Source: Pseudomonadota bacterium | GTDB lineage: Bacteria; Pseudomonadota; Gammaproteobacteria; Burkholderiales; Gallionellaceae | Length of the DNA: 64,000 nucleotides | Reading direction: 5' to 3' | Assembly: GCA_021782365.1 (NCBI GenBank) | Contig: JAJXVB010000011.1 | Coordinates: 1 to 64,000 of the forward strand | Shown here: positions 1 to 64,000 of the stretch, one piece after another | Numbering within the stretch: position 1 is the stretch's first letter | How the letters are laid out: each line of letters opens with the position of its first letter | Program-made: the position numbers and the translations under genes | The notes under the pieces: generated by a model | What the model saw: the letters and a program-made list of their open reading frames with translations, nothing else | Databases searched by the model: none | What the model was told of the DNA's origin: nothing

Positions 1-36
1 TAAGCCCGATTCGGATGGGCTTAATGCCCGTTTTTT
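1..36 (+). terminator. Attenuator-like hairpin upstream of rimP
   Basis: Bases 17-20 (GGGC) can pair with 26-29 (GCCC) and are followed by six T, a small intrinsic terminator. The same GGGCTT (17-22) can instead pair with AAGCCC at 2-7. The two pairings exclude each other, as in an attenuator. It may equally be the terminator of a transcript that begins outside the window. Confidence 0.5.
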
Positions 37-53
37 ATTTGTGGGTTGCAATC

Positions 54-479
54 ATGGACTTGGTCGGGCTGATAGAAAAAACGGTTTCTGGTTTGGGCTA
101 TGAGCTCGTGGATGTCGAGAGGGCGGGTCGCGGTCTGCTGCGCGTGTTCATCGACAAGCCGGAAGGGATTGCGGTCGAGGATTGCCAGTTGGTCAGCAAT
201 CAGCTGACCAGGCTTTTTGCGGTCGAGGATGTCGACTATGAGAGGCTGGAAGTGTCTTCGCCGGGACTCGATCGCGTGCTGAAGAAGGAGGCGGATTTCA
301 TGCGCTTCAAGGGCGAAAAGGCGCATATCAAATTGCGCATGCCGATTGCGACCCGCAAGAATTTCACCGGCACGATAGGCGAGCTCGATGCAGGCGTGCT
401 GAAGCTGGATGTGGACGGCACTTTGGTTGATATCGAGCTTGCGAATGTGGATAAGGCGCGTTTGGTGCCGACTTTTTAG
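54..479 (+). CDS. rimP: Ribosome maturation factor RimP
   Basis: Cytoplasmic factor for 30S subunit maturation. The 141-residue product has the two-part RimP pattern: an N-terminal alpha/beta domain with GYELVDVE and the VSSPGLDR motif, then a small SH3-like barrel ending in the DKARL strand. The ATG at 54 gives the usual family length; an upstream in-frame start would add 13 residues that overlap the leader hairpin. It is the first gene of the rimP-nusA-infB-rbfA-truB order that is standard in proteobacteria, and nusA follows after about 40 bases. Confidence 0.95.
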
Positions 480-518
480 AATTTTATGCCCAGTATTGGG
501 AAATGGCAGGAGAATGGT

Positions 519-1991
519 ATGAGTCGTGAAGTATTGTTGCTGGTAGATGCGCTGTCCCGCGAAAAGAACGTGGACAAGGAAGTCGTGTTCTCTGCGCTGG
601 AATCTGCGCTGGCGTCGGCCACCAAGAAGCGCTTCGAGGACGAGGCCGATGTACGCGTCGCGATCGATCGCAATACCGGGGAATTCGAGTCTTTCCGCCG
701 CTGGGAAGTGATGGACGACGAGACCTTCGAGACGCCAGATTTGCACATCAAGCTGGAAGAGGCGAGGAAGCGCAATCCGGATATCCAGCTGGGCGAATTT
801 ATCGAGGAGCCGCTCGAGTCCATCGACTTCGGCCGCATCGGCGCCCAGGCTGCGAAACAGGTGATATTCCAGAAGATACGCGATGCGGAGCGCGAGCAGA
901 TCCTGGCTGATTTCATGAGCCGCAAGGAGCATCTGGTGTCAGGCACCGTGAAGCGGCTGGAGCGGGGAAATGCGATCGTCGAATTCGGCAAGATAGAGGC
1001 GCTGTTGCCGCGGGACCAGATGATCCCCAAGGAAAACATGCGTATCGGCGATCGCGTCAGGGCGCATCTGCTGCGCGTCGATCGCGGCCCTCGCGGACCA
1101 CAGGTGATTTTGTCACGTACGTCTACGGATCTTCTGGTCAAGCTTTTTGAGCTGGAAGTGCCGGAGATAGAAGAGCATCTTCTGGATATCGTGGGGGCCG
1201 CGCGCGATCCCGGTTCGCGTGCGAAGATTGCCGTGCGCTCTCACGATCAGCGCATAGACCCGATCGGCACCTGTGTCGGAATGCGCGGTTCGCGCGTGCA
1301 GAGCGTGACCAATGAACTCGCAGGCGAGCGAGTGGACATCATCCTCTGGTCGGATGAGCCTGCGACTTATGTGATCAATGCGCTGGCTCCTGCGGAGATT
1401 TCCAGCATCGTGGTGGATGAGGAACGCCACAGCATGGATGTGGTGGTCGAGGAAGAGAATCTGGCTCAGGCCATCGGGCGGGGCGGACAGAATGTGCGTC
1501 TGGCAAGCGAGATGACCGGCTGGGAGCTCAACATCATGACCGTCGAGCAGGCTCGCGAGAAGCACGATCAGGAATTCGACAAGATACGCGCCCTCTTCAT
1601 GGAAAGACTGGACGTCGACGAGGAAATCGCCGACATACTGGTGCAGGAAGGCTTTGCGACGCTGGAAGAAGTGGCATATGTGCCGGTGGAAGAAATGCTG
1701 GAGATCGAGACTTTCGACGAGGCGACCGTGACCGAGTTGCGCAGCCGCGCCAGAAATGCGCTTTTGAACGCGGAGCTGGTCAAGGAAGAAAAGCTGGAGC
1801 ATGGAATAGGCGATTTGCTCAAGCTGGACGGTATGACCGAGGATATGGTCCGGGTGCTGTCTTCCAAGGGCGTGAACACACAGGAACAACTGGCGGATCT
1901 CGATGTCGATGAGCTGGTCGAATTGTCCGGGATGGATGCTGATATGGCCAATGCGCTGATCATGGCGGCGCGCGCGCCCTGGTTCGCATAG
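519..1991 (+). CDS. nusA: Transcription termination/antitermination protein NusA
   Basis: RNA polymerase-associated elongation, pausing and antitermination factor. The 490-residue product has the N-terminal RNAP-binding domain, an S1 domain (about 135-200, with [18 protein letters not shown]), two KH domains ([10 protein letters not shown] and [13 protein letters not shown]), and two C-terminal acidic helical repeats (about 360-490) of the gamma/betaproteobacterial form. The ATG at 519 follows AGGAGA. An in-frame upstream ATG at 486 lacks a good ribosome site. It lies between rimP and infB. Confidence 0.97.
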
Positions 1992-2025
1992 CGGACAGGC
2001 AGATGGAGTTGTCTAAAGGATGGCA

Positions 2026-4620
2026 ATGGGAAAATTAGATGTAACACAATTTGCGGCCGAGCTCGGGCTCACGGTTTCATTGTTGCTTGAGCAGTTGCAC
2101 GCAGCAGGCGGCACGCAAACGAAGCCGACAGATCCCGTGTCCGAGAAGGACAAGGCGCGTCTGCTCGAGCATTTGCGCACGGCGCATGGCGCGGGGCAGG
2201 GTTCAAAGAAGATCACGCTGACGCGCCGCGAAACGACGGAGATTCAAAGCTCGGACAGGTCGGGGCGTTCGCGCACGATACAGGTCGAGGTGCGCAAGCG
2301 CCGCGTGGTTGCTCCTCCGCCGATGGAGACTGCGCCGGCAGCCGAGCAGGTCAAGGTCCTGGGCAGCGAGCAGATCGCAGCGCGCGAACAGGAAGCGCGC
2401 CTGCAGGCAGAATTAGCCGCACGCCAGGAAGCCGAATTGCAGGCCAAGCAGGCGTTCAACAAACGCAAGGCAGAGAAGCAGACTAAAGCGGAAGAACCCA
2501 AGGCGGCCCCACAGGCGGCAGAGGAAGTTGCTGCCAAGGCACCCGAGCAGGCGGCCGAAAAGCCGGCTGTCGAGAAAGCGGTTGAACCTGCCCAGGGAAC
2601 TTTGCACAAACCCGCGGTGATGCCTGGCGACAAGGTAGTAAGGCCGGAAAGAAAACCCAAGCTTGAGGCAAAAGTGACGCCTGCTGCACGCGAGGACATG
2701 CCTGGGGGCAAGCGGGCGCCTGGGAAGGCGGCATTGCGTGAGCCGGGAAAGACGGCAGCAAAGGAAAAAACCTGGACTATGCCGGTGCGTGCCCCCAAGC
2801 ATGGCAGGCATGAGAAGCATGTGGAAGAACCTGCTCATGCTTTTAATCTGCCGACCGAGGCGGTGGTGCGTGAGATATCCGTTCCTGAAACGGTCACCGT
2901 TTCCGAACTCGCACAAAAGCTTTCGATGAAGGCGGTCGAAGTCATCAAGGCGCTGATGAAGCTTGGCATGATGGCGACCATCAACCAGGTCTTGGATCAG
3001 GAGACCGCGATGATCGTGGTCGAAGAGCTGGGCCATGTCGCCAAGGCGGCCAAGCTGGACGATCCGGATGCCTATCTGATGGATGACCATGAGCATCACG
3101 ATGCGCCGCTAGAGCCTCGCGCTCCGGTCGTGACCGTGATGGGCCATGTCGACCATGGCAAGACTTCCCTTCTCGACTACATACGGCGCACCCGCGTCGT
3201 GTCTGGCGAGGCGGGCGGCATCACCCAGCATATCGGCGCCTATCATGTCGAGACGCCGCGCGGCATGATCTCATTCCTGGATACGCCGGGGCATGAGGCT
3301 TTTACCGCGATGCGCGCCAGAGGTGCCAAGGCGACCGATATCGTGATCCTTGTGGTGGCGGCAGATGATGGCGTGATGCCCCAGACCAAGGAGGCGATCG
3401 CGCATGCCAAGGCGGGCAATGTTCCGCTGGTGGTTGCGGTCACCAAGGTGGACAAACCCGATGCCAATATAGAGCGCGTCAAGCAGGAACTTGTGAGCGA
3501 GGGAGTCGTGCCTGAAGACTGGGGTGGAGATTCGATGTTTGTCGAAGTCTCATCCAAGACTGGCCAGGGCATAGACCAGCTTCTGGAAACCGTTCTCTTG
3601 CAAGCGGAACTGATGGAGCTCAAGGCGCCTCGCGATTGCAATGCAAAAGGGCTCGTGATAGAGGCAAGGCTTGACAAGGGCAAGGGGCCTGTTGCGACCG
3701 TGCTTGTGCAATCAGGTACGATGAGGCGCGGCGATGCGGTGCTGATCGGTTCTGTATTCGGGCGCGTGCGCGCGATGCTGGATGAAAACGGCAAGGTTGT
3801 GGATGAGGCAGGCCCTTCCATTCCCGTGGAAATCCAGGGATTGTCCGAAGTGCCGGACGCGGGCGAAGTGATGATGGTGCTGTCCGATGAGAAGCGTGCA
3901 AGGGAGATCGCGCTGTTCCGTCAGGGCAAGTACCGCGGCGTGAAGCTGGCGCAGCAGCAGGCAGCGAAACTCGAAAACATGTTCGATCAGCTGGCTGAAG
4001 GCGAAGTGCCTACCTTGTCCCTGATCGTGAAGTCCGACGTGCAGGGTTCAGCCGAAGCGATCGCGCAGACGCTGCAGAAGCTCTCCACCGACGAGGTCAA
4101 GGTCAATCTGATACACAGCGGTGTCGGTTCGATCAACGAATCCGACATCAATCTGGCGATGGCCTCCAAGGCGGTTCTGATCGGCTTCAATACGCGCACA
4201 GATGCGCCGGCAAGAAAGCTTGCAGAGTCCATGGACGTGCAGATACGCAACTACAGCGTGATCTATGCGATGGTTGACGACATCAAGGCCGCGCTCTCGG
4301 GAATGCTGGCGCCAGAGAAGAAGGAAAGCATACTGGGGCAGGTCGAGGTGCGTCAGGTTTTTGTGGTCTCCAAGGTCGGAACGATCGCGGGCTGCATGGT
4401 GCTGGAAGGCGTGGTCAAGCGCGGCTGTCTCGTGCGTGTGATGCGCGGCAAGGATCTGATACACACGGGCGAACTCGATTCCCTGAAGCGCTTCAAGGAT
4501 GACGTGAAGGAAGTGCGTGCGAATTTCGAGTGCGGTCTGTCTGTCAAGAACTTCAATGATCTCGAGGTCGGCGACAGGATAGAGGCCTATGAAATCATCG
4601 AGGTTGCGCGTACGCTCTAA
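2026..4620 (+). CDS. infB: Translation initiation factor IF-2
   Basis: GTPase that brings fMet-tRNA to the 30S subunit. The 864-residue product has an N-terminal IF2_N helix-turn domain, a long Ala/Glu/Lys-rich linker (about 100-260), a second IF2_N domain, then the G domain with GHVDHGKT (about residue 372) and DTPGHEAF (about 418). The G4 motif reads TKVD where many IF-2 proteins have NKxD, a conservative variant also seen in other GTPases. The C-terminal domains II to IV are complete. ATG at 2026 lies six bases after AAAGG; ATG at 2020 is too close to it. The last base of the stop codon is the first base of rbfA. Confidence 0.96.
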
Positions 4621-4985
4621 TGGCTAACTTTGCGAGAACAGAGCGCATAGGCGAGCAGATCCAGCGGGAGATTGCAGAACTCGTCCGCCTTGAAGTCAAC
4701 GATCCTCGCGTGAAGCTCGTCACCATCACCGGCGTCGAGGTGGCAAGCGATTATTCGCATGCGAAGGTCTTCTTCACACGCCTGGATGGCAAACAGGAAG
4801 AGGCCAAGAAAGGCCTTGAGCACGCATCAGGCTTCCTGCGCAGCCGCCTGGCGCATAGCTTGAAGCTTCGCATCATGCCGCAACTGCATTTCTTGTATGA
4901 TGCATCGGTCGAGCGGGGCAGCCGTTTGTCTCAGCTCATCGATCAGGCAGTCGCCAGCGATTCAAATCTTGGAAAAGAAGAGTAA
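4620..4985 (+). CDS. rbfA: 30S ribosome-binding factor RbfA
   Basis: Late 16S rRNA processing and cold-adaptation factor. The 121-residue single KH-like domain shows the family signatures RTERIGEQIQREIAEL near the start, NDPRVKLVTITGVEVASDYSHAKVF, and LRIMPQLHFLYD with the C-terminal RGSRLSQLID helix. Its ATG shares one base with the infB stop codon, so translation is probably coupled. Its 3' end overlaps the likely truB start. Confidence 0.95.
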   Translation: MANFARTERIGEQIQREIAELVRLEVNDPRVKLVTITGVEVASDYSHAKVFFTRLDGKQEEAKKGLEHASGFLRSRLAHSLKLRIMPQLHFLYDASVERGSRLSQLIDQAVASDSNLGKEE

Positions 4986-5925
4986 CCGGCAGGCGAAAAG
5001 AGACTATCGTCCTTTGGATGGCGTGTTGTTGTTCGACAAGCCCAAGGGATTGAGCTCGAATGCCGCGCTGCAGAAGGTTCGCCGCCTCTTCAATGTGGAG
5101 AAGGCAGGGCATACCGGGACGCTGGACCCGATGGCCACCGGCCTGCTGCCGATCTGCTTCGGAGAGGCGACCAAGTTCTCCAATGAATTGCTCGATGCGG
5201 ACAAGTCCTATGATGCGTCGCTGCGTTTTGGGCAGACCACGACGACCGGGGATGCGGAAGGCGAGATCACGCTAGAACGCGCTGTCGATTTTTCGGAGTC
5301 AGATCTCGAGCGCGTGCTGATGCAGTTCAGAGGTGAAATAGAGCAGCTGCCGCCAATGCACAGCGCATTGAAACATCAGGGCAAGCCGCTTTACGAATAC
5401 ATACGCCAAGGCATCGTGATAGAGAGAAGCCCTCGCAGGGTGCATATACGCGAGCTGACTCTGCGGCGATATTCCGGAAATGAAGCGGACATTTCAGTGC
5501 GCTGCAGCAAGGGAACCTATGTGCGCACGCTGGCCGAGGACATCGGAGAGGCATTGGGGTGCGGCGCGCACCTGATCGCATTGCGCCGCACCGCGATCGC
5601 GCATTTCGATCTCAAGGATGCCTGCGATCTCGATGCACTAAACGCGATGACAGGGGATGAGCGCGAAGCCCGCTTGCTTCCGGTCACCTTCCTATTGCCT
5701 GAGATGCCGAGGCTGGACCTCGATGCGGTTCAGGTGAGAAGGTTGGCTCAGGGACAGAGGCTGGGTCTCGATACCGGGCTGCCCGATGGCAAGCTCGCCT
5801 TATACGGGCCGAATGGCTTTATCGGATTGGGGTTGCAGGAGGGGAGGCGCATTGCTTCCGGACGCCTTCTGTCCAGTGTTGCAAAACAGGCGTCGAACAA
5901 GGAATTCACGGAAGTGGTTGAGTAG
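4969..5925 (+). CDS. truB: tRNA pseudouridine(55) synthase TruB
   Basis: Makes pseudouridine 55 in the T-loop of tRNAs. The protein begins with the TruB core ([20 protein letters not shown]) and has the catalytic motif [15 protein letters not shown], with the nucleophile Asp at about residue 53, then the RRVHIREL and [14 protein letters not shown] motifs and a C-terminal PUA-like segment. The start is uncertain. TTG at 4969 gives a normal N terminus of about 318 residues and overlaps rbfA by 17 bases. ATG at 4897 would add 24 atypical residues, and neither has a convincing ribosome site. Confidence 0.9.
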
Positions 5926-5947
5926 TCACCATATTCGAGAGTACAAT
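5918..5947 (+). promoter_or_regulatory. Sigma-70-like promoter of rpsO
   Basis: TTGAGT at 5918-5923 (overlapping the truB stop) and TACAAT at 5942-5947 are separated by 18 bases, about 30 bases before the rpsO start. The ribosome site TAGGAGAG follows at 5961-5968. rpsO commonly has its own promoter in proteobacteria. Confidence 0.6.
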
Positions 5948-5977
5948 AGATCACTTTTTTTAGGAGAGAAAAACCAA

Positions 5978-6247
5978 ATGGCAATCACCGCCGCGCAGAA
6001 AGCGCAAATCGTCACAGAATACCAACGTGCTGTAGCCGACACGGGCTCGCCCGAAGTCCAGATCGCGCTGATGACAGCACGCATCACCTATCTCACGGAA
6101 CACTTCAAGGACAACGTCAAGGATCATCATTCCCGTCGCGGACTTCTGCGTCTGGTCAGCCGTCGCCGCAAGCTGCTTGACTATCTGAAGAGGAAGAACG
6201 AGGCGAGCTACCAGACCCTGATCAAGCGCCTGGAAATTCGCAAGTAA
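5978..6247 (+). CDS. rpsO: 30S ribosomal protein S15
   Basis: Primary 16S rRNA-binding protein. It is 89 residues long, the family's usual length, with the conserved [16 protein letters not shown] segment, the [23 protein letters not shown] helix region (split here as DHHSRRGLL and [10 protein letters not shown]), and a terminal LIKRLEIRK. The ATG at 5978 sits nine bases after GGAGAG. An open frame extends upstream into truB, but that part has no S15 similarity. Confidence 0.97.
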
Positions 6248-6256
6248 TCTTAAAAA

Positions 6257-6287
6257 GCGGGTCGCAGATGCGGCCCGTGTCTTTTGT
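6257..6287 (+). terminator. rpsO terminator/attenuator before pnp
   Basis: CGGGTCGCA (6258-6266) pairs with TGCGGCCCG (6269-6277) with one G-T pair, opening to a four-base loop, and is followed by TGTCTTTT. It lies between rpsO and pnp, where partial termination is usual in this operon. Confidence 0.75.
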
Positions 6288-6332
6288 CCCGTTTAATTTC
6301 AGGGCGCGTCACGCCTGCTAAAGAGGTCTATC

Positions 6333-8438
6333 TTGAGTCATTACAAAAAAACAATTGCGTTCGGTAAACATCAGCTGACCCTTGAAACCGGAGAGATTGC
6401 CCGTCAGGCAAGCGGTGCCGTGATGGTGAGCCTGGATGACACCGTTGTGCTGGTTACCGTGGTCGGCCGAAAGGATGCAAAGCCTGAGCAGGATTTTTTC
6501 CCGCTCACGGTCGATTACCAGGAAAAAACCTATGCAGCAGGCAAGATTCCCGGCAGTTTTTTCAAGCGCGAAGGGCGCGCAAGCGAAAAGGAGATACTGA
6601 CATCTCGCCTGATCGACAGGCCGCTGCGTCCATTGTTTCCCGAAAGCTTCTACAACGAAGTGCAGATCATTGCGACCGTGATGTCCTCGGACAACGAGAT
6701 CGATTCCGACATCCCTTCGATGATAGGCGCATCCGCAGCGCTCGCGATTTCAGGCATCCCGTTTGACGGTCCGATAGGTGCTGCAAGGGTTGGATATAGC
6801 AACGGCGAATATCTGCTCAATCCGACTGCGACAGAACTTCTGACTTCGCAGATGGACCTGGTCGTCGCGGGCACCAAGCGCGCCGTGCTGATGGTCGAAT
6901 CCGAAGCGCAGCAGCTTTCCGAGGAAGTGATGCTGGGTGCGGTGATGTATGGACACGAGCAATTCCAGGTCGTGATCGACGCGATCAACGAGATGGCCGA
7001 TGCGGTCGGCAAGCCGCTGTGGGACTGGCAAGCGCCACCCAAGAACGAGGCGCTGATCGCCCAGATCGCGGGAATTGCGGAAGCCGACCTGAATGCGGCC
7101 TATGCGATACGTTCCAAGCAGGAACGCACGGATGCGGTCTCCGCGATCCATGCAAAGGTGATGGAGGCTGTGCCTGCCGATATCGAAAGAAATCTCGTCA
7201 ACGAGCTTTTCAGTTCGCTGGAGGCCAAGATCGTGCGCGGCAAGATCCTGAGCGGAGAGCCCCGCATAGACGGCCGGGATACGCGCACCGTGCGTCCGAT
7301 CACGATCAGAAATGGCGTGTTCCCTCGCACTCATGGCTCCGCACTTTTCACGCGTGGCGAGACTCAGGCGATCGTGGTCGCGACACTGGGCAGCATGCGC
7401 GATGCGCAGAAGGTCGATGCGCTGCAGGGCGAATACTCAGACCGCTTCATGCTGCATTATAACTTCCCGCCTTTTGCGACAGGGGAGACAGGGCGCTTCG
7501 GCAGCCCCAAGCGCCGCGAGATAGGCCACGGCCGTCTGGCCAAGCGCGCGCTGGCAGCCGTCCTGCCCAGCGAAGAGGATTTCAGCTATGCGATCCGCAT
7601 CGTGTCCGAGATCACCGAGTCGAACGGTTCCAGTTCAATGGCATCCGTTTGCGGCGGCTGCCTCTCGATGCTCGATGCTGGCGTGCCGCTCAAGGCGCAT
7701 GTTGCCGGCATCGCGATGGGCCTGATCAAGGAAGGAAACCGCTTTGCGGTTCTGACCGATATCCTGGGCGACGAGGATCATCTGGGCGACATGGACTTCA
7801 AGGTGGCCGGCACGGAATCCGGGATCACCGCGCTGCAGATGGACATCAAGATCAACGGCATCACGCGCGAAATCATGCAGGCTGCGCTGAGCCAGGCGAA
7901 TGAAGGTCGCATGCACATACTCGGCATCATGCGCTCATCGATGTCAGGCGCCCGCAGCGAGCTTTCGGAATTTGCGCCGCGCATGATCAAGATGAAGATC
8001 AACCCCGACAAGATCCGCGACGTGATCGGCAAGGGCGGCGCTGTGATACGCGCGCTGACCGAAGAGACGGGCACGACGATAGACATCGACGATGAAGGCA
8101 ACATCACCATCTCCAGCGTGAATGCTGAGGCGGGCGAGCTTGCCAAGAAGCGCATCGAAGACATCGCGATGGACGTCGAAGTGGGCAAGGTATACGAAGG
8201 TCCGGTGGTCAAGCTGCTGGACTTCGGCGCACTGGTCAACATCCTTCCGGGCAAGGATGGCCTGTTGCATATCTCGCAAATCGCCCATGAGCGCGTGAAC
8301 AGCGTGGGCGATTTCCTCAAGGAAGGCCAGGTCGTGCGCGTGAAGCTCCTGGAGATGGATGACAGAGGCCGCATGAAGCTTTCCATGAAGGCGCTGTTGC
8401 CGGCACCTGAGTCTCAAGGCGCCTCTATTGCTGAGTAA
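6333..8438 (+). CDS. pnp: Polyribonucleotide nucleotidyltransferase (PNPase)
   Basis: Phosphorolytic 3'-5' exoribonuclease of the RNA degradosome. The 701-residue protein has two RNase PH domains joined by a helical linker, the [20 protein letters not shown] and [21 protein letters not shown] active-site blocks (each shown in part), [17 protein letters not shown], then a KH domain ([12 protein letters not shown]) and a terminal S1 domain ([19 protein letters not shown]). The likely start is TTG at 6333, which lies six bases after AAAGAGG at 6320-6326; the reading [11 protein letters not shown] from it matches the family start. It follows rpsO, as in most proteobacteria. Confidence 0.96.
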
Positions 8439-8440
8439 GC

Positions 8441-8469
8441 GAAAGACGAAGGCTGGCCCTTCGTCTTTC
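8441..8469. terminator. Strong hairpin between convergent genes
   Basis: GAAAGACGAAGG (8441-8452) and CCTTCGTCTTTC (8458-8469) form a perfect 12-base stem with a five-base loop immediately after the pnp stop. The next gene ends from the opposite strand at 8480, so the hairpin can serve both. Confidence 0.8.
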
Positions 8470-8479
8470 CGCATGAAAC

Positions 8480-10699
8480 TCAGGCTCGGTCGGTTGATGC
8501 ATTGAAGAAATGAAACCGGCCGCGCCCTGATTGCTTTGCCACATACATCGCCTGATCTGCGTGGCGCAGCAGGCTGTCACCATCACCATCGTCATCGGGA
8601 TATAACGCCACACCGATGCTGGCCGATATCCTGATCTCATGGCCGCCAATGTCGAAGGGCAGGTTGATCGCATTCATCACGCGGGTGAGCATCTGCTGAC
8701 ATTCGGCTTTGCCAGAAATGTCCGTGAAGATCAGTACGAACTCATCTCCGCCCAACCTCGCTATGGTGTCTGTGCTGCGGGAAATCTCGAGCATCCTTTG
8801 GGCGACTTCGACGAGCAGAGCATCTCCTGCGTCATGGCCGAAGTTGTCGTTGACCGGTTTGAAACCGTCGAGATCCATGAAGCACACGGCAAGTTTCTCT
8901 GCTGAGCGATTTGACTTGGCGAGCGCCATTTCGAGGCGGTCGTTCAGCAGGATCCGGTTTGGCAAGCCGGTCAATGCATCGTGATGAGCCAGATGTTCGA
9001 GCTGCTGCTGGTGGGTCTTGATGTTTGAGATGTCCGAGAAAAGGGCGATGAATCGGATGGTCTCGCCAGCCTCGTTTTTAACCGAGGACAGGGTCAGCCT
9101 TTCGGGAAATATTTCGCCGCTCTTGCGCTTGTTCCAGATTTCGCCGGACCAGTAGCCATTCGCGGCGACCTCATGCCACATGGTTTCATAGAATTGTTTG
9201 TCCTGTCTGCCCGAATGCAGTATGCGCGGATTATTGCCTATCATTTCTTCGTGACTGTATCCGGTGATGCTGGAGCAGGCCGGATTGGCTTCGAGTATGG
9301 TCCCGTCCTTGTCGGTGATCAGGATGCCCTCGTCCGCATGGTCGAAGACGCTTGAAGTCAGCTTCAGATGATCGCTTATCTGCTTGCGCTCGGTGATGTC
9401 CCTGGATGAACAGAACAGCGCTGGTTTGCCGCCCAGGAGAAGCGGGAAGGTGCTCACCTCGACCGGGAAAACGGAGCCATTCTTGCGTCTGTGCAGCCCC
9501 TCAAACTGCATGCGCTCATGCCGTGAGAACCGTCTTTCAAGCTCTGCCGCGAGGTCTATGCTGGAATCGAGCTTTGCATCCCATTGCAGGAGGTTCATTT
9601 CCATCAACTCGCTGCTAGAGTAACCTAGCATGTCGCAGAAGGACTTGCTGACATCGATGATGTATCCATCCATGCCGATGATGTGTATGCCGTCGCTGGC
9701 ATTGTAGAGGAGGGCGCGACTCTTCTCGTTTTCCTTTTGCAGCGCGAGCCTGCTTGCGAACAACTGCTTGACCAGAGGCGTCATCATCCAGTGCAGCAGG
9801 AGTCCTCCCATCATCACGAGAAACGCCAGGAGCAGCGATATGTATTTCAGCTGTTTGGTTACCGGGCTGTAAAGTTCGGACTGGTCTATTTTCAACACGG
9901 CGCCCATTTTGTATTTATGCAACGGCGCATAAGCTGCAACGACCCTGACCCCGCGGTAATCCTTCGCGTAGATGATCCCGGTTTTTCCCTTCAGCGCATA
10001 ATCCATGGGCAGCGCATGCGCTGACATGATTCGGTGCAAATGCTGGAATTTCCAGCCAAAGGCTTCGCGCAGGAAGCAATCCATGTCCTGGGGGTCTGTC
10101 GGCAGCGGGCTGCATAGGGCAAATTCACTGGTCTTGCCGATCGATGCAATATCGGTCATCGAGTCGGAGGGCAGGTCTAGGCTCGACTCCACGATGACGC
10201 TTCCTATGCGTCTTTGCTGCGGGTCTACGATGTCGCGGCGCTCATGCAACATGAACTGCCCGTCCCAGACCAGATATGAACTGCTTCCGGCAGCTATGGG
10301 GATCTGCGTGGCAGAATTTTTGTGGAACCGGCCGGCGTGAGCTACTTCACGGCCGTAAGCATCAAAGAACGATACCCCTGCCAATCCCTGCTGGACAAAG
10401 GATTCTGCAGACCGCTCAAGGTGTTGCCTGCTCTTCGTGCTTCCTTTGGCCAGACCTGAAAGATTGTCGGCGATGAAGGGACGCGTGGCGATCATCTTCG
10501 CGTCTATCGTTCTTTGCTGGATCTGGCTGCTGAAGAGGTATATGCCGCTTCTGAGCGAGGCCTCGAGGCTCTTGTTCAGGGTGGATTCTGCCTGATGCTG
10601 CATCACCGCATAGACGGAAATGCCGCTGATCACGGTCAATGTCATCAGAATCAGGAAGCTGATCAGGCTGATCCTGTATTCCTCAAGTTTGAAAGGCAT
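8480..10699 (-). CDS. Membrane PAS-PAS-GGDEF diguanylate cyclase
   Basis: Predicted c-di-GMP synthase at the inner membrane, 739 residues. A membrane segment (about 11-33), a periplasmic sensor region of about 250 residues (Cache-like by layout), a second membrane segment (about 287-306), a PAS domain (about 325-440), a second PAS domain (about 445-560) and a GGDEF domain follow in order. GGDEF is at 650-654, with an RSTD inhibitory site five residues before it, so product feedback is likely. There is no EAL domain. The start follows AAGGAGCTGGG. It is convergent with pnp and lies just downstream of a second c-di-GMP protein on the same strand. The signal sensed cannot be told. Confidence 0.9.
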   Translation of the reverse strand: MPFKLEEYRISLISFLILMTLTVISGISVYAVMQHQAESTLNKSLEASLRSGIYLFSSQIQQRTIDAKMIATRPFIADNLSGLAKGSTKSRQHLERSAESFVQQGLAGVSFFDAYGREVAHAGRFHKNSATQIPIAAGSSSYLVWDGQFMLHERRDIVDPQQRRIGSVIVESSLDLPSDSMTDIASIGKTSEFALCSPLPTDPQDMDCFLREAFGWKFQHLHRIMSAHALPMDYALKGKTGIIYAKDYRGVRVVAAYAPLHKYKMGAVLKIDQSELYSPVTKQLKYISLLLAFLVMMGGLLLHWMMTPLVKQLFASRLALQKENEKSRALLYNASDGIHIIGMDGYIIDVSKSFCDMLGYSSSELMEMNLLQWDAKLDSSIDLAAELERRFSRHERMQFEGLHRRKNGSVFPVEVSTFPLLLGGKPALFCSSRDITERKQISDHLKLTSSVFDHADEGILITDKDGTILEANPACSSITGYSHEEMIGNNPRILHSGRQDKQFYETMWHEVAANGYWSGEIWNKRKSGEIFPERLTLSSVKNEAGETIRFIALFSDISNIKTHQQQLEHLAHHDALTGLPNRILLNDRLEMALAKSNRSAEKLAVCFMDLDGFKPVNDNFGHDAGDALLVEVAQRMLEISRSTDTIARLGGDEFVLIFTDISGKAECQQMLTRVMNAINLPFDIGGHEIRISASIGVALYPDDDGDGDSLLRHADQAMYVAKQSGRGRFHFFNASTDRA

Positions 10700-10750
10700 G
10701 TTGCCCAGCTCCTTGCGTTTGTTGCATGCGAACGATTTTACACGCGCATG

Positions 10751-13489
10751 TCAGGGGCCGGGAATGCCTTTCACCAGACTTTCAAAGGCGTTGACGGGAA
10801 GTGGCGGGCTGAAGAGATAGCCCTGATAGTCATGGCAACCGATATGGATCAGAAATTCGCGCTGCTCATTCGTTTCCACGCCTTCTGCAGTCACCTGCAG
10901 CCCCAGGCTTTCTGCGAGCTTTACGATGGTTCCGGCGATGGCCGCATCATTGGCGTCTGTCAGCACGTCGCGGACGAAGGACTGGTCGATCTTCAACTGG
11001 TCGAGCGGCATGCGTTTCAGATAACTCAGGCTCGAATATCCGGTTCCGAAATCGTCCAGCGAAAAACCCACTCCCAGCGCCTTCAACTTGCGCATCTTCT
11101 CGATGATGTCCTCGATATTCTGCACCATCAGGCTTTCGGTCAGCTCGATCTTCAGGCGCGCAGGATTCGCCCCGGTCTTCTTGATGATCTCGATCACCTG
11201 TTCGACAAAGTCCGCCTGGCGGAACTGGTGAGCGCTGACATTGACCGCCAGACTGAGATATGAAAAACGGGGCTGATCAGCCCATGAGGCAAGCCTGGCG
11301 CATGCGGCCTCCAGCACCCATCTTCCCATGGGAAGAATCAGCCGGGTTTCTTCTGCCAGAGGAATGAATTTCGCAGGGGGAACGATGCCGCGCTCGGAGT
11401 GATGCCAGCGCAACAGCGCTTCAGCACCCGTGATCACGCCGTCTATGGTGACTTGGGGCTGGTAGTAGAGCTCGAACTGATTCTCCTTGATGGCGCGGCG
11501 CAGGCCTGCTTCCAGGATGGAGCGCTCTACGACCACCGTCTGCATCGCAGGGTCGAAGAAATGTATCGCATTGCCTCCCGTATCCTTGGCCTGGTACATC
11601 GCGAGGTCCGCCTGTTTCATGAGCTCTTCTGCAGTGGCGTCCTGGCCCTGGAACAGGGCGATGCCGATGCTGGGCGTGCTGTGGAAGCTCACTTCCTTGA
11701 GCAAATAGGTCTGATTGAGCGACTCTAATATCCTTTCGGCGACCGATTCTGCCTGGTTGGCGGCATGGTTCTTCAGCGTATCCAGATTCGTGAGTATTAC
11801 GACGAATTCATCGCCTCCCAGCCTCGCCACGGTTTCCTCTGCGTGAACGGATGCGTTCAGCCGCTCTGCGACCTGTTTCAGCAGCAGGTCTCCCATGTCG
11901 TGTCCCAGCGTGTCGTTGAGGGTCTTGAAATTGTCCAGGTCGATCAGCATCACCGCGCCGTGACGTTTGTGGCGGGTGCTGGTAAGCATCGCAAGCCTCA
12001 GGCGATCATGGAGCAGCGTGCGGTTGGGCAGACCCGTCAGCTGGTCATAAAAAGCCAGTTCGTTGATCTTTTCTTCAGCCATCTTGCGTTCGGTGATGTC
12101 AAAATGCGTGCTGATGTAATGGGTGACTGCGCCGCTTTCATTCTTCACCGCCGTGATGGTGAGCCATTCTGGGAAGGTCTCGCCGCTTTTCCGCTTGTTC
12201 CATATCTCTCCCTGCCATCCGCCCGTGTGATTGATTTCTTCCCACATCTTGCGGAAGAAATCCGGGTCGTGCCTGCCTGACTTGAACATGCGCGGCGTTC
12301 TTCCGACCACTTCCTGGCTGTCGTAACCCATCGTCCTGGAGAATGCGCTGTTGATCTTCAGGATGATGCGATTGGCATCGGTGACCATCATGCCTTCCTG
12401 TGACTCGAACGCAGTTGCGGCGACGCGCAACTGTTCCAGGTTGACCTGTTGTGCATCGACCATGGTATTGAACTCCTGCGCAACCGCCGCGATGTCGCGA
12501 GGACCAGCCACCGTTGCTCTGGCTCCCATATCCCCTTCGTGCACTGCACGCGCGGCATGCTCGAGCGTGGCGATTGGGCGAGTGATGCGCTTTGCAATGA
12601 TCATCGCGATCACAAGCAGCATGAGAACGGCGACGAGCACGATGGCCGTTGCGATTTGTGCGCGCATGTTGGCCTCAGCGTATATCGCCGTGACGGGTAC
12701 GCCTATCCAGGCGATCCACCCTGTGTTGGGTATCGGCATCACGGAATAGAATCGCTGAACGCCGTCAGCCGCAGTGCTCTCGATTTCACCGTTCTTGATC
12801 GAGACGATGAGCTTTGCAACTTCACGCTTTGGATGCGTGCCTATCACATGGTCAGGATCCACGTTGCGCCAGACCAGAACACCGTCCTCGTTGAAGAATC
12901 CGTAATGACTTCCACTAGCTAAGAGTTTAGCCGGTATATGCGGGTCGAACGATTTCAGGTTGAGAGGGAGCTGCACGGTCCCGATCAGCTCATGTTTTTC
13001 ATTGAAGATAGGCGAGGTGAGCACGGATACCCACTTGCCCGTGATCGGGCCGAAATGAGGCTCGCCGACGATGAATCTTCGCTCCGTTGTCACCTTCCTG
13101 AACCAGGATGTATTTGCGATGTTGATCGGTTTTCCGCTCGGTTCGGGCACCGCGGAGCAGACCATCACGCCGTCCTTGTCCGTGTAGTCAACATTGGCGT
13201 ACTCAGGGTGAAGGATGAAGATATCTTTCAGTATCGGATCGCAGTGCTTTGCGTCTGTTTCCTTCACGATAGGCCGTTCCGCGAGGCGTTGGAGCAGCAA
13301 TCGGGTGTTGTCTATCTTGCCTCCCGTATTGGTGACCATCGTGTTGACCAATATTTTGAGGGACAGCTTGGTGTCGGCTATGGTCTGCTGCCTGTCCGAA
13401 TAGATGCCGTATCCGACCACCATCACTAAAGGCACGGACAAAGCCAGAACCAGGAGCAGCAGATAGGTGCGTATCGAATAGTTGCGCAT
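10751..13489 (-). CDS. Membrane Cache-HAMP-PAS-GGDEF-EAL c-di-GMP protein
   Basis: Bifunctional-type c-di-GMP protein of 912 residues. It has an N-terminal membrane segment, a periplasmic Cache-like sensor (about 35-275, with TGKWVSVLTSPIF and the GWIAWIGVPV end typical of dCACHE), a second membrane segment, HAMP (about 300-350), PAS (about 355-470), GGDEF (GGDEF preserved, but HAEE at the usual RxxD inhibitory site) and EAL. The EAL part keeps EALLRWHH, DDFGTGYSSL, LKIDQSFV and TAEGVE, so phosphodiesterase activity is plausible. Its PAS domain closely matches the second PAS of the downstream cyclase. No clear ribosome site is seen before the ATG. Confidence 0.9.
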   Translation of the reverse strand: MRNYSIRTYLLLLVLALSVPLVMVVGYGIYSDRQQTIADTKLSLKILVNTMVTNTGGKIDNTRLLLQRLAERPIVKETDAKHCDPILKDIFILHPEYANVDYTDKDGVMVCSAVPEPSGKPINIANTSWFRKVTTERRFIVGEPHFGPITGKWVSVLTSPIFNEKHELIGTVQLPLNLKSFDPHIPAKLLASGSHYGFFNEDGVLVWRNVDPDHVIGTHPKREVAKLIVSIKNGEIESTAADGVQRFYSVMPIPNTGWIAWIGVPVTAIYAEANMRAQIATAIVLVAVLMLLVIAMIIAKRITRPIATLEHAARAVHEGDMGARATVAGPRDIAAVAQEFNTMVDAQQVNLEQLRVAATAFESQEGMMVTDANRIILKINSAFSRTMGYDSQEVVGRTPRMFKSGRHDPDFFRKMWEEINHTGGWQGEIWNKRKSGETFPEWLTITAVKNESGAVTHYISTHFDITERKMAEEKINELAFYDQLTGLPNRTLLHDRLRLAMLTSTRHKRHGAVMLIDLDNFKTLNDTLGHDMGDLLLKQVAERLNASVHAEETVARLGGDEFVVILTNLDTLKNHAANQAESVAERILESLNQTYLLKEVSFHSTPSIGIALFQGQDATAEELMKQADLAMYQAKDTGGNAIHFFDPAMQTVVVERSILEAGLRRAIKENQFELYYQPQVTIDGVITGAEALLRWHHSERGIVPPAKFIPLAEETRLILPMGRWVLEAACARLASWADQPRFSYLSLAVNVSAHQFRQADFVEQVIEIIKKTGANPARLKIELTESLMVQNIEDIIEKMRKLKALGVGFSLDDFGTGYSSLSYLKRMPLDQLKIDQSFVRDVLTDANDAAIAGTIVKLAESLGLQVTAEGVETNEQREFLIHIGCHDYQGYLFSPPLPVNAFESLVKGIPGP

Positions 13490-13602
13490 GCTATGGCGCA
13501 GCCCTGTATCGGCGCGAAATCGTCTGAAGGAGCTTCATCCCAAAAGGATATATTGTTTTTCCCTATAAAGCCATATGAAGCCGCTGCCCAGGGAAGCAGC
13601 AT

Positions 13603-13837
13603 TCAAACCGTCAGGCGACGGTAGATTTCAGCGACCTTCAGGGGAAGCATGCGTGCCTCGTCGATCACCACGTAATGCGCCGGCCCGTAAAGATGCGGCA
13701 GGTAGTCGCGTCCTTCCCTGTCTATCGTGATGCCGAAGGGAGCCTGAACGGCGCGCCTCGATCAGCGCCTTCTTGAAGTCCATGGAGGCGGCATTCACCG
13801 CCTCGGCCGGTTTCTTCTTGCTGGTCTTGTTTGGCAT
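13603..13837 (-). pseudogene. Frameshifted C-terminal remnant of a NorD/CbbO-like protein
   Basis: From ATG at 13837 the frame reads a short Lys-rich start, then DFKKALIEARR. About position 13750 the match moves to another frame, which reads FGITIDREGRDYLPHLYG, then YVVIDEARMLPLKVAEIYRRL and a stop at 13603-13605. From memory of the family, this is the end of the von Willebrand A domain of NorD/CbbO proteins, which help activate nitric-oxide reductase or Rubisco. About 600 expected upstream residues are absent and no norQ/cbbQ partner is nearby. As written, the open frame gives a 69-residue protein with an unrelated tail. A single-base frameshift explains this; a sequencing error cannot be excluded. 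Confidence 0.6.
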
Positions 13838-13955
13838 ACATGCTCCTTGGTGACATGTTATGCCTCAAACACAAAATTTATGACAGGCTCTGCCGAATGC
13901 TCCTTATGCGCTATAATTTCTCGTCCTAATTACAATCAACAGACGGGGCAATAAC

Positions 13956-14360
13956 TTGGCATCGAATAAAGCACGCGCCCACTTCACACTCAGTGGTTAT
14001 CATTTTAATCCTGACGACATCACGCGTCTGATTGGCATCGAACCCACCTCAGTCGATGCATCCGGTGCATACAGTGCCCTAGACAAACCCGTGATCAGTT
14101 CGTGGGAATTGTCTTCTGAAACGGTGACGGACGATATTGACGTTTATAAACTGACAGAAACCATCATTAAAAAAATAGAACCGGCCAAGGAAAAAATTCT
14201 GCAAGTTATAAAAAGTCACAACCTGTCGCCAAGATTGGAGGTCGTTCTGGTGTTGTCTGTCGACAACACGGTACCCGATATCGGTTTTGGTGCCAGAACG
14301 GTTCGTTTCCTGGCCGATATTGGCGCTTTTATCAATGTGGATTACAAAATTTCTGCGTAA
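13956..14360 (+). CDS. DUF4279-like protein
   Basis: Small cytoplasmic protein of 134 residues with no signal peptide or membrane segment. The pattern (a strand with FTLSGYHFNPDDITRLIGIEPT, a SSWELSS block, a helical middle, and an end with RFLADIGAFINVDYKISA) resembles DUF4279 proteins, whose function is unknown. They are often found in accessory regions and near toxin-immunity genes. The start is TTG at 13956. Base composition is A+T-richer than the flanking genes. A good terminator follows. It stands alone on the plus strand of the islet. Confidence 0.6.
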   Translation: MASNKARAHFTLSGYHFNPDDITRLIGIEPTSVDASGAYSALDKPVISSWELSSETVTDDIDVYKLTETIIKKIEPAKEKILQVIKSHNLSPRLEVVLVLSVDNTVPDIGFGARTVRFLADIGAFINVDYKISA

Positions 14361-14383
14361 ATACAATTATTGTTCCGAAATAT

Positions 14384-14410
14384 AAAAGCACGCTTTAAAA
14401 GCGTGCTTTT
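14384..14410 (+). terminator. Terminator after the DUF4279-like gene
   Basis: AAAAGCACGC (14384-14393) and GCGTGCTTTT (14401-14410) form a perfect stem with a seven-base loop. The stem has A- and T-tracts on both sides, so it may also stop transcripts arriving from the minus strand. Confidence 0.8.
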
Positions 14411-14470
14411 CAAAACCCAAATTCAAATTAGTAGCCGTGCGGCCTTTCAGGTAACGAACAGCCGACTGGC

Positions 14471-14641
14471 TTAGGGCCTCTTTGGAGTTTGGTATGGAAC
14501 TTCCTTCTGTATTGGCTCCCAGGTTGTTTCATAACCAACAAAAAATTGTCCCGGTACAATCTCTTTCTGACGGGTTGTCACACGGTATGCACGTCCATCA
14601 GGAATCTTGGGGCGGCAAAATGGCTTCTTTTCATCACTCAT
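14471..14641 (-). CDS. Small hypothetical protein (56 aa)
   Basis: An open frame from ATG at 14641 to TAA at 14471-14473 encodes 56 residues, beginning MSDEKKPFCRPKIPDGRAYR and rich in Lys, Pro and Gln, with a single Cys and no membrane segment. A strong ribosome site, AAGGAG, lies about eight bases upstream, which makes it credible despite its size. It is the last gene of a minus-strand run behind the HIT gene and ends before the 14384-14410 hairpin. I do not recognise the family. Confidence 0.55.
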   Translation of the reverse strand: MSDEKKPFCRPKIPDGRAYRVTTRQKEIVPGQFFVGYETTWEPIQKEVPYQTPKRP

Positions 14642-14728
14642 AACAACATCTCCTTGCGGGTTGAAAACGGGAGGTATTACTACAAATGGCTGCCAGCCCC
14701 TCCCACTAAGCTGACTGAATCATACTCC

Positions 14729-15133
14729 TTAACGCGTGTAATGTCCTTTCTTTGGAATCACATGGCGTACGCCCCCCTGAGGATTTTCGACATCCCCTTT
14801 ATAGCGCGGAATGATGTGTATATGGACATGGAAAATACTCTGGCCTGCTGCCTGTCCCACATTAACGCCGATATTGTAGCCATCCGGATTGAACTCCTCG
14901 TCCAGCAGTGTGCGCTCCTCGGTGATCAGTTCCATGCAGGCATTGACCTCTTCCGTTGTCAGTTCAAAAAAACTGGCCACATGCCGACGCGGGATAACCA
15001 GGGTGTGTCCCGGGCTTGCAGGATAGGTATCACGAGCACTGTAAGCAAGCTCATGTTCCAGTGATACGCCGCGCGGATCCTTGCAGAACAGACACGGGTT
15101 GTTCGGATCACGCTTTGTTTCTATTTTTTCCAT
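14729..15133 (-). CDS. HIT family nucleotide hydrolase/transferase
   Basis: Histidine-triad protein of 134 residues; the family hydrolyses nucleoside phosphoramidates, dinucleoside polyphosphates or similar AMP conjugates. The active-site triad reads HVHIHIIPR, preceded by GVNVGQAAGQSIFH. An N-terminal CLFC pair resembles the zinc site of some HIT proteins. ATG at 15133 is the natural start (MEKIETKRD); a TTG at 15157 would abut the upstream stop. It is the penultimate gene of the minus-strand run. AMP-linked substrates would suit a neighbourhood next to APS metabolism, but that is only a guess. Confidence 0.85.
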   Translation of the reverse strand: MEKIETKRDPNNPCLFCKDPRGVSLEHELAYSARDTYPASPGHTLVIPRRHVASFFELTTEEVNACMELITEERTLLDEEFNPDGYNIGVNVGQAAGQSIFHVHIHIIPRYKGDVENPQGGVRHVIPKKGHYTR

Positions 15134-15157
15134 AACAGATAAATCCCAGCTCACCAA

Positions 15158-16192
15158 TCATCTGCTTTCGCAACTCACAAGCGCCATCGATCTTGCCTTA
15201 TCCATTTGCTCCTTGCAATGCCTTAAACAAAGCGGCTGAAGGGCATGCGAAAAACACTCGATAATGATCTCAAACTCATCGGCGACCTCTTCTGCAAGCT
15301 GGTGATCCTTTGTTATTTCTGCCAGTAAATTCTGGGCTGTCGTCTTATTCACCCTGCATAGCACCGACAGATGAATTGGCAGTTGCTGCTCCATACTGAC
15401 CGTTAGCGCCTTTTCATATGACCTGATAGCTTCCCCCAGGCGTTCTGGGTTGCCTTCAGATTCACCGAGATGATGCAATACAACAGCGCGGTTATTATGG
15501 GTAGCTGTTAACTCCAATGCATAATTATCCGCATCGAGTACGGCAAGAGCGTTTTTGTAAGCAACAACGGACTTTTGAAATTGACGGTTACCTTTCAGCA
15601 GTTTTCCGAAAGCATATAGCGTATTTCCAAGCTGGTGCATGGTAAGCATCCAGTCTTCCGGAGATTTTTCTCGGGTCCAGACCAGCAAAGCGTTGGTATA
15701 GGCATCCACTGCGATTTTCAAGGGCTGTGTAGCCTCAATTAGTTGACCTAGCGCCTGGTTAGCCGTGCCGAGGTTATATTGTGTAGCAGCCCATTCCAAT
15801 GGTGAGCCTTCCTGTTTGAATTCCTCTAATGCATTGCTGAAACACTGAATAGCTCGTTTAAATGACTCAGCATCTCTTCGCTGCTGTCCCAACGCAGCAA
15901 GAATATTGCCGAGATTATTCTGCGTCTCGGCCCAGACCAAAGGCTTGTTGATGCGCAATGACTCGGTAAGCGATGCCTCTAGCGCTTCACGCAAGTTCTC
16001 AAAAATTTTTGAGCTGAAACGATGCGGTTCATAATTTCCCCGTGTATAAAGGAAATTATCTGCCACAGCAATTTTGGTATCTGGAACAGCCGCTGCAGCC
16101 ATCTCCTCACTCAGCATGTTTATGGAGTTTGCTATTGCGCGTTCCAGGGCCCTGTTCTCGGGATAGATCAAATAATTGGTTGAGAATTTCAT
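15158..16192 (-). CDS. TPR-repeat protein
   Basis: Protein of 344 residues built largely of tetratricopeptide-like repeats from about 75 to 290. Successive units read WAETQNNLGNILAALGQ, WAATQYNLGTANQALGQ, WMLTMHQLGNTLYAFGK and LTATHNNRAVVLHHLG, a periodic repeat with a spacing of about 50-60 residues. No signal peptide or catalytic domain is visible. The start overlaps the stop of the SlyD-like gene by four bases, which implies translational coupling. Probably a protein-protein interaction scaffold of unknown partner. Confidence 0.75.
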   Translation of the reverse strand: MKFSTNYLIYPENRALERAIANSINMLSEEMAAAAVPDTKIAVADNFLYTRGNYEPHRFSSKIFENLREALEASLTESLRINKPLVWAETQNNLGNILAALGQQRRDAESFKRAIQCFSNALEEFKQEGSPLEWAATQYNLGTANQALGQLIEATQPLKIAVDAYTNALLVWTREKSPEDWMLTMHQLGNTLYAFGKLLKGNRQFQKSVVAYKNALAVLDADNYALELTATHNNRAVVLHHLGESEGNPERLGEAIRSYEKALTVSMEQQLPIHLSVLCRVNKTTAQNLLAEITKDHQLAEEVADEFEIIIECFSHALQPLCLRHCKEQMDKARSMALVSCESR

Positions 16193-16698
16193 ATTGCCCG
16201 GTCAAGTATTTCATTTAAGTCAGGGTCGGCGCCGACCGGTCCGCCAAGCTCGATTTCTTCATCGGTTGCATCGCGTATGGACAGGACTTCCAACTTGAAA
16301 GTAACTTCCCTGCCACAAAGGGGATTATTCCCGTCTACAGTCAATGTTTTGTCATCAAGCCGGGTCACGATAAAGTTTCTGGATTCGCCTTTTTCGTTTT
16401 CCATGGTAATGGTCATGCCGATTTCCCGGTACTCTTTCGGCACATTTTCGATGCGGTCGGTAAATACCAGCGACTCGTCTCTCTCGCCGTATAACCGTTT
16501 GGTATCTATTGGCACCTCAATGATGTCGCCGACTTTTTTACCGTACAACTCCTTGGTCACATCTTCAGACATCACATCATTCACACCATGAACATAGCCC
16601 AGCGGATAATCTATAGTAACGAGTATGTCACCTGTCTTTTTATCGATGACCTTGTAATTCAGTTCAACAAATTTTTCGTTTTCAATCGTATCTGACAT
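16189..16698 (-). CDS. SlyD-like FKBP-type peptidyl-prolyl isomerase
   Basis: Likely prolyl isomerase/chaperone of 169 residues. The SlyD layout is present: an FKBP half-barrel with PLGYVHGVNDVMSEDV and LYGKKVGDIIEVPI, the inserted flap (about 75-125) and the closing VDGNNPLCGREVTFKLEV segment (canonical SlyD reads DGNHPLAG), followed by IRDATDEEI. The His-rich metal-binding tail of E. coli SlyD is missing; the C terminus is short and acidic. It is coupled to the TPR gene and follows an unknown gene in the same run, so the cluster may serve folding or quality control. Confidence 0.8.
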   Translation of the reverse strand: MSDTIENEKFVELNYKVIDKKTGDILVTIDYPLGYVHGVNDVMSEDVTKELYGKKVGDIIEVPIDTKRLYGERDESLVFTDRIENVPKEYREIGMTITMENEKGESRNFIVTRLDDKTLTVDGNNPLCGREVTFKLEVLSIRDATDEEIELGGPVGADPDLNEILDRAI

Positions 16699-16727
16699 AT
16701 CTCATTTAAATTTTATATAACATTACC

Positions 16728-17078
16728 CTAAAACAAGGTGGCGCCAAAAATTCTCACCTTGTCGTCTTCATAACCCAGCACCAGTCTTCCCAGCCATTCT
16801 CCCTTATTTTTCTTATTTATCACTTTATATAAAACAGTGACATAATCCCCACGGCGTATCATCCCCAGATATGAATAATCGTCTGACAGGTTTTTCGCAA
16901 GATCGCTTCTGGCAAACTGCTTGCCCATTTCAATTTCATTCGCGCCCTGTATAAATGTAGACGAAAAATTACGGGTAAAAGCACCGTAGTTTCCTTCATT
17001 GGAGTACTTGATAAGATCAGCCCACATCGGATGGGCTAACTCTAGAATTTCTTCATCGGTTTTTTCAAGAATGTTCAT
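16728..17078 (-). CDS. Hypothetical protein (116 aa)
   Basis: Small soluble protein with no signal peptide. It starts with MNILEKTDEEILELAHPMWA and ends in strands (YVTVLYKVINKK, EWLGRLVLGYED, VRIFGATLF) that suggest a small alpha+beta fold of the SnoaL/NTF2-like kind; this is a weak impression. ATG at 17078 is preceded by AGGAAA at proper spacing, better than the upstream alternative at 17096. It is the first gene of the A+T-rich minus-strand run. Function unknown. Confidence 0.55.
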   Translation of the reverse strand: MNILEKTDEEILELAHPMWADLIKYSNEGNYGAFTRNFSSTFIQGANEIEMGKQFARSDLAKNLSDDYSYLGMIRRGDYVTVLYKVINKKNKGEWLGRLVLGYEDDKVRIFGATLF

Positions 17079-17147
17079 CAAATTTCCTACGTACACTATG
17101 ATTCACAATTTTATCTATTGCAGTATCACACTTCCAATCAAATAGAC

Positions 17148-17177
17148 AAAAAAAGGACCAACTATGCCGGTCCTTTT
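17148..17177 (-). terminator. Terminator downstream of aprA
   Basis: On the minus strand AAAAGGACC and GGTCCTTTT form a nine-base stem (arms at 17169-17177 and 17151-17159) ending in a run of seven T. It closes the sat-aprMBA transcript and separates it from the islet. Confidence 0.85.
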
Positions 17178-17215
17178 GGATGCTTCAACAAATTACCGCA
17201 GCAAAAAAATCTTTT

Positions 17216-17249
17216 TGGCCTGATTTCACGATACTGGCAAATCAGGCCA
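17216..17249 (-). terminator. Second hairpin directly after aprA
   Basis: TGGCCTGATTT (17216-17226) and AAATCAGGCCA (17239-17249) form a perfect 11-base stem with a 12-base loop, nine bases past the aprA stop. On the minus strand it is followed by AAAAAGATTTTTTT. With the hairpin at 17148-17177 it makes a tandem terminator. Confidence 0.75.
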
Positions 17250-17257
17250 TTATTTGC

Positions 17258-19165
17258 TTAGTGCTGACCTGAAGCTTTCATTGCAGCCAGTGCCTTGTCC
17301 TCGATGTCACCTACCAGGTGGTAGAGCGGTGCTTTTTCCATCATGTACTCGCCTGTCTTCGGATCGCGACGAGAAACTGTCAGCACGTGCCAGTTCTCGT
17401 CGTCCAGCTTCATCACATCGCCGCGATAGTAGTAACCAGGCCAACGTGTTTCCTTACGGAACAGCGTATGGTGGAATACACTCTCGGAGGTCAGGAAGCG
17501 GTGCTTCAGTTCCCATGCACGCAGCAGCTCATGGATGTCTGATGCGGCCACATTTTCCAGGTCTTCGCCCAGAATCGACATCTTCTTCAGGCCGATGTTC
17601 AGGAGCTTGTCGTTGGTCATGTAGTTAACACCGAAGCCGCCGCAGTACTCATCCATCAGCTTCTGCAGACGATCGAGACCCTGCCTTGGGTTGATGAAGT
17701 TGGGGTTGACAGAACCGGCAACCACTTCATTGCTGTATACACGGTAGGTTTCCAGCGGTTTGTAGATCTGCTCCCTGCGACGGTCTATCTGAGATTGGGA
17801 AACACGGATGCCTTCTGCTTTGCCATCATCGATGTATTTGCATGCAGCCTTGGCAGCCAGACGGCCTTCAGTGAAGGAGCCGGACGAGAAGGCGTGAGGT
17901 GTGCCGCCGACTGCGTCACCGGCACCGAACAGACCTTCAATGGTCGTCATGCGGTTATATCCCCAGAAGTATTCTGGTGGAGATATATCTTCCGGACCGG
18001 AGCACCAGGCGCCGCAACCGGTAGCATGCGAGCCCATCACATAAGGTTCGGAAGTGGTCAGCTCGGGGTTTTCGTACTTGGGATCAACGTCAGTTGCCGC
18101 CCAAAGTACGGCCTGGCCGACGGTCATGCCCAGGAAGTTGTGCCAGCCGATTTCTTCAAGATGCGGATCCTGGAAGGCTTCCATGGTAACCATGTGAATC
18201 GGGCCACGACCGGCATTCACCTCGTTGATGATCGCGTGGTTGCGCAGACAAGTCGGAATCGGACGATGCGTTCTGTGCGAGACTTCCGGATCCAGGTATT
18301 CCTTTCCCACCATTTGCTGCAACGCAGGGAACCACTTGGATTCGTACTCCTCGCCGTAAGCATTCTGGGTATAGGTCTTGAGATGCAGGAAGTAGGCGCC
18401 TACCGGACCGTAGCCATCTTTGAATCGGGCAAGCACGATACGGTTTTCCATCTGCGTCATCTTCGCACCCGCTTCGATCATCAAGCCATAGGCAGAACCA
18501 GAAGACCAAGGCGCGTACCACACACGGCCCGCACCTTCGCCGATAGAACGCGGCTTGAAGATGTTGGAAGCGCCACCTGCACCGCAGACCACGGTTTTGG
18601 ACTTGAACACGTGGTAGTTACCCGTACGGACATTAAAGCCCACGGCGCCGGCAACGCGATTTTCTTTGGATTCATCCATCAACAGGTGCGTCACACAGAT
18701 GCGGTTGAAAACCTTGTCCGCTGACTTCTTGGCCGCTTCAGCAACGATAGGCTTGTATGATTCACCGTGAATCATGATCTGCCAACGCCCTTCACGCAGG
18801 AAAGAACCCTTCTTCTCGTTGCGCATGATGGGCAGGCCCCATTCTTCGAAGTTGTGCACAGTGGAGTCCACATGGCGAGCCATGTCGAACAGCAAGTCTT
18901 CGCGCACCATGCCCATCAGGTCGATACGCGCATAGCGCACATGATCTTCGGGGTTGTTCTCGCCAAAGCGTGTACCCATGTAGCAGTTGATCGCATACAG
19001 GCCCTGGGCGACCGCGCCAGAACGCATGATATTTGCCTTTTCGGCGATGACGATCTTTTTGTTCTGTCCCCAATATCTCGCTTCAAATGCCGCACCCGTA
19101 CCGCCCAACCCAGCGCCTACAACCAGGATATCGATATTGTCTTCAACAATTGTTTGGTAGCTCAT
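17258..19165 (-). CDS. aprA: Adenylylsulfate reductase alpha subunit AprA
   Basis: FAD subunit of APS reductase, here probably running in the oxidative direction (sulfite plus AMP to APS). The 635-residue product has the N-terminal dinucleotide fold (DILVVGAGLGGTGAAFEARY), the MRSGAVAQGLYAINCYMG segment, GAGGASNIFKPRS, and C-terminal features of the AprA branch of the fumarate-reductase superfamily (TRWPGYYYRGD). The length is normal. Its start overlaps the aprB stop by one base and it is last in aprM-aprB-aprA. The aprM partner rather than qmoABC is typical of sulfur-oxidising betaproteobacteria. Confidence 0.97.
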   Translation of the reverse strand: MSYQTIVEDNIDILVVGAGLGGTGAAFEARYWGQNKKIVIAEKANIMRSGAVAQGLYAINCYMGTRFGENNPEDHVRYARIDLMGMVREDLLFDMARHVDSTVHNFEEWGLPIMRNEKKGSFLREGRWQIMIHGESYKPIVAEAAKKSADKVFNRICVTHLLMDESKENRVAGAVGFNVRTGNYHVFKSKTVVCGAGGASNIFKPRSIGEGAGRVWYAPWSSGSAYGLMIEAGAKMTQMENRIVLARFKDGYGPVGAYFLHLKTYTQNAYGEEYESKWFPALQQMVGKEYLDPEVSHRTHRPIPTCLRNHAIINEVNAGRGPIHMVTMEAFQDPHLEEIGWHNFLGMTVGQAVLWAATDVDPKYENPELTTSEPYVMGSHATGCGAWCSGPEDISPPEYFWGYNRMTTIEGLFGAGDAVGGTPHAFSSGSFTEGRLAAKAACKYIDDGKAEGIRVSQSQIDRRREQIYKPLETYRVYSNEVVAGSVNPNFINPRQGLDRLQKLMDEYCGGFGVNYMTNDKLLNIGLKKMSILGEDLENVAASDIHELLRAWELKHRFLTSESVFHHTLFRKETRWPGYYYRGDVMKLDDENWHVLTVSRRDPKTGEYMMEKAPLYHLVGDIEDKALAAMKASGQH

Positions 19166-19647
19166 TAGTATTGCACCCCTTTTTTGATTTCCAGGCCATT
19201 GGATTGCAGCGTATGCAACCCACCATCGTCCATACGGATGTATTTAGGCTCATTAAACAACAATTGGCTGTCTCGCATTTCCTTGCTAGGGGCAGGCACT
19301 TTTGCAAGGTCAGGTGTAGCCGAGCCCCAGGGCTTGGTTGTGATAGGCGCCAACAGCTCCATATCCTTTTTACCGTTGCGGAACTTGATGCGCCAAGCAA
19401 TCGTGCCTTTCTCTTCATCGCGGAGCACTCGAACGCTGTGTCCAAGCGGAGCAAAGTCGGCATAACCGCGCACATCAATCGCCTGGTGCGGGCATGCTTT
19501 TACGCAGGAGTAACACTCCCAGCACATATTAGGTTCGATGTTGTAGGCACGACGCAGTTTTTTATCGATGTGCATGATGTCGGAAGGGCAGATGTCGACA
19601 CATTCTCCACAACCATCACAACGCGTCATATATACAAAAGTTGGCAT
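19165..19647 (-). CDS. aprB: Adenylylsulfate reductase beta subunit AprB
   Basis: Electron-transfer subunit of APS reductase with two [4Fe-4S] clusters. The 160-residue protein carries CDGCGECVDICPSD (Cys 10, 13, 16, 20) and CWECYSCVKACPHQ (Cys 42, 45, 48, 52), followed by the three-strand sheet and a C-terminal tail that wraps AprA in known structures. It passes electrons between the AprA FAD and the membrane side. It overlaps aprA by one base and follows aprM after about 37 bases. Confidence 0.97.
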   Translation of the reverse strand: MPTFVYMTRCDGCGECVDICPSDIMHIDKKLRRAYNIEPNMCWECYSCVKACPHQAIDVRGYADFAPLGHSVRVLRDEEKGTIAWRIKFRNGKKDMELLAPITTKPWGSATPDLAKVPAPSKEMRDSQLLFNEPKYIRMDDGGLHTLQSNGLEIKKGVQY

Positions 19648-19684
19648 AATATATTCCTCTATTTCTTATAGATAATTGGTCAAA

Positions 19685-20521
19685 TCAGTAGTGTTTTGCT
19701 CTTTCAGCCTTGATGCAAAGCCCCATGTTTGGCGGGTTCTTGCCCATATACATGGGAACATCCGGGAATTTGGCTTGTACGGCAGGATCCGTCAAATCGT
19801 AGTCGGGAGGTAAATTCTCCCGTGAACCATCGGCCCTGGTAATTTTCTTCTGGTAGGCCGCAGCAGGCTTGAAGAACATATGGGCAAACTTGGACCAATA
19901 AACGCCGCCAAAGAGAACTGTGCTTGACAGGATAAACAAGGCGAAAAATATGGTTAGGCCGCCTCCGGTAAATGACCAGAGCAATGCGAAAGTCGAGGTG
20001 GCAAGAAGTGAGAGAATAAACAGATCCGCACGTTCGAACCGGAACCAAGGGAGACCTTCCGCAGACACATCGACGCGGATAGCAAACCAGAACCAGTATC
20101 CGCCAACGGCCAGCATCAGTGCACCGATATGCCAAAGCATTGGCAGCAAGTCAGGTGTGGGCGTTTCTGGCGTGGGGTAGCCAAAAATCATGATTGCGGT
20201 AGTCACAATGAAAATAATGGTTCCGTACATGGTCAACAGATGGGAAAGCCTGCGTCTTGGATTGCTGAATTCACCAGAAGTCAGCACCTCTTTCGCTATC
20301 ACCGAAGCGGCAATCGACACTTTTTCGCCACCAGCCACTTCCCGTTTTGCGCTCTTTTTCGCCTTTTCCGCATTTGCGAAAAAGTACTTCGCACTTTTCT
20401 TATGCATCATGTCAAGTATCGTCCCGCCCATGACTAGCAGGACCATCAGGACGATATACCCCTGCATGTAGAAGGTTGGAATTGATGCCGAAAGTTCGGC
20501 AAAGTGGTTGCTCGTGAACAT
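19685..20521 (-). CDS. aprM: APS reductase membrane anchor AprM
   Basis: Integral membrane protein of 278 residues proposed to link AprBA to the quinone pool in sulfur oxidisers. Membrane segments are visible at about 20-38, 90-115, 130-150, 170-190 and 195-215, with a charged cytoplasmic stretch (about 45-75) and a long soluble C-terminal tail ending GLCIKAERAKHY. The gene sits before aprB on the same strand. A ribosome site GAGGAGAA lies just before the start. The 210-base gap to sat has no terminator-like structure that I could see, so co-transcription with sat is possible. Confidence 0.9.
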   Translation of the reverse strand: MFTSNHFAELSASIPTFYMQGYIVLMVLLVMGGTILDMMHKKSAKYFFANAEKAKKSAKREVAGGEKVSIAASVIAKEVLTSGEFSNPRRRLSHLLTMYGTIIFIVTTAIMIFGYPTPETPTPDLLPMLWHIGALMLAVGGYWFWFAIRVDVSAEGLPWFRFERADLFILSLLATSTFALLWSFTGGGLTIFFALFILSSTVLFGGVYWSKFAHMFFKPAAAYQKKITRADGSRENLPPDYDLTDPAVQAKFPDVPMYMGKNPPNMGLCIKAERAKHY

Positions 20522-20731
20522 CAGGTTCTCCTCAAAAAATTCAGACGCAGAATTACAATTAAACCAGGTTGGCCGTCGAGTATGGAACTAGTTTTGCTTG
20601 CACAAAAATTCTTCACCCTACGAACTTACTACGATTGCTTTACATAATTATCTCAAACAAAAATTGGCAATAACGGGGGCAAATGAAAAGCTCCCCCTCT
20701 CTTCAGCACTCCCCTATCAATGAGGTGTCTA
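20522..20731 (-). other. Gap between sat and aprM
   Basis: About 210 A+T-rich bases separate sat from aprM. No coding frame or strong hairpin is seen. A weak relative of the sulfur-operon motif (GTAGGGTGA read on the minus strand, near 20615-20623) was noted but is not convincing. Confidence 0.4.
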
Positions 20732-21946
20732 CTAGCGTCCCGAGTGCCCGCTCAGTTTTACTTCCACCTTTTCATCCTCGGCCAGGCTGCCATAGTAGGT
20801 TCGCAGGATAGCCAACACCTCGGGGCGGCTGAATTCGGCCGGAACTTCATCGTTTTCCGAGAGCATCTTGCGCAGCTTGGTGCCGGATAACAGCAGCCGG
20901 TCAGATCCTTCGTGGGGGCAGGTGCGCGCGGAAGCCATGCCGCCGCACTTATAGCACCAGAATGTCCAGTCTATCTTGAGAGGCTGGGTCTCAAGGGCAT
21001 CCTTGGGTATCTTGTCAAAGATGTGATGCGCATCGAATGGGCCGTAGTAGCTGCCTACGCCTGCGTGATCGCGCCCGACGATCAAGTGAGAGCATCCGTA
21101 ATTCTGGCGGAACAGCGCATGAAGCAGCGCTTCCCTTGGACCTGCATAGCGCATGTCCAGCGGGTAACCCGCCTGTATCACGGTCTTGGGCACGAAATAG
21201 TTGTCTATAAGGGTGGAAATCGCATCGGTTCTGACTTCTGCCGGAATGTCGCCGGGCTTCAGGTTGCCGAGCAGTGAATGGATCAGCACGCCATCGCAGA
21301 TTTCGATCGCGACTTTGGCCAGGTATTCGTGGGAGCGGTGCATAGGGTTGCGAGTCTGAAATGCGGCGACCTTGCTCCAGCCCATCGCCTCGAAGAGTTC
21401 GCGAGTCTTCTGCGGGGACATGAATTGTTCGCCATACTTCTTGTCGAATCCGCCCTGCGATAAAACCTTGACGGGGCCAGCAAGGTTGACGTCTCCTTGC
21501 TGCATCACCATCTTCACGCCGGGGTGCTCGATATCCGTGGTGCCGAACACGGTCGCGCATTCATGCGCCTTGTCTATGGTGTATTTTTCCGTGACGCGCA
21601 TGGTAGCCAAGATGCTGCCATCGTCGGAATCCAATAGTGCGATCTCGCTGCCGGTTTGTATCGTTGCAGCTAGGGTTTCGTCTATTGATAGCGTGATCGG
21701 TATCGGCCAGAAAAGGCCGTTGGCCATCTTCATCCCGGCGCATACGCCTTGCCAGTCGGTGTAGGACATGAAGCCGTCGAGCGGGGTGAATCCGCCTATC
21801 CCCATCATCACCAGATCACCCTTTTCACGCGAGGTGACGGTAATCTTGGGCAGGGTGTCTGCGTGCTTCAGTTCGGCCGCGAGTGCCGATCCTTCCAACA
21901 ATAAGGGATTGAGATCTCCCCCGCCATGCGGTTTTACTAATGCCAT
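20732..21946 (-). CDS. sat: Dissimilatory-type sulfate adenylyltransferase (ATP sulfurylase)
   Basis: Converts APS plus pyrophosphate to ATP and sulfate in sulfur oxidation. The 404-residue homo-oligomeric type has the [13 protein letters not shown] nucleotide-binding motif, [13 protein letters not shown], and a [15 protein letters not shown] zinc-site segment as in dissimilatory enzymes; no APS-kinase domain is fused. ATG at 21946 ([14 protein letters not shown]) follows a strong GGGAGGAG. The open frame extends 55 codons upstream, but that part is unlike the family. It lies upstream of aprMBA on the same strand. Confidence 0.96.
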
Positions 21947-22080
21947 CCTACTCCTCCCGATCAATGGTTGAACTGCCGGATATGAAGCTTTGAGACTATT
22001 TAGTACGCGGTGCCGGACTACTATACACACATTGTAATTATGTTTATCCCCATTATCACGATTTTTTTCGGTTGCGCGAC

Positions 22081-22122
22081 CCCTCTTACGGGTTATAGAC
22101 GAATAGCTCATGACGGCTATGG
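22081..22122 (+). promoter_or_regulatory. Sulfur-operon motif, copy A (sat/TSUP)
   Basis: CCCTCTTACGGGTTAT at 22081-22096 is followed 16 bases later by ACGGCTATGG (22113-22122). The first block differs by one base from the copy before petA. It lies between the divergent sat and TSUP genes, about 140 bases from the sat start, and points towards TSUP. Confidence 0.6.
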
Positions 22123-22187
22123 ATGCCTGGGTTTATGATTGGGGATAATCGGGCGCGCTTTAATAAAAGCTGCCACATGGTGGGTGG

Positions 22188-22225
22188 TGGCGTGCCATGT
22201 CCGGCTGTATGGTAATATCGTTTAA
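22188..22225 (+). promoter_or_regulatory. Promoter-like blocks shared with dsrA
   Basis: TGGCGTGCCA (22188-22197) and TAATATCGTTTAA (22213-22225) recur in the same order and orientation before dsrA at 32061-32070 and 32091-32103. TAATAT could be a -10 element; no good -35 is present, which would fit an activator-dependent promoter. Confidence 0.5.
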
Positions 22226-22475
22226 GTCGGCATGTCAGTCGGAATGCTTTTGACCGGAAATGCATGCCACCGGAACCTTAGGATGAAAACCCGCGGTCCG
22301 GACGGTTCGCATAGTTATGATCCATCTGCGAAAAACAGAATTCGCAGCGCACAAGTTACGCCTCTGTCTGTTAGTCAGCAATCGCTTTCATCGCGCGATG
22401 CGGGGGTTTTTTGTTCGGATGCTTGGGTAGAGTCGGGTAGTGTTGGAAACCTTATAACTTGATAGGCGGCAAGCG

Positions 22476-23441
22476 ATGTTGAATACGTTTTCTCAGAAGC
22501 TGAAAGGCGCAAGGTTCGAGGCGACATTGCTTTTCATGATGCTTGCGTTGTTCACGGCTGGCGCCTATGCGGCGGATGCGACGACAACGATAGCGATGCC
22601 ATGGTGGGGTTGGGCTATTGCCTTGTTCGTGACCTGCTTTATTCTGGGCATCGTCGCGGTTCCCTCCGGTGTGGGAGGGGGCGTGCTGTTTGTCCCCATT
22701 GTGGGCGGTTTTTTTCCATTCCATCTGGATTTCGTGCGAGGCGCGGGCTTGCTGGTTGCGCTTGCGAGCTCTCTTGCGGCGGGCCCATCCTTGATGCGAG
22801 CGGGGCTTGCGGATCTGAGACTCGCCTTGCCGCTTGCGGTATTGGCCTCTGCCAGCGCGATCGCAGGCGCGCTGGTGGGCTTGGCTATTCCGTCCAATGT
22901 GGTGCAGATCGCGCTGGGGCTGACCATACTGGGAATCGTGGTCCTGATGGCGACCGCAAAGAAATCGGAATTCCCGGTCGTGCCGGTTGCGGATAAATTA
23001 TCCATGGCCCTTTCGATGCATGGATTTTTCCGGGACACCGCTCAGAACAAGGTCATCTCATGGAAGGTGCACCGCACGCCTCTTGGCATATTCCTCTTCG
23101 TGCTGATCGGCTTCATCGGCGGCTTGTTCGGCGTTGGCGCCGGCTGGGCGAATCTTCCCGTATTGAATCTTCTGATGGGCGCGCCAATCAAGCTTGCTGC
23201 TGGCACATCCGGTTTAATCCTCACCCTGGCGAGCTCTTCTGCGACCTGGGTATATCTCAATGAAGGATCGGTGCTTGCGGTCATCGCCGTGCCGTCAGTG
23301 ATAGGCATGATGCTGGGAGCGATGATAGGCGCGCGCCTCCTGCATGTTTTGAAGGCGTCTGTCGTGCGCAAGATGGTGATCACGTTGCTGCTGTTTGCCG
23401 GTATACGCGCCTTGCTTAAGGGATTGGGAATATGGCCATGA
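22476..23441 (+). CDS. TSUP (TauE/SafE) family membrane exporter
   Basis: Predicted inner-membrane exporter of sulfite, sulfate or a related sulfonate/sulfur anion, 321 residues. Eight or so membrane segments are visible. The two family repeats appear as ILGIVAVPSGVGGGVLFVPI and GFIGGLFGVGAGWANLPVL, each with the Gly-rich signature. The N terminus (about 1-33, ending AGAYAADA) looks like a signal peptide or an extra helix. The gene is divergent from sat and shares upstream elements with dsrA, so removing an oxidised sulfur product is a reasonable role. It overlaps the next gene by 10 bases. The substrate is not proven. Confidence 0.8.
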   Translation: MLNTFSQKLKGARFEATLLFMMLALFTAGAYAADATTTIAMPWWGWAIALFVTCFILGIVAVPSGVGGGVLFVPIVGGFFPFHLDFVRGAGLLVALASSLAAGPSLMRAGLADLRLALPLAVLASASAIAGALVGLAIPSNVVQIALGLTILGIVVLMATAKKSEFPVVPVADKLSMALSMHGFFRDTAQNKVISWKVHRTPLGIFLFVLIGFIGGLFGVGAGWANLPVLNLLMGAPIKLAAGTSGLILTLASSSATWVYLNEGSVLAVIAVPSVIGMMLGAMIGARLLHVLKASVVRKMVITLLLFAGIRALLKGLGIWP

Positions 23442-23860
23442 ACGAGAAGGACGAAGAAAACCTTTTGTCAGAGGAGCAGAGGCGTTATGCGACCTGGCTG
23501 CAATGGGGGGCGCGCTCGGGCCTTGTGATGCTCATCGTGACCTTCATTGCCTATGTGGCGGGATGGCTGACCCCTCATGTCCCTTTGGAGCAATTGCCTT
23601 CGGTATGGGGATTGCCGGTCGAGGCGTATCTCAAGAAAACCGGGGCGCCGACCGGCTGGAGCTGGCTGAGCGATTTGGGGCAGGGAGATTTCGCAAGCCT
23701 GATCGGCATCGCCTGGCTGTCTGCGAGTTCGCTGTTCTGTCTGTTTGCGGTGTTGCCCATCTATTTCAAGCGCCGTGACTGGGTGTTCGTGGTGCTATGC
23801 ATATGCGCGCTGATTGTTCAGTTGCTTGCTGCATCCGGCCTGCTGGTGGCTGGAAAATAG
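23432..23860 (+). CDS. Small membrane partner of the TSUP exporter
   Basis: Protein of 142 residues with three or four membrane segments (about 27-47, 85-110, 115-138) and a charged N terminus. It overlaps the TSUP gene by 10 bases and is probably translated with it. Small hydrophobic partners of this kind sit next to TSUP genes in many bacteria, but I cannot assign a named family. ATG at 23432 or 23438 could be the start. Confidence 0.6.
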   Translation: MAMNEKDEENLLSEEQRRYATWLQWGARSGLVMLIVTFIAYVAGWLTPHVPLEQLPSVWGLPVEAYLKKTGAPTGWSWLSDLGQGDFASLIGIAWLSASSLFCLFAVLPIYFKRRDWVFVVLCICALIVQLLAASGLLVAGK

Positions 23861-23940
23861 TTGTGGCAAGCGACTCACAGCGCTATCATGCATTTAATCT
23901 AGGCTGCTGATTCTGATGGAATATAAGCGTTTGTTTCTAG

Positions 23941-23982
23941 ATAACCCTTGCGGGTTATATGTGTTTCCCTAAGTGGGTATGG
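23941..23982 (+). promoter_or_regulatory. Sulfur-operon motif, copy B (tusA-dsrE2)
   Basis: ATAACCC (23941-23947) and GGGTTAT (23952-23958) form a perfect 7-base inverted repeat with a 4-base spacer, the most symmetric copy in the window. GTGGGTATGG follows 14 bases later (23973-23982). The motif lies about 110 bases before the tusA start. Confidence 0.65.
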
Positions 23983-24067
23983 ACGAAACGGTGTAGCTCG
24001 TTCCTAATTGCGTATCTGCTGACATGTTGCTTGGCGGTGTTTTATTAACCAGTAGGAGATTGAAGAA

Positions 24068-24295
24068 ATGAATTTTGACAAAGAATTTGATGCCAGCGGC
24101 TTGTCCTGCCCACTGCCCATCGTGAAGACCAAGAAGTCTCTCGCCGACATGCAGTCAGGCCAGGTGCTCAAGGTCATCGCCACCGACTGCGGCGCGGTTA
24201 AGGACATGCAGGCATTCGCAGATCAGACCGGTAATCCGCTGCTTTCCAGCAGCGAAGAAGCCGGCAAATATATTTTCTTCATCCAGAAGAAGTAA
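24068..24295 (+). CDS. tusA: TusA family sulfurtransferase
   Basis: Cytoplasmic persulfide carrier of 75 residues. The active-site CPLP motif is at Cys14, in the GLSCPLPIVKTKKSL helix start, and a second Cys (41) replaces the usual DP of the family's middle loop (TDCGAVKDMQAF). In sulfur oxidisers TusA accepts persulfide sulfur and passes it to DsrE-type proteins and DsrEFH/DsrC. dsrE2 follows 28 bases later. Ribosome site TAGGAG precedes the ATG by a slightly long gap. Confidence 0.93.
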   Translation: MNFDKEFDASGLSCPLPIVKTKKSLADMQSGQVLKVIATDCGAVKDMQAFADQTGNPLLSSSEEAGKYIFFIQKK

Positions 24296-24323
24296 GCGGT
24301 CACTCAACTAAAGGGGGAGTAGC

Positions 24324-24791
24324 ATGAGTAAAAAGATGGCGATCATCGCAACCAAGGGCACGCTGGACATGGCTTATCCGCCGTTCATCCTGGCGTCCAC
24401 GGCGGCGGCACTCGGTTATGATGTGCAGATATTCTTCACATTCTATGGCTTGCAGCTGTTGCGCAAGGATCTTTCCAGCGTGATGATCAGCCCGCTTGCC
24501 AATCCTGCAATGCCAATGCCGGTCCCCATGCCGGTGATGGTGCAGATGTTGCCCGGCATGGAGTCGATGGCGACGATGATGATGAAACAGAAGCTGAAGA
24601 AGCATGGCGTTGCGTCTCTCGAAGAGCTTCGCGAGCTTTGCCTGGAAGCGGATGTCAAATTCATCGCATGTCAGATGACGGTTGATCTTTTCGAATTCGA
24701 CAAGAGCGAATTCATCGAAAACGTCGAATACGGCGGCGCATCGATGTTCTTAGGCTTTGCGGGCGAGACAGATATTTGCCTGTTCGTGTAA
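24324..24791 (+). CDS. dsrE2: DsrE2-like sulfur-trafficking protein
   Basis: Member of the DsrE/DsrF/DrsH-like superfamily, DsrE2 branch, 155 residues. It has an N-terminal KKMAIIATKGTLDMAYPPFI, a Met/Pro-rich middle (about 55-85; PMPVPMPVMVQMLPG) that may bind the membrane or metal, and a conserved Cys in KFIACQMTVDLFEF (about 112), the expected persulfide residue. DsrE2 with TusA, often with rhodanese, forms a sulfur relay in sulfur oxidisers; no rhodanese is seen here. A strong GGGGGAG precedes the ATG. Confidence 0.88.
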   Translation: MSKKMAIIATKGTLDMAYPPFILASTAAALGYDVQIFFTFYGLQLLRKDLSSVMISPLANPAMPMPVPMPVMVQMLPGMESMATMMMKQKLKKHGVASLEELRELCLEADVKFIACQMTVDLFEFDKSEFIENVEYGGASMFLGFAGETDICLFV

Positions 24792-24859
24792 GCTGCAATA
24801 GAATGGCCTTGGCAGTAAAAGTGTTTTATAAAGACTAAATCAACTCGGGGAGGTTTTGC

Positions 24860-26095
24860 ATGAAGATGAAGAAAATTCTGGTTGCAATGATTGCTGCAGG
24901 CGCGATGGGCTCAGCCTATGCGACGGATGGCTATTTCGCTGATGGCTATGGCATGAAGGCAGAAGGCATGGGCGGCGTTGGCATCGCGCTGCCTCAGGAT
25001 GCACTGGCAGCAGCGAACAATCCGGCAGGCATGGTGATGGTGGGCAACCGCGTCGATCTCGGTGCGGACCTGTTTGAGCCCAGCCGCAGCACTCAAGTGA
25101 CTGGCAACCAAGCTCCTGGTCCGTATAACATGAATGGAAACTTTTCAGGCAACAGCAGGCCGATGTTCGTCATCCCGCAGTTCGGCTACAACCATATGCT
25201 GGATTCCAGCAAATCCCTGGGCGTTTCCGTATATGGCAACGGCGGCATGAACACGAGCTATGCGAACAGCCCCTTTGGTCCTAATGTAGGCATCAACCTT
25301 GCTCAGCTTTTCGTCGCACCCACCTATGCGATGAAGATCAACGAAAACAATGCGATCGGCATCTCGCTGAACCTGGTCTATCAGACATTCTCTGCTGATG
25401 GCCTGCAGGCGTTCAGCCCAATGAGCTCGAATCCTTCTGCACTCACCAACAACGGAACGGATTCCTCGACCGGTGTCGGTGCGCGCATCGGCTGGACGGG
25501 GCAGGTGAGCCAGGCGGTGACTCTGGGCGCGACCTATGCCATGAAGACTCACATGAGCAACTTCAGCAAGTACTCGGGCCTCTTCGCGAACGGCGGAAAC
25601 TTCGACATCCCTGCAAGCTATGGCGTGGGCGTTTCTGTTAAGGCCACCAACAGCACGACGGTCGCTGCAGACTACAAGGTGATCCAGTACAGCGGTGTTT
25701 CATCGATCGCGAATACCGCAACACAGGGCGGTCCGCTCGGTATGTCTAACGGCGCAGGTTTTGGCTGGCAGGACGTGAAGATATTCAAGGTGGGCGTGAG
25801 CCAGGAAGTGAACGATCTCCTGACCGTGCGCGCAGGTTATAGTCACAACACCCAGCCTATTCCCGCAAGCCAGGCGATGTTCAATATTCTCGCACCCGGC
25901 GTGGTTCAGGATCACCTGACGCTCGGCATGACCTATAACGTCACCAAGACCAATGAGTTGACCGTGGCTTACATGCACGCATTCCAGAACAGCGTGTATG
26001 GTTCCAATGTGATTCCTCCAAACTTTGGTGGAGGCAATGTGAACCTCAAGATGTATGAGGATTCGCTGGGCGTCGCATACAGCTGGAAGCTCTAA
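24860..26095 (+). CDS. FadL/OmpP1-like outer membrane protein, copy 1
   Basis: Predicted outer-membrane beta-barrel transporter for hydrophobic molecules, 411 residues. A signal peptide (about 1-21, cut after SAYA) is followed by the FadL-type opening YGMKAEGMGGVGIALPQDALAAANNPAGM (quoted here only for its GMGGVGIAL and NNPAGM parts), alternating barrel strands and a final aromatic-containing strand ending AYSWKL. Ribosome site GGGGAGG lies at 24847-24853. It stands between dsrE2 and a second family member. Natural substrate unknown; uptake of zero-valent sulfur or other hydrophobic compounds is only a hypothesis. Confidence 0.85.
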   Translation: MKMKKILVAMIAAGAMGSAYATDGYFADGYGMKAEGMGGVGIALPQDALAAANNPAGMVMVGNRVDLGADLFEPSRSTQVTGNQAPGPYNMNGNFSGNSRPMFVIPQFGYNHMLDSSKSLGVSVYGNGGMNTSYANSPFGPNVGINLAQLFVAPTYAMKINENNAIGISLNLVYQTFSADGLQAFSPMSSNPSALTNNGTDSSTGVGARIGWTGQVSQAVTLGATYAMKTHMSNFSKYSGLFANGGNFDIPASYGVGVSVKATNSTTVAADYKVIQYSGVSSIANTATQGGPLGMSNGAGFGWQDVKIFKVGVSQEVNDLLTVRAGYSHNTQPIPASQAMFNILAPGVVQDHLTLGMTYNVTKTNELTVAYMHAFQNSVYGSNVIPPNFGGGNVNLKMYEDSLGVAYSWKL

Positions 26096-26119
26096 AAAAA
26101 GTTTCGCAGGGTTTAAGGG

Positions 26120-26146
26120 CCCGCTCTTCAAGGAGCGGGTTTTTTT
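26120..26146 (+). terminator. Terminator after the first FadL-like gene
   Basis: CCCGCTC (26120-26126) and GAGCGGG (26133-26139) form a stem with a six-base loop, followed by seven T. It lies 25 bases past the stop, so the second FadL-like gene may need its own promoter or readthrough. Confidence 0.9.
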
Positions 26147-26182
26147 ATGCCCAAAATTTTATTTAACTGAAAGAGTATCAAG

Positions 26183-27391
26183 ATGAAGAAAATCGTTTTA
26201 TCCCTGCTTGCCGCCTTTTCTCCCGTCCTGGCATATGCCACAAACGGCGACACGATGATGTCGGTGGGATCTGAAAATACCGCGCTGGGCGGCACGGGTG
26301 TTGCGCATTACGTGGGTGCTGAGAGCACCTTCGCGAACCCTGCGATGCTCGGCCTGTCGACAGGTGATCAGCTGGTCGGCGGCATGGTGCTTTTCAAGCC
26401 ATCGGTCACCAATAGCGGTATGAGAGGCATAACTGAAAGTAGCACTGCCGACACAAGCTATATCCCGGATGTATCCTATTCCAGCCGCATCAGCGATCAT
26501 CTTACCTATGGCATCGCGATGGCAGGAATTGCGGGCATGGGGGTGGACTATACCGGGGGCATTGCAAGCAATACCATGGATGCCAGAACCCAACTGAGTA
26601 TCCTTAAGGTTGTGCCGACCATAGCGTACAACGATACCAATTATGGTTTGGGTTTCTCTCCGGTGCTGCAATACGGCTCTCTGGCAATGTCTTTTATTGG
26701 AAACACAACGATCAATCCAAGTCAGAACGCGACTTCCGATACGCGTATGGGTTATGCCATGGGCGGATACTTCAAGCCTATGCCGGATCTGACCTTGGGC
26801 GTGGCTTATAATTCCAAAATAAAGATGAATTATGCGCCTCAGATTTCATACGCGGCGTTGCAGGGTTTCGGTCAAACTTATTCGGATAATCTGACTCAGC
26901 CTGCTGAGATTAAGGTGGGGGTTTCTTACGATCTCAACCAAAGTTTTACGTTGACTGCTGATTATCGTCAGATTCAATGGGCGAATGCGCAAGACTATGG
27001 TAACTTGGCCTGGAATAATGAAGATGTTACCGCGATCGGTATTAAGTACAAAAATACCGGCTACTGGCTGGGTGCCGGCTACAACAATTCAAATAATCCG
27101 ATAGGCGTATTCGCCAATGGAGTTGCAGCAAATGCGCACAATGGCCAGAACGGCATAGGCAATTTGTTCAACAACCTGATGTTCCCCGGAATCATTAAAA
27201 ATTCATACACTTTCGGCGGCGGCTACATGCTGAACAAGCATTTTGAGCTGGCGGGTTCGCTCATGTATGCGCCAATGGTCACGACAACGGTGGATGTCAG
27301 CGATGCTGCAAGATTGGCGCCAGGTTCGATGTACAACACCACGACGCATTCGCAGAAAGCGTTTTCAGCATCGCTGCGTTACAAGTTCTAA
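26183..27391 (+). CDS. FadL/OmpP1-like outer membrane protein, copy 2
   Basis: Second predicted FadL-type barrel, 402 residues. The signal peptide ends at about residue 19 (VLAYA). The mature start GDTMMSVGSENTALGGTGVA and the FANPAMLGLS segment replace the canonical NPAG motif region. The last strand ends SASLRYKF with a C-terminal Phe, as expected for outer-membrane insertion. It is clearly diverged from copy 1, so this is an old duplication or separate acquisition. Codon and base use is somewhat A+T-richer in its second half. Confidence 0.82.
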   Translation: MKKIVLSLLAAFSPVLAYATNGDTMMSVGSENTALGGTGVAHYVGAESTFANPAMLGLSTGDQLVGGMVLFKPSVTNSGMRGITESSTADTSYIPDVSYSSRISDHLTYGIAMAGIAGMGVDYTGGIASNTMDARTQLSILKVVPTIAYNDTNYGLGFSPVLQYGSLAMSFIGNTTINPSQNATSDTRMGYAMGGYFKPMPDLTLGVAYNSKIKMNYAPQISYAALQGFGQTYSDNLTQPAEIKVGVSYDLNQSFTLTADYRQIQWANAQDYGNLAWNNEDVTAIGIKYKNTGYWLGAGYNNSNNPIGVFANGVAANAHNGQNGIGNLFNNLMFPGIIKNSYTFGGGYMLNKHFELAGSLMYAPMVTTTVDVSDAARLAPGSMYNTTTHSQKAFSASLRYKF

Positions 27392-27415
27392 ACTGAAAAT
27401 TCATCAGGCCGGCAT

Positions 27416-27431
27416 CCCCGCGTAAGCGGGG
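27416..27431. terminator. Hairpin between convergent genes
   Basis: CCCCGC (27416-27421) and GCGGGG (27426-27431) enclose the loop GTAA. It lies between the ends of the FadL-like gene and the chemoreceptor gene. There is only a weak T-run on the plus side (GGTTTT), so its action as a terminator is uncertain; it could also be a small REP-like unit. Confidence 0.45.
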
Positions 27432-27441
27432 AGATTGGTTT

Positions 27442-28623
27442 TCAGACGATGAATTTCTTGGTGGTATTGGACAGCGCGCGGGCCACTTCGGTCATGCGCG
27501 CCGAGTCCTCGATGCTGGTTCTCGTGTATTGGGCCGCCGTCTCCGTGCGGTCTTTGTTTTCCTCTATGCGGTTTAGCACGATGCCTACCAGCATCTGCTG
27601 ATCGTCTGCCGCTTCGCGCACCGCGTCGACGGAATCCTTCATCTCGGCAGTCGCCTTTTCTATCTGTTCGAATATCTCCGAAGAGGACTTGGAAGCTTTC
27701 AAACCATCCCGGACCGCGGTTGCGTTTTCTTCAGAGATGGCGACGGTGGATGCGACATCCATGTTCACGCGCTTCAAGACTTCGTCGATGCGGGCCGTCG
27801 CCTGAGCTGCCTGTTCCGAAAGTTTGCGCACTTCATCTGCGACGACCGCGAACCCTCTGCCCTGTTCGCCAGCCCTTGCCGCCTCGATCGCGGCATTCAG
27901 CGCCAAAAGATTGGTCTGCTCGGCGATCGCGCGTATCATGGATACCGCAGTCTCCACCTCTTTGGAAGAGACCTTCAGGCTTTCCGCATTGGCAGATATC
28001 TTGTGGCTCGCTTCATCCAGCACCGAGATAGCTTTTTCCGTGGCGTTGACTTCATGTACGCCGCTCTTTACCAGGCTGTCTGCCGAAGATGCACTGTTGC
28101 CTGCGGCTTCCGAGAGTTCGAGGATGGATTTGGCGGCATCGGCCATTCCGTTGATCACGTTGGTGATCTCATGTGTGCTCTGGCGGAATTCGTCCACGCT
28201 GCTCCCAAGCATCTGCATCGATGAGCCGATCTCGGAAGAGCTCGATTCGACAGCATCGGCGGAATGTGAAACTTCGCGCAGCGTGCTGCGAAGGCTGTTC
28301 GCCATGCTGTCGAATCCTTCGGTGATCTCGCCTATCGTGTCATCGCTGCGTATGCCGCAGCCTTCGCGGAGGTCTCCCTTGCGGATGCGTTCGGCCGCAA
28401 TTGCGACCTGGCGCAGCTTGCGTATAAGGAGGTACTCCAAGAGTTTGTGGTTGGAGACCCCGATGGTGATGCCGGCGATGATGCAGCCTAGAACGAACCA
28501 GAGCAGCATGCCTTCCTTCCATTCGACGAAGAAGTTGGCGTAGAAGGGAAATACCGCTCCCATGGTGAGGCCGAAGCCCAGGAATGAGTACTTGAGTTGC
28601 TTGAGTATCGAAGAATGAGACAT
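27442..28623 (-). CDS. Methyl-accepting chemotaxis protein without a periplasmic sensor
   Basis: Chemoreceptor of 393 residues. Two membrane segments (about 12-30 and 40-58) are separated by only a few residues, so there is no periplasmic ligand domain. A short HAMP (about 65-115) and the signalling domain follow. The conserved hairpin tip reads [20 protein letters not shown] (start of the tip) then [20 protein letters not shown]. No CheR-docking pentapeptide is seen at the end. It is a lone gene; no che genes occur in the window. Such receptors may sense energy state or membrane conditions. Confidence 0.9.
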
Positions 28624-28701
28624 GGCGTTCCTTTCCTACATTCCGAATTCTGAAGGCTGAACGATTATATCGGCACAAAATCCGAAAATCTTGAGCCGAT
28701 T

Positions 28702-29571
28702 TTATTGTCTCGACAGGCGGTCCAGGTAGCGCGCACGAAATAGCAGGCGCGGATGAAGCGGGTCGTCGGCAAAGCCGCTTCTGTCGTGCAGTACGTTGTT
28801 GCATAGCAAACCCTGGCCTGCCTCGAGCTTAACGGTGTGGATGTGGGGCGTATCCGATGCCAGAAGGTTTTCCAGCGCCGATACGGCGGTTCGTGTCGCA
28901 TCGTCATCCTTCCATTCTATGCTGCGGGTGCGCGCCGTATAGCGCATGCATAGCGCCCCCTGGTCGACAAAGAATACGGGGCCGGACTGTGCAGCGCGGG
29001 CAATGCCCGCTTCATCCGTGCGGGCGGGAATGGTCATTGCGTCATCGCAGGAGAGCGCGCGTATGTGTTCCGGGTCGAGATCCCTCAACATCAGATAGAC
29101 GATCTCGTGATCCATCACGCGGTTGATTCCACCATCACGGGCAGGTGACACGCAATGCAGCACCATCGCGCGTATTCGTCTATCCTCCGTGTTGTAGTAC
29201 CCGTCGGTATGCCACTTGATCGCACGGTCTGTGTAGGGAATGTAGGATTGCCTAACGCCCTCGTTTTCGGTTACGGTGATGCGGGATATGCCCTGTTCGC
29301 CGGCCAGCCAGTTGGCATCGAGGCGCTTTAGGCCGAGCTGGAATCCTAGCTGCTGCAGTCCCGACTCATCGATTTCAGCGTTCGAGGCATAAAGCGCCAT
29401 GTTGCTTCTGTTGCAGCGCTCGAGCAACGCACGGCGTTCGGATCCGGTCAAAGCCAGTGGATTCCTGACCTCGATTAGCAGCTCCGATGTGTCCGAAATC
29501 GCATGGAAAAGCTTATGCTCGCGCCAGGATTTGTACGCGTCGTTGTCTGCAAGATCAAACGGATTGCTCAT
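28702..29571 (-). CDS. TauD/TfdA-like Fe(II)/2-oxoglutarate dioxygenase
   Basis: Likely non-haem iron oxygenase of 289 residues. The iron triad is visible as HTD in AIKWHTDGYYN (about 137-139) and a distal His in LLCNNVLHDRSGF (about 266), followed by RLLFRARYL, where the Arg would hold 2-oxoglutarate. Its N-terminal part reads like the clavaminate-synthase branch. Family members cleave sulfonates such as taurine or hydroxylate other substrates. It is the last gene of the six-gene operon divergent from dsrA and overlaps the upstream gene by four bases, so a link to sulfur metabolism is suggested; the substrate is unknown. Confidence 0.8.
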   Translation of the reverse strand: MSNPFDLADNDAYKSWREHKLFHAISDTSELLIEVRNPLALTGSERRALLERCNRSNMALYASNAEIDESGLQQLGFQLGLKRLDANWLAGEQGISRITVTENEGVRQSYIPYTDRAIKWHTDGYYNTEDRRIRAMVLHCVSPARDGGINRVMDHEIVYLMLRDLDPEHIRALSCDDAMTIPARTDEAGIARAAQSGPVFFVDQGALCMRYTARTRSIEWKDDDATRTAVSALENLLASDTPHIHTVKLEAGQGLLCNNVLHDRSGFADDPLHPRLLFRARYLDRLSRQ

Positions 29572-30176
29572 GCTTCCTTTGGCGTGGTGAGCCTCTTTCT
29601 TGCGGGGCGCGCCTTTGCTGGCTTTGCATGGAGCAGATCCTTGAAGTTGCCTTCCAGCATGTCGATCGCTTCAGGAGCTTCGATGCTGATGATCTGGTCT
29701 ATGATCCAGCCGCTGTCCTTCTCGCCCATGATCTGGTTCATGCAATAGGCCAGATAGCGCAGGAAGGCATATTCCGGCCCATTTTCGGTGTAATCGAATT
29801 CCGCATATTCGCCTGCGCGTTCATTGAGCGCATCGATGAACTTCTGCTTGCATACGCCAAACTCGCGTTCCATCAGGCGGCTTTGGTTTTCTGCATAAGT
29901 CGCACCCACATGGTTGGCAAGCGCGCTGGTGAAGGTAACGCGATCATCTTCACTGAATTGCCGGTAGGCGAGGCGGTCTGCGACCAGTATCAGGAAGACC
30001 AGAAATTCGCGCAGAAAGGAAAAATATTGCGGCCCGATCTCGATGTCGAACTTGGCCTTTCGGGTGTTCTTCAGTGCGTTTTCGGCGATCCTCGATATGT
30101 TGAAGGCGACCGCCCCGGCAAGCTCCGCCGGGCTGTGCTCGCGATCCGCCTTGAACCATTTGCTCTTGATGCGCAT
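29568..30176 (-). CDS. Unknown helical protein of the dsr-divergent operon (202 aa)
   Basis: Soluble, largely helical protein of 202 residues with a hydrophobic helix at about 53-70 (YFSFLREFLVFLILVADRLA), one Cys in EFGVCKQKF and one in YLAYCMNQIMG, and a Lys/Arg/Pro-rich C-terminal tail. No domain is recognised. Its stop overlaps the TauD-like start by four bases and the tandem TusA gene ends six bases upstream, so all are probably one transcript. It may be a structural or regulatory component of the sulfur module. Confidence 0.6.
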   Translation of the reverse strand: MRIKSKWFKADREHSPAELAGAVAFNISRIAENALKNTRKAKFDIEIGPQYFSFLREFLVFLILVADRLAYRQFSEDDRVTFTSALANHVGATYAENQSRLMEREFGVCKQKFIDALNERAGEYAEFDYTENGPEYAFLRYLAYCMNQIMGEKDSGWIIDQIISIEAPEAIDMLEGNFKDLLHAKPAKARPARKRLTTPKEA

Positions 30177-30182
30177 GCGGGA

Positions 30183-30668
30183 TCAGATCCTTTGCAGGAA
30201 GAAAGCATAGACGTCGGCGGCGATCTCCGAGGTGTCCAGTATCTTCACGTTTGTGGCTGCAGCCCAGTCGACGATGTCCGAGCGTATGCCGGGGCAGTTG
30301 CTGATCAGTTTCAGCACTTCTTCCTTGGACATGCCGTTCAGAAGCTTCTTCGCTTCGACGATGGGGCCGGGGCAGACGACGTTGCGGATGTCGAGCACGA
30401 CGTTTGCCTTGACGGTTTCGCCCGTGCCTCTCCTGACGAAATAGGCCGTTCCGCCGCTCGCGACCGGCTCGGTTCTCAGCACCTGGTTTCCGGTTTGCTC
30501 AGACCAGGCAAAGAGATCGTCGCTGGTGCCGGGGCAGTCCGACATCAGCATCAGGATTTGCTCGTGCTGCAAATCGTTGATGATGCGTTTGACGCCGAGC
30601 AGCGGTGCGGGGCAGGAGAGCCCGCGCATATCCAGGGTGACATTGGTTTGCAAATTTTGATGGCTCAT
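30183..30668 (-). CDS. Tandem TusA-domain sulfurtransferase
   Basis: 161 residues made of two TusA folds. The first has GLSCPAPLLG (Cys19), the second NVVCPGPIVE (Cys99), both matching the CPxP active site. At the same distance in each domain the usual DP loop is DCPG (Cys45) and NCPG (Cys125), adding a second Cys to each domain. Such a fusion could hold or pass two sulfur atoms. It lies between the Cys-less DsrC paralogue and the unknown 202-residue protein. This gene is distinct from the single-domain tusA at 24068. Confidence 0.85.
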   Translation of the reverse strand: MSHQNLQTNVTLDMRGLSCPAPLLGVKRIINDLQHEQILMLMSDCPGTSDDLFAWSEQTGNQVLRTEPVASGGTAYFVRRGTGETVKANVVLDIRNVVCPGPIVEAKKLLNGMSKEEVLKLISNCPGIRSDIVDWAAATNVKILDTSEIAADVYAFFLQRI

Positions 30669-30703
30669 GTTCGGTGTCCTCGGTTTGCAGATAGGGTGAC
30701 GAC

Positions 30704-31033
30704 TTAATAACCGCCTTTGCCATATGGCTGTGGAAGACCTGCGACCTTTGCTGCCTGCTTGGCGGGACCTGTGGGAAACAGGTCGTACAGCGCTTTGCTG
30801 TCGGCTTCAGGCCAGAATTCATTCACGCCCTTCAGCATGTTGCGGAAGTTGGGTGTTGCGCCGTGCTCGCGATACTGATCGCGCATGTAATTGATGACCT
30901 CCCAGTGCTTGGGAGTCAGCTCTATGCCTTCCGCAGCGGCGATCACGTTGACCGCTTCTTCGCTGAAATCAGCTTCAAGCAGATAACCGTCTGCGTCAGT
31001 TTCAAGTTCGACTCCTGCTACGATGTATCCCAT
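30704..31033 (-). CDS. DsrC/TusE-family paralogue lacking both redox cysteines
   Basis: 109 residues with the DsrC fold signature (ELTPKHWEVINYMRDQYREHG, then ALYDLFPTGPAKQAAKVAGL). The flexible C-terminal arm ends PQPYGKGGY. Alignment with the canonical DsrC at 35674 puts Ala95 and Lys106 in place of the two arm cysteines, and the protein has no Cys at all. It cannot carry the trisulfide that DsrC presents to DsrAB. Cys-less DsrC relatives have been described as possible regulators (RspA-type). It sits in the operon divergent from dsrA, between the Cas6-like and tandem TusA genes. Confidence 0.88.
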   Translation of the reverse strand: MGYIVAGVELETDADGYLLEADFSEEAVNVIAAAEGIELTPKHWEVINYMRDQYREHGATPNFRNMLKGVNEFWPEADSKALYDLFPTGPAKQAAKVAGLPQPYGKGGY

Positions 31034-31076
31034 TGCTTCTCTCCTTGTTTATAGTAGTAAAAAATCCAAGAGGGTA

Positions 31077-31673
31077 TCACTCGAGGTCGGTGATCACCTT
31101 ATAGGGTATGAAAATGCCGCAGCCATAGCGGCGATCGGTGCCTAGTCCTTCATATTGCAAACGCAGGGAATCCTCATGCTTTAGATCGTGAATCACGAGG
31201 CTGTAGCCTTGTATCGTCCTGTCCTTGTGAACAAGGCTGTTTTTCATGCCGCAAAGCAGATTTCCAGCGATGCCGAGCTCCGCAAGTCTTGCCGATACGT
31301 CCTCGAGAAATGCCACCTCGTCCTTGTCGCTTGCGACAAGATGGGCATGCAGCGTCGAGTGGGGCTGTATCTTGCGCAGCTTGCCGCTTCCAAGATGGAG
31401 CGCAGCTCCACCGATTTCAAGGTGCTTGTTTGCGAGCTGGCCAAAATTGTCAGCCGTCGATAGGCTTAGCCGCACCACCAGCTTGCTGCGCTTTGCAAGC
31501 AGCATGCCCGCTTCGCTAACGGATGTGCGCAGGGGCACGACACCGGCATGCGGATCGTCGGCCAGCATGGGCGCATGATGCACCAGCGCATCCCATAGCG
31601 CAAACTGATAAACTGGGGGTATGATGTCACCACTGACATCGAATACCGCTTCTGTCATCTCGGCGATGCTCAT
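31077..31673 (-). CDS. Orphan Cas6/Cmx6-like RAMP protein
   Basis: 198 residues. The pattern resembles the Cmx6 branch of Cas6: an opening strand with GDIIPPVYQFALWDAL, then SKLVVRLSL, a LEIGGAALHLGSGKLRKI strand pair, a TLHAHLVA strand, and the C-terminal Gly-rich loop GLGTDRRYGCGIFIPYK (176-192), the hallmark of RAMP RNA-binding proteins. The His expected after the first IP in Cmx6, from memory, is replaced (IPPVYQ), so RNA cleavage may be lost. No CRISPR array or other cas gene is present in the window. It overlaps the upstream small gene by one base in a sulfur operon. Confidence 0.65.
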   Translation of the reverse strand: MSIAEMTEAVFDVSGDIIPPVYQFALWDALVHHAPMLADDPHAGVVPLRTSVSEAGMLLAKRSKLVVRLSLSTADNFGQLANKHLEIGGAALHLGSGKLRKIQPHSTLHAHLVASDKDEVAFLEDVSARLAELGIAGNLLCGMKNSLVHKDRTIQGYSLVIHDLKHEDSLRLQYEGLGTDRRYGCGIFIPYKVITDLE

Positions 31674-31888
31674 CAGGCCTGCCCTTGGACATCAGCCCAT
31701 TCGTTCATGAGTTTCGCCCACTGTTTCGCCGTTTGCGGGTCGATGTCGAATATCGTGAAGCGCTTGGCCTCCCGTATGCGGATGCGCATCATGCTCATGC
31801 CGCCTTCGACATGGTCGATCTGCTGAAGCTCTATTTCCTGGTTCCCCAAGGGAACTTTGAATTTTGCTAATTCTCTAATTTGCGCCAT
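31673..31888 (-). CDS. Small hypothetical protein (71 aa), first gene of the dsr-divergent operon
   Basis: 71-residue soluble protein starting MAQIRELAKFKVPLGNQEIE and forming an apparent beta-sheet plus helix (MSMMRIRIREAKRFTIFDID, then QTAKQWAKLMNEWADVQ). ATG at 31888 follows TGGAAA; an in-frame ATG at 31924 is also possible. It shares one base with the Cas6-like gene, so the two are coupled. Family not recognised. It is the promoter-proximal gene of the minus-strand operon that begins 91 bases from the shared motif before dsrA. Confidence 0.6.
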   Translation of the reverse strand: MAQIRELAKFKVPLGNQEIELQQIDHVEGGMSMMRIRIREAKRFTIFDIDPQTAKQWAKLMNEWADVQGQA

Positions 31889-31978
31889 AATGCATTTCCA
31901 GTAACTCTGTGGTATGTTGTGCAAAAGTATATCCTTTATCAGGATGTTTTTGAAATGCTACTGCGGGACGAATGATGC

Positions 31979-32019
31979 AACCCGTTAGGGTTATAGCTGA
32001 TAGCCGCAATGGGTGATGG
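31979..32019 (+). promoter_or_regulatory. Sulfur-operon motif, copy C (dsrA/divergent operon)
   Basis: AACCC (31979-31983) and GGGTT (31988-31992) form a 5-base inverted repeat with a 4-base spacer, read on to GGGTTAT. After 14 bases comes ATGGGTGATGG (32009-32019). GATAGCCGC between the blocks recurs in the petA leader (50708-50718 region). It lies in the only gap between two divergent sulfur operons. Confidence 0.65.
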
Positions 32020-32060
32020 TCTGCCTTTATCAAGCCAAGTAACATGCCTGAAATAATAAA

Positions 32061-32103
32061 TGGCGTGCCAGCTGGCAGAGTCTAATACAATAATATCGTT
32101 TGA
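32061..32103 (+). promoter_or_regulatory. Probable dsrA promoter/operator region
   Basis: TGGCGTGCCA (32061-32070) overlaps a perfect 12-base palindrome TGCCAGCTGGCA (32066-32077). Candidate -10 elements TACAAT (32086-32091) and TAATAT (32091-32096) follow, and TAATATCGTTTGAA (32091-32104) matches the TSUP upstream region. No good -35 is seen. The dsrA start is about 85 bases further on. Confidence 0.55.
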
Positions 32104-32184
32104 AACGCGAGTCTTTGAAACTGGATCATTGTGATCAATTGTCGGACCAAGATATCTTGGCACGCTAACTGAAAGGAAAATATC

Positions 32185-33480
32185 ATGGCAAAGAAACTAT
32201 ATGACACTCCTCGTCTCGATCAGCTTGAGTCGGGTCCCTGGCCCAGCTTTGTGACCGGTATCAAGGAGCTGGCAAAGAACAACGATATGGCCGTCGATCT
32301 CCTGGGGCAGCTTGAAGCTTCCTATGAGACCAAGAAGGGTTACTGGAAGGGCGGCACGGTTGGCGTATTCGGTTATGGCGGCGGCGTGATCCCCCGTTTC
32401 ACCGAGCTGAAGGATGAGAATGGTGAGGCAAAGTACAAGGATGCGGCCGAATTTCATACGCTGCGCGTGATGCCTCCTGCTGGCATGCACTATGACACGG
32501 ATATTCTGCGCAAGTTCTGCGATATCTGGGAAAAACACGGTTCGGGCCTCATCGCTTTCCACGGACAGTCGGGCGACATCATGTTCCAGGGTGCGACGAC
32601 CGAGAATGTTCAGCCTGCGTTCGATGAAATCAACGAGCTGGGCTTCGATCTGGGTGGTGCGGGTCCTGCAGTGCGCACTTCGATGTCCTGCGTAGGCGCC
32701 GCTCGCTGCGAGCAGTCCTGCTACGATGAGGCTAAGGCGCATCGCGCAATCATCAATACCTTCCTCGATGACATCCACCGTCCTTCCCTTCCCTATAAGT
32801 TCAAGTTCAAATTCTCCGGCTGCCCTAACGACTGCATGAACTCCGTTCAACGCTCGGATATGGCTGTGATCGGAACCTGGCGCGACAACATGCGCACGGA
32901 CGAGGCGCTGGCCAAGAAGTGGTTTGCGAAGCATGGCATGGATGAGTTGGTCAACGACGTGGTTGCGCATTGCCCGACCAGGACTTTCCAGGTCAAGGAG
33001 CTCTCCAAGATCAAGAGCGGCGAGCACATCACCAGCGTTGCGGTGAGCGATACGCACGGCGTCGAGATCAATAATCAGGATTGCGTGCGCTGCATGCACT
33101 GCATCAACGTGATGACGGGTGCTCTGGCTCCTGGCATGGACAAGGGTGCGACCATTCTGGTGGGCGGCAAGAGCCATCTCAAGATCGGCGGCCTGATGGG
33201 CACCGTAGTGATCCCGTTCATGAAGCTGGACAGCGATGAAGCGGTCGAGAAGCTGGTTGATTTCGCTCAGCGCACGATCGATTTCTTCGCCGAAAACGCG
33301 CTGGAGCACGAGCGCACCGGCGAGATGATCGAGCGCATCGGCTTGGCGAATTTCCTCGACGCGATGGAGATCGACGTCGATCCTTCGATGGTGAGTGCGC
33401 CGCGCATGAATCCTTATGTCCGCACCGATGGCTGGGACGAGGAAGTTGCCAAGATCAATGCTAAAAAACAAGCTGCCTGA
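32185..33480 (+). CDS. dsrA: Reverse-type dissimilatory sulfite reductase alpha subunit DsrA
   Basis: Catalytic alpha subunit of siroheme sulfite reductase, here oxidising DsrC-bound sulfur to sulfite. 431 residues. The siroheme-coupled [4Fe-4S] motif is CVGAARC (Cys169, Cys175) and CPNDC (Cys213, Cys217). The inserted ferredoxin domain has Cys300, 303 and 306 in DCVRCMHCINVM. Oxidative direction is inferred from the presence of dsrEFH and dsrL in the cluster. dsrB follows after 12 bases. GAAAGGAAA supplies the ribosome site. Confidence 0.98.
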   Translation: MAKKLYDTPRLDQLESGPWPSFVTGIKELAKNNDMAVDLLGQLEASYETKKGYWKGGTVGVFGYGGGVIPRFTELKDENGEAKYKDAAEFHTLRVMPPAGMHYDTDILRKFCDIWEKHGSGLIAFHGQSGDIMFQGATTENVQPAFDEINELGFDLGGAGPAVRTSMSCVGAARCEQSCYDEAKAHRAIINTFLDDIHRPSLPYKFKFKFSGCPNDCMNSVQRSDMAVIGTWRDNMRTDEALAKKWFAKHGMDELVNDVVAHCPTRTFQVKELSKIKSGEHITSVAVSDTHGVEINNQDCVRCMHCINVMTGALAPGMDKGATILVGGKSHLKIGGLMGTVVIPFMKLDSDEAVEKLVDFAQRTIDFFAENALEHERTGEMIERIGLANFLDAMEIDVDPSMVSAPRMNPYVRTDGWDEEVAKINAKKQAA

Positions 33481-33492
33481 AGGAGATAGAAA

Positions 33493-34587
33493 ATGAATCA
33501 AGTCGTAGCTGAAAAACCGGCAGCAAAGCGCAAGCCCAAAGAGACGGGCGTGCCAGACAACAAGCAGTTTCTTCATCCTCTGATGGAGAAAAATTACGGA
33601 AACTGGAAGTACCATGATCGTCCACGTCCCGGCGTGCTGCACCATGTCGCGCACAGCGGTGACGAGATATGGACGGTGCGCGCGGGTACGCAGCGTCAGA
33701 TGGATGTGCATACCATCCGCAAGCTGTGCCAGATCGCCGATGATTACGCTGAAAGCCGCGTGCGCTTCACGATCCGTTCCAACATCGAATTCATGGTGTC
33801 GGACGAGAAGAAGGTCGCACCGCTGATCGCCGAACTCGAGAAGAGTGGCTTCCCTGTCGGCGGCACCGGCAACTCGGTGACCATGATTGCTCACACTCAG
33901 GGTTGGCTGCACTGCGACATCCCTGGTACTGATGCATCCGGCGTGGTCAAGGCGCTGATGGACGAGCTGTACGACGAGTTCAGGCGTGAAGAGATGCCGA
34001 ATCGCGTTCACCTGTCGACTTCCTGCTGCGAAATCAACTGCGGCGGACAGGCGGATCTCGCGATCATCGTTCAGCACACCAAGCCTCCCGTGATCAATCA
34101 CGATCTGGTCGCTAACGTTTGCGAGCGTCCGACGGTCGTGGCGCGTTGCCCCGTTGCGGCGATACGTCCTGCGATGGTGAACGGCAAGCCTTCCCTCGAG
34201 ATCGATGAGTCGAAGTGCATGTGCTGCGGCGCTTGCTACCCTCCATGCCCTCCGATGCAGATCAACGATCCTGAGTATTCCAAGCTCGCGATCTGGGTTG
34301 GCGGCAAGAACTCCAACGCGCGCGGCAAGCCGACTTTCATGAAGATGGTTGCATCGGGTCTGCCCAACAATGCTCCACGCTGGCCTGAAGTGGCTGCCGT
34401 GGTCAAGAACATCCTTGGCGTTTACAAGGAAGATGCGCGTCCCTGGGAGCGTCTGGCGGACTGGATCGATCGCATCGGCTGGCCTCGTTTCTTTGAGAAG
34501 ACTGGCTTGCCGTTCACGAAGTACCTGATCGACGACTGGCGCGGTTCTCGTGCAAACCTGAACGCATCGACGCATATCCGTTTCTGA
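33493..34587 (+). CDS. dsrB: Reverse-type dissimilatory sulfite reductase beta subunit DsrB
   Basis: Beta subunit of the DsrA2B2 enzyme, 364 residues, carrying the active siroheme pocket in known structures. Visible motifs are STSCCEINCGGQ and the RCPVAAIRP segment, with the ferredoxin domain CMCCGACYPPCPPM. The N-terminal Lys-rich arm (1-20) and the C-terminal LNASTHIRF end match the family. AGGAGA precedes the ATG. dsrE follows after 13 bases. Confidence 0.98.
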   Translation: MNQVVAEKPAAKRKPKETGVPDNKQFLHPLMEKNYGNWKYHDRPRPGVLHHVAHSGDEIWTVRAGTQRQMDVHTIRKLCQIADDYAESRVRFTIRSNIEFMVSDEKKVAPLIAELEKSGFPVGGTGNSVTMIAHTQGWLHCDIPGTDASGVVKALMDELYDEFRREEMPNRVHLSTSCCEINCGGQADLAIIVQHTKPPVINHDLVANVCERPTVVARCPVAAIRPAMVNGKPSLEIDESKCMCCGACYPPCPPMQINDPEYSKLAIWVGGKNSNARGKPTFMKMVASGLPNNAPRWPEVAAVVKNILGVYKEDARPWERLADWIDRIGWPRFFEKTGLPFTKYLIDDWRGSRANLNASTHIRF

Positions 34588-34600
34588 TAAAGGCCGGGCT

Positions 34601-34960
34601 ATGAAATTTGGAATAGTTGTCAACGAAGGTCCTTACCAGCATCAGTCAAGCGATTCCGCTTACCTGTTCGCCAAGGCGGCCATCGAGGCGGGTCATGAGG
34701 TTTGGCGCGTGTTCTTCTATCACGACGGCGTGAACAACGCGTCTAAGTTGACCGAGCCGCCTCAGGATGACAGGAACATCGTCAATCGTTGGACCAAGCT
34801 CGCCGAAGAACACAAGGTCGATCTGGTGGTCTGCGTCGCGGCTGCGCTGCGGCGCGGCATCAGGGAAGAAAATCTGGCAACGGGTTTTCGCATTTCCGGC
34901 TTGGGCCAGCTGGTTGAAGCTGGCACGAAGAGTGACCGTCTGGTCACCTTCGGCGATTGA
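34601..34960 (+). CDS. dsrE: Sulfur-transfer subunit DsrE
   Basis: Subunit of the DsrE2F2H2 complex that passes persulfide sulfur to DsrC. 119 residues with the family opening KFGIVVNEGPYQHQSSDSAY and the catalytic Cys in DLVVCVAAALRRGI (about residue 79), the position that carries sulfur in Allochromatium. dsrEFH is diagnostic of sulfur oxidisers rather than sulfate reducers. Confidence 0.95.
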   Translation: MKFGIVVNEGPYQHQSSDSAYLFAKAAIEAGHEVWRVFFYHDGVNNASKLTEPPQDDRNIVNRWTKLAEEHKVDLVVCVAAALRRGIREENLATGFRISGLGQLVEAGTKSDRLVTFGD

Positions 34961-34971
34961 GGAGAAGCGTG

Positions 34972-35337
34972 ATGAGTGATGTTAAAAAGTTCATGTTCGT
35001 CAATCGCAAGGCGCCTTACGGAACGATCTACGCTCTGGAATCTCTGGAGGTGGTGCTGATCACCGCTGCATTCGATCAGGACGTGTCGCTGATGTTCACC
35101 GACGATGGCGTGTTTCAGCTGAAGAAGGGTCAGCAGACGAAGGGCATCGAAACCAAGAATTTCTCGCCGACATATCGTGCGTTGGAAGGTTATGACATCG
35201 AGAAGCTGTACGTAGATCGTGAATCTCTGCAGGAGCGTGGCCTGACCGAGGATGATCTGCTGGTGGATGTCAAGGTGCTGAGCCGTGCCGAAGTCGGCGC
35301 GCTGATGGATGAGCAAGACGTGATCTTGAGTTTCTAA
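34972..35337 (+). CDS. dsrF: Sulfur-transfer complex subunit DsrF
   Basis: Structural subunit of DsrEFH, 121 residues, with KKFMFVNRKAPYGTIYALES and the C-terminal SRAEVGALMDEQDVILSF. It has no Cys, as DsrF is not the sulfur-carrying subunit. ATG at 34972 (MSDVKKF) is 11 bases past the dsrE stop with GAGGAGAAG before it; an in-frame GTG/ATG upstream would overlap dsrE by four bases. Confidence 0.94.
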   Translation: MSDVKKFMFVNRKAPYGTIYALESLEVVLITAAFDQDVSLMFTDDGVFQLKKGQQTKGIETKNFSPTYRALEGYDIEKLYVDRESLQERGLTEDDLLVDVKVLSRAEVGALMDEQDVILSF

Positions 35338-35350
35338 GGAGAGAATCCAG

Positions 35351-35647
35351 ATGTTGCACATTATCAATCGATCACCTTTGGCCGACAAGGCGCTTGAAAA
35401 CTGCCTGAACACGGCGACCGGTGGCGATATATTGCTGATTGAAGATGCGGTTTATGCGGCGACCAAGGGCAATGCATTCGAGTCCAGGTTGCGCGCAGCG
35501 ATGGGCAAATTTAAAATCAATGTCCTGCGCCCCGATCTCGAGGCGCGCGGCATGGCTGATCGCCTTGTCGATGGCGCGAAACTTGTCGATTACGCCGGCT
35601 TTGTCGAGCTGGCTGTCGCCAACAAAACCTGCCAATCCTGGCTATAA
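35351..35647 (+). CDS. dsrH: Sulfur-transfer complex subunit DsrH
   Basis: Third subunit of DsrEFH, 98 residues, starting MLHIINRSPLADKALENCLN with the conserved Cys at about 18, and ending VANKTCQSWL. The strand-helix pattern matches TusB/DsrH. GGAGAGAATCC lies before the ATG. dsrC follows after 26 bases. Confidence 0.94.
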   Translation: MLHIINRSPLADKALENCLNTATGGDILLIEDAVYAATKGNAFESRLRAAMGKFKINVLRPDLEARGMADRLVDGAKLVDYAGFVELAVANKTCQSWL

Positions 35648-35673
35648 ACTAAATCTACACAAAGGAGAAACAC

Positions 35674-36009
35674 ATGGCGAGCATCGAAGTAAATGGAAAG
35701 TCCTATGAGACTGATGAAGAGGGTTACCTGATCGACTTGGCAGAATGGAATCCTGAGGTTGGAAATTTCCTGGCTCAGTCCGAGAACATCGAGATGACCG
35801 ATCAGCATTGGGAAGTGATCAACTTCCTGCGCGAGTATTTCGAGGAATATCAGATTGCACCCGCAGTTCGCGTGCTGACCAAGGCGATCGGCAAGAAGCT
35901 CGGGCCTGAGAAGGGCACCAGCGAATACCTGTACGGTCTGTTCCCTTATGGCCCAGGCAAGCAGGCATGCAAGATCGCAGGCCTTCCTAAGCCAACAGGT
36001 TGCATCTGA
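35674..36009 (+). CDS. dsrC: Canonical DsrC, sulfur-carrier protein
   Basis: 111-residue substrate carrier that delivers sulfur to DsrAB on its C-terminal arm. The arm reads GKQACKIAGLPKPTGCI, with Cys99 and Cys110 both present, the pair needed for the trisulfide with sulfite reductase and for exchange with DsrK. HWEVINFLREYFEEYQ is the family core. This contrasts with the Cys-less paralogue at 30704. A strong AAAGGAGAAA precedes the ATG. Confidence 0.97.
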   Translation: MASIEVNGKSYETDEEGYLIDLAEWNPEVGNFLAQSENIEMTDQHWEVINFLREYFEEYQIAPAVRVLTKAIGKKLGPEKGTSEYLYGLFPYGPGKQACKIAGLPKPTGCI

Positions 36010-36034
36010 TTCCCAATAGGAATTGAGCTTGGCG

Positions 36035-36760
36035 ATGAGCACATTGTTAGCGATATTTATTTACCTCTCGACACTGGTGTTCGTTGTCGGCTTGTTGCAG
36101 CGCATCCGCGATTATGCGGGAACGCCGGCTCCGCTCAAGATACCCACCACGCCGGCACCCGTCACCAATGGCGGCGTGGCTTTGCGCATGGTTCGCGAAG
36201 TGGTGTTCTTTGAAAGCCTGTTCAAGGGCAATCTATGGACATGGGTATCGGGCTGGCTGTTTCATTTCAGCATGTTGCTGGTCGTATTGCGTCATCTGCG
36301 TTATTTCACGGATCCCGTCTGGGGTTGGGTGGCGTTCATACAACCCTTCGGCATCTATGCAGGGATCACGATGCTCGCAGGTCTATTGGGCTTGCTTGCT
36401 CGACGCATCTTTGTTGAGCGCATACGTTATATTTCGACCCCATCGGATATTTTGATGTTGGTATTGCTGATTGGCATCGCGGCTTCTGGTCTGTTGATGA
36501 AATTCGTGGGTCATCCGGATGTCATCATGGTCAAAAACTATTTTCTCGGACTGATGCACTTGAGCGTTCATGAATTGCCTTCGAACTTCGTGCTCTATGC
36601 TCATCTTTCGATGGTGTTCACGTTGCTGTTCATATTCCCGATGAGCAAGCTGCTTCATGCGCCAGGCCTGTTCTTCTCGCCTTCGCGCAATCAGGCAGAC
36701 AACCCGAGAGAGAAGCGTCATATCGCCCCTTGGGCTGCCAAAATGGAATCGGAGAAATAA
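36035..36760 (+). CDS. dsrM: DsrM, membrane cytochrome b subunit of DsrMKJOP
   Basis: NarI-like quinone-interacting membrane subunit of 241 residues with five or six membrane segments. His residues in SGWLFHFSMLLVVLRHLRYF and ELPSNFVLYAHLSMVF are likely haem b ligands. The C-terminal FFSPSRNQADNPREKRHIAPW tail is typical. ATG at 36035 gives a normal N terminus; TTG at 36023 is an alternative. The stop codon directly abuts the dsrK start. Confidence 0.93.
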   Translation: MSTLLAIFIYLSTLVFVVGLLQRIRDYAGTPAPLKIPTTPAPVTNGGVALRMVREVVFFESLFKGNLWTWVSGWLFHFSMLLVVLRHLRYFTDPVWGWVAFIQPFGIYAGITMLAGLLGLLARRIFVERIRYISTPSDILMLVLLIGIAASGLLMKFVGHPDVIMVKNYFLGLMHLSVHELPSNFVLYAHLSMVFTLLFIFPMSKLLHAPGLFFSPSRNQADNPREKRHIAPWAAKMESEK

Positions 36761-38290
36761 ATGGCTGATATCGCCCCACCAGCCTATCGCACTTTTCCCA
36801 TCATCCCCGAATTGAAGCCTGGGGCGATGGAAGGGAAGGGGCCTTTTGTTGCCCCGGACAAGATCAATGAAGCGCTGGGTTTCCCGGGTCATCTGGTGGA
36901 TGACTGGCATGACAAGGCGATCGCCAAGATGGGCGATCTGCTTTCCCGCTATCGCTCTCTCAAGGTATACATGGATGCCTGCGTGCATTGCGGCGCATGT
37001 TCGGACAAGTGTCACTACTTCATCGGCACTCAGGATCCGAAGAACATGCCTGTCGCTCGCCAGGATCTGATGCGCAGCGTCTATCGCCGCTATTTCACGC
37101 TTCCTGGAAAACTGTTTCCGAAGCTGGTTGGCGCGCGCGACCTGACCAAGGAAGTTCTGGACGAGTGGTTCAACTATTATCATCAGTGCTCGGAGTGCCG
37201 CCGCTGCTCGGTGTTCTGTCCATATGGAATCGATACCGCGGAAGTCACGATGGCTGCGCGCGAGATACTGGACTCCGTGGGTTATGGCCAGAAGTACGCG
37301 AACGAGATCATCGGCAAGGTTCACAAGATCGGCAACAACCTGGGGCTGCCAGGGCCCGCGCTGAACGACACGCTGGAAGGGCTCGAGGAAGACGTCAAGG
37401 ATGCGACGGGAGTAGACGTGCGTTTCCCCATCGATGTCAAAGGCGCAGAAGTGCTTTTGATCACGCCTTCTGCCGACTTCTTCGCCGAGCCGCATATCGA
37501 CAGCCTGATCGGCTATGCGAAGGTGTTCCATGCGACAGGCACCAGCTGGACGCTGTCTTCTATGTCGTCCGAGGCAGGCAATTTCGGCCTGTTCATCGGC
37601 AACTACGACCAGTTGCGCACGATTGCGATGCGCATACGCCAGGCAGCGCTGGAATTGGGTGTCAAGCGCATCGTGGTCGGCGAGTGCGGTCATGCATGGC
37701 GCGTCGCCTACAGCTTCTGGAATACGCTGACCGGTGTTGGCGACGGGGCGGATCCCAACGACCGCTTTGCGCAGATGCTGCAAAAACAGCTGGATCACCG
37801 CTACAAGCAGCCTTCGCACATCTGCGAATTCACCTGGGACATGATCCAGGATGAGCGACTGGTCTTCGACAAGTCCAAAAACGACAAGTATGTGGTCACC
37901 TTCCATGACTCCTGTAACGTCGCGCGTGGCTCGAACATGGGCGGATATCCCGGCGGGCAGTTCGACATTCCGAGAAACATCGTGCGGGCTGTCGCAAACA
38001 ATTTCGTCGAGATGGATTCCTCGACCACCTATGAACGCACATTCTGCTGCGGCGGTGGTGGCGGACTGCTGACCGACGATCTGATGGATGTGCGCGTGAA
38101 GGGCGCATTGCCCAGGATGGAAATGCTTCAACAGGTGAAGGATGGTCATGGCGTGAACTTCATGGCCTGTATCTGCGCGATTTGCAAGGCTCAATTTACC
38201 AAGGTTCTGCCCATATATGGATTCGACCGCAAAGTGGTAGGTGGTGTGCACCAGCTTGTCAGCAATGCGATTCAATTGGGTGTCAAGTAA
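36761..38290 (+). CDS. dsrK: DsrK, HdrD-like Fe-S subunit of DsrMKJOP
   Basis: Cytoplasmic catalytic subunit that reacts with the DsrC disulfide or trisulfide. 509 residues with two [4Fe-4S] motifs (CVHCGACSDKCHYF and CSECRRCSVFCPYG, about residues 72 and 145) and C-terminal heterodisulfide-reductase-type CCG domains (TFCCGGGGGL near 430, and the CNVARG block). The start follows the dsrM stop with no gap, indicating coupling. Confidence 0.96.
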   Translation: MADIAPPAYRTFPIIPELKPGAMEGKGPFVAPDKINEALGFPGHLVDDWHDKAIAKMGDLLSRYRSLKVYMDACVHCGACSDKCHYFIGTQDPKNMPVARQDLMRSVYRRYFTLPGKLFPKLVGARDLTKEVLDEWFNYYHQCSECRRCSVFCPYGIDTAEVTMAAREILDSVGYGQKYANEIIGKVHKIGNNLGLPGPALNDTLEGLEEDVKDATGVDVRFPIDVKGAEVLLITPSADFFAEPHIDSLIGYAKVFHATGTSWTLSSMSSEAGNFGLFIGNYDQLRTIAMRIRQAALELGVKRIVVGECGHAWRVAYSFWNTLTGVGDGADPNDRFAQMLQKQLDHRYKQPSHICEFTWDMIQDERLVFDKSKNDKYVVTFHDSCNVARGSNMGGYPGGQFDIPRNIVRAVANNFVEMDSSTTYERTFCCGGGGGLLTDDLMDVRVKGALPRMEMLQQVKDGHGVNFMACICAICKAQFTKVLPIYGFDRKVVGGVHQLVSNAIQLGVK

Positions 38291-38314
38291 TAATTTATCT
38301 GGAGGTAGCTAGAA

Positions 38315-40282
38315 ATGTCAGAAACGATGGAAACGCCCCAAAAGTTCACCTTTCGCCGTTATAAGGACGGAGACAACAGGGTTCGCAAATGGACTGATAA
38401 GATTTTTCAGGCCAGCCATACACACAAGTGTCCGACCTATATCCAGTCCACGCCGCCATGCCAGGGTAGTTGCCCTGCGGGTGAAGACATCCGCGGTTAT
38501 CTTGCGATCGTGCGCCAGACTGAAAAGCCGCCTGTCGGCAAGGATGGCAAGCCCGCGATGCCATGGCAGGAATATGCATGGCGCCGTCTGACGGAAGCCA
38601 ATCCTTTCCCATCCGTGATGGGTCGCGTATGCCCTGCGCCCTGCGAGACGGGCTGTAACCGCAACGCACTGGAAGATCATGTCGGCATCAACTCTGTCGA
38701 GCATTTCCTGGGTGAGTATGCAATCGTCAACAATCTCGGTTACAGCACCAGCGCTGAGCCAACCGGCAAGAAGGTCGCGATCATCGGCGGCGGTCCGGCA
38801 GGCCTTTCCTGCGCATATCAGCTGGCACTCAAGGGCCACGAAGTCACGATATTCGACGACCATGAATTCCTTGGCGGCATGATGCGCTACGGCATCCCGG
38901 GATTCCGTACGCCTCGCGACGTGCTCGATGCAGAGATCAATCGCATCACCGATCTGGGCGTCAAGACCAGGATGAATTGCCGCATCGGCACCGATGTGAC
39001 GATGGATGAGCTGCGCAAGGATTACGATGCAGTGTTCCTGGGCATGGGTGCACAGGCTGGCCGCGCATTGCCGCTGGCTGACAGCGCTGCTCCTAACGTC
39101 GTGACTGCGACCGCTTTCCTGAAGGCGTTCAACGATGGCCGCCTGCAGCATGTCGGCAAGCGCGTGGTGGTGGTCGGCGGCGGCGATACTTCGATCGACG
39201 TCGCAACCGTTGCGCGCCGTCTGGGTCACCTTGAAGCCTCCAAGCCTACCGATTTCGAACAGGCGATCGCAGGGCAGATGGCCCATGACGTGGCGGAGAT
39301 TTCCGTGAAGCAGGGTGCGGACGTGACGCTGACCTCGATTTTCAACATCGACAAGATGGCTGCGAACAAGCACGAAATCGAACAGGCTCTTGCCGAAGGC
39401 ATCGACATCCGTGGCGGTCTGGTGCCCATTGGCATCGTGCGCGGTGCGGACGGACGCGCGACAGCCTTGCGCGTTGCGAAGTGCGAAGCGAAGATGGTTG
39501 GCGGCAAGCTGGACATCAAGAACGTCGAAGGCAGCGAGCACGACATACCGGCCGATCTGATCGTGTCCGCGATCGGCCAGGCTGTGGACTTCACGGGCCT
39601 CGAGGAATTCGACAACGGCCGAGGCCTCGTTTCGACCGACAAGAACTATCAGGTGAGCGGCCACAAGAATGTGTTTGCCGGCGGAGACATCATCAAGCCT
39701 CATCTTCTGACGACTGCGATCGGCCACGGTTCTATCGCTGCAGACGGCATAGACAGCTTCCTGAAGGGCCATGATCTTGAGAAGCGTCCGAAGATCGATG
39801 CGCATCAATTCGATCTGATGCGCAAGATGATGGAGAAGGGCCTCGAGGTCAAGGAGACTCACGAGCCATTGCGCGGCACCTGCAATTCGAATGTCGCCGT
39901 ACACAACTTCGACAACCGTTCGGACCGCTACATCATCCCACACGATGAGCTGTTCCTGGGCCACTTCACGATGGTTGCTCGCAACATGCGCGAAGTGATC
40001 ACGCTGGACAAGGAAACTGCGCTCGGCAACTTCGAGGAAAGGCTGAAGGCGCTGTCGCAGGACGAGGCCATTGGTGAGGCCAAGCGTTGCATGAGCTGCG
40101 GAATGTGTTTCGAGTGCGACAACTGCGTCGTGTATTGTCCGCAGACCGCGGTGTTCCGCGTGCCCAAGGCAAAGGCGACTCTTGGCCGCTATGTCGACAC
40201 GAACTACGACAAGTGCATAGGCTGCCATATCTGCGCCGATGTCTGCCCGACAGGCTATATCCAGATGGGCCTTGGAGAGTAA
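38315..40282 (+). CDS. dsrL: DsrL, NAD(P)H:acceptor oxidoreductase (GltD-like)
   Basis: Cytoplasmic iron-sulfur flavoprotein of 655 residues that links DsrAB to NAD(P). It has an N-terminal helical GltD-type domain with a Cys cluster region (CPTYIQSTPPCQGSCPAGE), an FAD fold (KVAIIGGGPAGLSCAYQLA), an NAD(P) fold (RVVVVGGGDTSIDVATVA), and a C-terminal dicluster ferredoxin (CMSCGMCFECDNCVVYCP; CIGCHICADVCPTGY). Its presence supports the oxidative direction. GGAGGTAGC lies before the ATG. dsrJ follows after 6 bases. Confidence 0.96.
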   Translation: MSETMETPQKFTFRRYKDGDNRVRKWTDKIFQASHTHKCPTYIQSTPPCQGSCPAGEDIRGYLAIVRQTEKPPVGKDGKPAMPWQEYAWRRLTEANPFPSVMGRVCPAPCETGCNRNALEDHVGINSVEHFLGEYAIVNNLGYSTSAEPTGKKVAIIGGGPAGLSCAYQLALKGHEVTIFDDHEFLGGMMRYGIPGFRTPRDVLDAEINRITDLGVKTRMNCRIGTDVTMDELRKDYDAVFLGMGAQAGRALPLADSAAPNVVTATAFLKAFNDGRLQHVGKRVVVVGGGDTSIDVATVARRLGHLEASKPTDFEQAIAGQMAHDVAEISVKQGADVTLTSIFNIDKMAANKHEIEQALAEGIDIRGGLVPIGIVRGADGRATALRVAKCEAKMVGGKLDIKNVEGSEHDIPADLIVSAIGQAVDFTGLEEFDNGRGLVSTDKNYQVSGHKNVFAGGDIIKPHLLTTAIGHGSIAADGIDSFLKGHDLEKRPKIDAHQFDLMRKMMEKGLEVKETHEPLRGTCNSNVAVHNFDNRSDRYIIPHDELFLGHFTMVARNMREVITLDKETALGNFEERLKALSQDEAIGEAKRCMSCGMCFECDNCVVYCPQTAVFRVPKAKATLGRYVDTNYDKCIGCHICADVCPTGYIQMGLGE

Positions 40283-40288
40283 AGCGAG

Positions 40289-40675
40289 ATGAGCGTGTCA
40301 GGTGTACGCCTATTGCTGCTGCTACTGATCAGCCTCTGCATTCCGAATGTCTGGGCTGATCAGTCGACCTTGCCTTATAAAATCGACATAGGCCGTGGCG
40401 GACACTGCGTGAGGGATCCTGTCTGGATGCGCAAGAACCACATGCATCTGCTGATCCATCAGAGGGATCTGACGGTGCGCGAAGGCAAGCCCAATAAAGA
40501 AATCGACCTTAGGAATTGCGTGGAATGTCATGCCAGCACCAAGGATGACAGCGTGATTGCGAGGAGCGACAGCTTCTGCGTTGCATGCCATCGCTACGAG
40601 GCGGTCAAGATAGATTGCTTTGAATGCCACTCCGGGATACGCAAGAGCGCCTGGCTGCAGAGGAATGCGAAATGA
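40289..40675 (+). CDS. dsrJ: DsrJ, triheme cytochrome c of DsrMKJOP
   Basis: Periplasmic, membrane-anchored cytochrome c of 128 residues. An uncleaved or cleaved N-terminal helix (about 5-22) is followed by three haem motifs: CVECH, CVACH and CFECH. Cys39 in GRGGHCVRDP corresponds to the unusual thiolate haem ligand studied in Allochromatium DsrJ. The stop overlaps dsrO by four bases. Confidence 0.94.
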   Translation: MSVSGVRLLLLLLISLCIPNVWADQSTLPYKIDIGRGGHCVRDPVWMRKNHMHLLIHQRDLTVREGKPNKEIDLRNCVECHASTKDDSVIARSDSFCVACHRYEAVKIDCFECHSGIRKSAWLQRNAK

Positions 40676-41379
40676 AAGACGTCCAGCGCAGAAATTTCCT
40701 GAAGACTTCGGTAGGCCTGGCCGCGGTCACGATCGCGCCCGGCATGTTGTTGTTCAAGGTCGCCCATGGCGAGTCGGATGACAACAGCAAGGTCAGATGG
40801 GGGATGTTGATCGACACCTCCGGGTGCACCAACGGCTGCCGTGAATGCATCGATGCCTGCAACAAGGAAAACGGCCTCTCAGGAGGCCTGGCGCCGACGG
40901 ATTCCCAATGGATACGCAAGATCGAGATCAAGGATGTCAGCACAGGGCATGAATTCGGCTTGCCGATGATGTGCCAGCATTGTGCAGAGCCTCCCTGCGT
41001 GGATGTCTGCCCGACAGGCGCATCCTTCAAACGGCATGACGGCATCGTTCTGGTGGACAAGCACCGTTGCATCGGTTGCCGCTATTGCATGATGGCCTGC
41101 CCATACAAGGCGCGCTCCTTCGTGCATGAGCCGCTGCACAACCAGAATCCTGATGTGCCCAGAGGCAAGGGTACGGTTGAAAGCTGCACGATGTGCGTGC
41201 ATCGCGTCGATGAAGGCAAACAGCCGGCTTGTGCGGAAGCGTGCCCCAACAAGTCCATCCTGTTTGGCAATCTGCATGACCCGAATAGTGAAATCGCCAA
41301 GAAGATACGCGCCGTTGCTTCGACGCAGGTCCGCGCGGACCTGAATCTGAATACCGGCGTGCGCTATCAAGGAATCTGA
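40672..41379 (+). CDS. dsrO: DsrO, periplasmic Fe-S subunit of DsrMKJOP
   Basis: Ferredoxin-like electron carrier of 235 residues, exported by Tat: the start RRNFLKTSVGLAAVTIAPG has the twin Arg. Four Cys clusters are seen, for instance CTNGCRECIDACNKE, CQHCAEPPCVDVCPTGA, CIGCRYCMMACPY and CTMCVHRVDEGKQPACAEAC, as in the HybA/NrfC family. It joins DsrJ in the periplasm to DsrP in the membrane. ATG at 40672 overlaps the dsrJ stop (ATGA). Confidence 0.95.
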   Translation: MKDVQRRNFLKTSVGLAAVTIAPGMLLFKVAHGESDDNSKVRWGMLIDTSGCTNGCRECIDACNKENGLSGGLAPTDSQWIRKIEIKDVSTGHEFGLPMMCQHCAEPPCVDVCPTGASFKRHDGIVLVDKHRCIGCRYCMMACPYKARSFVHEPLHNQNPDVPRGKGTVESCTMCVHRVDEGKQPACAEACPNKSILFGNLHDPNSEIAKKIRAVASTQVRADLNLNTGVRYQGI

Positions 41380-41381
41380 TT

Positions 41382-42566
41382 ATGTCGACATCCTTTGCTT
41401 TGCAGCACAAAAAGAATCGTTTGTATTATGCGCTCCTTGCCGGCGCGGGTCTGGTCGTTTTGCTCGCGCTCTACGCCGTCGACCTGATGGAGGAGAAGGG
41501 GCACATCATCACGGGCATGAACAACCAGATCGTCTGGGGCATGCCTCACGTGTTCGCGATCTTCCTGATCGTCGCGGCCTCCGGCGTGCTGAACGTCGCA
41601 TCCATAGGCTCCGTATTCGGCAAGGCGATCTACAAGGCGCGCGCGCCGCTTGCAGGACTGTTGTCGATCGCGATGCTCTCGGGTGGCCTGGCTGTTCTGA
41701 TGCTGGATTTGGGGCGTCCCGAGCGCTTCATGCTGCCTGCGCTGGACTTCAACATCACCTCGGTCTTTGCATGGAACACGATACTCTATTCGGGCATGTT
41801 TGGCCTTGTGATCGCTTATCTTTGGTCGATGTTTGAAAAGCGTATGAATGTTTACAGCAAGCCTCTTGGTGTGGCTGTTTTCGCATGGCGCTTCATACTG
41901 ACCACAGGAACGGGCCTGATCTTCGCTTTCCTGACTGCGCGCCAGGCATTCGGTTCTGCAATATTGCCGCCGATGTTTGTCGTGATGTCCTTCGCCTGGG
42001 GCATGGCTGTCTTTCACATCGTGCAGATGGTGATCTATGCCTGGAATGACAAGGAACTCGAGCCTGAGATACTGGAGCGCAAGAAGCGCCTCCTGGGGCT
42101 TTTCATTCTCGGATCGCTTTACATGGTCGCAGTCTATCACATGACCAATCTGTATTTTGCGCACAGGATGTCTTTCGAGCGCTTCATTCTGCTCGATGGG
42201 GGAGTCTATCCGGCATTGTTCTGGTGGGGCTATGTGCTGATAGGCAACGTTTTGCCTCTGGCGTTGATCTTCATGCCTGGGATGAAGACGAAGAAATCCG
42301 CGATGATGGCGTCACTTGCCGTCGTCCTTGGAGGTTTTGCATTCCTCTACGTTTTCATCATCGGCGGCCAGGCCTTCCCGCTCGATCTCTTCCCCGGATA
42401 TGAGGTGAGCAGCACTTTTGGCGATGGCAAGATCGGAAGCTATACGCCTTCCATCTACGAAATCCTTCTCGGTTTCGGCGGTCTGGCGATTGCGTTCATC
42501 ATCACCACGGTCAGCGTGCATGTGCTGAATTTCATGCCGCATGACAAGTCTTACATCGCGGACTAA
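41382..42566 (+). CDS. dsrP: DsrP, NrfD-like membrane subunit of DsrMKJOP
   Basis: Integral membrane protein of 394 residues with about ten membrane segments, the NrfD/PsrC fold that exchanges electrons with quinone. Family features include the RNRLYYAL-type start (here KKNRLYYALLAGAGLVVLLA) and the PERFMLPALDFNITSVFAWN segment. It starts two bases after dsrO, and dsrN follows after 17 bases. Confidence 0.94.
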   Translation: MSTSFALQHKKNRLYYALLAGAGLVVLLALYAVDLMEEKGHIITGMNNQIVWGMPHVFAIFLIVAASGVLNVASIGSVFGKAIYKARAPLAGLLSIAMLSGGLAVLMLDLGRPERFMLPALDFNITSVFAWNTILYSGMFGLVIAYLWSMFEKRMNVYSKPLGVAVFAWRFILTTGTGLIFAFLTARQAFGSAILPPMFVVMSFAWGMAVFHIVQMVIYAWNDKELEPEILERKKRLLGLFILGSLYMVAVYHMTNLYFAHRMSFERFILLDGGVYPALFWWGYVLIGNVLPLALIFMPGMKTKKSAMMASLAVVLGGFAFLYVFIIGGQAFPLDLFPGYEVSSTFGDGKIGSYTPSIYEILLGFGGLAIAFIITTVSVHVLNFMPHDKSYIAD

Positions 42567-42583
42567 TTTGCCGTAAGGCAGCC

Positions 42584-43987
42584 ATGAACCGCTTTCTCAT
42601 CTCGGCAGCGCACAAATCATCTGGCAAGACGATGGTCAGCATAGGCTTGTGCGCAGCCTTGAAAGCGCGCGGCCATTCCGTGCAACCCTACAAGAAGGGA
42701 CCTGACTATATCGACCCGATGTGGCTATCCCAGGCATCGGGCAGAGCCTGCCGCAACCTCGATCTGTACTTGATGAACAACGAGGACGTCATCTCCACTT
42801 TTTCCCGGCATCTCAGTGAAGTCAATCTGGTCGAAGGAAACAAGGGGCTTTATGACGGGCTTGCGCTGGATGGAAGCAACAGCAATGCAGCGCTTGCGAA
42901 GATGCTCGATCTTCCGGTTTTCCTGGTGATCGATGCTCGCGGCATGACTCGCGGCATCGCGCCGCTGATCCTGGGCTATCAGGCATTCGATCGCGACATC
43001 AACATCGCTGGCGTGCTGCTCAACAACCTGGGCGGAAGCCGCCATGAATCGAAACTGCGCGAGGTGATCGAGCACTACACCGATGTGCCTGTGGTGGGAG
43101 CGATCCATCACGACGAGAGGCTGTCGATTGTCGAACGCCATCTGGGACTGATGCCCAGCAATGAATCCCATGTCGCGGTAGCCAAGATCAAACAGATCGG
43201 CGATGCGATATCCGAGCAGGTCGATCTTGAAAAGCTGCTTCAGCTCTCCTACAAGAAGATACTCGAAGTGCCGCACAAGGCAGAGGTGATCGATCTTCCC
43301 GCCAAGGACAAGGTGCGCATCGCGATCGCGCGCGACCGCGCTTTCGGATTCTATTATGCGGACGATCTCGATGCATTGAGGCAGGCGGGCGCCGAGCTCG
43401 TGCCTTTTGATGCGCTGCGCGATGCAAGGCTTCCTGATGTTGATGCGCTCTATATCGGCGGCGGTTTTCCCGAGACCTGTGCCGAGGAACTCGAAGCGAA
43501 TAGCAGCCTGAGACAAGAGATCAGGCGGCGCATTGAAGAGGGCATGCCGACTTATGCGGAATGCGGTGGGTTGATGTATCTTTCTCGCAACATCGCATAC
43601 CAGGGCAGGACTTATGAGATGGTAGGTGCCATTCCCGGGGATGTGAGGATGCATGCCAAACCCATAGGCCGCGGCTATGTGCATCTCAAGGAAGAGGATG
43701 CGCATATCTGGCCCAGGCCGGAAGGGCCTGCGACGGCGATCAAGGCGCACGAGTTCCATTATTCCAGCCTCGAGAATCTGCCGGAGGATTGCAGGTATGC
43801 ATATCGTGTCGAGCGCGGCCACGGCATAGATGGAAAGCGCGATGGCCTGATGCTGCACAACATGCTTGCCTCCTACACGCACTTGCGCACGATAGGCAAT
43901 TGCTACTGGGCCCAGCGTTTCGTTGCCTTCATCAAGAGCGTCAAGGGTCAGATGGCCAGTCGCTTGAATGTCGGCAGCATAGGATGA
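42584..43987 (+). CDS. dsrN: DsrN, cobyrinate a,c-diamide synthase-like amidase
   Basis: Glutamine-dependent amidotransferase of 467 residues, proposed to amidate siroheme for the sulfite reductase. It has a P-loop (SAAHKSSGKTMVSIGLC), the GLYDGLALDGSNSNAALAKML CobB-type segment, and a C-terminal class I glutamine-amidotransferase domain with the nucleophile in YAECGGLMYLS. A cobalamin role is less likely, as no other cob gene is nearby and it lies within the dsr cluster ahead of cysG. Confidence 0.9.
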   Translation: MNRFLISAAHKSSGKTMVSIGLCAALKARGHSVQPYKKGPDYIDPMWLSQASGRACRNLDLYLMNNEDVISTFSRHLSEVNLVEGNKGLYDGLALDGSNSNAALAKMLDLPVFLVIDARGMTRGIAPLILGYQAFDRDINIAGVLLNNLGGSRHESKLREVIEHYTDVPVVGAIHHDERLSIVERHLGLMPSNESHVAVAKIKQIGDAISEQVDLEKLLQLSYKKILEVPHKAEVIDLPAKDKVRIAIARDRAFGFYYADDLDALRQAGAELVPFDALRDARLPDVDALYIGGGFPETCAEELEANSSLRQEIRRRIEEGMPTYAECGGLMYLSRNIAYQGRTYEMVGAIPGDVRMHAKPIGRGYVHLKEEDAHIWPRPEGPATAIKAHEFHYSSLENLPEDCRYAYRVERGHGIDGKRDGLMLHNMLASYTHLRTIGNCYWAQRFVAFIKSVKGQMASRLNVGSIG

Positions 43988-44016
43988 ATCAGTTAAAACA
44001 CTCAAGGTAATAGAAG

Positions 44017-45396
44017 ATGGATTTTCTGCCGGTTTTCATGAATATCAAAGGCAGGCTGTGCCTGGTGGTGGGTGGCGGCGAGGTGGCCAAGCGCAAGGCT
44101 GGCGTGCTGCTTGAGGCAGGTGCAAATGTGCGCGTGGTCGCCCCCGAGATAGATCCTGCACTCTCAGGGATGGCCGGGGTCACGAGCATCGTTCATTGCT
44201 TTGAAGCGCATCATCTCGAAGGTGTTGGCCTGGTGATCGCCGCGACCAACGACAGAAGCGTGAATGTCGAGGTTTCCCGCCTCGCAAAGGAGCGCAGCAT
44301 ACCGGTGAACGTGGTCGACGATCCGGAATATTGCACCTTCATCATGCCGGCCATCATGGATCGTTCGCCGCTGATGGTTGCATTTTCGAGCGGCGGCGCA
44401 TCGCCTGTTCTTACCCGCATGATGCGCGGCAAGCTTGAGAGCATGATCCCTCAGAACTACAGCCGGCTTGCGGCTTTTGCCGAGCGCTATCGGGAAAAGG
44501 TGAAGCAGCGCGTCACCAATCCTGCCAAGCGCCGCATCTTCTGGGAGAATGCGCTGGATGGCGTGGTTGCAGAGAAGGTGCTGACAGGCGATGAATCGGG
44601 AGCCGAGTCCATGCTGCAGCAGATGCTGCAGGACGAGGACAACATCGTCAGAGGCGAGGTGTATCTGGTAGGCGCGGGCCCCGGGGATCCGGATCTCTTG
44701 ACCTTCCGTGCGCTGCGCCTGATGCAGAAGGCGGATGTGGTCGTCTATGACAACCTTGTTTCCAAGCCCATCGTCGACATGACAAGGCGCGATGCGGAGC
44801 GCATCTATGTCGGCAAGAAGCGAGCAGACCATACACTGCAACAGGAAGAGATCAATGCGCTTTTGGTGCGGCTCGCACATGAGGGCAAGCGCGTGCTGCG
44901 CCTCAAGGGAGGCGACCCCTTCATCTTCGGGCGGGGCGGCGAAGAGATCGAGACGCTGGCTGCGGAGAACATTCCCTTTCAGGTGGTGCCCGGCATCACT
45001 GCGGCGTCCGGCGTTGCATCCTATGCGGGCATCCCGCTGACGCACAGGGATTACGCCCAGTCGTGCATGTTCGTCACGGGACATTTGAAAGACGGCACGA
45101 TGAATCTGGACTGGGATGCTTTGGCAAGACCCAGGCAGACGGTGGTCGTGTACATGGGGCTGCATGGTCTGGATACGCTGTGCGGGAAACTGATCGAGCA
45201 CGGACTCCCGGGATCGACGCCTATCGCGATCGTGCAACAGGGAACGACCCAGAATCAGCGAGTCGTCACGGGGACGCTGGCGGATCTGCCGCAGAAGCAG
45301 GAAGTCGCGCAGCTGCATGCACCTACGTTGATCATCGTGGGCGGGGTTGTCAAGCTGCGGGAAAAATTGCAGTGGTTCCATCCGCACCGTGACTGA
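44017..45396 (+). CDS. cysG: Siroheme synthase CysG (multifunctional)
   Basis: Makes siroheme from uroporphyrinogen III, the cofactor of DsrAB. 459 residues: N-terminal precorrin-2 dehydrogenase/ferrochelatase ([39 protein letters not shown]), then uroporphyrinogen-III methyltransferase from about 213 ([55 protein letters not shown]). Its position directly after dsrN suggests it supplies the cluster. Confidence 0.96.
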
Positions 45397-45434
45397 TTGA
45401 AGGAAGGGCAGACCAATGCGCTTGACTGGATATC

Positions 45435-46922
45435 ATGAGTAAGCTGTTGAGTCTGACAAGGGCGGCGAGACTGGTCGGTGTGAACCGCGTCGTGCTGCAG
45501 AAGAAGATACAGACCGGCGAGCTCGATGCGCACGATGGCATGGTGAATGTGGATGATTTGCTTGCCTGTTATCCGCATGCAGAGCTTGAGGATACCGTGG
45601 AAATCCAGCGGATTTCCCGCATCAAGGAGCAGGCTTTCGGCAAGCGCGTGTTTGAGCGTGCGCTGCCCGATGCGGAAGTGCTGGCAGCAAGGGTGACGGA
45701 ACTCAGCAAGACACTGGATCAGAGCCAGTCGATGCTCGAGAATTTGAAGGGTCTTCTCAACAAGCTTCTGAAGAGGCTCGACGAGACGCAATGCGATGCG
45801 GCTTCGCAACAGGCGGTGAGCGATCTCAAGTTATGGATAAGGCATGAAGCAGAATCAGCGATGGAGCCGGGTTTGAGCAATCTCTTGGCGATCAAGGACA
45901 ACATGCTGCGGGTCATGGCGGCGCATGTCACCGTTCTGCCCAGCGGCCATGACTTTCTGCTCGAGGGGCAGGACACGCTGCTCGAGGCGGCGATGAGCGC
46001 AGGCATCCCGCTCAATTATGGGTGCAGCGGTGGAAATTGCGGCTTGTGCAAGGCGCGCGTGGTTTCGGGCGAGGTCAAGAAGACGCGCCACCACGACTAT
46101 GTGCTCACTGACGCAGAGAAGAGCCGGGGAGTGGTCCTGCTTTGCAGCAATACTGCAGTGAGCGATGTGACCATAGAGGCAGATGTTGCGGGCAGCGTGC
46201 AGGACATCCCCTATCAGGAGATCGCTGCAACGGTGAAATCCGTTGAGCCTTTGTCTTCCGACATGCTGCTCCTTCATCTGCAGACTCCGCGCACCCAGCG
46301 CCTGCGTTTCCTTGCAGGTCAGAGCGTGACGCTCAAGGTGGGCCAGGCTTTCAGCGCAGAGTTGCCGATCGCGAGCTGTCCCTGCGATGACCGCAATGTG
46401 TTGTTTCACGTGCGCCGCCAGAACGGCAATCTGTTTTCTGACTATGTATTCGACAGGTTGAAAGCTCGCGAGTCGGTCGAGATAGAAGGACCGCAAGGCG
46501 AATTCATCCTGCACGAGAAGTCGCCGCGTCCCTTGTATTTCTTCGCGTTCGATGGCGGATTCGCGCCGATCAAGAGCGTGATTGAGCATGCGATGTCGCT
46601 CAATGCGGAGTCCATCTGCCTGCACTGGATCGCGTCAAGTCAGGAAGATATCTACATGTCCAATGTGGTGCGGGCCTGGGCGGATGCGCTGGACAATTTC
46701 CATCACGCGGAACATGTCGCAGGATTCGATCTGCGTTCGATGACGGCGAGGCGGGAAGAAAGTCTGCTGAGGCAGTTGCAGGCCATCGCGGAAAATGAGA
46801 ATGGGCTGATGGAAGGCGACGTCTATCTTGCAGGGCCTGAATCTGCCGTGCTGATTGCCGAGCGTTATTTCCTGAATCTCGGTTTGCCTAGGACGAGAGT
46901 TGCGAGTAGTCTAATCACTTAA
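45435..46922 (+). CDS. HTH-like domain fused to 2Fe-2S ferredoxin and FAD/NAD(P) reductase
   Basis: Unusual fusion of 495 residues. Residues 1-60 read like a helix-turn-helix or excisionase-type fold (LTRAARLVGVNRVVLQKKIQ), then a helical/coiled segment (about 90-160), a plant-type [2Fe-2S] domain (CSGGNCGLC with a later Cys in LLCSN, about 194-245), and a ferredoxin-reductase FAD and NAD domain (about 260-495). It could be a redox-sensing regulator or an electron carrier docked by the N-terminal domain. A preceding 8-codon frame (ATG at 45416, behind AAGGAAGG) ends four bases into this gene and may couple its translation. Confidence 0.8.
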   Translation: MSKLLSLTRAARLVGVNRVVLQKKIQTGELDAHDGMVNVDDLLACYPHAELEDTVEIQRISRIKEQAFGKRVFERALPDAEVLAARVTELSKTLDQSQSMLENLKGLLNKLLKRLDETQCDAASQQAVSDLKLWIRHEAESAMEPGLSNLLAIKDNMLRVMAAHVTVLPSGHDFLLEGQDTLLEAAMSAGIPLNYGCSGGNCGLCKARVVSGEVKKTRHHDYVLTDAEKSRGVVLLCSNTAVSDVTIEADVAGSVQDIPYQEIAATVKSVEPLSSDMLLLHLQTPRTQRLRFLAGQSVTLKVGQAFSAELPIASCPCDDRNVLFHVRRQNGNLFSDYVFDRLKARESVEIEGPQGEFILHEKSPRPLYFFAFDGGFAPIKSVIEHAMSLNAESICLHWIASSQEDIYMSNVVRAWADALDNFHHAEHVAGFDLRSMTARREESLLRQLQAIAENENGLMEGDVYLAGPESAVLIAERYFLNLGLPRTRVASSLIT

Positions 46923-46933
46923 AGGGAGGAGTC

Positions 46934-47170
46934 ATGGATAAACCTGTATGCGCCCAGCGCGCGCCTTATGCGCTGGATCTTGAAGCCGGTGATTACTGGT
47001 GGTGTTCTTGCGGAAAATCGAAGTCACAGCCTTTTTGCGATGGGTCTCACAAGGGTAGTCAGTTCACTCCGCAAAAATTCACGCTCGCTGAAAAAACCAA
47101 GGTGTGGCTATGCGGCTGCAAGGCAAGCGAGAAAAAGCCGTATTGCGATGGTACGCACAACAAGATCTAA
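46934..47170 (+). CDS. Double CDGSH iron-sulfur protein
   Basis: Small protein of 78 residues with two CDGSH-type [2Fe-2S] motifs: CSCGKSKSQPFCDGSH and CGCKASEKKPYCDGTH. Each gives a three-Cys one-His cluster, as in mitoNEET-like bacterial proteins. It is likely a redox or cluster-transfer protein. It starts 11 bases after the HTH-ferredoxin-reductase gene with AAAGGGAGGAG as its ribosome site, so the two are probably one operon. Confidence 0.92.
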   Translation: MDKPVCAQRAPYALDLEAGDYWWCSCGKSKSQPFCDGSHKGSQFTPQKFTLAEKTKVWLCGCKASEKKPYCDGTHNKI

Positions 47171-47244
47171 GGATTAGTTTGCAGTTGAAGTGGTTGGCAG
47201 TCGTGTTGTAGATAATTTACCAGGTCCATACTAATTAGGGGGTA

Positions 47245-48144
47245 ATGATGAGTATTAAAAAATTGCTGGTATCTGCATGTCTGATGTTGGTTGCGATGGG
47301 AGCGCAGGCGGGAGACGAGTTGTTGAAGCCCTTCGTGCTTGCATCGAAGGGAGCGGGCACGGTCGCGGAAAAGGCAGCTGAAGCAAAGTCTGCCCTGACC
47401 AAGGGGGGGTTCGCGGTGGTTGGCGATTATTCACCCTATGCGGGGGCGGAGATCATCATCGTCACCAATAACGAGCTGAAGAAGAATGCGGCCGATTCCG
47501 AATACGGCGGTTACGGTGCGATACAGCGTGTCGCGATCACCCAGGTGGGCAAGGAAATTCAGGTCAGCTACACCAATCCGGTATACATGGCGAACATGTA
47601 CAGGATGAAGGGCGACTTGAGCAATGTGGCGGCCGAACTTGCCAAGGCATTGGGCAAGGAAGAGGACTTCGGGTCGGCCAGAGGCATGACGGCAAGGCAG
47701 GCGCGCAAGTACCACTACATGATAGGCATGGAATACTTCACCGATCCCAGCCTTCTGGCGACCTATGGCAGCCATAGCGAAGCGGTGCAGGCTGTCGACA
47801 GCAAGCTGACTGCAGGCAAGGGCGGCGTATCCAAGGTCTATCGCGTCGACATACCCGGCAAGGAAGAATCGGTGTTTGGCGTGTCGCTGAAGGGCAGCGG
47901 CGAAAACAAGTACATGGACGATCAGTACATCATGAACGAAATCGACTTTCAACCCATCAAGTCGACAGCCTACCTTCCCTATGAAGTGCTGGTGTCCGGC
48001 AACAAGGTATATGCGCTTTATGCGCGCTTTCGCATCGCTATGGATTTCCCCGACTTGCACATGATGGGCAAGAACAGCTTCATGAACATCATGAAGTCGC
48101 CGGAAGCCATCCGCATGGCATTGCAGAACGCGGTACAGAAATAG
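47245..48144 (+). CDS. Periplasmic protein, possibly DUF302-like
   Basis: 299 residues with a signal peptide (about 1-23, cut after GAQAGD region). The mature protein has an alternating alpha/beta pattern with TKGGFAVVGDYSPYAGAEIIIV and QVSYTNPVYMANMYRM, which faintly recalls DUF302. No Cys in the mature part and no cofactor motif. GGGGG lies before ATG 47245, with ATG 47248 as an alternative. It follows the CDGSH gene and precedes an ankyrin protein in the sulfur region. Function unknown. Confidence 0.6.
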   Translation: MMSIKKLLVSACLMLVAMGAQAGDELLKPFVLASKGAGTVAEKAAEAKSALTKGGFAVVGDYSPYAGAEIIIVTNNELKKNAADSEYGGYGAIQRVAITQVGKEIQVSYTNPVYMANMYRMKGDLSNVAAELAKALGKEEDFGSARGMTARQARKYHYMIGMEYFTDPSLLATYGSHSEAVQAVDSKLTAGKGGVSKVYRVDIPGKEESVFGVSLKGSGENKYMDDQYIMNEIDFQPIKSTAYLPYEVLVSGNKVYALYARFRIAMDFPDLHMMGKNSFMNIMKSPEAIRMALQNAVQK

Positions 48145-48169
48145 TTTTAATACAGTTCAGAAAGGAATC

Positions 48170-48745
48170 ATGATGCGCGAACAATTGGTTGAGTCCGTCA
48201 AGACAGGCAATGTCGCAGAGGTCTTGCGAATGTTGCAGGCCGGTGCGGACGTAAATGCTCGCGACGAAGAAGGCGCTACGCTTTTGATGCTTGCAGCGCA
48301 TGCAGGCAACCTCGAGTTGGTGAAGTCGCTGATCGCCGCCGGTGCGGATGTGAATGCAAAGGACGAGCGCGGCTGGTCAGCGATCTGCCGTGCGGTTTAC
48401 AACGCCGAGCAGAATCGCGGGTTTGCCGATGTGGTTCAGGCGCTGATTGATTCCGGGGCGGACATCGAAGCCTCCATAGGCTACGGTGTACGCCCGCTGA
48501 TGCTGGCTGCGGGCTATGGAGAGACGGCGGTGGTCGAGACGCTGCTCAAGGCGGGTGCGGATGTGCTCGCAAAGAACGAAGGCGGCTACACCGCGCTGAT
48601 GATGGTCAAACAGAAGCATTATGTGGATGTGGTGAACCTGTTGCACGAGGCCGAACAGATTTCCGGATTGGGGGAGGGTAGCTGCAGCAGCAAGAATGCG
48701 CCCAATTCCAATGTCATCACTTTTCTCAAACGCCCCAATTCATAA
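48170..48745 (+). CDS. Ankyrin-repeat protein
   Basis: 191-residue soluble protein with four ankyrin units: VLRMLQAGADVNARDEEGAT, LVKSLIAAGADVNAKDERGW, VVQALIDSGADIEASIGYGV and VVETLLKAGADVLAKNEGGY, spaced about 33-37 residues. A short unstructured tail follows with a CSSKN segment. It probably binds a partner protein. It is five bases ahead of a 75-residue unknown gene. AAAGGAATC gives the ribosome site. Confidence 0.9.
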   Translation: MMREQLVESVKTGNVAEVLRMLQAGADVNARDEEGATLLMLAAHAGNLELVKSLIAAGADVNAKDERGWSAICRAVYNAEQNRGFADVVQALIDSGADIEASIGYGVRPLMLAAGYGETAVVETLLKAGADVLAKNEGGYTALMMVKQKHYVDVVNLLHEAEQISGLGEGSCSSKNAPNSNVITFLKRPNS

Positions 48746-48750
48746 ATACC

Positions 48751-48978
48751 ATGCCTTATTTCATTTATCGCATCACAGAACGCCCTTTAAAGCTTCTAAG
48801 CAAGCTCGAAGAGCACGAGATTTACCGCAATGCTTCAGCGAGGGTCAAGGAACTGCGCGCGGAGCATGCACAGGACACGAATACCACCATCAAGATGATC
48901 CATGCGGAGACGGAGCTGCAGGCCGAAGACCTGCTCAATGAAATCAGAGAAAGGCAGCCCGAACTGGGCGACGACTGA
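48751..48978 (+). CDS. Small hypothetical protein (75 aa)
   Basis: Soluble, helical, charged protein of 75 residues starting MPYFIYRITERPLKLLSKLE and with many Glu and Arg. The ribosome site is weak, but it fits snugly between the ankyrin gene (5 bases upstream) and the next gene (5 bases downstream), and coding character is consistent. Family not recognised. Its C-terminal ELQAEDLLNEIRERQPELGD could form a coiled coil. Confidence 0.6.
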   Translation: MPYFIYRITERPLKLLSKLEEHEIYRNASARVKELRAEHAQDTNTTIKMIHAETELQAEDLLNEIRERQPELGDD

Positions 48979-48983
48979 CTAGG

Positions 48984-49412
48984 ATGGATGAGACCGCTTT
49001 CCGTCAGCGGTTGGCCGAATTGCACGAGCGATCCTGCCCGTTTGCAAAGTCCATATTGACGCGATGCGCCGCCTGTTCCAATTCCACGAAGCGCAACATC
49101 GCAGAGCGCGAGATCGTCACTTGTGCGAGTGCTGATGCGCATGCGCGCTGCGTCGCCCTGAAGGATCTGTTGCGCCACAACTTCGCATTCGCGTTGGGCA
49201 AGCTGCATGTAGAAGATCCCTTGCCGCATGCGCAGGAGATGCGCATGCAGTGCGGAGGCATCAAGGGCCTGCAGGTCCTGATCGATGAGAGCGACGAGGT
49301 GGGCGACATCGATGGGCTTCTCGAGGCAGCAAAGCAGAAATTCGGCGAGCTTGAAGACTTTCCCTATTCGCAGATCATTCGCCTCGCAAAAGAGCATTAC
49401 AAGGGAAGGTGA
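48984..49412 (+). CDS. Cys-rich hypothetical protein (142 aa)
   Basis: Protein of 142 residues. The first half has several Cys: SCPFAK, CAACSNS, TCASADAHARC and a later MQCGG, so a metal or Fe-S site is possible. The second half is acidic and helical and ends QIIRLAKEHYKGR. It follows the 75-residue gene by 5 bases. No family recognised. It closes the plus-strand run before mrp. Confidence 0.6.
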   Translation: MDETAFRQRLAELHERSCPFAKSILTRCAACSNSTKRNIAEREIVTCASADAHARCVALKDLLRHNFAFALGKLHVEDPLPHAQEMRMQCGGIKGLQVLIDESDEVGDIDGLLEAAKQKFGELEDFPYSQIIRLAKEHYKGR

Positions 49413-49439
49413 ATTTCTGCTGCGACATGAAAAAAATAC

Positions 49440-49469
49440 CCGACAAAAAAGGTCGAGATAATTTATAAT
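49440..49469 (+). promoter_or_regulatory. Sigma-70-like promoter before mrp
   Basis: CCGACA (49440-49445) and TATAAT (49464-49469) are 18 bases apart, about 40 bases before the mrp start. The -10 is a perfect match and the -35 matches four of six, suggesting mrp has its own promoter. Confidence 0.5.
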
Positions 49470-49507
49470 GCCGCCTCTAGCATTTATTTCTGAATCCGGG
49501 AGCAAGT

Positions 49508-50599
49508 ATGAGTTTGAATGAAACCGATGTGCAGAATGCACTGAAAACCCTGATCGATCCGAATACCAAAAAGGATTTCGTCGGCGGCAAGTCCGTGAAG
49601 AACATCAAGGTCTCGGGCAATGATGTGTCCCTGGACATCCAGCTTGGCTATCCTGCAAAGAGCGTCTTGAACGAGATCGCTCAGATGGTCGAATCGCACA
49701 TTAAATCGAGCTTGCCTGCTGTCGGCAAGGTGGGTGTGAGCGTGTCGAGCAAGGTCGTGCCGCATGCGGTTCAGCGCGGCGTGAAGCTGGTCGATGGCGT
49801 GAAGAACATCATCGCGGTGGCAAGCGGCAAGGGCGGCGTGGGCAAGAGCACGACCGCCGTGAATCTCGCCCTGGCGCTCGCGGCTGAAGGCGCTAACGTG
49901 GGCATCCTGGATGCGGACATATACGGCCCATCGCAGCCCACGATGCTGGGCATCGCAGGGCAGCCCGAATCGGATGACGGCAAGAGCCTCTTTCCGATGA
50001 TGAGCCATGGGTTGCAGGCGATGTCGATCGGCTTTCTGGTCGATGCGGACCAGCCGATGATCTGGCGCGGCCCCATGGTCACACAGGCGCTGGACCAGCT
50101 TCTTCGCCAGACGAAGTGGGACAACCTGGATTATCTGGTGGTGGATCTTCCTCCCGGCACTGGCGACATACAGCTTTCTCTCGCGCAGAACGTGCCGGTT
50201 ACGGGTGCGGTTATCGTGACCACGCCTCAGGACATCGCGCTGATGGATGCGCGCAAGGGGCTCAAGATGTTCGAGAAGGTCGGCATCAAGATCATCGGCA
50301 TCGTCGAGAACATGAGCACGCATATCTGCAGCAAGTGCGGACATGAAGAGCATATCTTCGGCGCGGGGGGAGGCGAGAAGATGTGCGCCGATTACAACAC
50401 GGAATTTTTGGGCGGCCTGCCGCTTGATATCCGTATCCGGGAGCAGGCCGACTCTGGTGCGCCGACTGTCGTGACAGACCCGGACGGCAACATCGCAAAG
50501 GTCTACAAACAGATCGCCCGCCGCATCGCGGTCAAGGTTGCCGAGATGGCTCAGGATCACAGCGCCGTGTTCCCTAAAATCGTCGTTCAGAGTACCTGA
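49508..50599 (+). CDS. Mrp/ApbC-type Fe-S cluster carrier ATPase
   Basis: Iron-sulfur cluster carrier of 363 residues. An N-terminal MIP18/DUF59 domain (about 1-85) precedes the ParA-like P-loop (ASGKGGVGKSTTAVNLALAL), the DADIYGPSQPTMLG segment, PPGTGDIQLS, and CSKCG, the bridging-cluster Cys pair (about 277-280). It is placed between a sulfur-oxidation region rich in Fe-S proteins and the Rieske gene, which are likely clients, although Mrp is a general factor. Confidence 0.95.
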   Translation: MSLNETDVQNALKTLIDPNTKKDFVGGKSVKNIKVSGNDVSLDIQLGYPAKSVLNEIAQMVESHIKSSLPAVGKVGVSVSSKVVPHAVQRGVKLVDGVKNIIAVASGKGGVGKSTTAVNLALALAAEGANVGILDADIYGPSQPTMLGIAGQPESDDGKSLFPMMSHGLQAMSIGFLVDADQPMIWRGPMVTQALDQLLRQTKWDNLDYLVVDLPPGTGDIQLSLAQNVPVTGAVIVTTPQDIALMDARKGLKMFEKVGIKIIGIVENMSTHICSKCGHEEHIFGAGGGEKMCADYNTEFLGGLPLDIRIREQADSGAPTVVTDPDGNIAKVYKQIARRIAVKVAEMAQDHSAVFPKIVVQST

Positions 50600-50670
50600 T
50601 TTTTCAAGGTCTGCCGGTATCCAAAATTTGGAATCCGGCGGCCTTGCATATTTTTCGCAAAAAAACCATC

Positions 50671-50686
50671 CCCTCATACGGGTTAT
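50671..50686 (+). promoter_or_regulatory. Sulfur-operon motif, copy D (petABC)
   Basis: CCCTCATACGGGTTAT matches copy A except for one base. It lies 147 bases before the petA start. AGATAGCCGC downstream (about 50709-50717) repeats GATAGCCGC of the dsrA copy. The second block at the fixed spacing seen in the other copies is not evident here. Confidence 0.55.
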
Positions 50687-50832
50687 GGTGCATCACTCCC
50701 GCGAGCTAGATAGCCGCCGCGCTTCATAACTCTCACGATTATTTCGCATCATATTTGTTGTGAAGCCGCGATGTGTCGGCGTAAGATATCCCCCATGGTT
50801 GGTAAGTATTAATACACTGAGGAGGAGTCGAG

Positions 50833-51342
50833 ATGGAAAATGACGTAAAAGAGGGTGGGGATCGTCGAAATTTTTTGATCAAGTTGACCTCAGTAGTTGG
50901 GGGGGCAGGCGTCGCAGCGGCTTGTGTTCCCTTCGTGGCAAGCATGAATCCGACTTCGGATGTGCTGGCCAAGGCCGAGACAGAGGTCGACCTTTCTGGC
51001 ATTCCGCCGGGCGGTGTGCATACCGTTGCATGGCAGGGAAAGCCGGTATTCGTGCTGCACAGAACGCCAGAGGAAATCGCGGCTGCCGAAGGGACCAACG
51101 GGGTGATAGACCCTGAGCCCGATGCCAAGCGCGTCAAGAAGCCGGAATGGCTGGTCGTGATCGGCGTCTGCACTCACATGGGTTGCGTGCCCACCAAGGA
51201 AGGCCCAGGCTGGACCTGCCATTGCCATGGCAGCCAGTACGATGACAGCGGCCGCGTGGTGCGCGGTCCTGCGCCCAAGAATCTTGCGGTTCCGCCGTAT
51301 CATTTCGAATCAGATACCAAGATCATTATCGGCAAAGCCTAG
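50833..51342 (+). CDS. petA: Ubiquinol-cytochrome c reductase Rieske subunit PetA
   Basis: Iron-sulfur subunit of the bc1 complex, 169 residues. An N-terminal membrane anchor with a twin Arg (DRRNFLIKL) and a Gly/Ala hinge leads to the Rieske domain, with CTHMGC (Cys113, His115; Cys118 for the disulfide) and CHCHGSQYD (Cys129, His132; Cys131). It transfers electrons from quinol to cytochrome c1. GAGGAGGAG precedes the ATG, and petB follows after 11 bases. Confidence 0.96.
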
Positions 51343-51353
51343 GAGAAAATATC

Positions 51354-52619
51354 ATGTCCGGACCCATCATCAATTGGATAGACAAACGCTTTCCCCTGAC
51401 CAGCTTCGTCAAGCATGAGTTGACGGATTATCCGACGCCACGAAATCTCAGCTACTGGTGGAACTTCGGTTTTCTGGCAGGCATCGTGCTGGTGCTGCAA
51501 GTCGCAACCGGCATATTCCTTGCGATGCACTACAAGGCCGACGCAACGCTCGCGTTCGATTCGATACAGCACATCATGCGCGAGGTGAATTACGGCTGGC
51601 TGTTGCGTTACATGCATGCGGTAGGGGCTTCTGCATTCTTCTTCGTCATCTTCGTTCACATGGCGCGCACTCTGTACTATGGTTCCTTCAGGGCGCCCCG
51701 CGAATTGCTCTGGTGGACAGGGCAGGGGCTGCTTCTGATGCTGATGGCGACCGCTTTCATGGGCTATCTGTTGCCATGGGGGCAGATGTCGTTCTGGGGC
51801 GCGACCGTGATCACCAATCTTTTCAAGGTGACGCCTTTCATCGGAGAGCAAGTCGTGATCTGGTTGCGGGGTGATTATTCAGTGGGCGACGATACGCTGA
51901 CGCGCTTCTTCTCGCTGCATTACTTGTTCCCGTTCCTGATCATAGGTGCCGTGATCGTCCATCTCGTCGCACTTCATACGGTCAAGAGCAGCAACCCGAG
52001 CGGTATCGATCTCAAGGACAAGGACAACATTCCCTTCCATCCGTATTTCACCGCGAAGGATCTCTATGGCCTGGGCATTTTCCTGATCGTGTACAGCGTG
52101 TTTGTGTTCTTCATGCCCAACAGCCTGATCGAACCGGCCAACAATGTCCCGGCCAACCCGATGATGACGCCCAACCATATCGTTCCGGAATGGTACTTCC
52201 TGCCTTTCTATGCGATTCTGCGCTCCGTGCCCAACATGTTCGGCGGCGTGGTGGCGATGGCGCTTTCCGTGATGATGTTCGCCTTCATGCCATTCCTCGA
52301 TCGTTCGAGGATTCCAGGCGGCGCGCGCTATCGTCCCATCTACAGGCTGCAGTTCTATCTGTTTTTGATCGACATGCTGGTCCTGGGTTATGTGGGTTAT
52401 AAGCCTCCGACCAACCCCAGCATCGTGGTCGTGGGTCAGGTTGCCACCTTCTGCTATTTCGCATCTTTCTTTGTCGTGCCTTTCGTTTCCAAGATGGAGG
52501 AAAATTGGCTGATCAAGCGTGGCTTGCCTGCAGGCATCATGGAGCTGATGGAAAGAGAGAAGCGCGATCTGGAAGCGCGCAAAGAAGAACATCGTCGTCG
52601 CAAGGGGGACAGGATATGA
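51354..52619 (+). CDS. petB: Cytochrome b subunit PetB
   Basis: Cytochrome b of bc1, 421 residues. Eight membrane segments with GFLAGIVLVLQVATGIFLAM, ending at two haem b; the quinol-site PEWY motif is HIVPEWYFLPFYAILR. A C-terminal extension rich in Glu and Arg (about 385-421) is typical of beta and gammaproteobacteria. Overlaps petC by four bases (ATGA). Confidence 0.97.
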   Translation: MSGPIINWIDKRFPLTSFVKHELTDYPTPRNLSYWWNFGFLAGIVLVLQVATGIFLAMHYKADATLAFDSIQHIMREVNYGWLLRYMHAVGASAFFFVIFVHMARTLYYGSFRAPRELLWWTGQGLLLMLMATAFMGYLLPWGQMSFWGATVITNLFKVTPFIGEQVVIWLRGDYSVGDDTLTRFFSLHYLFPFLIIGAVIVHLVALHTVKSSNPSGIDLKDKDNIPFHPYFTAKDLYGLGIFLIVYSVFVFFMPNSLIEPANNVPANPMMTPNHIVPEWYFLPFYAILRSVPNMFGGVVAMALSVMMFAFMPFLDRSRIPGGARYRPIYRLQFYLFLIDMLVLGYVGYKPPTNPSIVVVGQVATFCYFASFFVVPFVSKMEENWLIKRGLPAGIMELMEREKRDLEARKEEHRRRKGDRI

Positions 52620-53257
52620 GCAAGCTGCTGAAGATCATGTTGCTGGGCTGTCTTAGCATGTCAGCCTTCGCAGAGGAAGCAAAACTGGAAAAGATACAGG
52701 TTCCGACAGACAAGCCTTCGATTGCCAAGGGGGCGGAAGACTGGATCAACAACTGCCTGACCTGCCATACGATGAAGTATGTCAAATACCGCGACCTTCT
52801 GAGCCTCGGGATAGACAAGGCCAAGGTGGATGGCTGGCGCGGGGAAGCTTCTCTGGATACGCCGCTGACAGCCCAGATGCCGGAGGCGGTTGCGATGGCG
52901 ACTTTTGCAAAGCTGCCGCCTGATTTGAGCCTGATGGCGCAGGCGAGGGATGGCGGGCCGAATTATGTGTATTCCTATCTGATAGGCTACTATGTTAAGC
53001 CGGACGGCAGTGTAGGCAACCACATCTTTCCTGAAACCAAGATGCCTGACCCCTTGGGCATCAGCTCGGCTGCCAATGCGGCAGAGCGCGCTGAAAAGCA
53101 GAAGACGGCGAAGAGCATCGTGACTTTTCTCACATGGGCGGCTGATCCTCATGCGGGAGAGCGCGACACTCTTGGAAAATACGTGATCGCTTATCTGGTC
53201 GTGCTGTCAGCCCTGCTTTATGTCGTCAAGAAGCAGATCTGGTCCAGATTGAAATAG
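52616..53257 (+). CDS. petC: Cytochrome c1 subunit PetC
   Basis: Cytochrome c1 of bc1, 213 residues. A signal peptide (about 1-19, SMSAFA) precedes the haem motif CLTCH (Cys47, Cys50, His51) and a DLSLMAQARDGGPNYVYSYL segment; the C-terminal helix AYLVVLSALLYVVKK anchors it in the membrane. The axial Met is likely in FPETKMPDPLG. It is the last gene of petABC; a hairpin follows. Confidence 0.95.
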   Translation: MSKLLKIMLLGCLSMSAFAEEAKLEKIQVPTDKPSIAKGAEDWINNCLTCHTMKYVKYRDLLSLGIDKAKVDGWRGEASLDTPLTAQMPEAVAMATFAKLPPDLSLMAQARDGGPNYVYSYLIGYYVKPDGSVGNHIFPETKMPDPLGISSAANAAERAEKQKTAKSIVTFLTWAADPHAGERDTLGKYVIAYLVVLSALLYVVKKQIWSRLK

Positions 53258-53284
53258 AAAAATCAGCCGGCGTAAGCCGGCTGA
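53258..53284 (-). terminator. Bidirectional hairpin between petC and the Tyr-rich protein gene
   Basis: TCAGCCGGC (53263-53271) and GCCGGCTGA (53276-53284) form a nine-base stem with loop GTAA. The minus side continues with TTTTT, so it is a good terminator for the convergent minus-strand gene and may act for petABC. Confidence 0.75.
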
Positions 53285-53287
53285 ATG

Positions 53288-53677
53288 CTATTTGGAGGAC
53301 GGTGGCGGCTGGGAAGGCACGGGTCGCCACGGTTCCGGGCAAGTCGGCACATAAGGATAATATCCTTTTGCGGAATCGCAGTAATACCATACCGGCGCTG
53401 CAGGCTGAACCTGCATTGGTTCGGTGTAGACCGGGTATGCCTGTTGATATACGGGATAAGGGTATGCGTACGGGTATGGGTAAGGATAGCGATATGGATA
53501 GGCAAGGTTGTAGCCTATCACGCCGCCGATCAGCGCAGGACCTATCCAGCCGCCATCCCATCCGCGTTCATGCCATGCGCCCCGGTGCCAGCCGCCTCGG
53601 TGAAAGCCGCGGCCTACATATGCATGAGCCGGAACTGCGGTAAGCAGCGCGAGCACCAGGACAGATAATCTTTTCAT
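53288..53677 (-). CDS. Secreted Tyr/Pro/Gly-rich protein
   Basis: Exported protein of 129 residues. A signal peptide (about 1-19, VPAHA) precedes an Arg/Gly/Trp/His-rich part, a Gly-rich helix (GPALIGGVIGYNLA), a Tyr-Pro repeat block (about 60-80), and an ending with VWYYCDSAKGYYPYVPTCPE, a pattern common in small periplasmic or outer-membrane proteins of betaproteobacteria. The start is at 53677 behind AAAGGA. Function unknown. Confidence 0.75.
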   Translation of the reverse strand: MKRLSVLVLALLTAVPAHAYVGRGFHRGGWHRGAWHERGWDGGWIGPALIGGVIGYNLAYPYRYPYPYPYAYPYPVYQQAYPVYTEPMQVQPAAPVWYYCDSAKGYYPYVPTCPEPWRPVPSQPPPSSK

Positions 53678-53809
53678 GATACGTCCTTTCCTTGAGATGA
53701 TTCTAAACGTCTGTCTGACCCACGGCAATTCGACTGCCTGAGGCAAGACAGAGTTCCGCACAGCCATGACTGATAGAATCCAGCCACGATATGCGACGGG
53801 GTACTGAAG

Positions 53810-54610
53810 ATGTTCGAAAACCTGCTTCCAAGAACTGTAGAGATTGCCCGCGATGCTGGTCAAGCCATCATGGAAATCTATGCCGATCCTGTGATGTCCG
53901 TTACGGAAAAAGCGGACAGCTCCCCGCTGACCCTGGCGGATCTTGCATCCGACAGGGTGATAGGCAGTGGACTTGAAAAACTGGGATTAGGTCCCGTGCT
54001 TTCCGAAGAGTCTTCTGCGACAGATTATGGTCGGCGTAGCAACTGGCAACGCTACTGGCTGGTGGATCCTCTGGATGGAACGAAAGAATTCGTCAAGCGT
54101 AACGGAGAATTCACCGTGAACATCGCGTTAGTCGAAAACGGCGAGCCGGTGTTGGGGGTGGTTTATGCGCCTGTCCTCGATGTTTGCTATCTCGCCGCGC
54201 GAGGGGTAGGCGCGTTTGTCAGGCGCGGTCCTCAAAAGATCGAAGCGATACGCGTTCAGGAGCGCATGCCAAACGAGCCTTTGAGGGTGGTTGCGAGCCG
54301 CTCGCACAGCGATGCAAGAACCGGCGCGCTGCTGGAAATACTGGGAGAGCACGAGACCATCAGCATGGGCAGTTCCTTGAAGCTGTGCCTGGTCGCAGAA
54401 GGACGGGCGCATCTTTATCCCAGGCTTGGGCCCACCATGGAATGGGATACCGCGGCCGCGCATGCGATCGTGAAGCAGGCGGGCGGGAGAGTTTGCGATA
54501 TTCACGGTGCGGAACTCGTCTATAACAAGGCCGACTTGCACAATCCTGAGTTCTTCGTGTTTTCGGCGAAGGATCAGGAACTGTTTCGGAAAATCCAGTC
54601 TGCAGGGTAG
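53810..54610 (+). CDS. cysQ: 3'(2'),5'-bisphosphate nucleotidase CysQ
   Basis: Inositol-monophosphatase-family phosphatase that breaks down PAP from sulfate assimilation. 266 residues, with metal and substrate motifs LSEESSATD, WLVDPLDGTKEFVKRNGEF, and PTMEWDTAAAHAIVKQAGG. The KEFVKRNGEFTVNIALV segment is typical of CysQ rather than of SuhB. It is placed alone between petC and an unknown gene, on the plus strand. Confidence 0.88.
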   Translation: MFENLLPRTVEIARDAGQAIMEIYADPVMSVTEKADSSPLTLADLASDRVIGSGLEKLGLGPVLSEESSATDYGRRSNWQRYWLVDPLDGTKEFVKRNGEFTVNIALVENGEPVLGVVYAPVLDVCYLAARGVGAFVRRGPQKIEAIRVQERMPNEPLRVVASRSHSDARTGALLEILGEHETISMGSSLKLCLVAEGRAHLYPRLGPTMEWDTAAAHAIVKQAGGRVCDIHGAELVYNKADLHNPEFFVFSAKDQELFRKIQSAG

Positions 54611-55540
54611 CTAAGTGTGCAGGTTCAGCACGACGGGCTGGATAGCAGTAATGTTTCCGATTTCGCTGTAAACCGGAGTCTTGGGAGCGGGGCCCTTGTC
54701 GTGCGGTTTTGCCATGTCGAAGATTCCGTCGATCACATGGTAGGAGGCGATGGCTGCCGCAATTGCGGGATCGGCCGAGTTGACCACGGGCGGGCCGCTC
54801 GCATTGACCTGTGCGGCAGCCGCGGGGGGCGCAGTCGTAGCTGCAGCAGTCGCTGGAATTGCAGCAGTCGTGGGAGTCGTGGCAGCAGCGATGGTGGTTG
54901 AAGCTGCAGGGGTCGTCTGAGTTGCAGCGTTGGTGGCGGCAGCGGTGGCAGTCGCCGCAGTAGTGGAAGTCGTAGCCGTGTTGGCAGCGGCGGTAGTCGT
55001 TTGAGTCGCGGCAGCGGCTGGAGCTGCGGTGGCAGCGGTTGCAGCAGCGCTAAGCGGCAGGCTGTTGAGCTGGGCCGAAAGTGCGGCGAACTGCGCCGCA
55101 AATTGACCTGTCGAGAGCGCCGCCTGGGCCAGCAGGGAGACCGTTCCCGAAGGATTTGCGATGAAGGCGGCTTGCAGTGCCTGATAGTCTACGGTGATCT
55201 CTCCGGTAGAGAGCGAAACGCCTATCGCAGATAGCCCTGAAATATTGAGGCTTGCATTCAGGGCCTGAACAAACGGAAGATTGAGCGCCCCGCTGACCGA
55301 GCTTTGCAGGATGCCGCTTTGCAGGAAATTGTTGTATGCATCTGCAAAGTATTGGGTTGCGACAGAGAGAGAGGCGAAGTCGGTCTGGCTTGCTTCAAAC
55401 AGCGTGGATGCGGAAAGCAGCTTTCCTGCGTCAGAGATGCTGACGGTGTCGGTGCTTAAAGGCGGAAAAACAGTCTGCCGGGCACCGATGGAATAAACGG
55501 TGTCTAGGCTTGATAGCGCAGTGACCGGCGAGATATCCAT
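54611..55540 (-). CDS. Ala/Thr-rich low-complexity protein with FliD-like segments
   Basis: 309 residues. The first 155 residues resemble flagellar cap or similar proteins in style (AISxVSLSTGEITVDYQALQAAFIANPSGT, shown only in outline) without a confident match. Residues about 165-245 consist almost solely of Ala, Thr and Pro, a disordered linker. The C-terminal 60 residues resume normal composition (SYHVIDGIFDMAKPHDKGP). No signal peptide. It ends right against cysQ. Probably a surface, secreted or linker protein; function unknown. Confidence 0.6.
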   Translation of the reverse strand: MDISPVTALSSLDTVYSIGARQTVFPPLSTDTVSISDAGKLLSASTLFEASQTDFASLSVATQYFADAYNNFLQSGILQSSVSGALNLPFVQALNASLNISGLSAIGVSLSTGEITVDYQALQAAFIANPSGTVSLLAQAALSTGQFAAQFAALSAQLNSLPLSAAATAATAAPAAAATQTTTAAANTATTSTTAATATAAATNAATQTTPAASTTIAAATTPTTAAIPATAAATTAPPAAAAQVNASGPPVVNSADPAIAAAIASYHVIDGIFDMAKPHDKGPAPKTPVYSEIGNITAIQPVVLNLHT

Positions 55541-55595
55541 GGCTATGATGAAGGCACGGTGGATGTCGAAACCCTATGCCTGTTTTCAGGTCTTG

Positions 55596-56612
55596 TCAAG
55601 CGACCAGCCAGCGCCCGTTTCGATAGATGATCTCATCGTCCAGCAGAACCGATTGGGTCGCGGCAAATACGTCGACGTGGAACTTGGCGGCCGATTTTTT
55701 TATGTTGGGCTTGTTGTAGCTGCCGTGCTTGGCGCCTAAAGACAGGTGCACGCCGCACATGCGCTCGAATGTGCCGATGTCGCTCACGGTTCTATCCTCG
55801 CTGAAGGACCGGTTAAGGCCCAACCCAAGTTCGCGCAGCCAGACTTCCCCTTCATGTTCGCGTATGCTGGAAAGCACGCGGTCGAACTCGGGCGTGGAAT
55901 CAATCGTGCCGGTGATGCGGCCCTTGTTTACCACCAGCGTGATGGGCTTTTCCGGCTTGTTGACCGAGAAGGTGGTGTCGCCGAAGATCGAGATGCGCAC
56001 CCGGCCATTGACCGCCTCGAGGTCTTTCGATTCGGTGAAGACTTCGCCGATCGGAAACTGGCCGCCGACATTGTGCATCTGGCTGTAGTCGCCGACGTTG
56101 AGCTTCGCGGTCTCGAGGCCTGCCGAGAAGACAAGGCGCTCGCCGCCGCTCTCGATGGTGCAGGTATGCGCGGCATCGATCCTCTCCTTAAGCGCATTCC
56201 CCACGCCGCGGTAGTAGCCGGGATCGTAGGCCAGGGATTCGATGTAGATCAGCGCCTCCTGTCCTGGCATGCGCGAAAGGTGAGGGTGTTCGATCACCTT
56301 GAGATCGCGCTTGAAGAGCTCGACGCGCAGGCGGAATGCGTCAAGGCGAAAGCTCGTGGACTGTATCAGCACGACGAGATCGCCGGGTATCAGCCTGTCG
56401 AATGCGGCATGCACATCGGATGCTTGAGCGTTGTCGAAGTCGATGAAGGTCGCATTAGGCAGGCAACGACGGTAGGCCTGGGTCAAGGCAATAGCCAGAT
56501 CGCATTGACCGTCCCAGACCACGAGCGCGGACTGGGTATGCCCGATGGCGATTTCCAGAATGTCGCGCAGATTTTTTTCTGCTTCGTCTATGGCGGTGTC
56601 GGGCAGGGTCAT
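55596..56612 (-). CDS. M29-like aminopeptidase family protein
   Basis: 338 residues matching the thermophilic-aminopeptidase (M29) style by VFSAGLETAKLNVGDYSQMH, NVGGQFPIGEVFTE, GRVRISIFGDTTFS and EVWLRELGLGLN, with a C-terminal HLSLGAKHG and FHVDVFAATQSVLLD. The start at 56612 abuts the end of the downstream oxygenase frame; an upstream TTG-type start overlaps it. Metal-binding Glu and His residues seem present. Substrate unknown. Confidence 0.7.
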   Translation of the reverse strand: MTLPDTAIDEAEKNLRDILEIAIGHTQSALVVWDGQCDLAIALTQAYRRCLPNATFIDFDNAQASDVHAAFDRLIPGDLVVLIQSTSFRLDAFRLRVELFKRDLKVIEHPHLSRMPGQEALIYIESLAYDPGYYRGVGNALKERIDAAHTCTIESGGERLVFSAGLETAKLNVGDYSQMHNVGGQFPIGEVFTESKDLEAVNGRVRISIFGDTTFSVNKPEKPITLVVNKGRITGTIDSTPEFDRVLSSIREHEGEVWLRELGLGLNRSFSEDRTVSDIGTFERMCGVHLSLGAKHGSYNKPNIKKSAAKFHVDVFAATQSVLLDDEIIYRNGRWLVA

Positions 56613-56614
56613 GT

Positions 56615-57211
56615 CTAACTTCCGCTGATTCTGAACCATCCGGCGATGCTGCGCCGGGTGTTCTGCGAGATCAGCACCTCATGGGGGAAATGTTCGCTAA
56701 GGAAAATGATCATGGTGCCGTATCTTGGCGCCACGGTTTCAAGGATTGCATCTTGGGAATCATACAGCACAAGCTCTCCGCCATCGCTCTCTTTCCAGCC
56801 TTCGTTCAGATAGAGCACGGTCGAAAGCACGCGGTTTTTCTTTCCGGAAAGCACATCGGTATGCTTTGCATAGCCCATTCCCTTTTCATAGATCGCATAG
56901 TGGCATTCGTAATCGAAAAGCCCGAGGAAAAGCCTCTCATTGAGCCCAAGTCTCAGTTCTTCCATGAAGGAAAGATAGGCGGCGTCCGCAGGATGCATAT
57001 CCGTAAGCCACGAGATCGCATCTCCCCGCACCGAGGATATCCTTTGCTTGGCCGATCCTCTTCCTATCTGGGCTGCATTAAATCTTGAAGGGTCATCATG
57101 CTGGCAGCGTGCGTAGAGTCTATCGAGCATGGTATCGGCCAAGAGTTTTTCAAGGACGATATAGCCGCGCTGATCGATCTGTCCGGCAATTTCTTGAATG
57201 TCCATCTGCAT
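56615..57211 (-). CDS. 2OG-Fe(II) oxygenase (prolyl-hydroxylase-like)
   Basis: Predicted 2-oxoglutarate-dependent oxygenase of about 198 residues. The iron site is YAKHTDVLSG (HxD) with a distal His in SEHFPHEVL, followed by RRSIAGWFR, where the Arg would bind 2-oxoglutarate. This is the SM-20/PHD-type fold. The start is uncertain (57211, 57205 or 57274, none with a clear ribosome site). Convergence with the peptidase-like gene suggests co-transcription, as they overlap almost end to start. Confidence 0.78.
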   Translation of the reverse strand: MQMDIQEIAGQIDQRGYIVLEKLLADTMLDRLYARCQHDDPSRFNAAQIGRGSAKQRISSVRGDAISWLTDMHPADAAYLSFMEELRLGLNERLFLGLFDYECHYAIYEKGMGYAKHTDVLSGKKNRVLSTVLYLNEGWKESDGGELVLYDSQDAILETVAPRYGTMIIFLSEHFPHEVLISQNTRRSIAGWFRISGS

Positions 57212-57317
57212 GCGGTTTTTGAAACGAAGCGCTTGGGATTTTACCCTTTTTGCGGCGGGTTGTGAGCGCTTCATTCAGGGCGTAGAATCTGCAATAATCT
57301 TCTGAGGGAGGCTTGCT

Positions 57318-57854
57318 ATGAAGAAGAAGTCTTTGCCTTTGGGCCGCGTCTATCGCCTGCTTGAGCCAGGCCCCGTCGTTCTGGTCTCGACCCTTGGCGC
57401 TCGGCGCCCCAACATCATGACGATGTCCTGGCACACGATGATGGAGTTCGAGCCGCCCCTTGTCGGCTGCGTGATCAGCAACCGGAATTACAGCTTCAAC
57501 ATCATCAATGAAACCCGCGAGTGCGTGATCAACATACCGACGGTCGAGATCGCGAAGCAGGTGGTGGGGTGCGGAAATTGCTCGGGGCGCAGGGTGGACA
57601 AGTTCAAGAAATTCGGCCTTACCGCAGCCGATGCCGCCATCGTTTCGGCGCCTATGATCGACGAGTGCTATGCGAACCTCGAATGCACCATCTTCGATGA
57701 TGAACTGGTCGAGAAATACAATTTTTTCGTGTTCCGGGTAGAAAAGGCATGGATGGATGCGGCCAGGAAGGATCATAGGACGATACATCACCAGGGAATG
57801 GGAAGATTCATGGTCGCGGGAGAGACGATATCCTTGCCTTCCAGGATGAAATAA
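57318..57854 (+). CDS. Flavin reductase-like FMN-binding protein
   Basis: 178 residues with the flavin-reductase (DIM6/NTAB) split barrel: GPVVLVSTLGARRPNIMTMSW, PPLVGCVISNRNYSFN, ECVINIPTVEIAKQVVGCG and the closing LPSRMK. It likely binds FMN and reduces flavin or a quinone-like compound. A good GGGAGGC ribosome site precedes the ATG. Divergent from the oxygenase gene. Confidence 0.85.
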   Translation: MKKKSLPLGRVYRLLEPGPVVLVSTLGARRPNIMTMSWHTMMEFEPPLVGCVISNRNYSFNIINETRECVINIPTVEIAKQVVGCGNCSGRRVDKFKKFGLTAADAAIVSAPMIDECYANLECTIFDDELVEKYNFFVFRVEKAWMDAARKDHRTIHHQGMGRFMVAGETISLPSRMK

Positions 57855-57901
57855 CCGCGGCAATCGGTGTATACTGTTTATATTACGGAGGAAGCACGAT
57901 C

Positions 57902-58393
57902 ATGAAGAAAGAAATTGTTGTCGCATTGCTCTTTGCCTTTTCTGCATCCCTTGCATCCGCAGCGGACGCGCCCGCGAAGAAACCCGTCAAAAAGCCTGTC
58001 TGCGATGATCAGTATCACGGTCAATATCATGAGCAATACTACGATCATTACCATGGCGCAATGGGCGGGCAGGGCATGATGATGGGTGTGGGGAGATACC
58101 ACATGCTGAATTTGAGCGCGGATCAGCAATCCAGGATCAGCAAGCTTACCGACCAGCTCAATCACGACAATTGGGCAAAGCAGGGGATGATCAACGACGA
58201 GTCGGCAAAGCTTCGCGACCTTTACGAGGCTGACAAGCGCGATCCGGCTGCGATAGGCGAGGAATACAAGAAGATATTCGATCTGAAACGCCAGATGATC
58301 GAAGCCTATCTTGCAACTCAGAACCAGATCGAGGATCTTTTGACGCCAGAGCAGCGCGATCAGCTAAAAAGCCTGAGGCGCAGGATGAGATAG
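57902..58393 (+). CDS. Spy/CpxP-like periplasmic protein
   Basis: Periplasmic protein of 163 residues. A signal peptide (about 1-20, SLASA), then a Lys/Pro segment, a His/Tyr-rich stretch (HGQYHEQYYDHYHG), and a helical body with two LTxxQ-type sites (LSADQQSRIS and LTPEQRDQLK). This is the Spy/CpxP chaperone or metal-stress pattern. The His-rich region may bind metal, suiting an iron- or copper-exposed organism. It precedes mlaC by a few bases. Confidence 0.78.
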   Translation: MKKEIVVALLFAFSASLASAADAPAKKPVKKPVCDDQYHGQYHEQYYDHYHGAMGGQGMMMGVGRYHMLNLSADQQSRISKLTDQLNHDNWAKQGMINDESAKLRDLYEADKRDPAAIGEEYKKIFDLKRQMIEAYLATQNQIEDLLTPEQRDQLKSLRRRMR

Positions 58394-58397
58394 GATC

Positions 58398-58997
58398 ATG
58401 TTGAGGCTGTTCCTCACGCTTCTGCTTTTCTCGGCGAGTGCTTTTGCGGACTCTCCTGATGCGGTCGTCAAGAAGATGGTGGACGATGTCATTTCGCCCA
58501 TCAGGCAGGATGGCAGCCTCACTCGCGATCCGGTGAAACTGGATGCGCTTGTCGATGCGCGCGTTTTCCCGCGTATCGATCTTGAGAGGCTAAGCAGGCT
58601 GACGGTCGGCAAGGATTACTGGAAGCAGGCAACCCTCGAGGATCGCGAAAAACTGGTCGGCGAATACCATACATTTCTCCTTCACGCATTTTCGGACGTG
58701 ATCTCGCAGTACACCGACCAGACGATACTTTATCTCCCTTTCAAGATGAAACCCGATGCGAATGAGGCCATGGTCAGGACCGTCGTCATGGATCCCAGGG
58801 ATGAGTCGACCGAGCTCGACTACAGGCTTGAAAAGGTGGGCGGGAACTGGCTCATCTACGATGTGGACATCGACAACATGAGCATGATCAGGATCTACCA
58901 TTCCAATTTCGGCGATGCGCTATCAGAAGGCGGCGTGAACCGCCTGATCGGCATGCTGCACGAAAAGAACCTGAAGGTCGAAGCATCCAGGAAATGA
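58398..58997 (+). CDS. MlaC-like phospholipid-binding periplasmic protein
   Basis: 199 residues with signal peptide (about 1-18, ASAFADS) and the MlaC/Ttg2D fold: VDARVFPRIDLERLSRLTVGK, YWKQATLEDREKLVGEYHTF, and ELDYRLEKVGGNWLIYDVDIDNMSMI. MlaC ferries phospholipid between membranes. Other mla genes are absent here, so it may be a stand-alone paralogue (as in some toluene-tolerance clusters). It starts 4 bases after the Spy-like gene, so the two are likely co-transcribed. Confidence 0.88.
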   Translation: MLRLFLTLLLFSASAFADSPDAVVKKMVDDVISPIRQDGSLTRDPVKLDALVDARVFPRIDLERLSRLTVGKDYWKQATLEDREKLVGEYHTFLLHAFSDVISQYTDQTILYLPFKMKPDANEAMVRTVVMDPRDESTELDYRLEKVGGNWLIYDVDIDNMSMIRIYHSNFGDALSEGGVNRLIGMLHEKNLKVEASRK

Positions 58998-59003
58998 GGC
59001 TTC

Positions 59004-60356
59004 TTAGCGTATGCCCATCAGCTGTAGCAGGCGCGCATTGGATACGGAAAGCTTGTCGTTGAGCGACCTTAGGAATGCGCGATCCATGCGGATTCCCACG
59101 TCCTTCGAGAAGGCCTCCAGCCTTTCCTTCGAGATTTCGAGCGCGATGACTTCTCCCTGCGCTGCGACACTTGCCCCCCTGATCGGACTTCCGTTGTAGA
59201 GACAGGCGTTTTCGCCGACGCAGTCGCCAGCCTGTATCAGGTTCAGCATGCGGTTCTGCTTGGTGACGGCGACACTCCCCTTGAGCACGATGAAAAACGA
59301 AAAACCGTGCTCGTCTTCCCGTATGAGCGCCTCGTTGTGCCTGAAGGTGCGGGGTTCCGATGCACGCAACACCTCCCAAATCTCGACGGTCAGGAAATCC
59401 TTGAAGAAGGCGCAGCGGCTCATCAGATCGAACATCGCCTGTTCATCCGACTGCTTGGCAGTCCTCAATACCCCAGTCGCGGCATAGAGGTCGCTCAAGA
59501 ATTCCTTCCAGTCCTGATAGCGGTCTTCAAGGCTCTTCTGCAGCGCGCGGTCCGTGATGCGGACGATCTCCTTCGGAAGGTCCGCCCTGCGTATGCCGAT
59601 CGGGATATGCGGGTGATTGACGATCTGGTTGATCGCCGCGTAATTGTCCGTCGCATTGAAGGTGTTGTGGCCTGTCAGAAGCCGATAAAGCACGGCGCCC
59701 AGGGAATAGATGTCGCTCTGGTGGTTGAGGCTGGCCCCTGAAATCTGTTCGGGCGACATGTAGCTCAAGCTTCCTGCTCCCGAGATCTGCGTGGTATCCG
59801 CATTGAAAAGCAGCGCGCAGCCGAAATCGGCGAGCTTGACCTGGCCATCCAAGCGCAGCATGATGTTTGCAGGCTTCACATCCCTGTGGATGACGCCCAT
59901 CTGCAGCGCGTAATTAAGCGCCTCTGCAACCTGCCTCACGATGTCCATGACCTTGTCGACGGGGAGCAGCTTGTCGGGCGATGAATATTTGTCGAGCGAT
60001 TCCCCTTCAACATACTCCATCACGATATAGGTGTTGTCCGCATCCGTCCTGCTTGCCTCGATGAGGGAAACGATGTTGGGGTGCTTCAGCATGCCGCACA
60101 GGGATGACTCGATAGCGAACATCTTGTGCTGCATGCCGATGCTGCATTCCGGACGCATCTTCTTGATGGCGACCCGCTGGTTCGTGTTGACGTCGAGTGC
60201 GAGATACACATCGCTGGTCGCCCCTTTCCCAAGGACGCTCATGATCTTGTAGTTTCCGATGTCCTCGATCAGAAGTTCGCTGCGGGCATCCAGCCTGCGG
60301 GTCTTTTCCATTTCAGGCATTGCGGTGTCAAGGCGCAGGGTTGGGGTAGAGTTCAT
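59004..60356 (-). CDS. Serine/threonine protein kinase with C-terminal cyclic-nucleotide-binding domain
   Basis: 450 residues. A kinase domain (about 32-300) shows the Gly-rich loop LGKGATSDVYLA, the Lys in VAIKKM, HRDVKPANIML, the DFG triplet in LADFGCALLF, and SYMSPEQ. A Crp-like cNMP domain (about 320-435) follows, with GDCVGENACLYNGSPIRGAS, but no DNA-binding HTH. Binding of cAMP or another nucleotide may gate kinase activity. The start overlaps the aldo/keto reductase end by 29 bases, unless a start at 60320 is used. Confidence 0.88.
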   Translation of the reverse strand: MNSTPTLRLDTAMPEMEKTRRLDARSELLIEDIGNYKIMSVLGKGATSDVYLALDVNTNQRVAIKKMRPECSIGMQHKMFAIESSLCGMLKHPNIVSLIEASRTDADNTYIVMEYVEGESLDKYSSPDKLLPVDKVMDIVRQVAEALNYALQMGVIHRDVKPANIMLRLDGQVKLADFGCALLFNADTTQISGAGSLSYMSPEQISGASLNHQSDIYSLGAVLYRLLTGHNTFNATDNYAAINQIVNHPHIPIGIRRADLPKEIVRITDRALQKSLEDRYQDWKEFLSDLYAATGVLRTAKQSDEQAMFDLMSRCAFFKDFLTVEIWEVLRASEPRTFRHNEALIREDEHGFSFFIVLKGSVAVTKQNRMLNLIQAGDCVGENACLYNGSPIRGASVAAQGEVIALEISKERLEAFSKDVGIRMDRAFLRSLNDKLSVSNARLLQLMGIR

Positions 60357-61359
60357 GTATGGCTTCTATTTTCTTCAACAATTCATCTGACAGCGTGAGT
60401 TCGCTGCTTGCTAGGTTTTCTTCCAGCTGGGCCAGGGTCGTGGCACCCACGATCACGCTGGATGTGAACCAGCGGGTGCGCGCAAACGCGAGCGCCATCT
60501 TCACGGGGCTGATGCCCGCATCCTTCGCGATTTGCAGATATGCCGCCGTCGCAGCGGGAACATTGGGTTTCTGGTAGCGCTGGCCGAAACCCGGAAACAG
60601 CGTGATGCGGCCCTGAGCATTCGGGTCCTGGTATTTTCCGGTGAGATGCCCGAAGGCCAGAGGGCTGTAAGCAAGCAATCCGACTTTGGCATGGCGGCAG
60701 ATTTCCGAAAGACCGCTCTCGAAGGTGCGGTTCATCAGATGGTATGCGTTCTGTATCGAGACGATAGAGGGCAATCCTGCCTGAGTTGCCAAACGCGAGA
60801 ATTCAGAAACGCCCCAGGGGGTCTCGTTCGACAATCCGATGTATCTTATCTTGCCCGCCTTGACGAGAGCGTTGAGAGAGGACAACTGCTCGAGGATCGG
60901 CGTGCTGTCTTTCTCCTGTGTTGCGTCATAGCTCGTTTGCCCGAACATCGGCACATAGCGGTCCGGCCAGTGTATCTGGTAGAGATCGATGTAGTCGGTC
61001 TGCAGGCGCTTCAGGCTTGCATCGACCGCGGCGTTGAGGTGCTCCTGGTTTATGCGCGGACCGTTGCGTATCCATGCAAATCCTCGCGAGGGGCCGGCGA
61101 TCTTGGTGGCGATCGTGAATTTTTCCCGAGGTTGGCGTCTGAGCCAGGATCCGACATAGGATTCCGTGCGCCCCTGCGTCTCCGCCCTGGGCGGAACGGG
61201 GTACATTTCCGCCGTGTCGATGAGGTTGACGCCGTGCGCCGCAGCCATGTCAAGCTGCTGATGCGCATCCTGTTCGGTGTTCTGTTCGCCAAAGGTCATC
61301 GTGCCAAGGGACAAGGCTGACACCGAAAGATCGCTGTTTCTCAGTCGTCTGTATTCCAT
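60328..61359 (-). CDS. Aldo/keto reductase (Tas-like)
   Basis: NADPH-dependent oxidoreductase of 343 residues. The start MEYRRLRNSDLSVSALSLGT, DTAEMYPVPP (catalytic Asp and Tyr), KFTIATKIAG (Lys) and YIDLYQIHWPDRYVP (His) all fit the Tas branch. GGGAGA precedes the ATG at 61359. It overlaps the kinase gene downstream, which implies coupled translation. Substrate unknown; a detoxification or prototrophy role is typical of Tas. Confidence 0.9.
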   Translation of the reverse strand: MEYRRLRNSDLSVSALSLGTMTFGEQNTEQDAHQQLDMAAAHGVNLIDTAEMYPVPPRAETQGRTESYVGSWLRRQPREKFTIATKIAGPSRGFAWIRNGPRINQEHLNAAVDASLKRLQTDYIDLYQIHWPDRYVPMFGQTSYDATQEKDSTPILEQLSSLNALVKAGKIRYIGLSNETPWGVSEFSRLATQAGLPSIVSIQNAYHLMNRTFESGLSEICRHAKVGLLAYSPLAFGHLTGKYQDPNAQGRITLFPGFGQRYQKPNVPAATAAYLQIAKDAGISPVKMALAFARTRWFTSSVIVGATTLAQLEENLASSELTLSDELLKKIEAIHELYPNPAP

Positions 61360-61411
61360 GATCTCTCCCAGGTTGAAGTCGGGATATTCTAACCCCGTGG
61401 AAATGAGGCGG

Positions 61412-62737
61412 CTAGAAATCCTTGTGCAGTCGGAATCCGAAAAACGAGATGGGTCCGCGATCCATGTTGTATGCCGGGTTGATCGCATACTGATAGTTCG
61501 CGGTCAGGAATAGATGATCGAGTCCCGGCACGGCATAGGAGTAATAGGCTTCCGTGATTTTTTCGAGGCCGTAATGGGGGAGCTGTCCATCGCCTATCAG
61601 GATGCCCATGCCGCCTGCTGCAAAATAGCTGCGCGCCGCACCCGACAGGCCGTTGGCGACGAAGGCGAGTCCTGCCGTGTCGTCGTTTCTTCCCCAGCGG
61701 CTCCCCTTCAAAGAAAGCCCCGCCGATACGGATTTATTTATTTCGGTGAATTCGAAGGCTTCCTTGCTGCCCTCGTTCGCGCTGGCTCTGGCGAATGCGC
61801 CGAGGTCGGATGCGATCTCCTGCTCCAGGTTGAGCGCGAATCCGGAGTTGGAGCTGCCGCGCCTGACCAGCGCCGTGTCGGGGATGCTGTTGGTCTGCAT
61901 CGCCAACTGCAAGGCGTCAGCATAGCTGCCCATGTTCCCCTTGTTGACGAATCCCAATAGCTTGAGTTTTCCGTCATGACCGAAAAGTTGGTGGCGCTCC
62001 TCGATTTCGCCTACCCATTCGTGCTGGGCGAAAGTGTGGTCCAGCACCGTGGAATTGGGGATGGTCGAAAGATCGAAGAATCCGCCTCTGAGCGTCCACC
62101 TTGATTTCGTCCATTCGAGGGCCATGCCTTTTGTATAACCCCATGCATCCGCCGCATAGTCGAATGCGCCGGCATCCACGACAGACCAGTTCAGGAAGTC
62201 GGTTCGTGGGTCATGCGCATAGGCGTTGGTGTCGAAGATATCGACCACGGAAAATTTGCCTATCGTTACGATGAGGTTGTCTGCAGTCTGGGTGCGCGCC
62301 AGCTGGTTCGCGGAAGCCTGGATGCTCTGCTCTTCGCCGCCCAGGTTGAAGACCTTGCGGTAGAACGCGCGGGGTAGACGCAGATAGGGCGTGTTCGCGC
62401 CGACCTTGTATGCCTCGCCGCTAGGAAATCCCGCCATGCCCAGCGTGTTGCTGAGACCGAACCCCTGGTCTATCTCCGGGTTGATCCACAACTCGCCGCT
62501 GCCCGCGCGGATGCCTGAAAACAGCGTGATGTCCGTGGTCTCGGCGTTGTTGTTGTCGGTCCTCAGGCTGTTTTGTCCCTGGTAGGGAGAATTGAAGCTT
62601 GAATGGGACTGATAGACGAAAGTGGCCTGGCCGTAGAGCCCAACTGAATCGTCGGCCAAGGCGGCATGAATGACGCAGCTTCCGCAAAACAGCGCGGCCA
62701 GGGACATCGATCTGGTATGCGTGGCTATCGTCAACAT
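61412..62737 (-). CDS. OprB-family carbohydrate-selective porin
   Basis: Outer-membrane porin of 441 residues. The signal peptide (about 1-28, IHAALADD) is followed by an N-terminal YGQATFVYQSHSSFNSPYQG, ARTQTADNLIVTIGKFSVVDIFD, RGGFFDLST, and a C-terminal strand ending GFRLHKDF with a terminal Phe. Sugar passage is typical for OprB; in an autotroph it may carry other solutes. ATG at 62737 follows GGAAGC. The upstream extension of the frame lacks a signal-like start. Confidence 0.88.
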   Translation of the reverse strand: MLTIATHTRSMSLAALFCGSCVIHAALADDSVGLYGQATFVYQSHSSFNSPYQGQNSLRTDNNNAETTDITLFSGIRAGSGELWINPEIDQGFGLSNTLGMAGFPSGEAYKVGANTPYLRLPRAFYRKVFNLGGEEQSIQASANQLARTQTADNLIVTIGKFSVVDIFDTNAYAHDPRTDFLNWSVVDAGAFDYAADAWGYTKGMALEWTKSRWTLRGGFFDLSTIPNSTVLDHTFAQHEWVGEIEERHQLFGHDGKLKLLGFVNKGNMGSYADALQLAMQTNSIPDTALVRRGSSNSGFALNLEQEIASDLGAFARASANEGSKEAFEFTEINKSVSAGLSLKGSRWGRNDDTAGLAFVANGLSGAARSYFAAGGMGILIGDGQLPHYGLEKITEAYYSYAVPGLDHLFLTANYQYAINPAYNMDRGPISFFGFRLHKDF

Positions 62738-62828
62738 GTTGCTTCCAATATCAAAACGTATAATTATAAGCGGATATCGTGGCGCGGATGTGAATGTTGA
62801 TATTGCGCATGCCAATGCGTGAAGCCCG

Positions 62829-64000
62829 ATGAAAAATGCAGTAAACTTGTCGCGCAAATTTCCCGAAAGTGCTGATTCTTCTGAGACAGTGAATCCATTG
62901 ACAGAACAGACGACTGAAATGCCGGAGCAGGGTAGAAGGCGCTCGGATTCTTTTTTGCGCGCCATCCTGCAGACCATACCCGATCTCGTCTGGCTGAAGG
63001 ACGAGAACGGCGTCTTCATCGCGTGCAACCGGATGTTCGAGCGCTTCTATGGCGCGAGCGAAGCGGAGATCGTCGGCAAGACGGATTACGATTTCGTCGA
63101 TCGCGAGCTGGCAGATTCCTTCCGCAAGCATGACCTCATGGCGATGCATTCCGGCAAGACAGACATTAGCGAGAGATGGATCACTTTTGCCGACGATGGT
63201 CACCGCATGTACATAGAGGCGATCAAGGCGCCGATGTACGATGCCCAAGCCAGGCTGATCGGCGTGCTGGGCATCGCGCGCGACATCACCGCACGCCGCT
63301 CCGATGCCGCGCGCATCCACAGGCTGACCCAGCTTTACGCAGCGCTCAGCCAGTGCAATCAGGCGATCGTGAGATCCACTTCGGAGGCCGAGCTCTTCCC
63401 TCAGGTCTGCGAGGATGCCGTGCGTTTCGGCGGCTTGAAAATGGCATGGGTGGGCATGCTGGATCAGAAAAGCGGCAAGGTGAAACCCGCTGCGTTTTTT
63501 GGCGAGGGTTCGGAATATCTCGCCGACATCGACATCACCGTGGACGTATCGCTTCCTTCGGGGCGTGGGCCGACCGGCGTCGCGATAAGCGAAAATCGCC
63601 CGTTCTGGTGCCAGGATTTCCAGAATGATCCCGCGACGACGGCGTGGCATGAAAGGGCAAGGCATTTTGGCTGGAGATCTTCCGCTTCGCTGCCGCTCTT
63701 GAAGAAGGGCGTTGCGGTGGGCGCCTTCACGCTTTATTCGAAGGATGTTGATGCGTTTGACGAACCTTCGCGCAATCTTCTGCTCGAGATGGCCACCGAC
63801 ATCAGCTTTGCGATGGATAATTTCGAGAGCGAGGCCGTGCGCAAGAGCCTTGAGCTGCAGAGCGAAAATGAAAAGTCCGTGCTCGAACTACTGGCGCGCG
63901 GCGAGTCGCTGCCGGTGATGCTGAATTTTCTGGCCAGGAGCTATGAAACGATGTATCCGGGCATGTACTGTTCGGTATTGATGACGAGCCCTGACGGAAA
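62829..64000 (+). CDS. PAS-GAF sensor protein (truncated at window end)
   Basis: Plus-strand open frame beginning MKNAVNLSRKFPESADSSET and running off the window. A PAS domain (about 40-155, with ILQTIPDLVWLKDENGVFIAC and GVLGIARDITARRS) is followed by a GAF domain (about 165-310, MAWVGMLDQKSGKVKP), then the start of what looks like a second GAF (LPVMLNFLARSYETMYPG). A GGDEF/EAL or histidine kinase output is likely beyond the window but cannot be seen. At least 390 residues are present. It is divergent from the porin gene. Confidence 0.8.
   Translation, partial: MKNAVNLSRKFPESADSSETVNPLTEQTTEMPEQGRRRSDSFLRAILQTIPDLVWLKDENGVFIACNRMFERFYGASEAEIVGKTDYDFVDRELADSFRKHDLMAMHSGKTDISERWITFADDGHRMYIEAIKAPMYDAQARLIGVLGIARDITARRSDAARIHRLTQLYAALSQCNQAIVRSTSEAELFPQVCEDAVRFGGLKMAWVGMLDQKSGKVKPAAFFGEGSEYLADIDITVDVSLPSGRGPTGVAISENRPFWCQDFQNDPATTAWHERARHFGWRSSASLPLLKKGVAVGAFTLYSKDVDAFDEPSRNLLLEMATDISFAMDNFESEAVRKSLELQSENEKSVLELLARGESLPVMLNFLARSYETMYPGMYCSVLMTSPDG

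Follow-up and report, generated by a model that had tools for sequence, protein, structure and literature searches.

Background

The window studied here, a stretch of DNA of 64,000 nucleotides, carries next to its dsr genes a gene whose product belongs to the Cas6/Cmx6 family. What is a protein of this family doing beside dsrA? In genome annotations the gene is likely to be named a type I-MYXAN CRISPR protein, since it passes the cut-off of that model. Maps of mangrove MAGs draw a cas6 beside dsr genes (legend of Figure 3B, PMC10989796); in the other open-licence papers found to name cas6, dsr and dsrC, cas6 stands in passages on CRISPR systems or in lists.

Results

Open reading frames and profile searches place six genes on the minus strand between positions 28702 and 31888 (Table 1), where an earlier note on this DNA had put a six-gene run divergent from dsrA. 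The 71-aa gene and the Cas6-like gene overlap by one base, and the 202-aa and TauD-like genes by four. Gaps of 43, 35 and 6 bases separate Cas6-like from DsrC-like, DsrC-like from tandem TusA, and tandem TusA from the 202-aa protein, respectively. The first gene lies 296 bases from the dsrA start. Other flanking genes in the window are tusA, dsrE, FadL and MCP genes. In 15 relatives, a total of 16 loci carry the same or nearly the same operon in divergent orientation to dsrA, and in 11 of these 16 every one of the six genes was called, in identical order; because of this recurrence, the arrangement is not due to chance. That the six genes form one unit everywhere is not supported. In the loci surveyed, a tandem TusA was seen within the operon only in the window's genus. 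The DUF6967 gene, called in 15 of the 16 relatives' loci, is present in 7 of 369 genomes of the class, and in two genomes of another class dsr is adjoined by dsrQ and a small protein (c3) but no Cas6.

Table 1. Positions of the operon genes, dsrA and the intergenic palindromes in the window
Feature	Position	Strand	Basis or remark
DUF6967 protein, 71 aa, first gene of the operon	31673..31888	-	PF22295, 109.2 bits
Cas6/Cmx6-family RAMP protein, 198 aa	31077..31673	-	Tyr22 replaces conserved helix-1 His; G-rich loop EGLGTDRRYGCGIFIP
DsrC-family paralogue (DsrC'), Cys-less, C-terminus GKGGY	30704..31033	-	PF04358, 114.6 bits
Tandem TusA, two domains, CPAP and CPGP motifs	30183..30668	-	PF01206, two stretches
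h202, all-helical protein, 202 aa	29568..30176	-	no Pfam/NCBIfam model
DsrQ, TauD/TfdA-like Fe(II)/2-oxoglutarate oxygenase	28702..29571	-	PF02668, 55 bits; His121, Asp123, His262 retained
dsrA, divergent neighbour, head of dsrABEFHC	32185..33480	+	TIGR02064, 498.9 bits; order from open frames
Operator-like palindrome P2', AACCCGTTAGGGTTAT	31979..31994	+	alignment with 15 relatives' loci
Operator-like palindrome P1', ATAGCCGCAATGGGTGAT	32000..32017	+	alignment with 15 relatives' loci

The assignment of the second gene product to the Cas6/Cmx6-like RAMP proteins is borne out by both family models (PF09559, 172.1 bits against a cut-off of 26.7; TIGR02807, cas6_cmx6, 140.3 against 98.85), and the predicted fold is the Cas6 RAMP fold. 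The C-terminal glycine-rich loop is present, with Gly176, 178, 184, 186 and Phe188 invariant among six sulfur and five CRISPR copies. Arg68 and the loop are invariant in the sulfur copies, as in CRISPR Cas6. A histidine right after the first strand has been described as a putatively catalytic Cas6 motif, although a reviewer disputes its constancy (PMC3150331). The window protein has Tyr22 there. This helix-1 histidine is kept in all 81 gammaproteobacterial copies, in the five CRISPR copies and in 2 of the 16 relatives' copies; it is missing in 15 of 17 copies from the window's genus and order. These residues bear on a first alternative, namely that the Cas6 fold has been reused as a scaffold or chaperone for protein-protein contacts (for example in DsrAB maturation or the DsrC relay), RNA being irrelevant. 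We regard this as unlikely, since the histidine invariant in 81/81 other sulfur copies, together with the invariant loop and Arg68, indicates that RNA-type features are under selection.

Co-conservation with rDsr, on the lack of which the earlier note would have abandoned its idea, was found. Among 369 genomes of the window's class, 111 have both Cas6 and dsrA and 243 have neither (Fisher p = 7e-75, kinship ignored); of the 15 exceptions, 13 are close to the edge of a contig. Copy numbers of the two genes are not tied: 12 class genomes pair two dsrA matches above the cut-off with one Cas6, so the doubling seen in genome G379 is no rule, and genome G406 has dsrA at two places and one Cas6. The Cas6 gene neighbourhood is fixed across the surveyed loci; the 111-locus neighbourhood set pools the genome set and the named set and contains some contigs twice, so that its counts are not all independent. 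Outside the class, Cas6 was found in none of 45 dsrA-bearing genomes, a result weaker than it appears. DsrF-like matches occur in 19 of 20 of these genomes tested, lying close to dsrA by coordinate comparison only in G495, G580 and G446, and c3 is present in 2 of the 45; most of these genomes may thus not be rDsr-type oxidizers. Cas6 is absent from the three genomes with linked dsrEFH, and is therefore not needed for the chemistry.

Cas6 is usually accompanied by DsrQ, by either c3 or DUF6967 as a small protein, and by a DsrC paralogue ending in KGGY. The last is DsrC', in which a PF04358 match, the absence of any cysteine and the GKGGY end agree with the Cys-less DsrC described earlier. The KGGY end is seen in 80 of 80 DsrC' entries, not all independent (55 come from the named loci and two are the window itself), against KPTGC(V/I) in 41 of 41 canonical DsrC. 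DsrC' is present in all 16 relatives' loci; some lineages (G014, G061) do not have it next to Cas6. It lacks the C-terminal cysteine of sulfur-carrying DsrC/TusE. Cys-less members of this family are said to have been named RspA by Venceslau et al. in 2014. The tandem TusA of the earlier note is likewise recovered, PF01206 matching in two stretches with both motifs present; two CPxP motifs are found in 15 of 15 such proteins (window and relatives). The unknown helical protein remains without a Pfam or NCBIfam family; an AlphaFold2 model (pLDDT 87.4) has six helices, and homologues with 27-38% identity occur in 28 of 80 named loci. The TauD-like oxygenase is present as claimed, though as a neighbour of dsr it is not new: a TauD-like gene divergent from dsrA is the published dsrQ (Lenk et al. 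2012, as cited in PMC7596348), and the window and its relatives have the gene in just this position. The HxD...H motif is found in 68 of 68 aligned module members. DsrQ belongs to a larger module in Gammaproteobacteria.

An operon that combines an RNA-binding fold with an oxygenase whose metal motif is complete and, in the window's genus, with an intact tandem TusA could be read as an RNA modification module, in which Cas6 delivers RNA to DsrQ and the sulfur carriers for hydroxylation or thiolation. However, DsrC' has no cysteine with which to pass sulfur, DsrQ and c3 adjoin dsr without Cas6, Cas6 occurs with no DsrQ, DsrC' or TusA called nearby (G109, G325, G014, G061), and no RNA-modifying family was seen among the scanned partners. 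RNA thiolation, one idea of the earlier note, gained no positive evidence, and we consider this explanation improbable. It is a longer shot still that the operon is a gene cluster for breaking down sulfonates, centred on DsrQ and supplying the pathway with sulfite, with Cas6 and DsrC' as passengers. Release of sulfite from sulfonates has been speculated for DsrQ (as quoted in PMC7596348), but a passenger would not be expected to follow dsrA as strictly as Cas6 does, and Cas6 remains where dsrQ is not nearby.

No recurring cas cluster was found beside Cas6 in the 80 named loci and the relatives' loci (single unnamed neighbours being partly identified), nor a CRISPR array in the window and 80 loci of 3-20 kb, the positive control being detected. 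Cas1 was not found in the window's genome (93.7% complete); of the 118 genomes with Cas6, 60 were tested, and 34 of these lacked Cas1. The sulfur Cas6 copies form a clade separate from the five CRISPR copies (SH-aLRT 100). A degraded CRISPR-Cas locus, suggested by the family name and by plasmid relatives annotated as type I-MYXAN Cas6/Cmx6, is contradicted by the single match in 117 of 118 Cas6 genomes (the other having it in two pieces), the fixed neighbourhood, the separate clade and the lack of arrays, and is extremely improbable. Since Cas6 adjoins dsrA in most sampled sulfur-oxidizing Gammaproteobacteria with no CRISPR attached, the data suggest that an immunity protein was recruited into energy metabolism.

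The dsrA-dsrQ intergenic regions share an almost constant layout: AGTCTAGG, 27 bp, AMCCCYACCNATGGGGTG, 35 bp, TAYCYCN4GRGRTA. Of 49 regions, 35 hold both palindromes in this order, against 0 of 1000 shuffled regions with both over thresholds; the motif was derived from the same 49 regions, among which 45 remain once near-copies are set aside. The joint pattern of P2' and P1' in the window is the sole exact match in the genome. At 39 sites, position 3 is TA in 21, CG in 8, TG in 6 and CA in 4, and position 5 is CG in 27, CA in 7, TG in 3 and TA in 2. T-G and C-A combinations being both seen, as for a DNA operator, a reading of the palindromes as domesticated Cas6 repeat hairpins was rejected. 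A second reason for the rejection is that true I-MYXAN repeats beside cyanobacterial cas6 have a different hairpin, ATGCC-N4-GGCGT. The conserved palindromes behave like DNA operators. The reverse complement of AGTCTA matches a putative dsrA -10 box, which would put the two palindromes at about -42 (inner) and -76 (outer). Structure is weak in the dsrA leaders (mean z -0.85 over 41 leaders, 15% below -2), and neither they nor the dsrQ leaders (mean z -0.46 over 41, 15% below -2) gave a convincing RNA. The sole Rfam match in the window was an S15 leader at another place, and six loci gave none. No RNA target for Cas6 was thus found among the dsrA leaders and conserved palindromes.

Discussion

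The protein of the window has the Cas6 family and predicted fold; its gene almost always occurs together with dsrA and is divergently linked to it, with recurring partners and no CRISPR system around it. Our main reading, with a probability of roughly one half, is that it has quit CRISPR immunity and is now a dedicated accessory of the rDsr pathway in Gammaproteobacteria. A regulatory role of the module, which the earlier note had also raised, is possible. In the main reading, the glycine-rich loop would still bind an RNA hairpin, which Cas6 may cut in the lineages with the helix-1 histidine (the majority). In the window's genus, where the histidine became tyrosine, the protein more probably binds RNA and leaves it uncut. 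DsrC', presumably coupled to Cas6, would not itself carry sulfur but sense how the sulfur relay or DsrAB stands, and the two together would tune dsr expression or Dsr activity. Going further, we tentatively propose an RNA-protein regulatory module of rDsr, in which an exapted Cas6 binds or cuts host RNA, the KGGY-tailed DsrC' senses the sulfur relay and DsrQ gives an oxygen signal. If true, a domesticated Cas protein exerts RNA-level control over lithotrophic energy metabolism.

Whatever its mechanism, the Cas6 gene marks rDsr sulfur oxidizers, including those with reduced genomes of 1.0-1.5 Mb, and a lone cas6_cmx6 match is no sign of CRISPR immunity. The module is a candidate regulator of the dsr genes, gives a context for dsrQ, whose role had been guessed, and may be an example of a Cas protein working in central energy metabolism.

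Comparison with known systems

The map in PMC10989796 covers dsr and sox genes, and its cas6 is apparently the present gene; that paper names cas6 in the figure legend alone, with no discussion of link, function or distribution. Published DsrQ is alike in gene kind, place and the retained 2-oxoglutarate oxygenase motif, whereas the word cas6 is absent from PMC7596348. DsrC' shares the fold family of DsrC/TusE (115 bits), but the C-terminal cysteine is replaced by the KGGY end in every copy beside Cas6. The CPxP sulfur-binding motif is common to TusA and the operon's protein, which joins two domains in one chain, each with the motif. The closest known relatives of the Cas6-like protein are Cas6/Cmx6 of type I-MYXAN (I-B like) CRISPR-Cas and of type I-B CRISPR transposons (8fcj, 8fcu). 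In contrast to those of type I-MYXAN and I-B systems, the sulfur copies stand in their own clade with no cas genes or array around them. In most Gammaproteobacteria they are about 230 aa long, being extended at the N-terminus (MYWxED) and carrying a GNGW insert, while the window's genus is set apart by Tyr22. Arg62 and Lys192 are invariant in the sulfur copies and are found in 1/5 and 0/5 CRISPR copies, respectively.

Organization of the operon

The six genes follow one another head to tail on the strand opposite dsrA (see table); two junctions overlap, by 1 and 4 bases, and the other three have gaps of 43, 35 and 6 bases. Their products match, in Pfam and NCBIfam, DUF6967, Cas6, DsrC, TusA (twice), no family and TauD. 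The start of dsrA, the first gene in the order dsrABEFHC, is 296 bases away. Gene coordinates and family matches bear out the six-gene operon divergent from dsrA described in the earlier note. The Cas6-like protein scores 140.3 bits against the NCBIfam model cas6_cmx6 (cut-off 98.85), and the DsrC copy (DsrC') contains no cysteine. Both CPxP motifs of the tandem TusA are kept in 15/15 sequences, and the HxD...H motif of the TauD-like protein in 68/68. The TauD-like gene corresponds to the already known dsrQ, for whose product a release of sulfite from sulfonates has been proposed (PMC7596348). The remaining 202-aa protein (h202) is all-helical in its predicted structure, and structure comparison found no safe structural relative.

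Features of the window
Feature	Position	Strand	Remark
Ribosomal S15 leader	5921-6034		RF00114
Second operator pair	23941-23980		ATAACCCTTGCGGGTTAT ... GTTTCCCTAAGTGGGTAT; about 100 bases before tusA
tusA	start 24068		downstream of second operator pair
DsrE-family gene	24324		after tusA
FadL-type genes (two)	24860, 26183		after DsrE-family gene
Six-gene operon	28702-31888	-	divergent from dsrA

Co-occurrence of Cas6 and dsrA

Among 369 evenly drawn gammaproteobacterial genomes, cas6_cmx6 is present in 118 and dsrA in 119, the latter counted at a best E-value <1e-30; 98 genomes whose dsrA matches were all weaker than this were dropped, such matches arising also in control genomes. Both genes occur in 111 genomes, Cas6 alone in 7, dsrA alone in 8 and neither in 243. 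Contig ends adjoin dsrQ in four of the Cas6-only genomes (G067, G093, G127, G186) and cas6 in a fifth (G317), and G318 exhibits a truncated divergent dsrA at a contig edge; G299 is the sole one lacking such an account. In 7/8 dsrA-only genomes less than 2 kb of contig lies upstream of dsrA, the short stretch in G123 containing dsrQ and the 64-aa conserved protein c3. As far as can be seen, G211 is the only real exception.

The two genes share a contig in 84/111 genomes and lie within 6 kb of each other in 82, divergently in 82/82. In two genomes of 1.4-1.5 Mb (G109, G325; loci L177, L179) cas6 is far from dsr, and its usual neighbours, including dsrQ and DsrC', were not called beside it. In twelve genomes a single Cas6 accompanies two dsrA matches that exceed the cut-off. 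With the same dsrA cut, 16 of 41 relatives have both genes, in the same genomes, and 25 neither, 10 of these within the same genus. G379 carries two dsr loci (L153, L156), and each of them has a separate cas6 operon divergent from it; G406 has dsrA at two places and a single Cas6. In a phylum sample of 219 genomes, Cas6 was found only in the window's genome and dsrA (E-value 1e-30 or better) in 46. This Cas6 is dedicated to the reverse Dsr sulfur-oxidation pathway (rDsr) and independent of CRISPR, and DsrC' has lost the sulfur-carrying cysteine.

Conserved neighbourhood

A genome-wide scan returned at least 582 relatives, of which the best 80 loci were kept. By their record titles, 71 belong to a gammaproteobacterial taxon, 7 are only "Proteobacteria", one bears nothing but the name of a bin and another is labelled as a Halobacteria archaeon. 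The last (L048, JABDRC010000157.1) carries a dsr and cas6 locus of gammaproteobacterial type and is probably a mislabelled or mixed bin.

Open-frame clustering of 111 loci (80 named and 31 from the genome set, some contigs being present twice) gave cas6 in 110, TauD in 90, c3 in 82, the 67-aa protein c4 in 63, an oxygenase of PKHD type in 62 and h202 in 28; for the best 80 named loci alone, many of which are truncated by contig ends, TauD is found in 66, c3 in 59 and h202 in 28, and DsrC' immediately follows cas6 in 55. Several further 2-oxoglutarate oxygenases (PKHD type, 2OG-FeII_Oxy_3, 2OG-FeII_Oxy_5) and the small conserved proteins c4, c13 and c19 recur downstream of cas6 in L039-L118.

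The commonest arrangement is dsrA opposite dsrQ, c3, cas6, DsrC' and c4. The window's relatives exhibit DUF6967, cas6, DsrC', tandem TusA, h202 and dsrQ, complete in 11/16 loci; G014 has DUF6967-cas6-h202, and G061 DUF6967-cas6, adjoined on the opposite strand by a DUF6866 gene. Two genomes from another class, G495 and G580 (L180, L181), have dsrQ and c3 opposite dsrA and lack Cas6, which makes c3 more likely a partner of DsrQ than of Cas6. These varied gene sets suggest that the module was built stepwise around the dsrA promoter.

Promoter region

Among 49 gammaproteobacterial dsrA-dsrQ regions (e.g. L043 8260-9052), an operator array recurs in which AGTCTAGG is followed after 27 bp by a palindrome and after a further 35 bp by another, both with N4 spacers; the spacing is almost fixed where the array is present. 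By our reading of the sequence, the inner palindrome would lie near -42 of a dsrA promoter, as expected for the site of a class II activator. The window does not match this array (P1 palindrome 11/17, P2 9/12). A version particular to its genus consists of ACCCRTTRGGGTTAT and ATAgCCGCtAmGGGTrAT, the joint pattern of which matches exactly only the dsr site in the window's genome. Allowing two mismatches gives three matches, namely the dsr site (other strand), C21:102135 and window 23944. The match at 23944 precedes the tusA, DsrE-family and FadL-type genes, which makes a small sulfur regulon likely.

Possible role and relation to known systems

Family knowledge, a conserved histidine and a G-rich loop imply that Cas6 would act on RNA. 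Its position, its absence from some rDsr lineages and the non-catalytic DsrC' further suggest a regulatory role. PMC5944118 and PMC7787665 cite binding of DsrC to DNA upstream of dsr and ascribe to it a putative part in the control of transcription, which is consistent with the regulatory reading and no proof of it. We put the probability that a Cas6/DsrC' module tunes dsr expression or Dsr activity, perhaps via RNA, at about one half; the simpler statement that this Cas6 is free of CRISPR and dedicated to rDsr deserves far greater confidence.

In the open-licence papers searched, we found no account of the Cas6-rDsr bond, of a KGGY-type DsrC beside cas6 or of the c3/DUF6967 partners. According to a figure legend of PMC10989796, maps of dsr genes from mangrove MAGs include a cas6, which goes undiscussed there; this weakens the claim that cas6 beside dsr went unseen and leaves the odds of the mechanism unchanged. 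We regard the finding as a new context for a protein family that is already known. Canonical DsrC ends in KPTGCV/I in 41/41 sequences, whereas DsrC' ends in RKGGY or GKGGY in 80/80 entries (two being the window) and 16/16 loci of the relatives.
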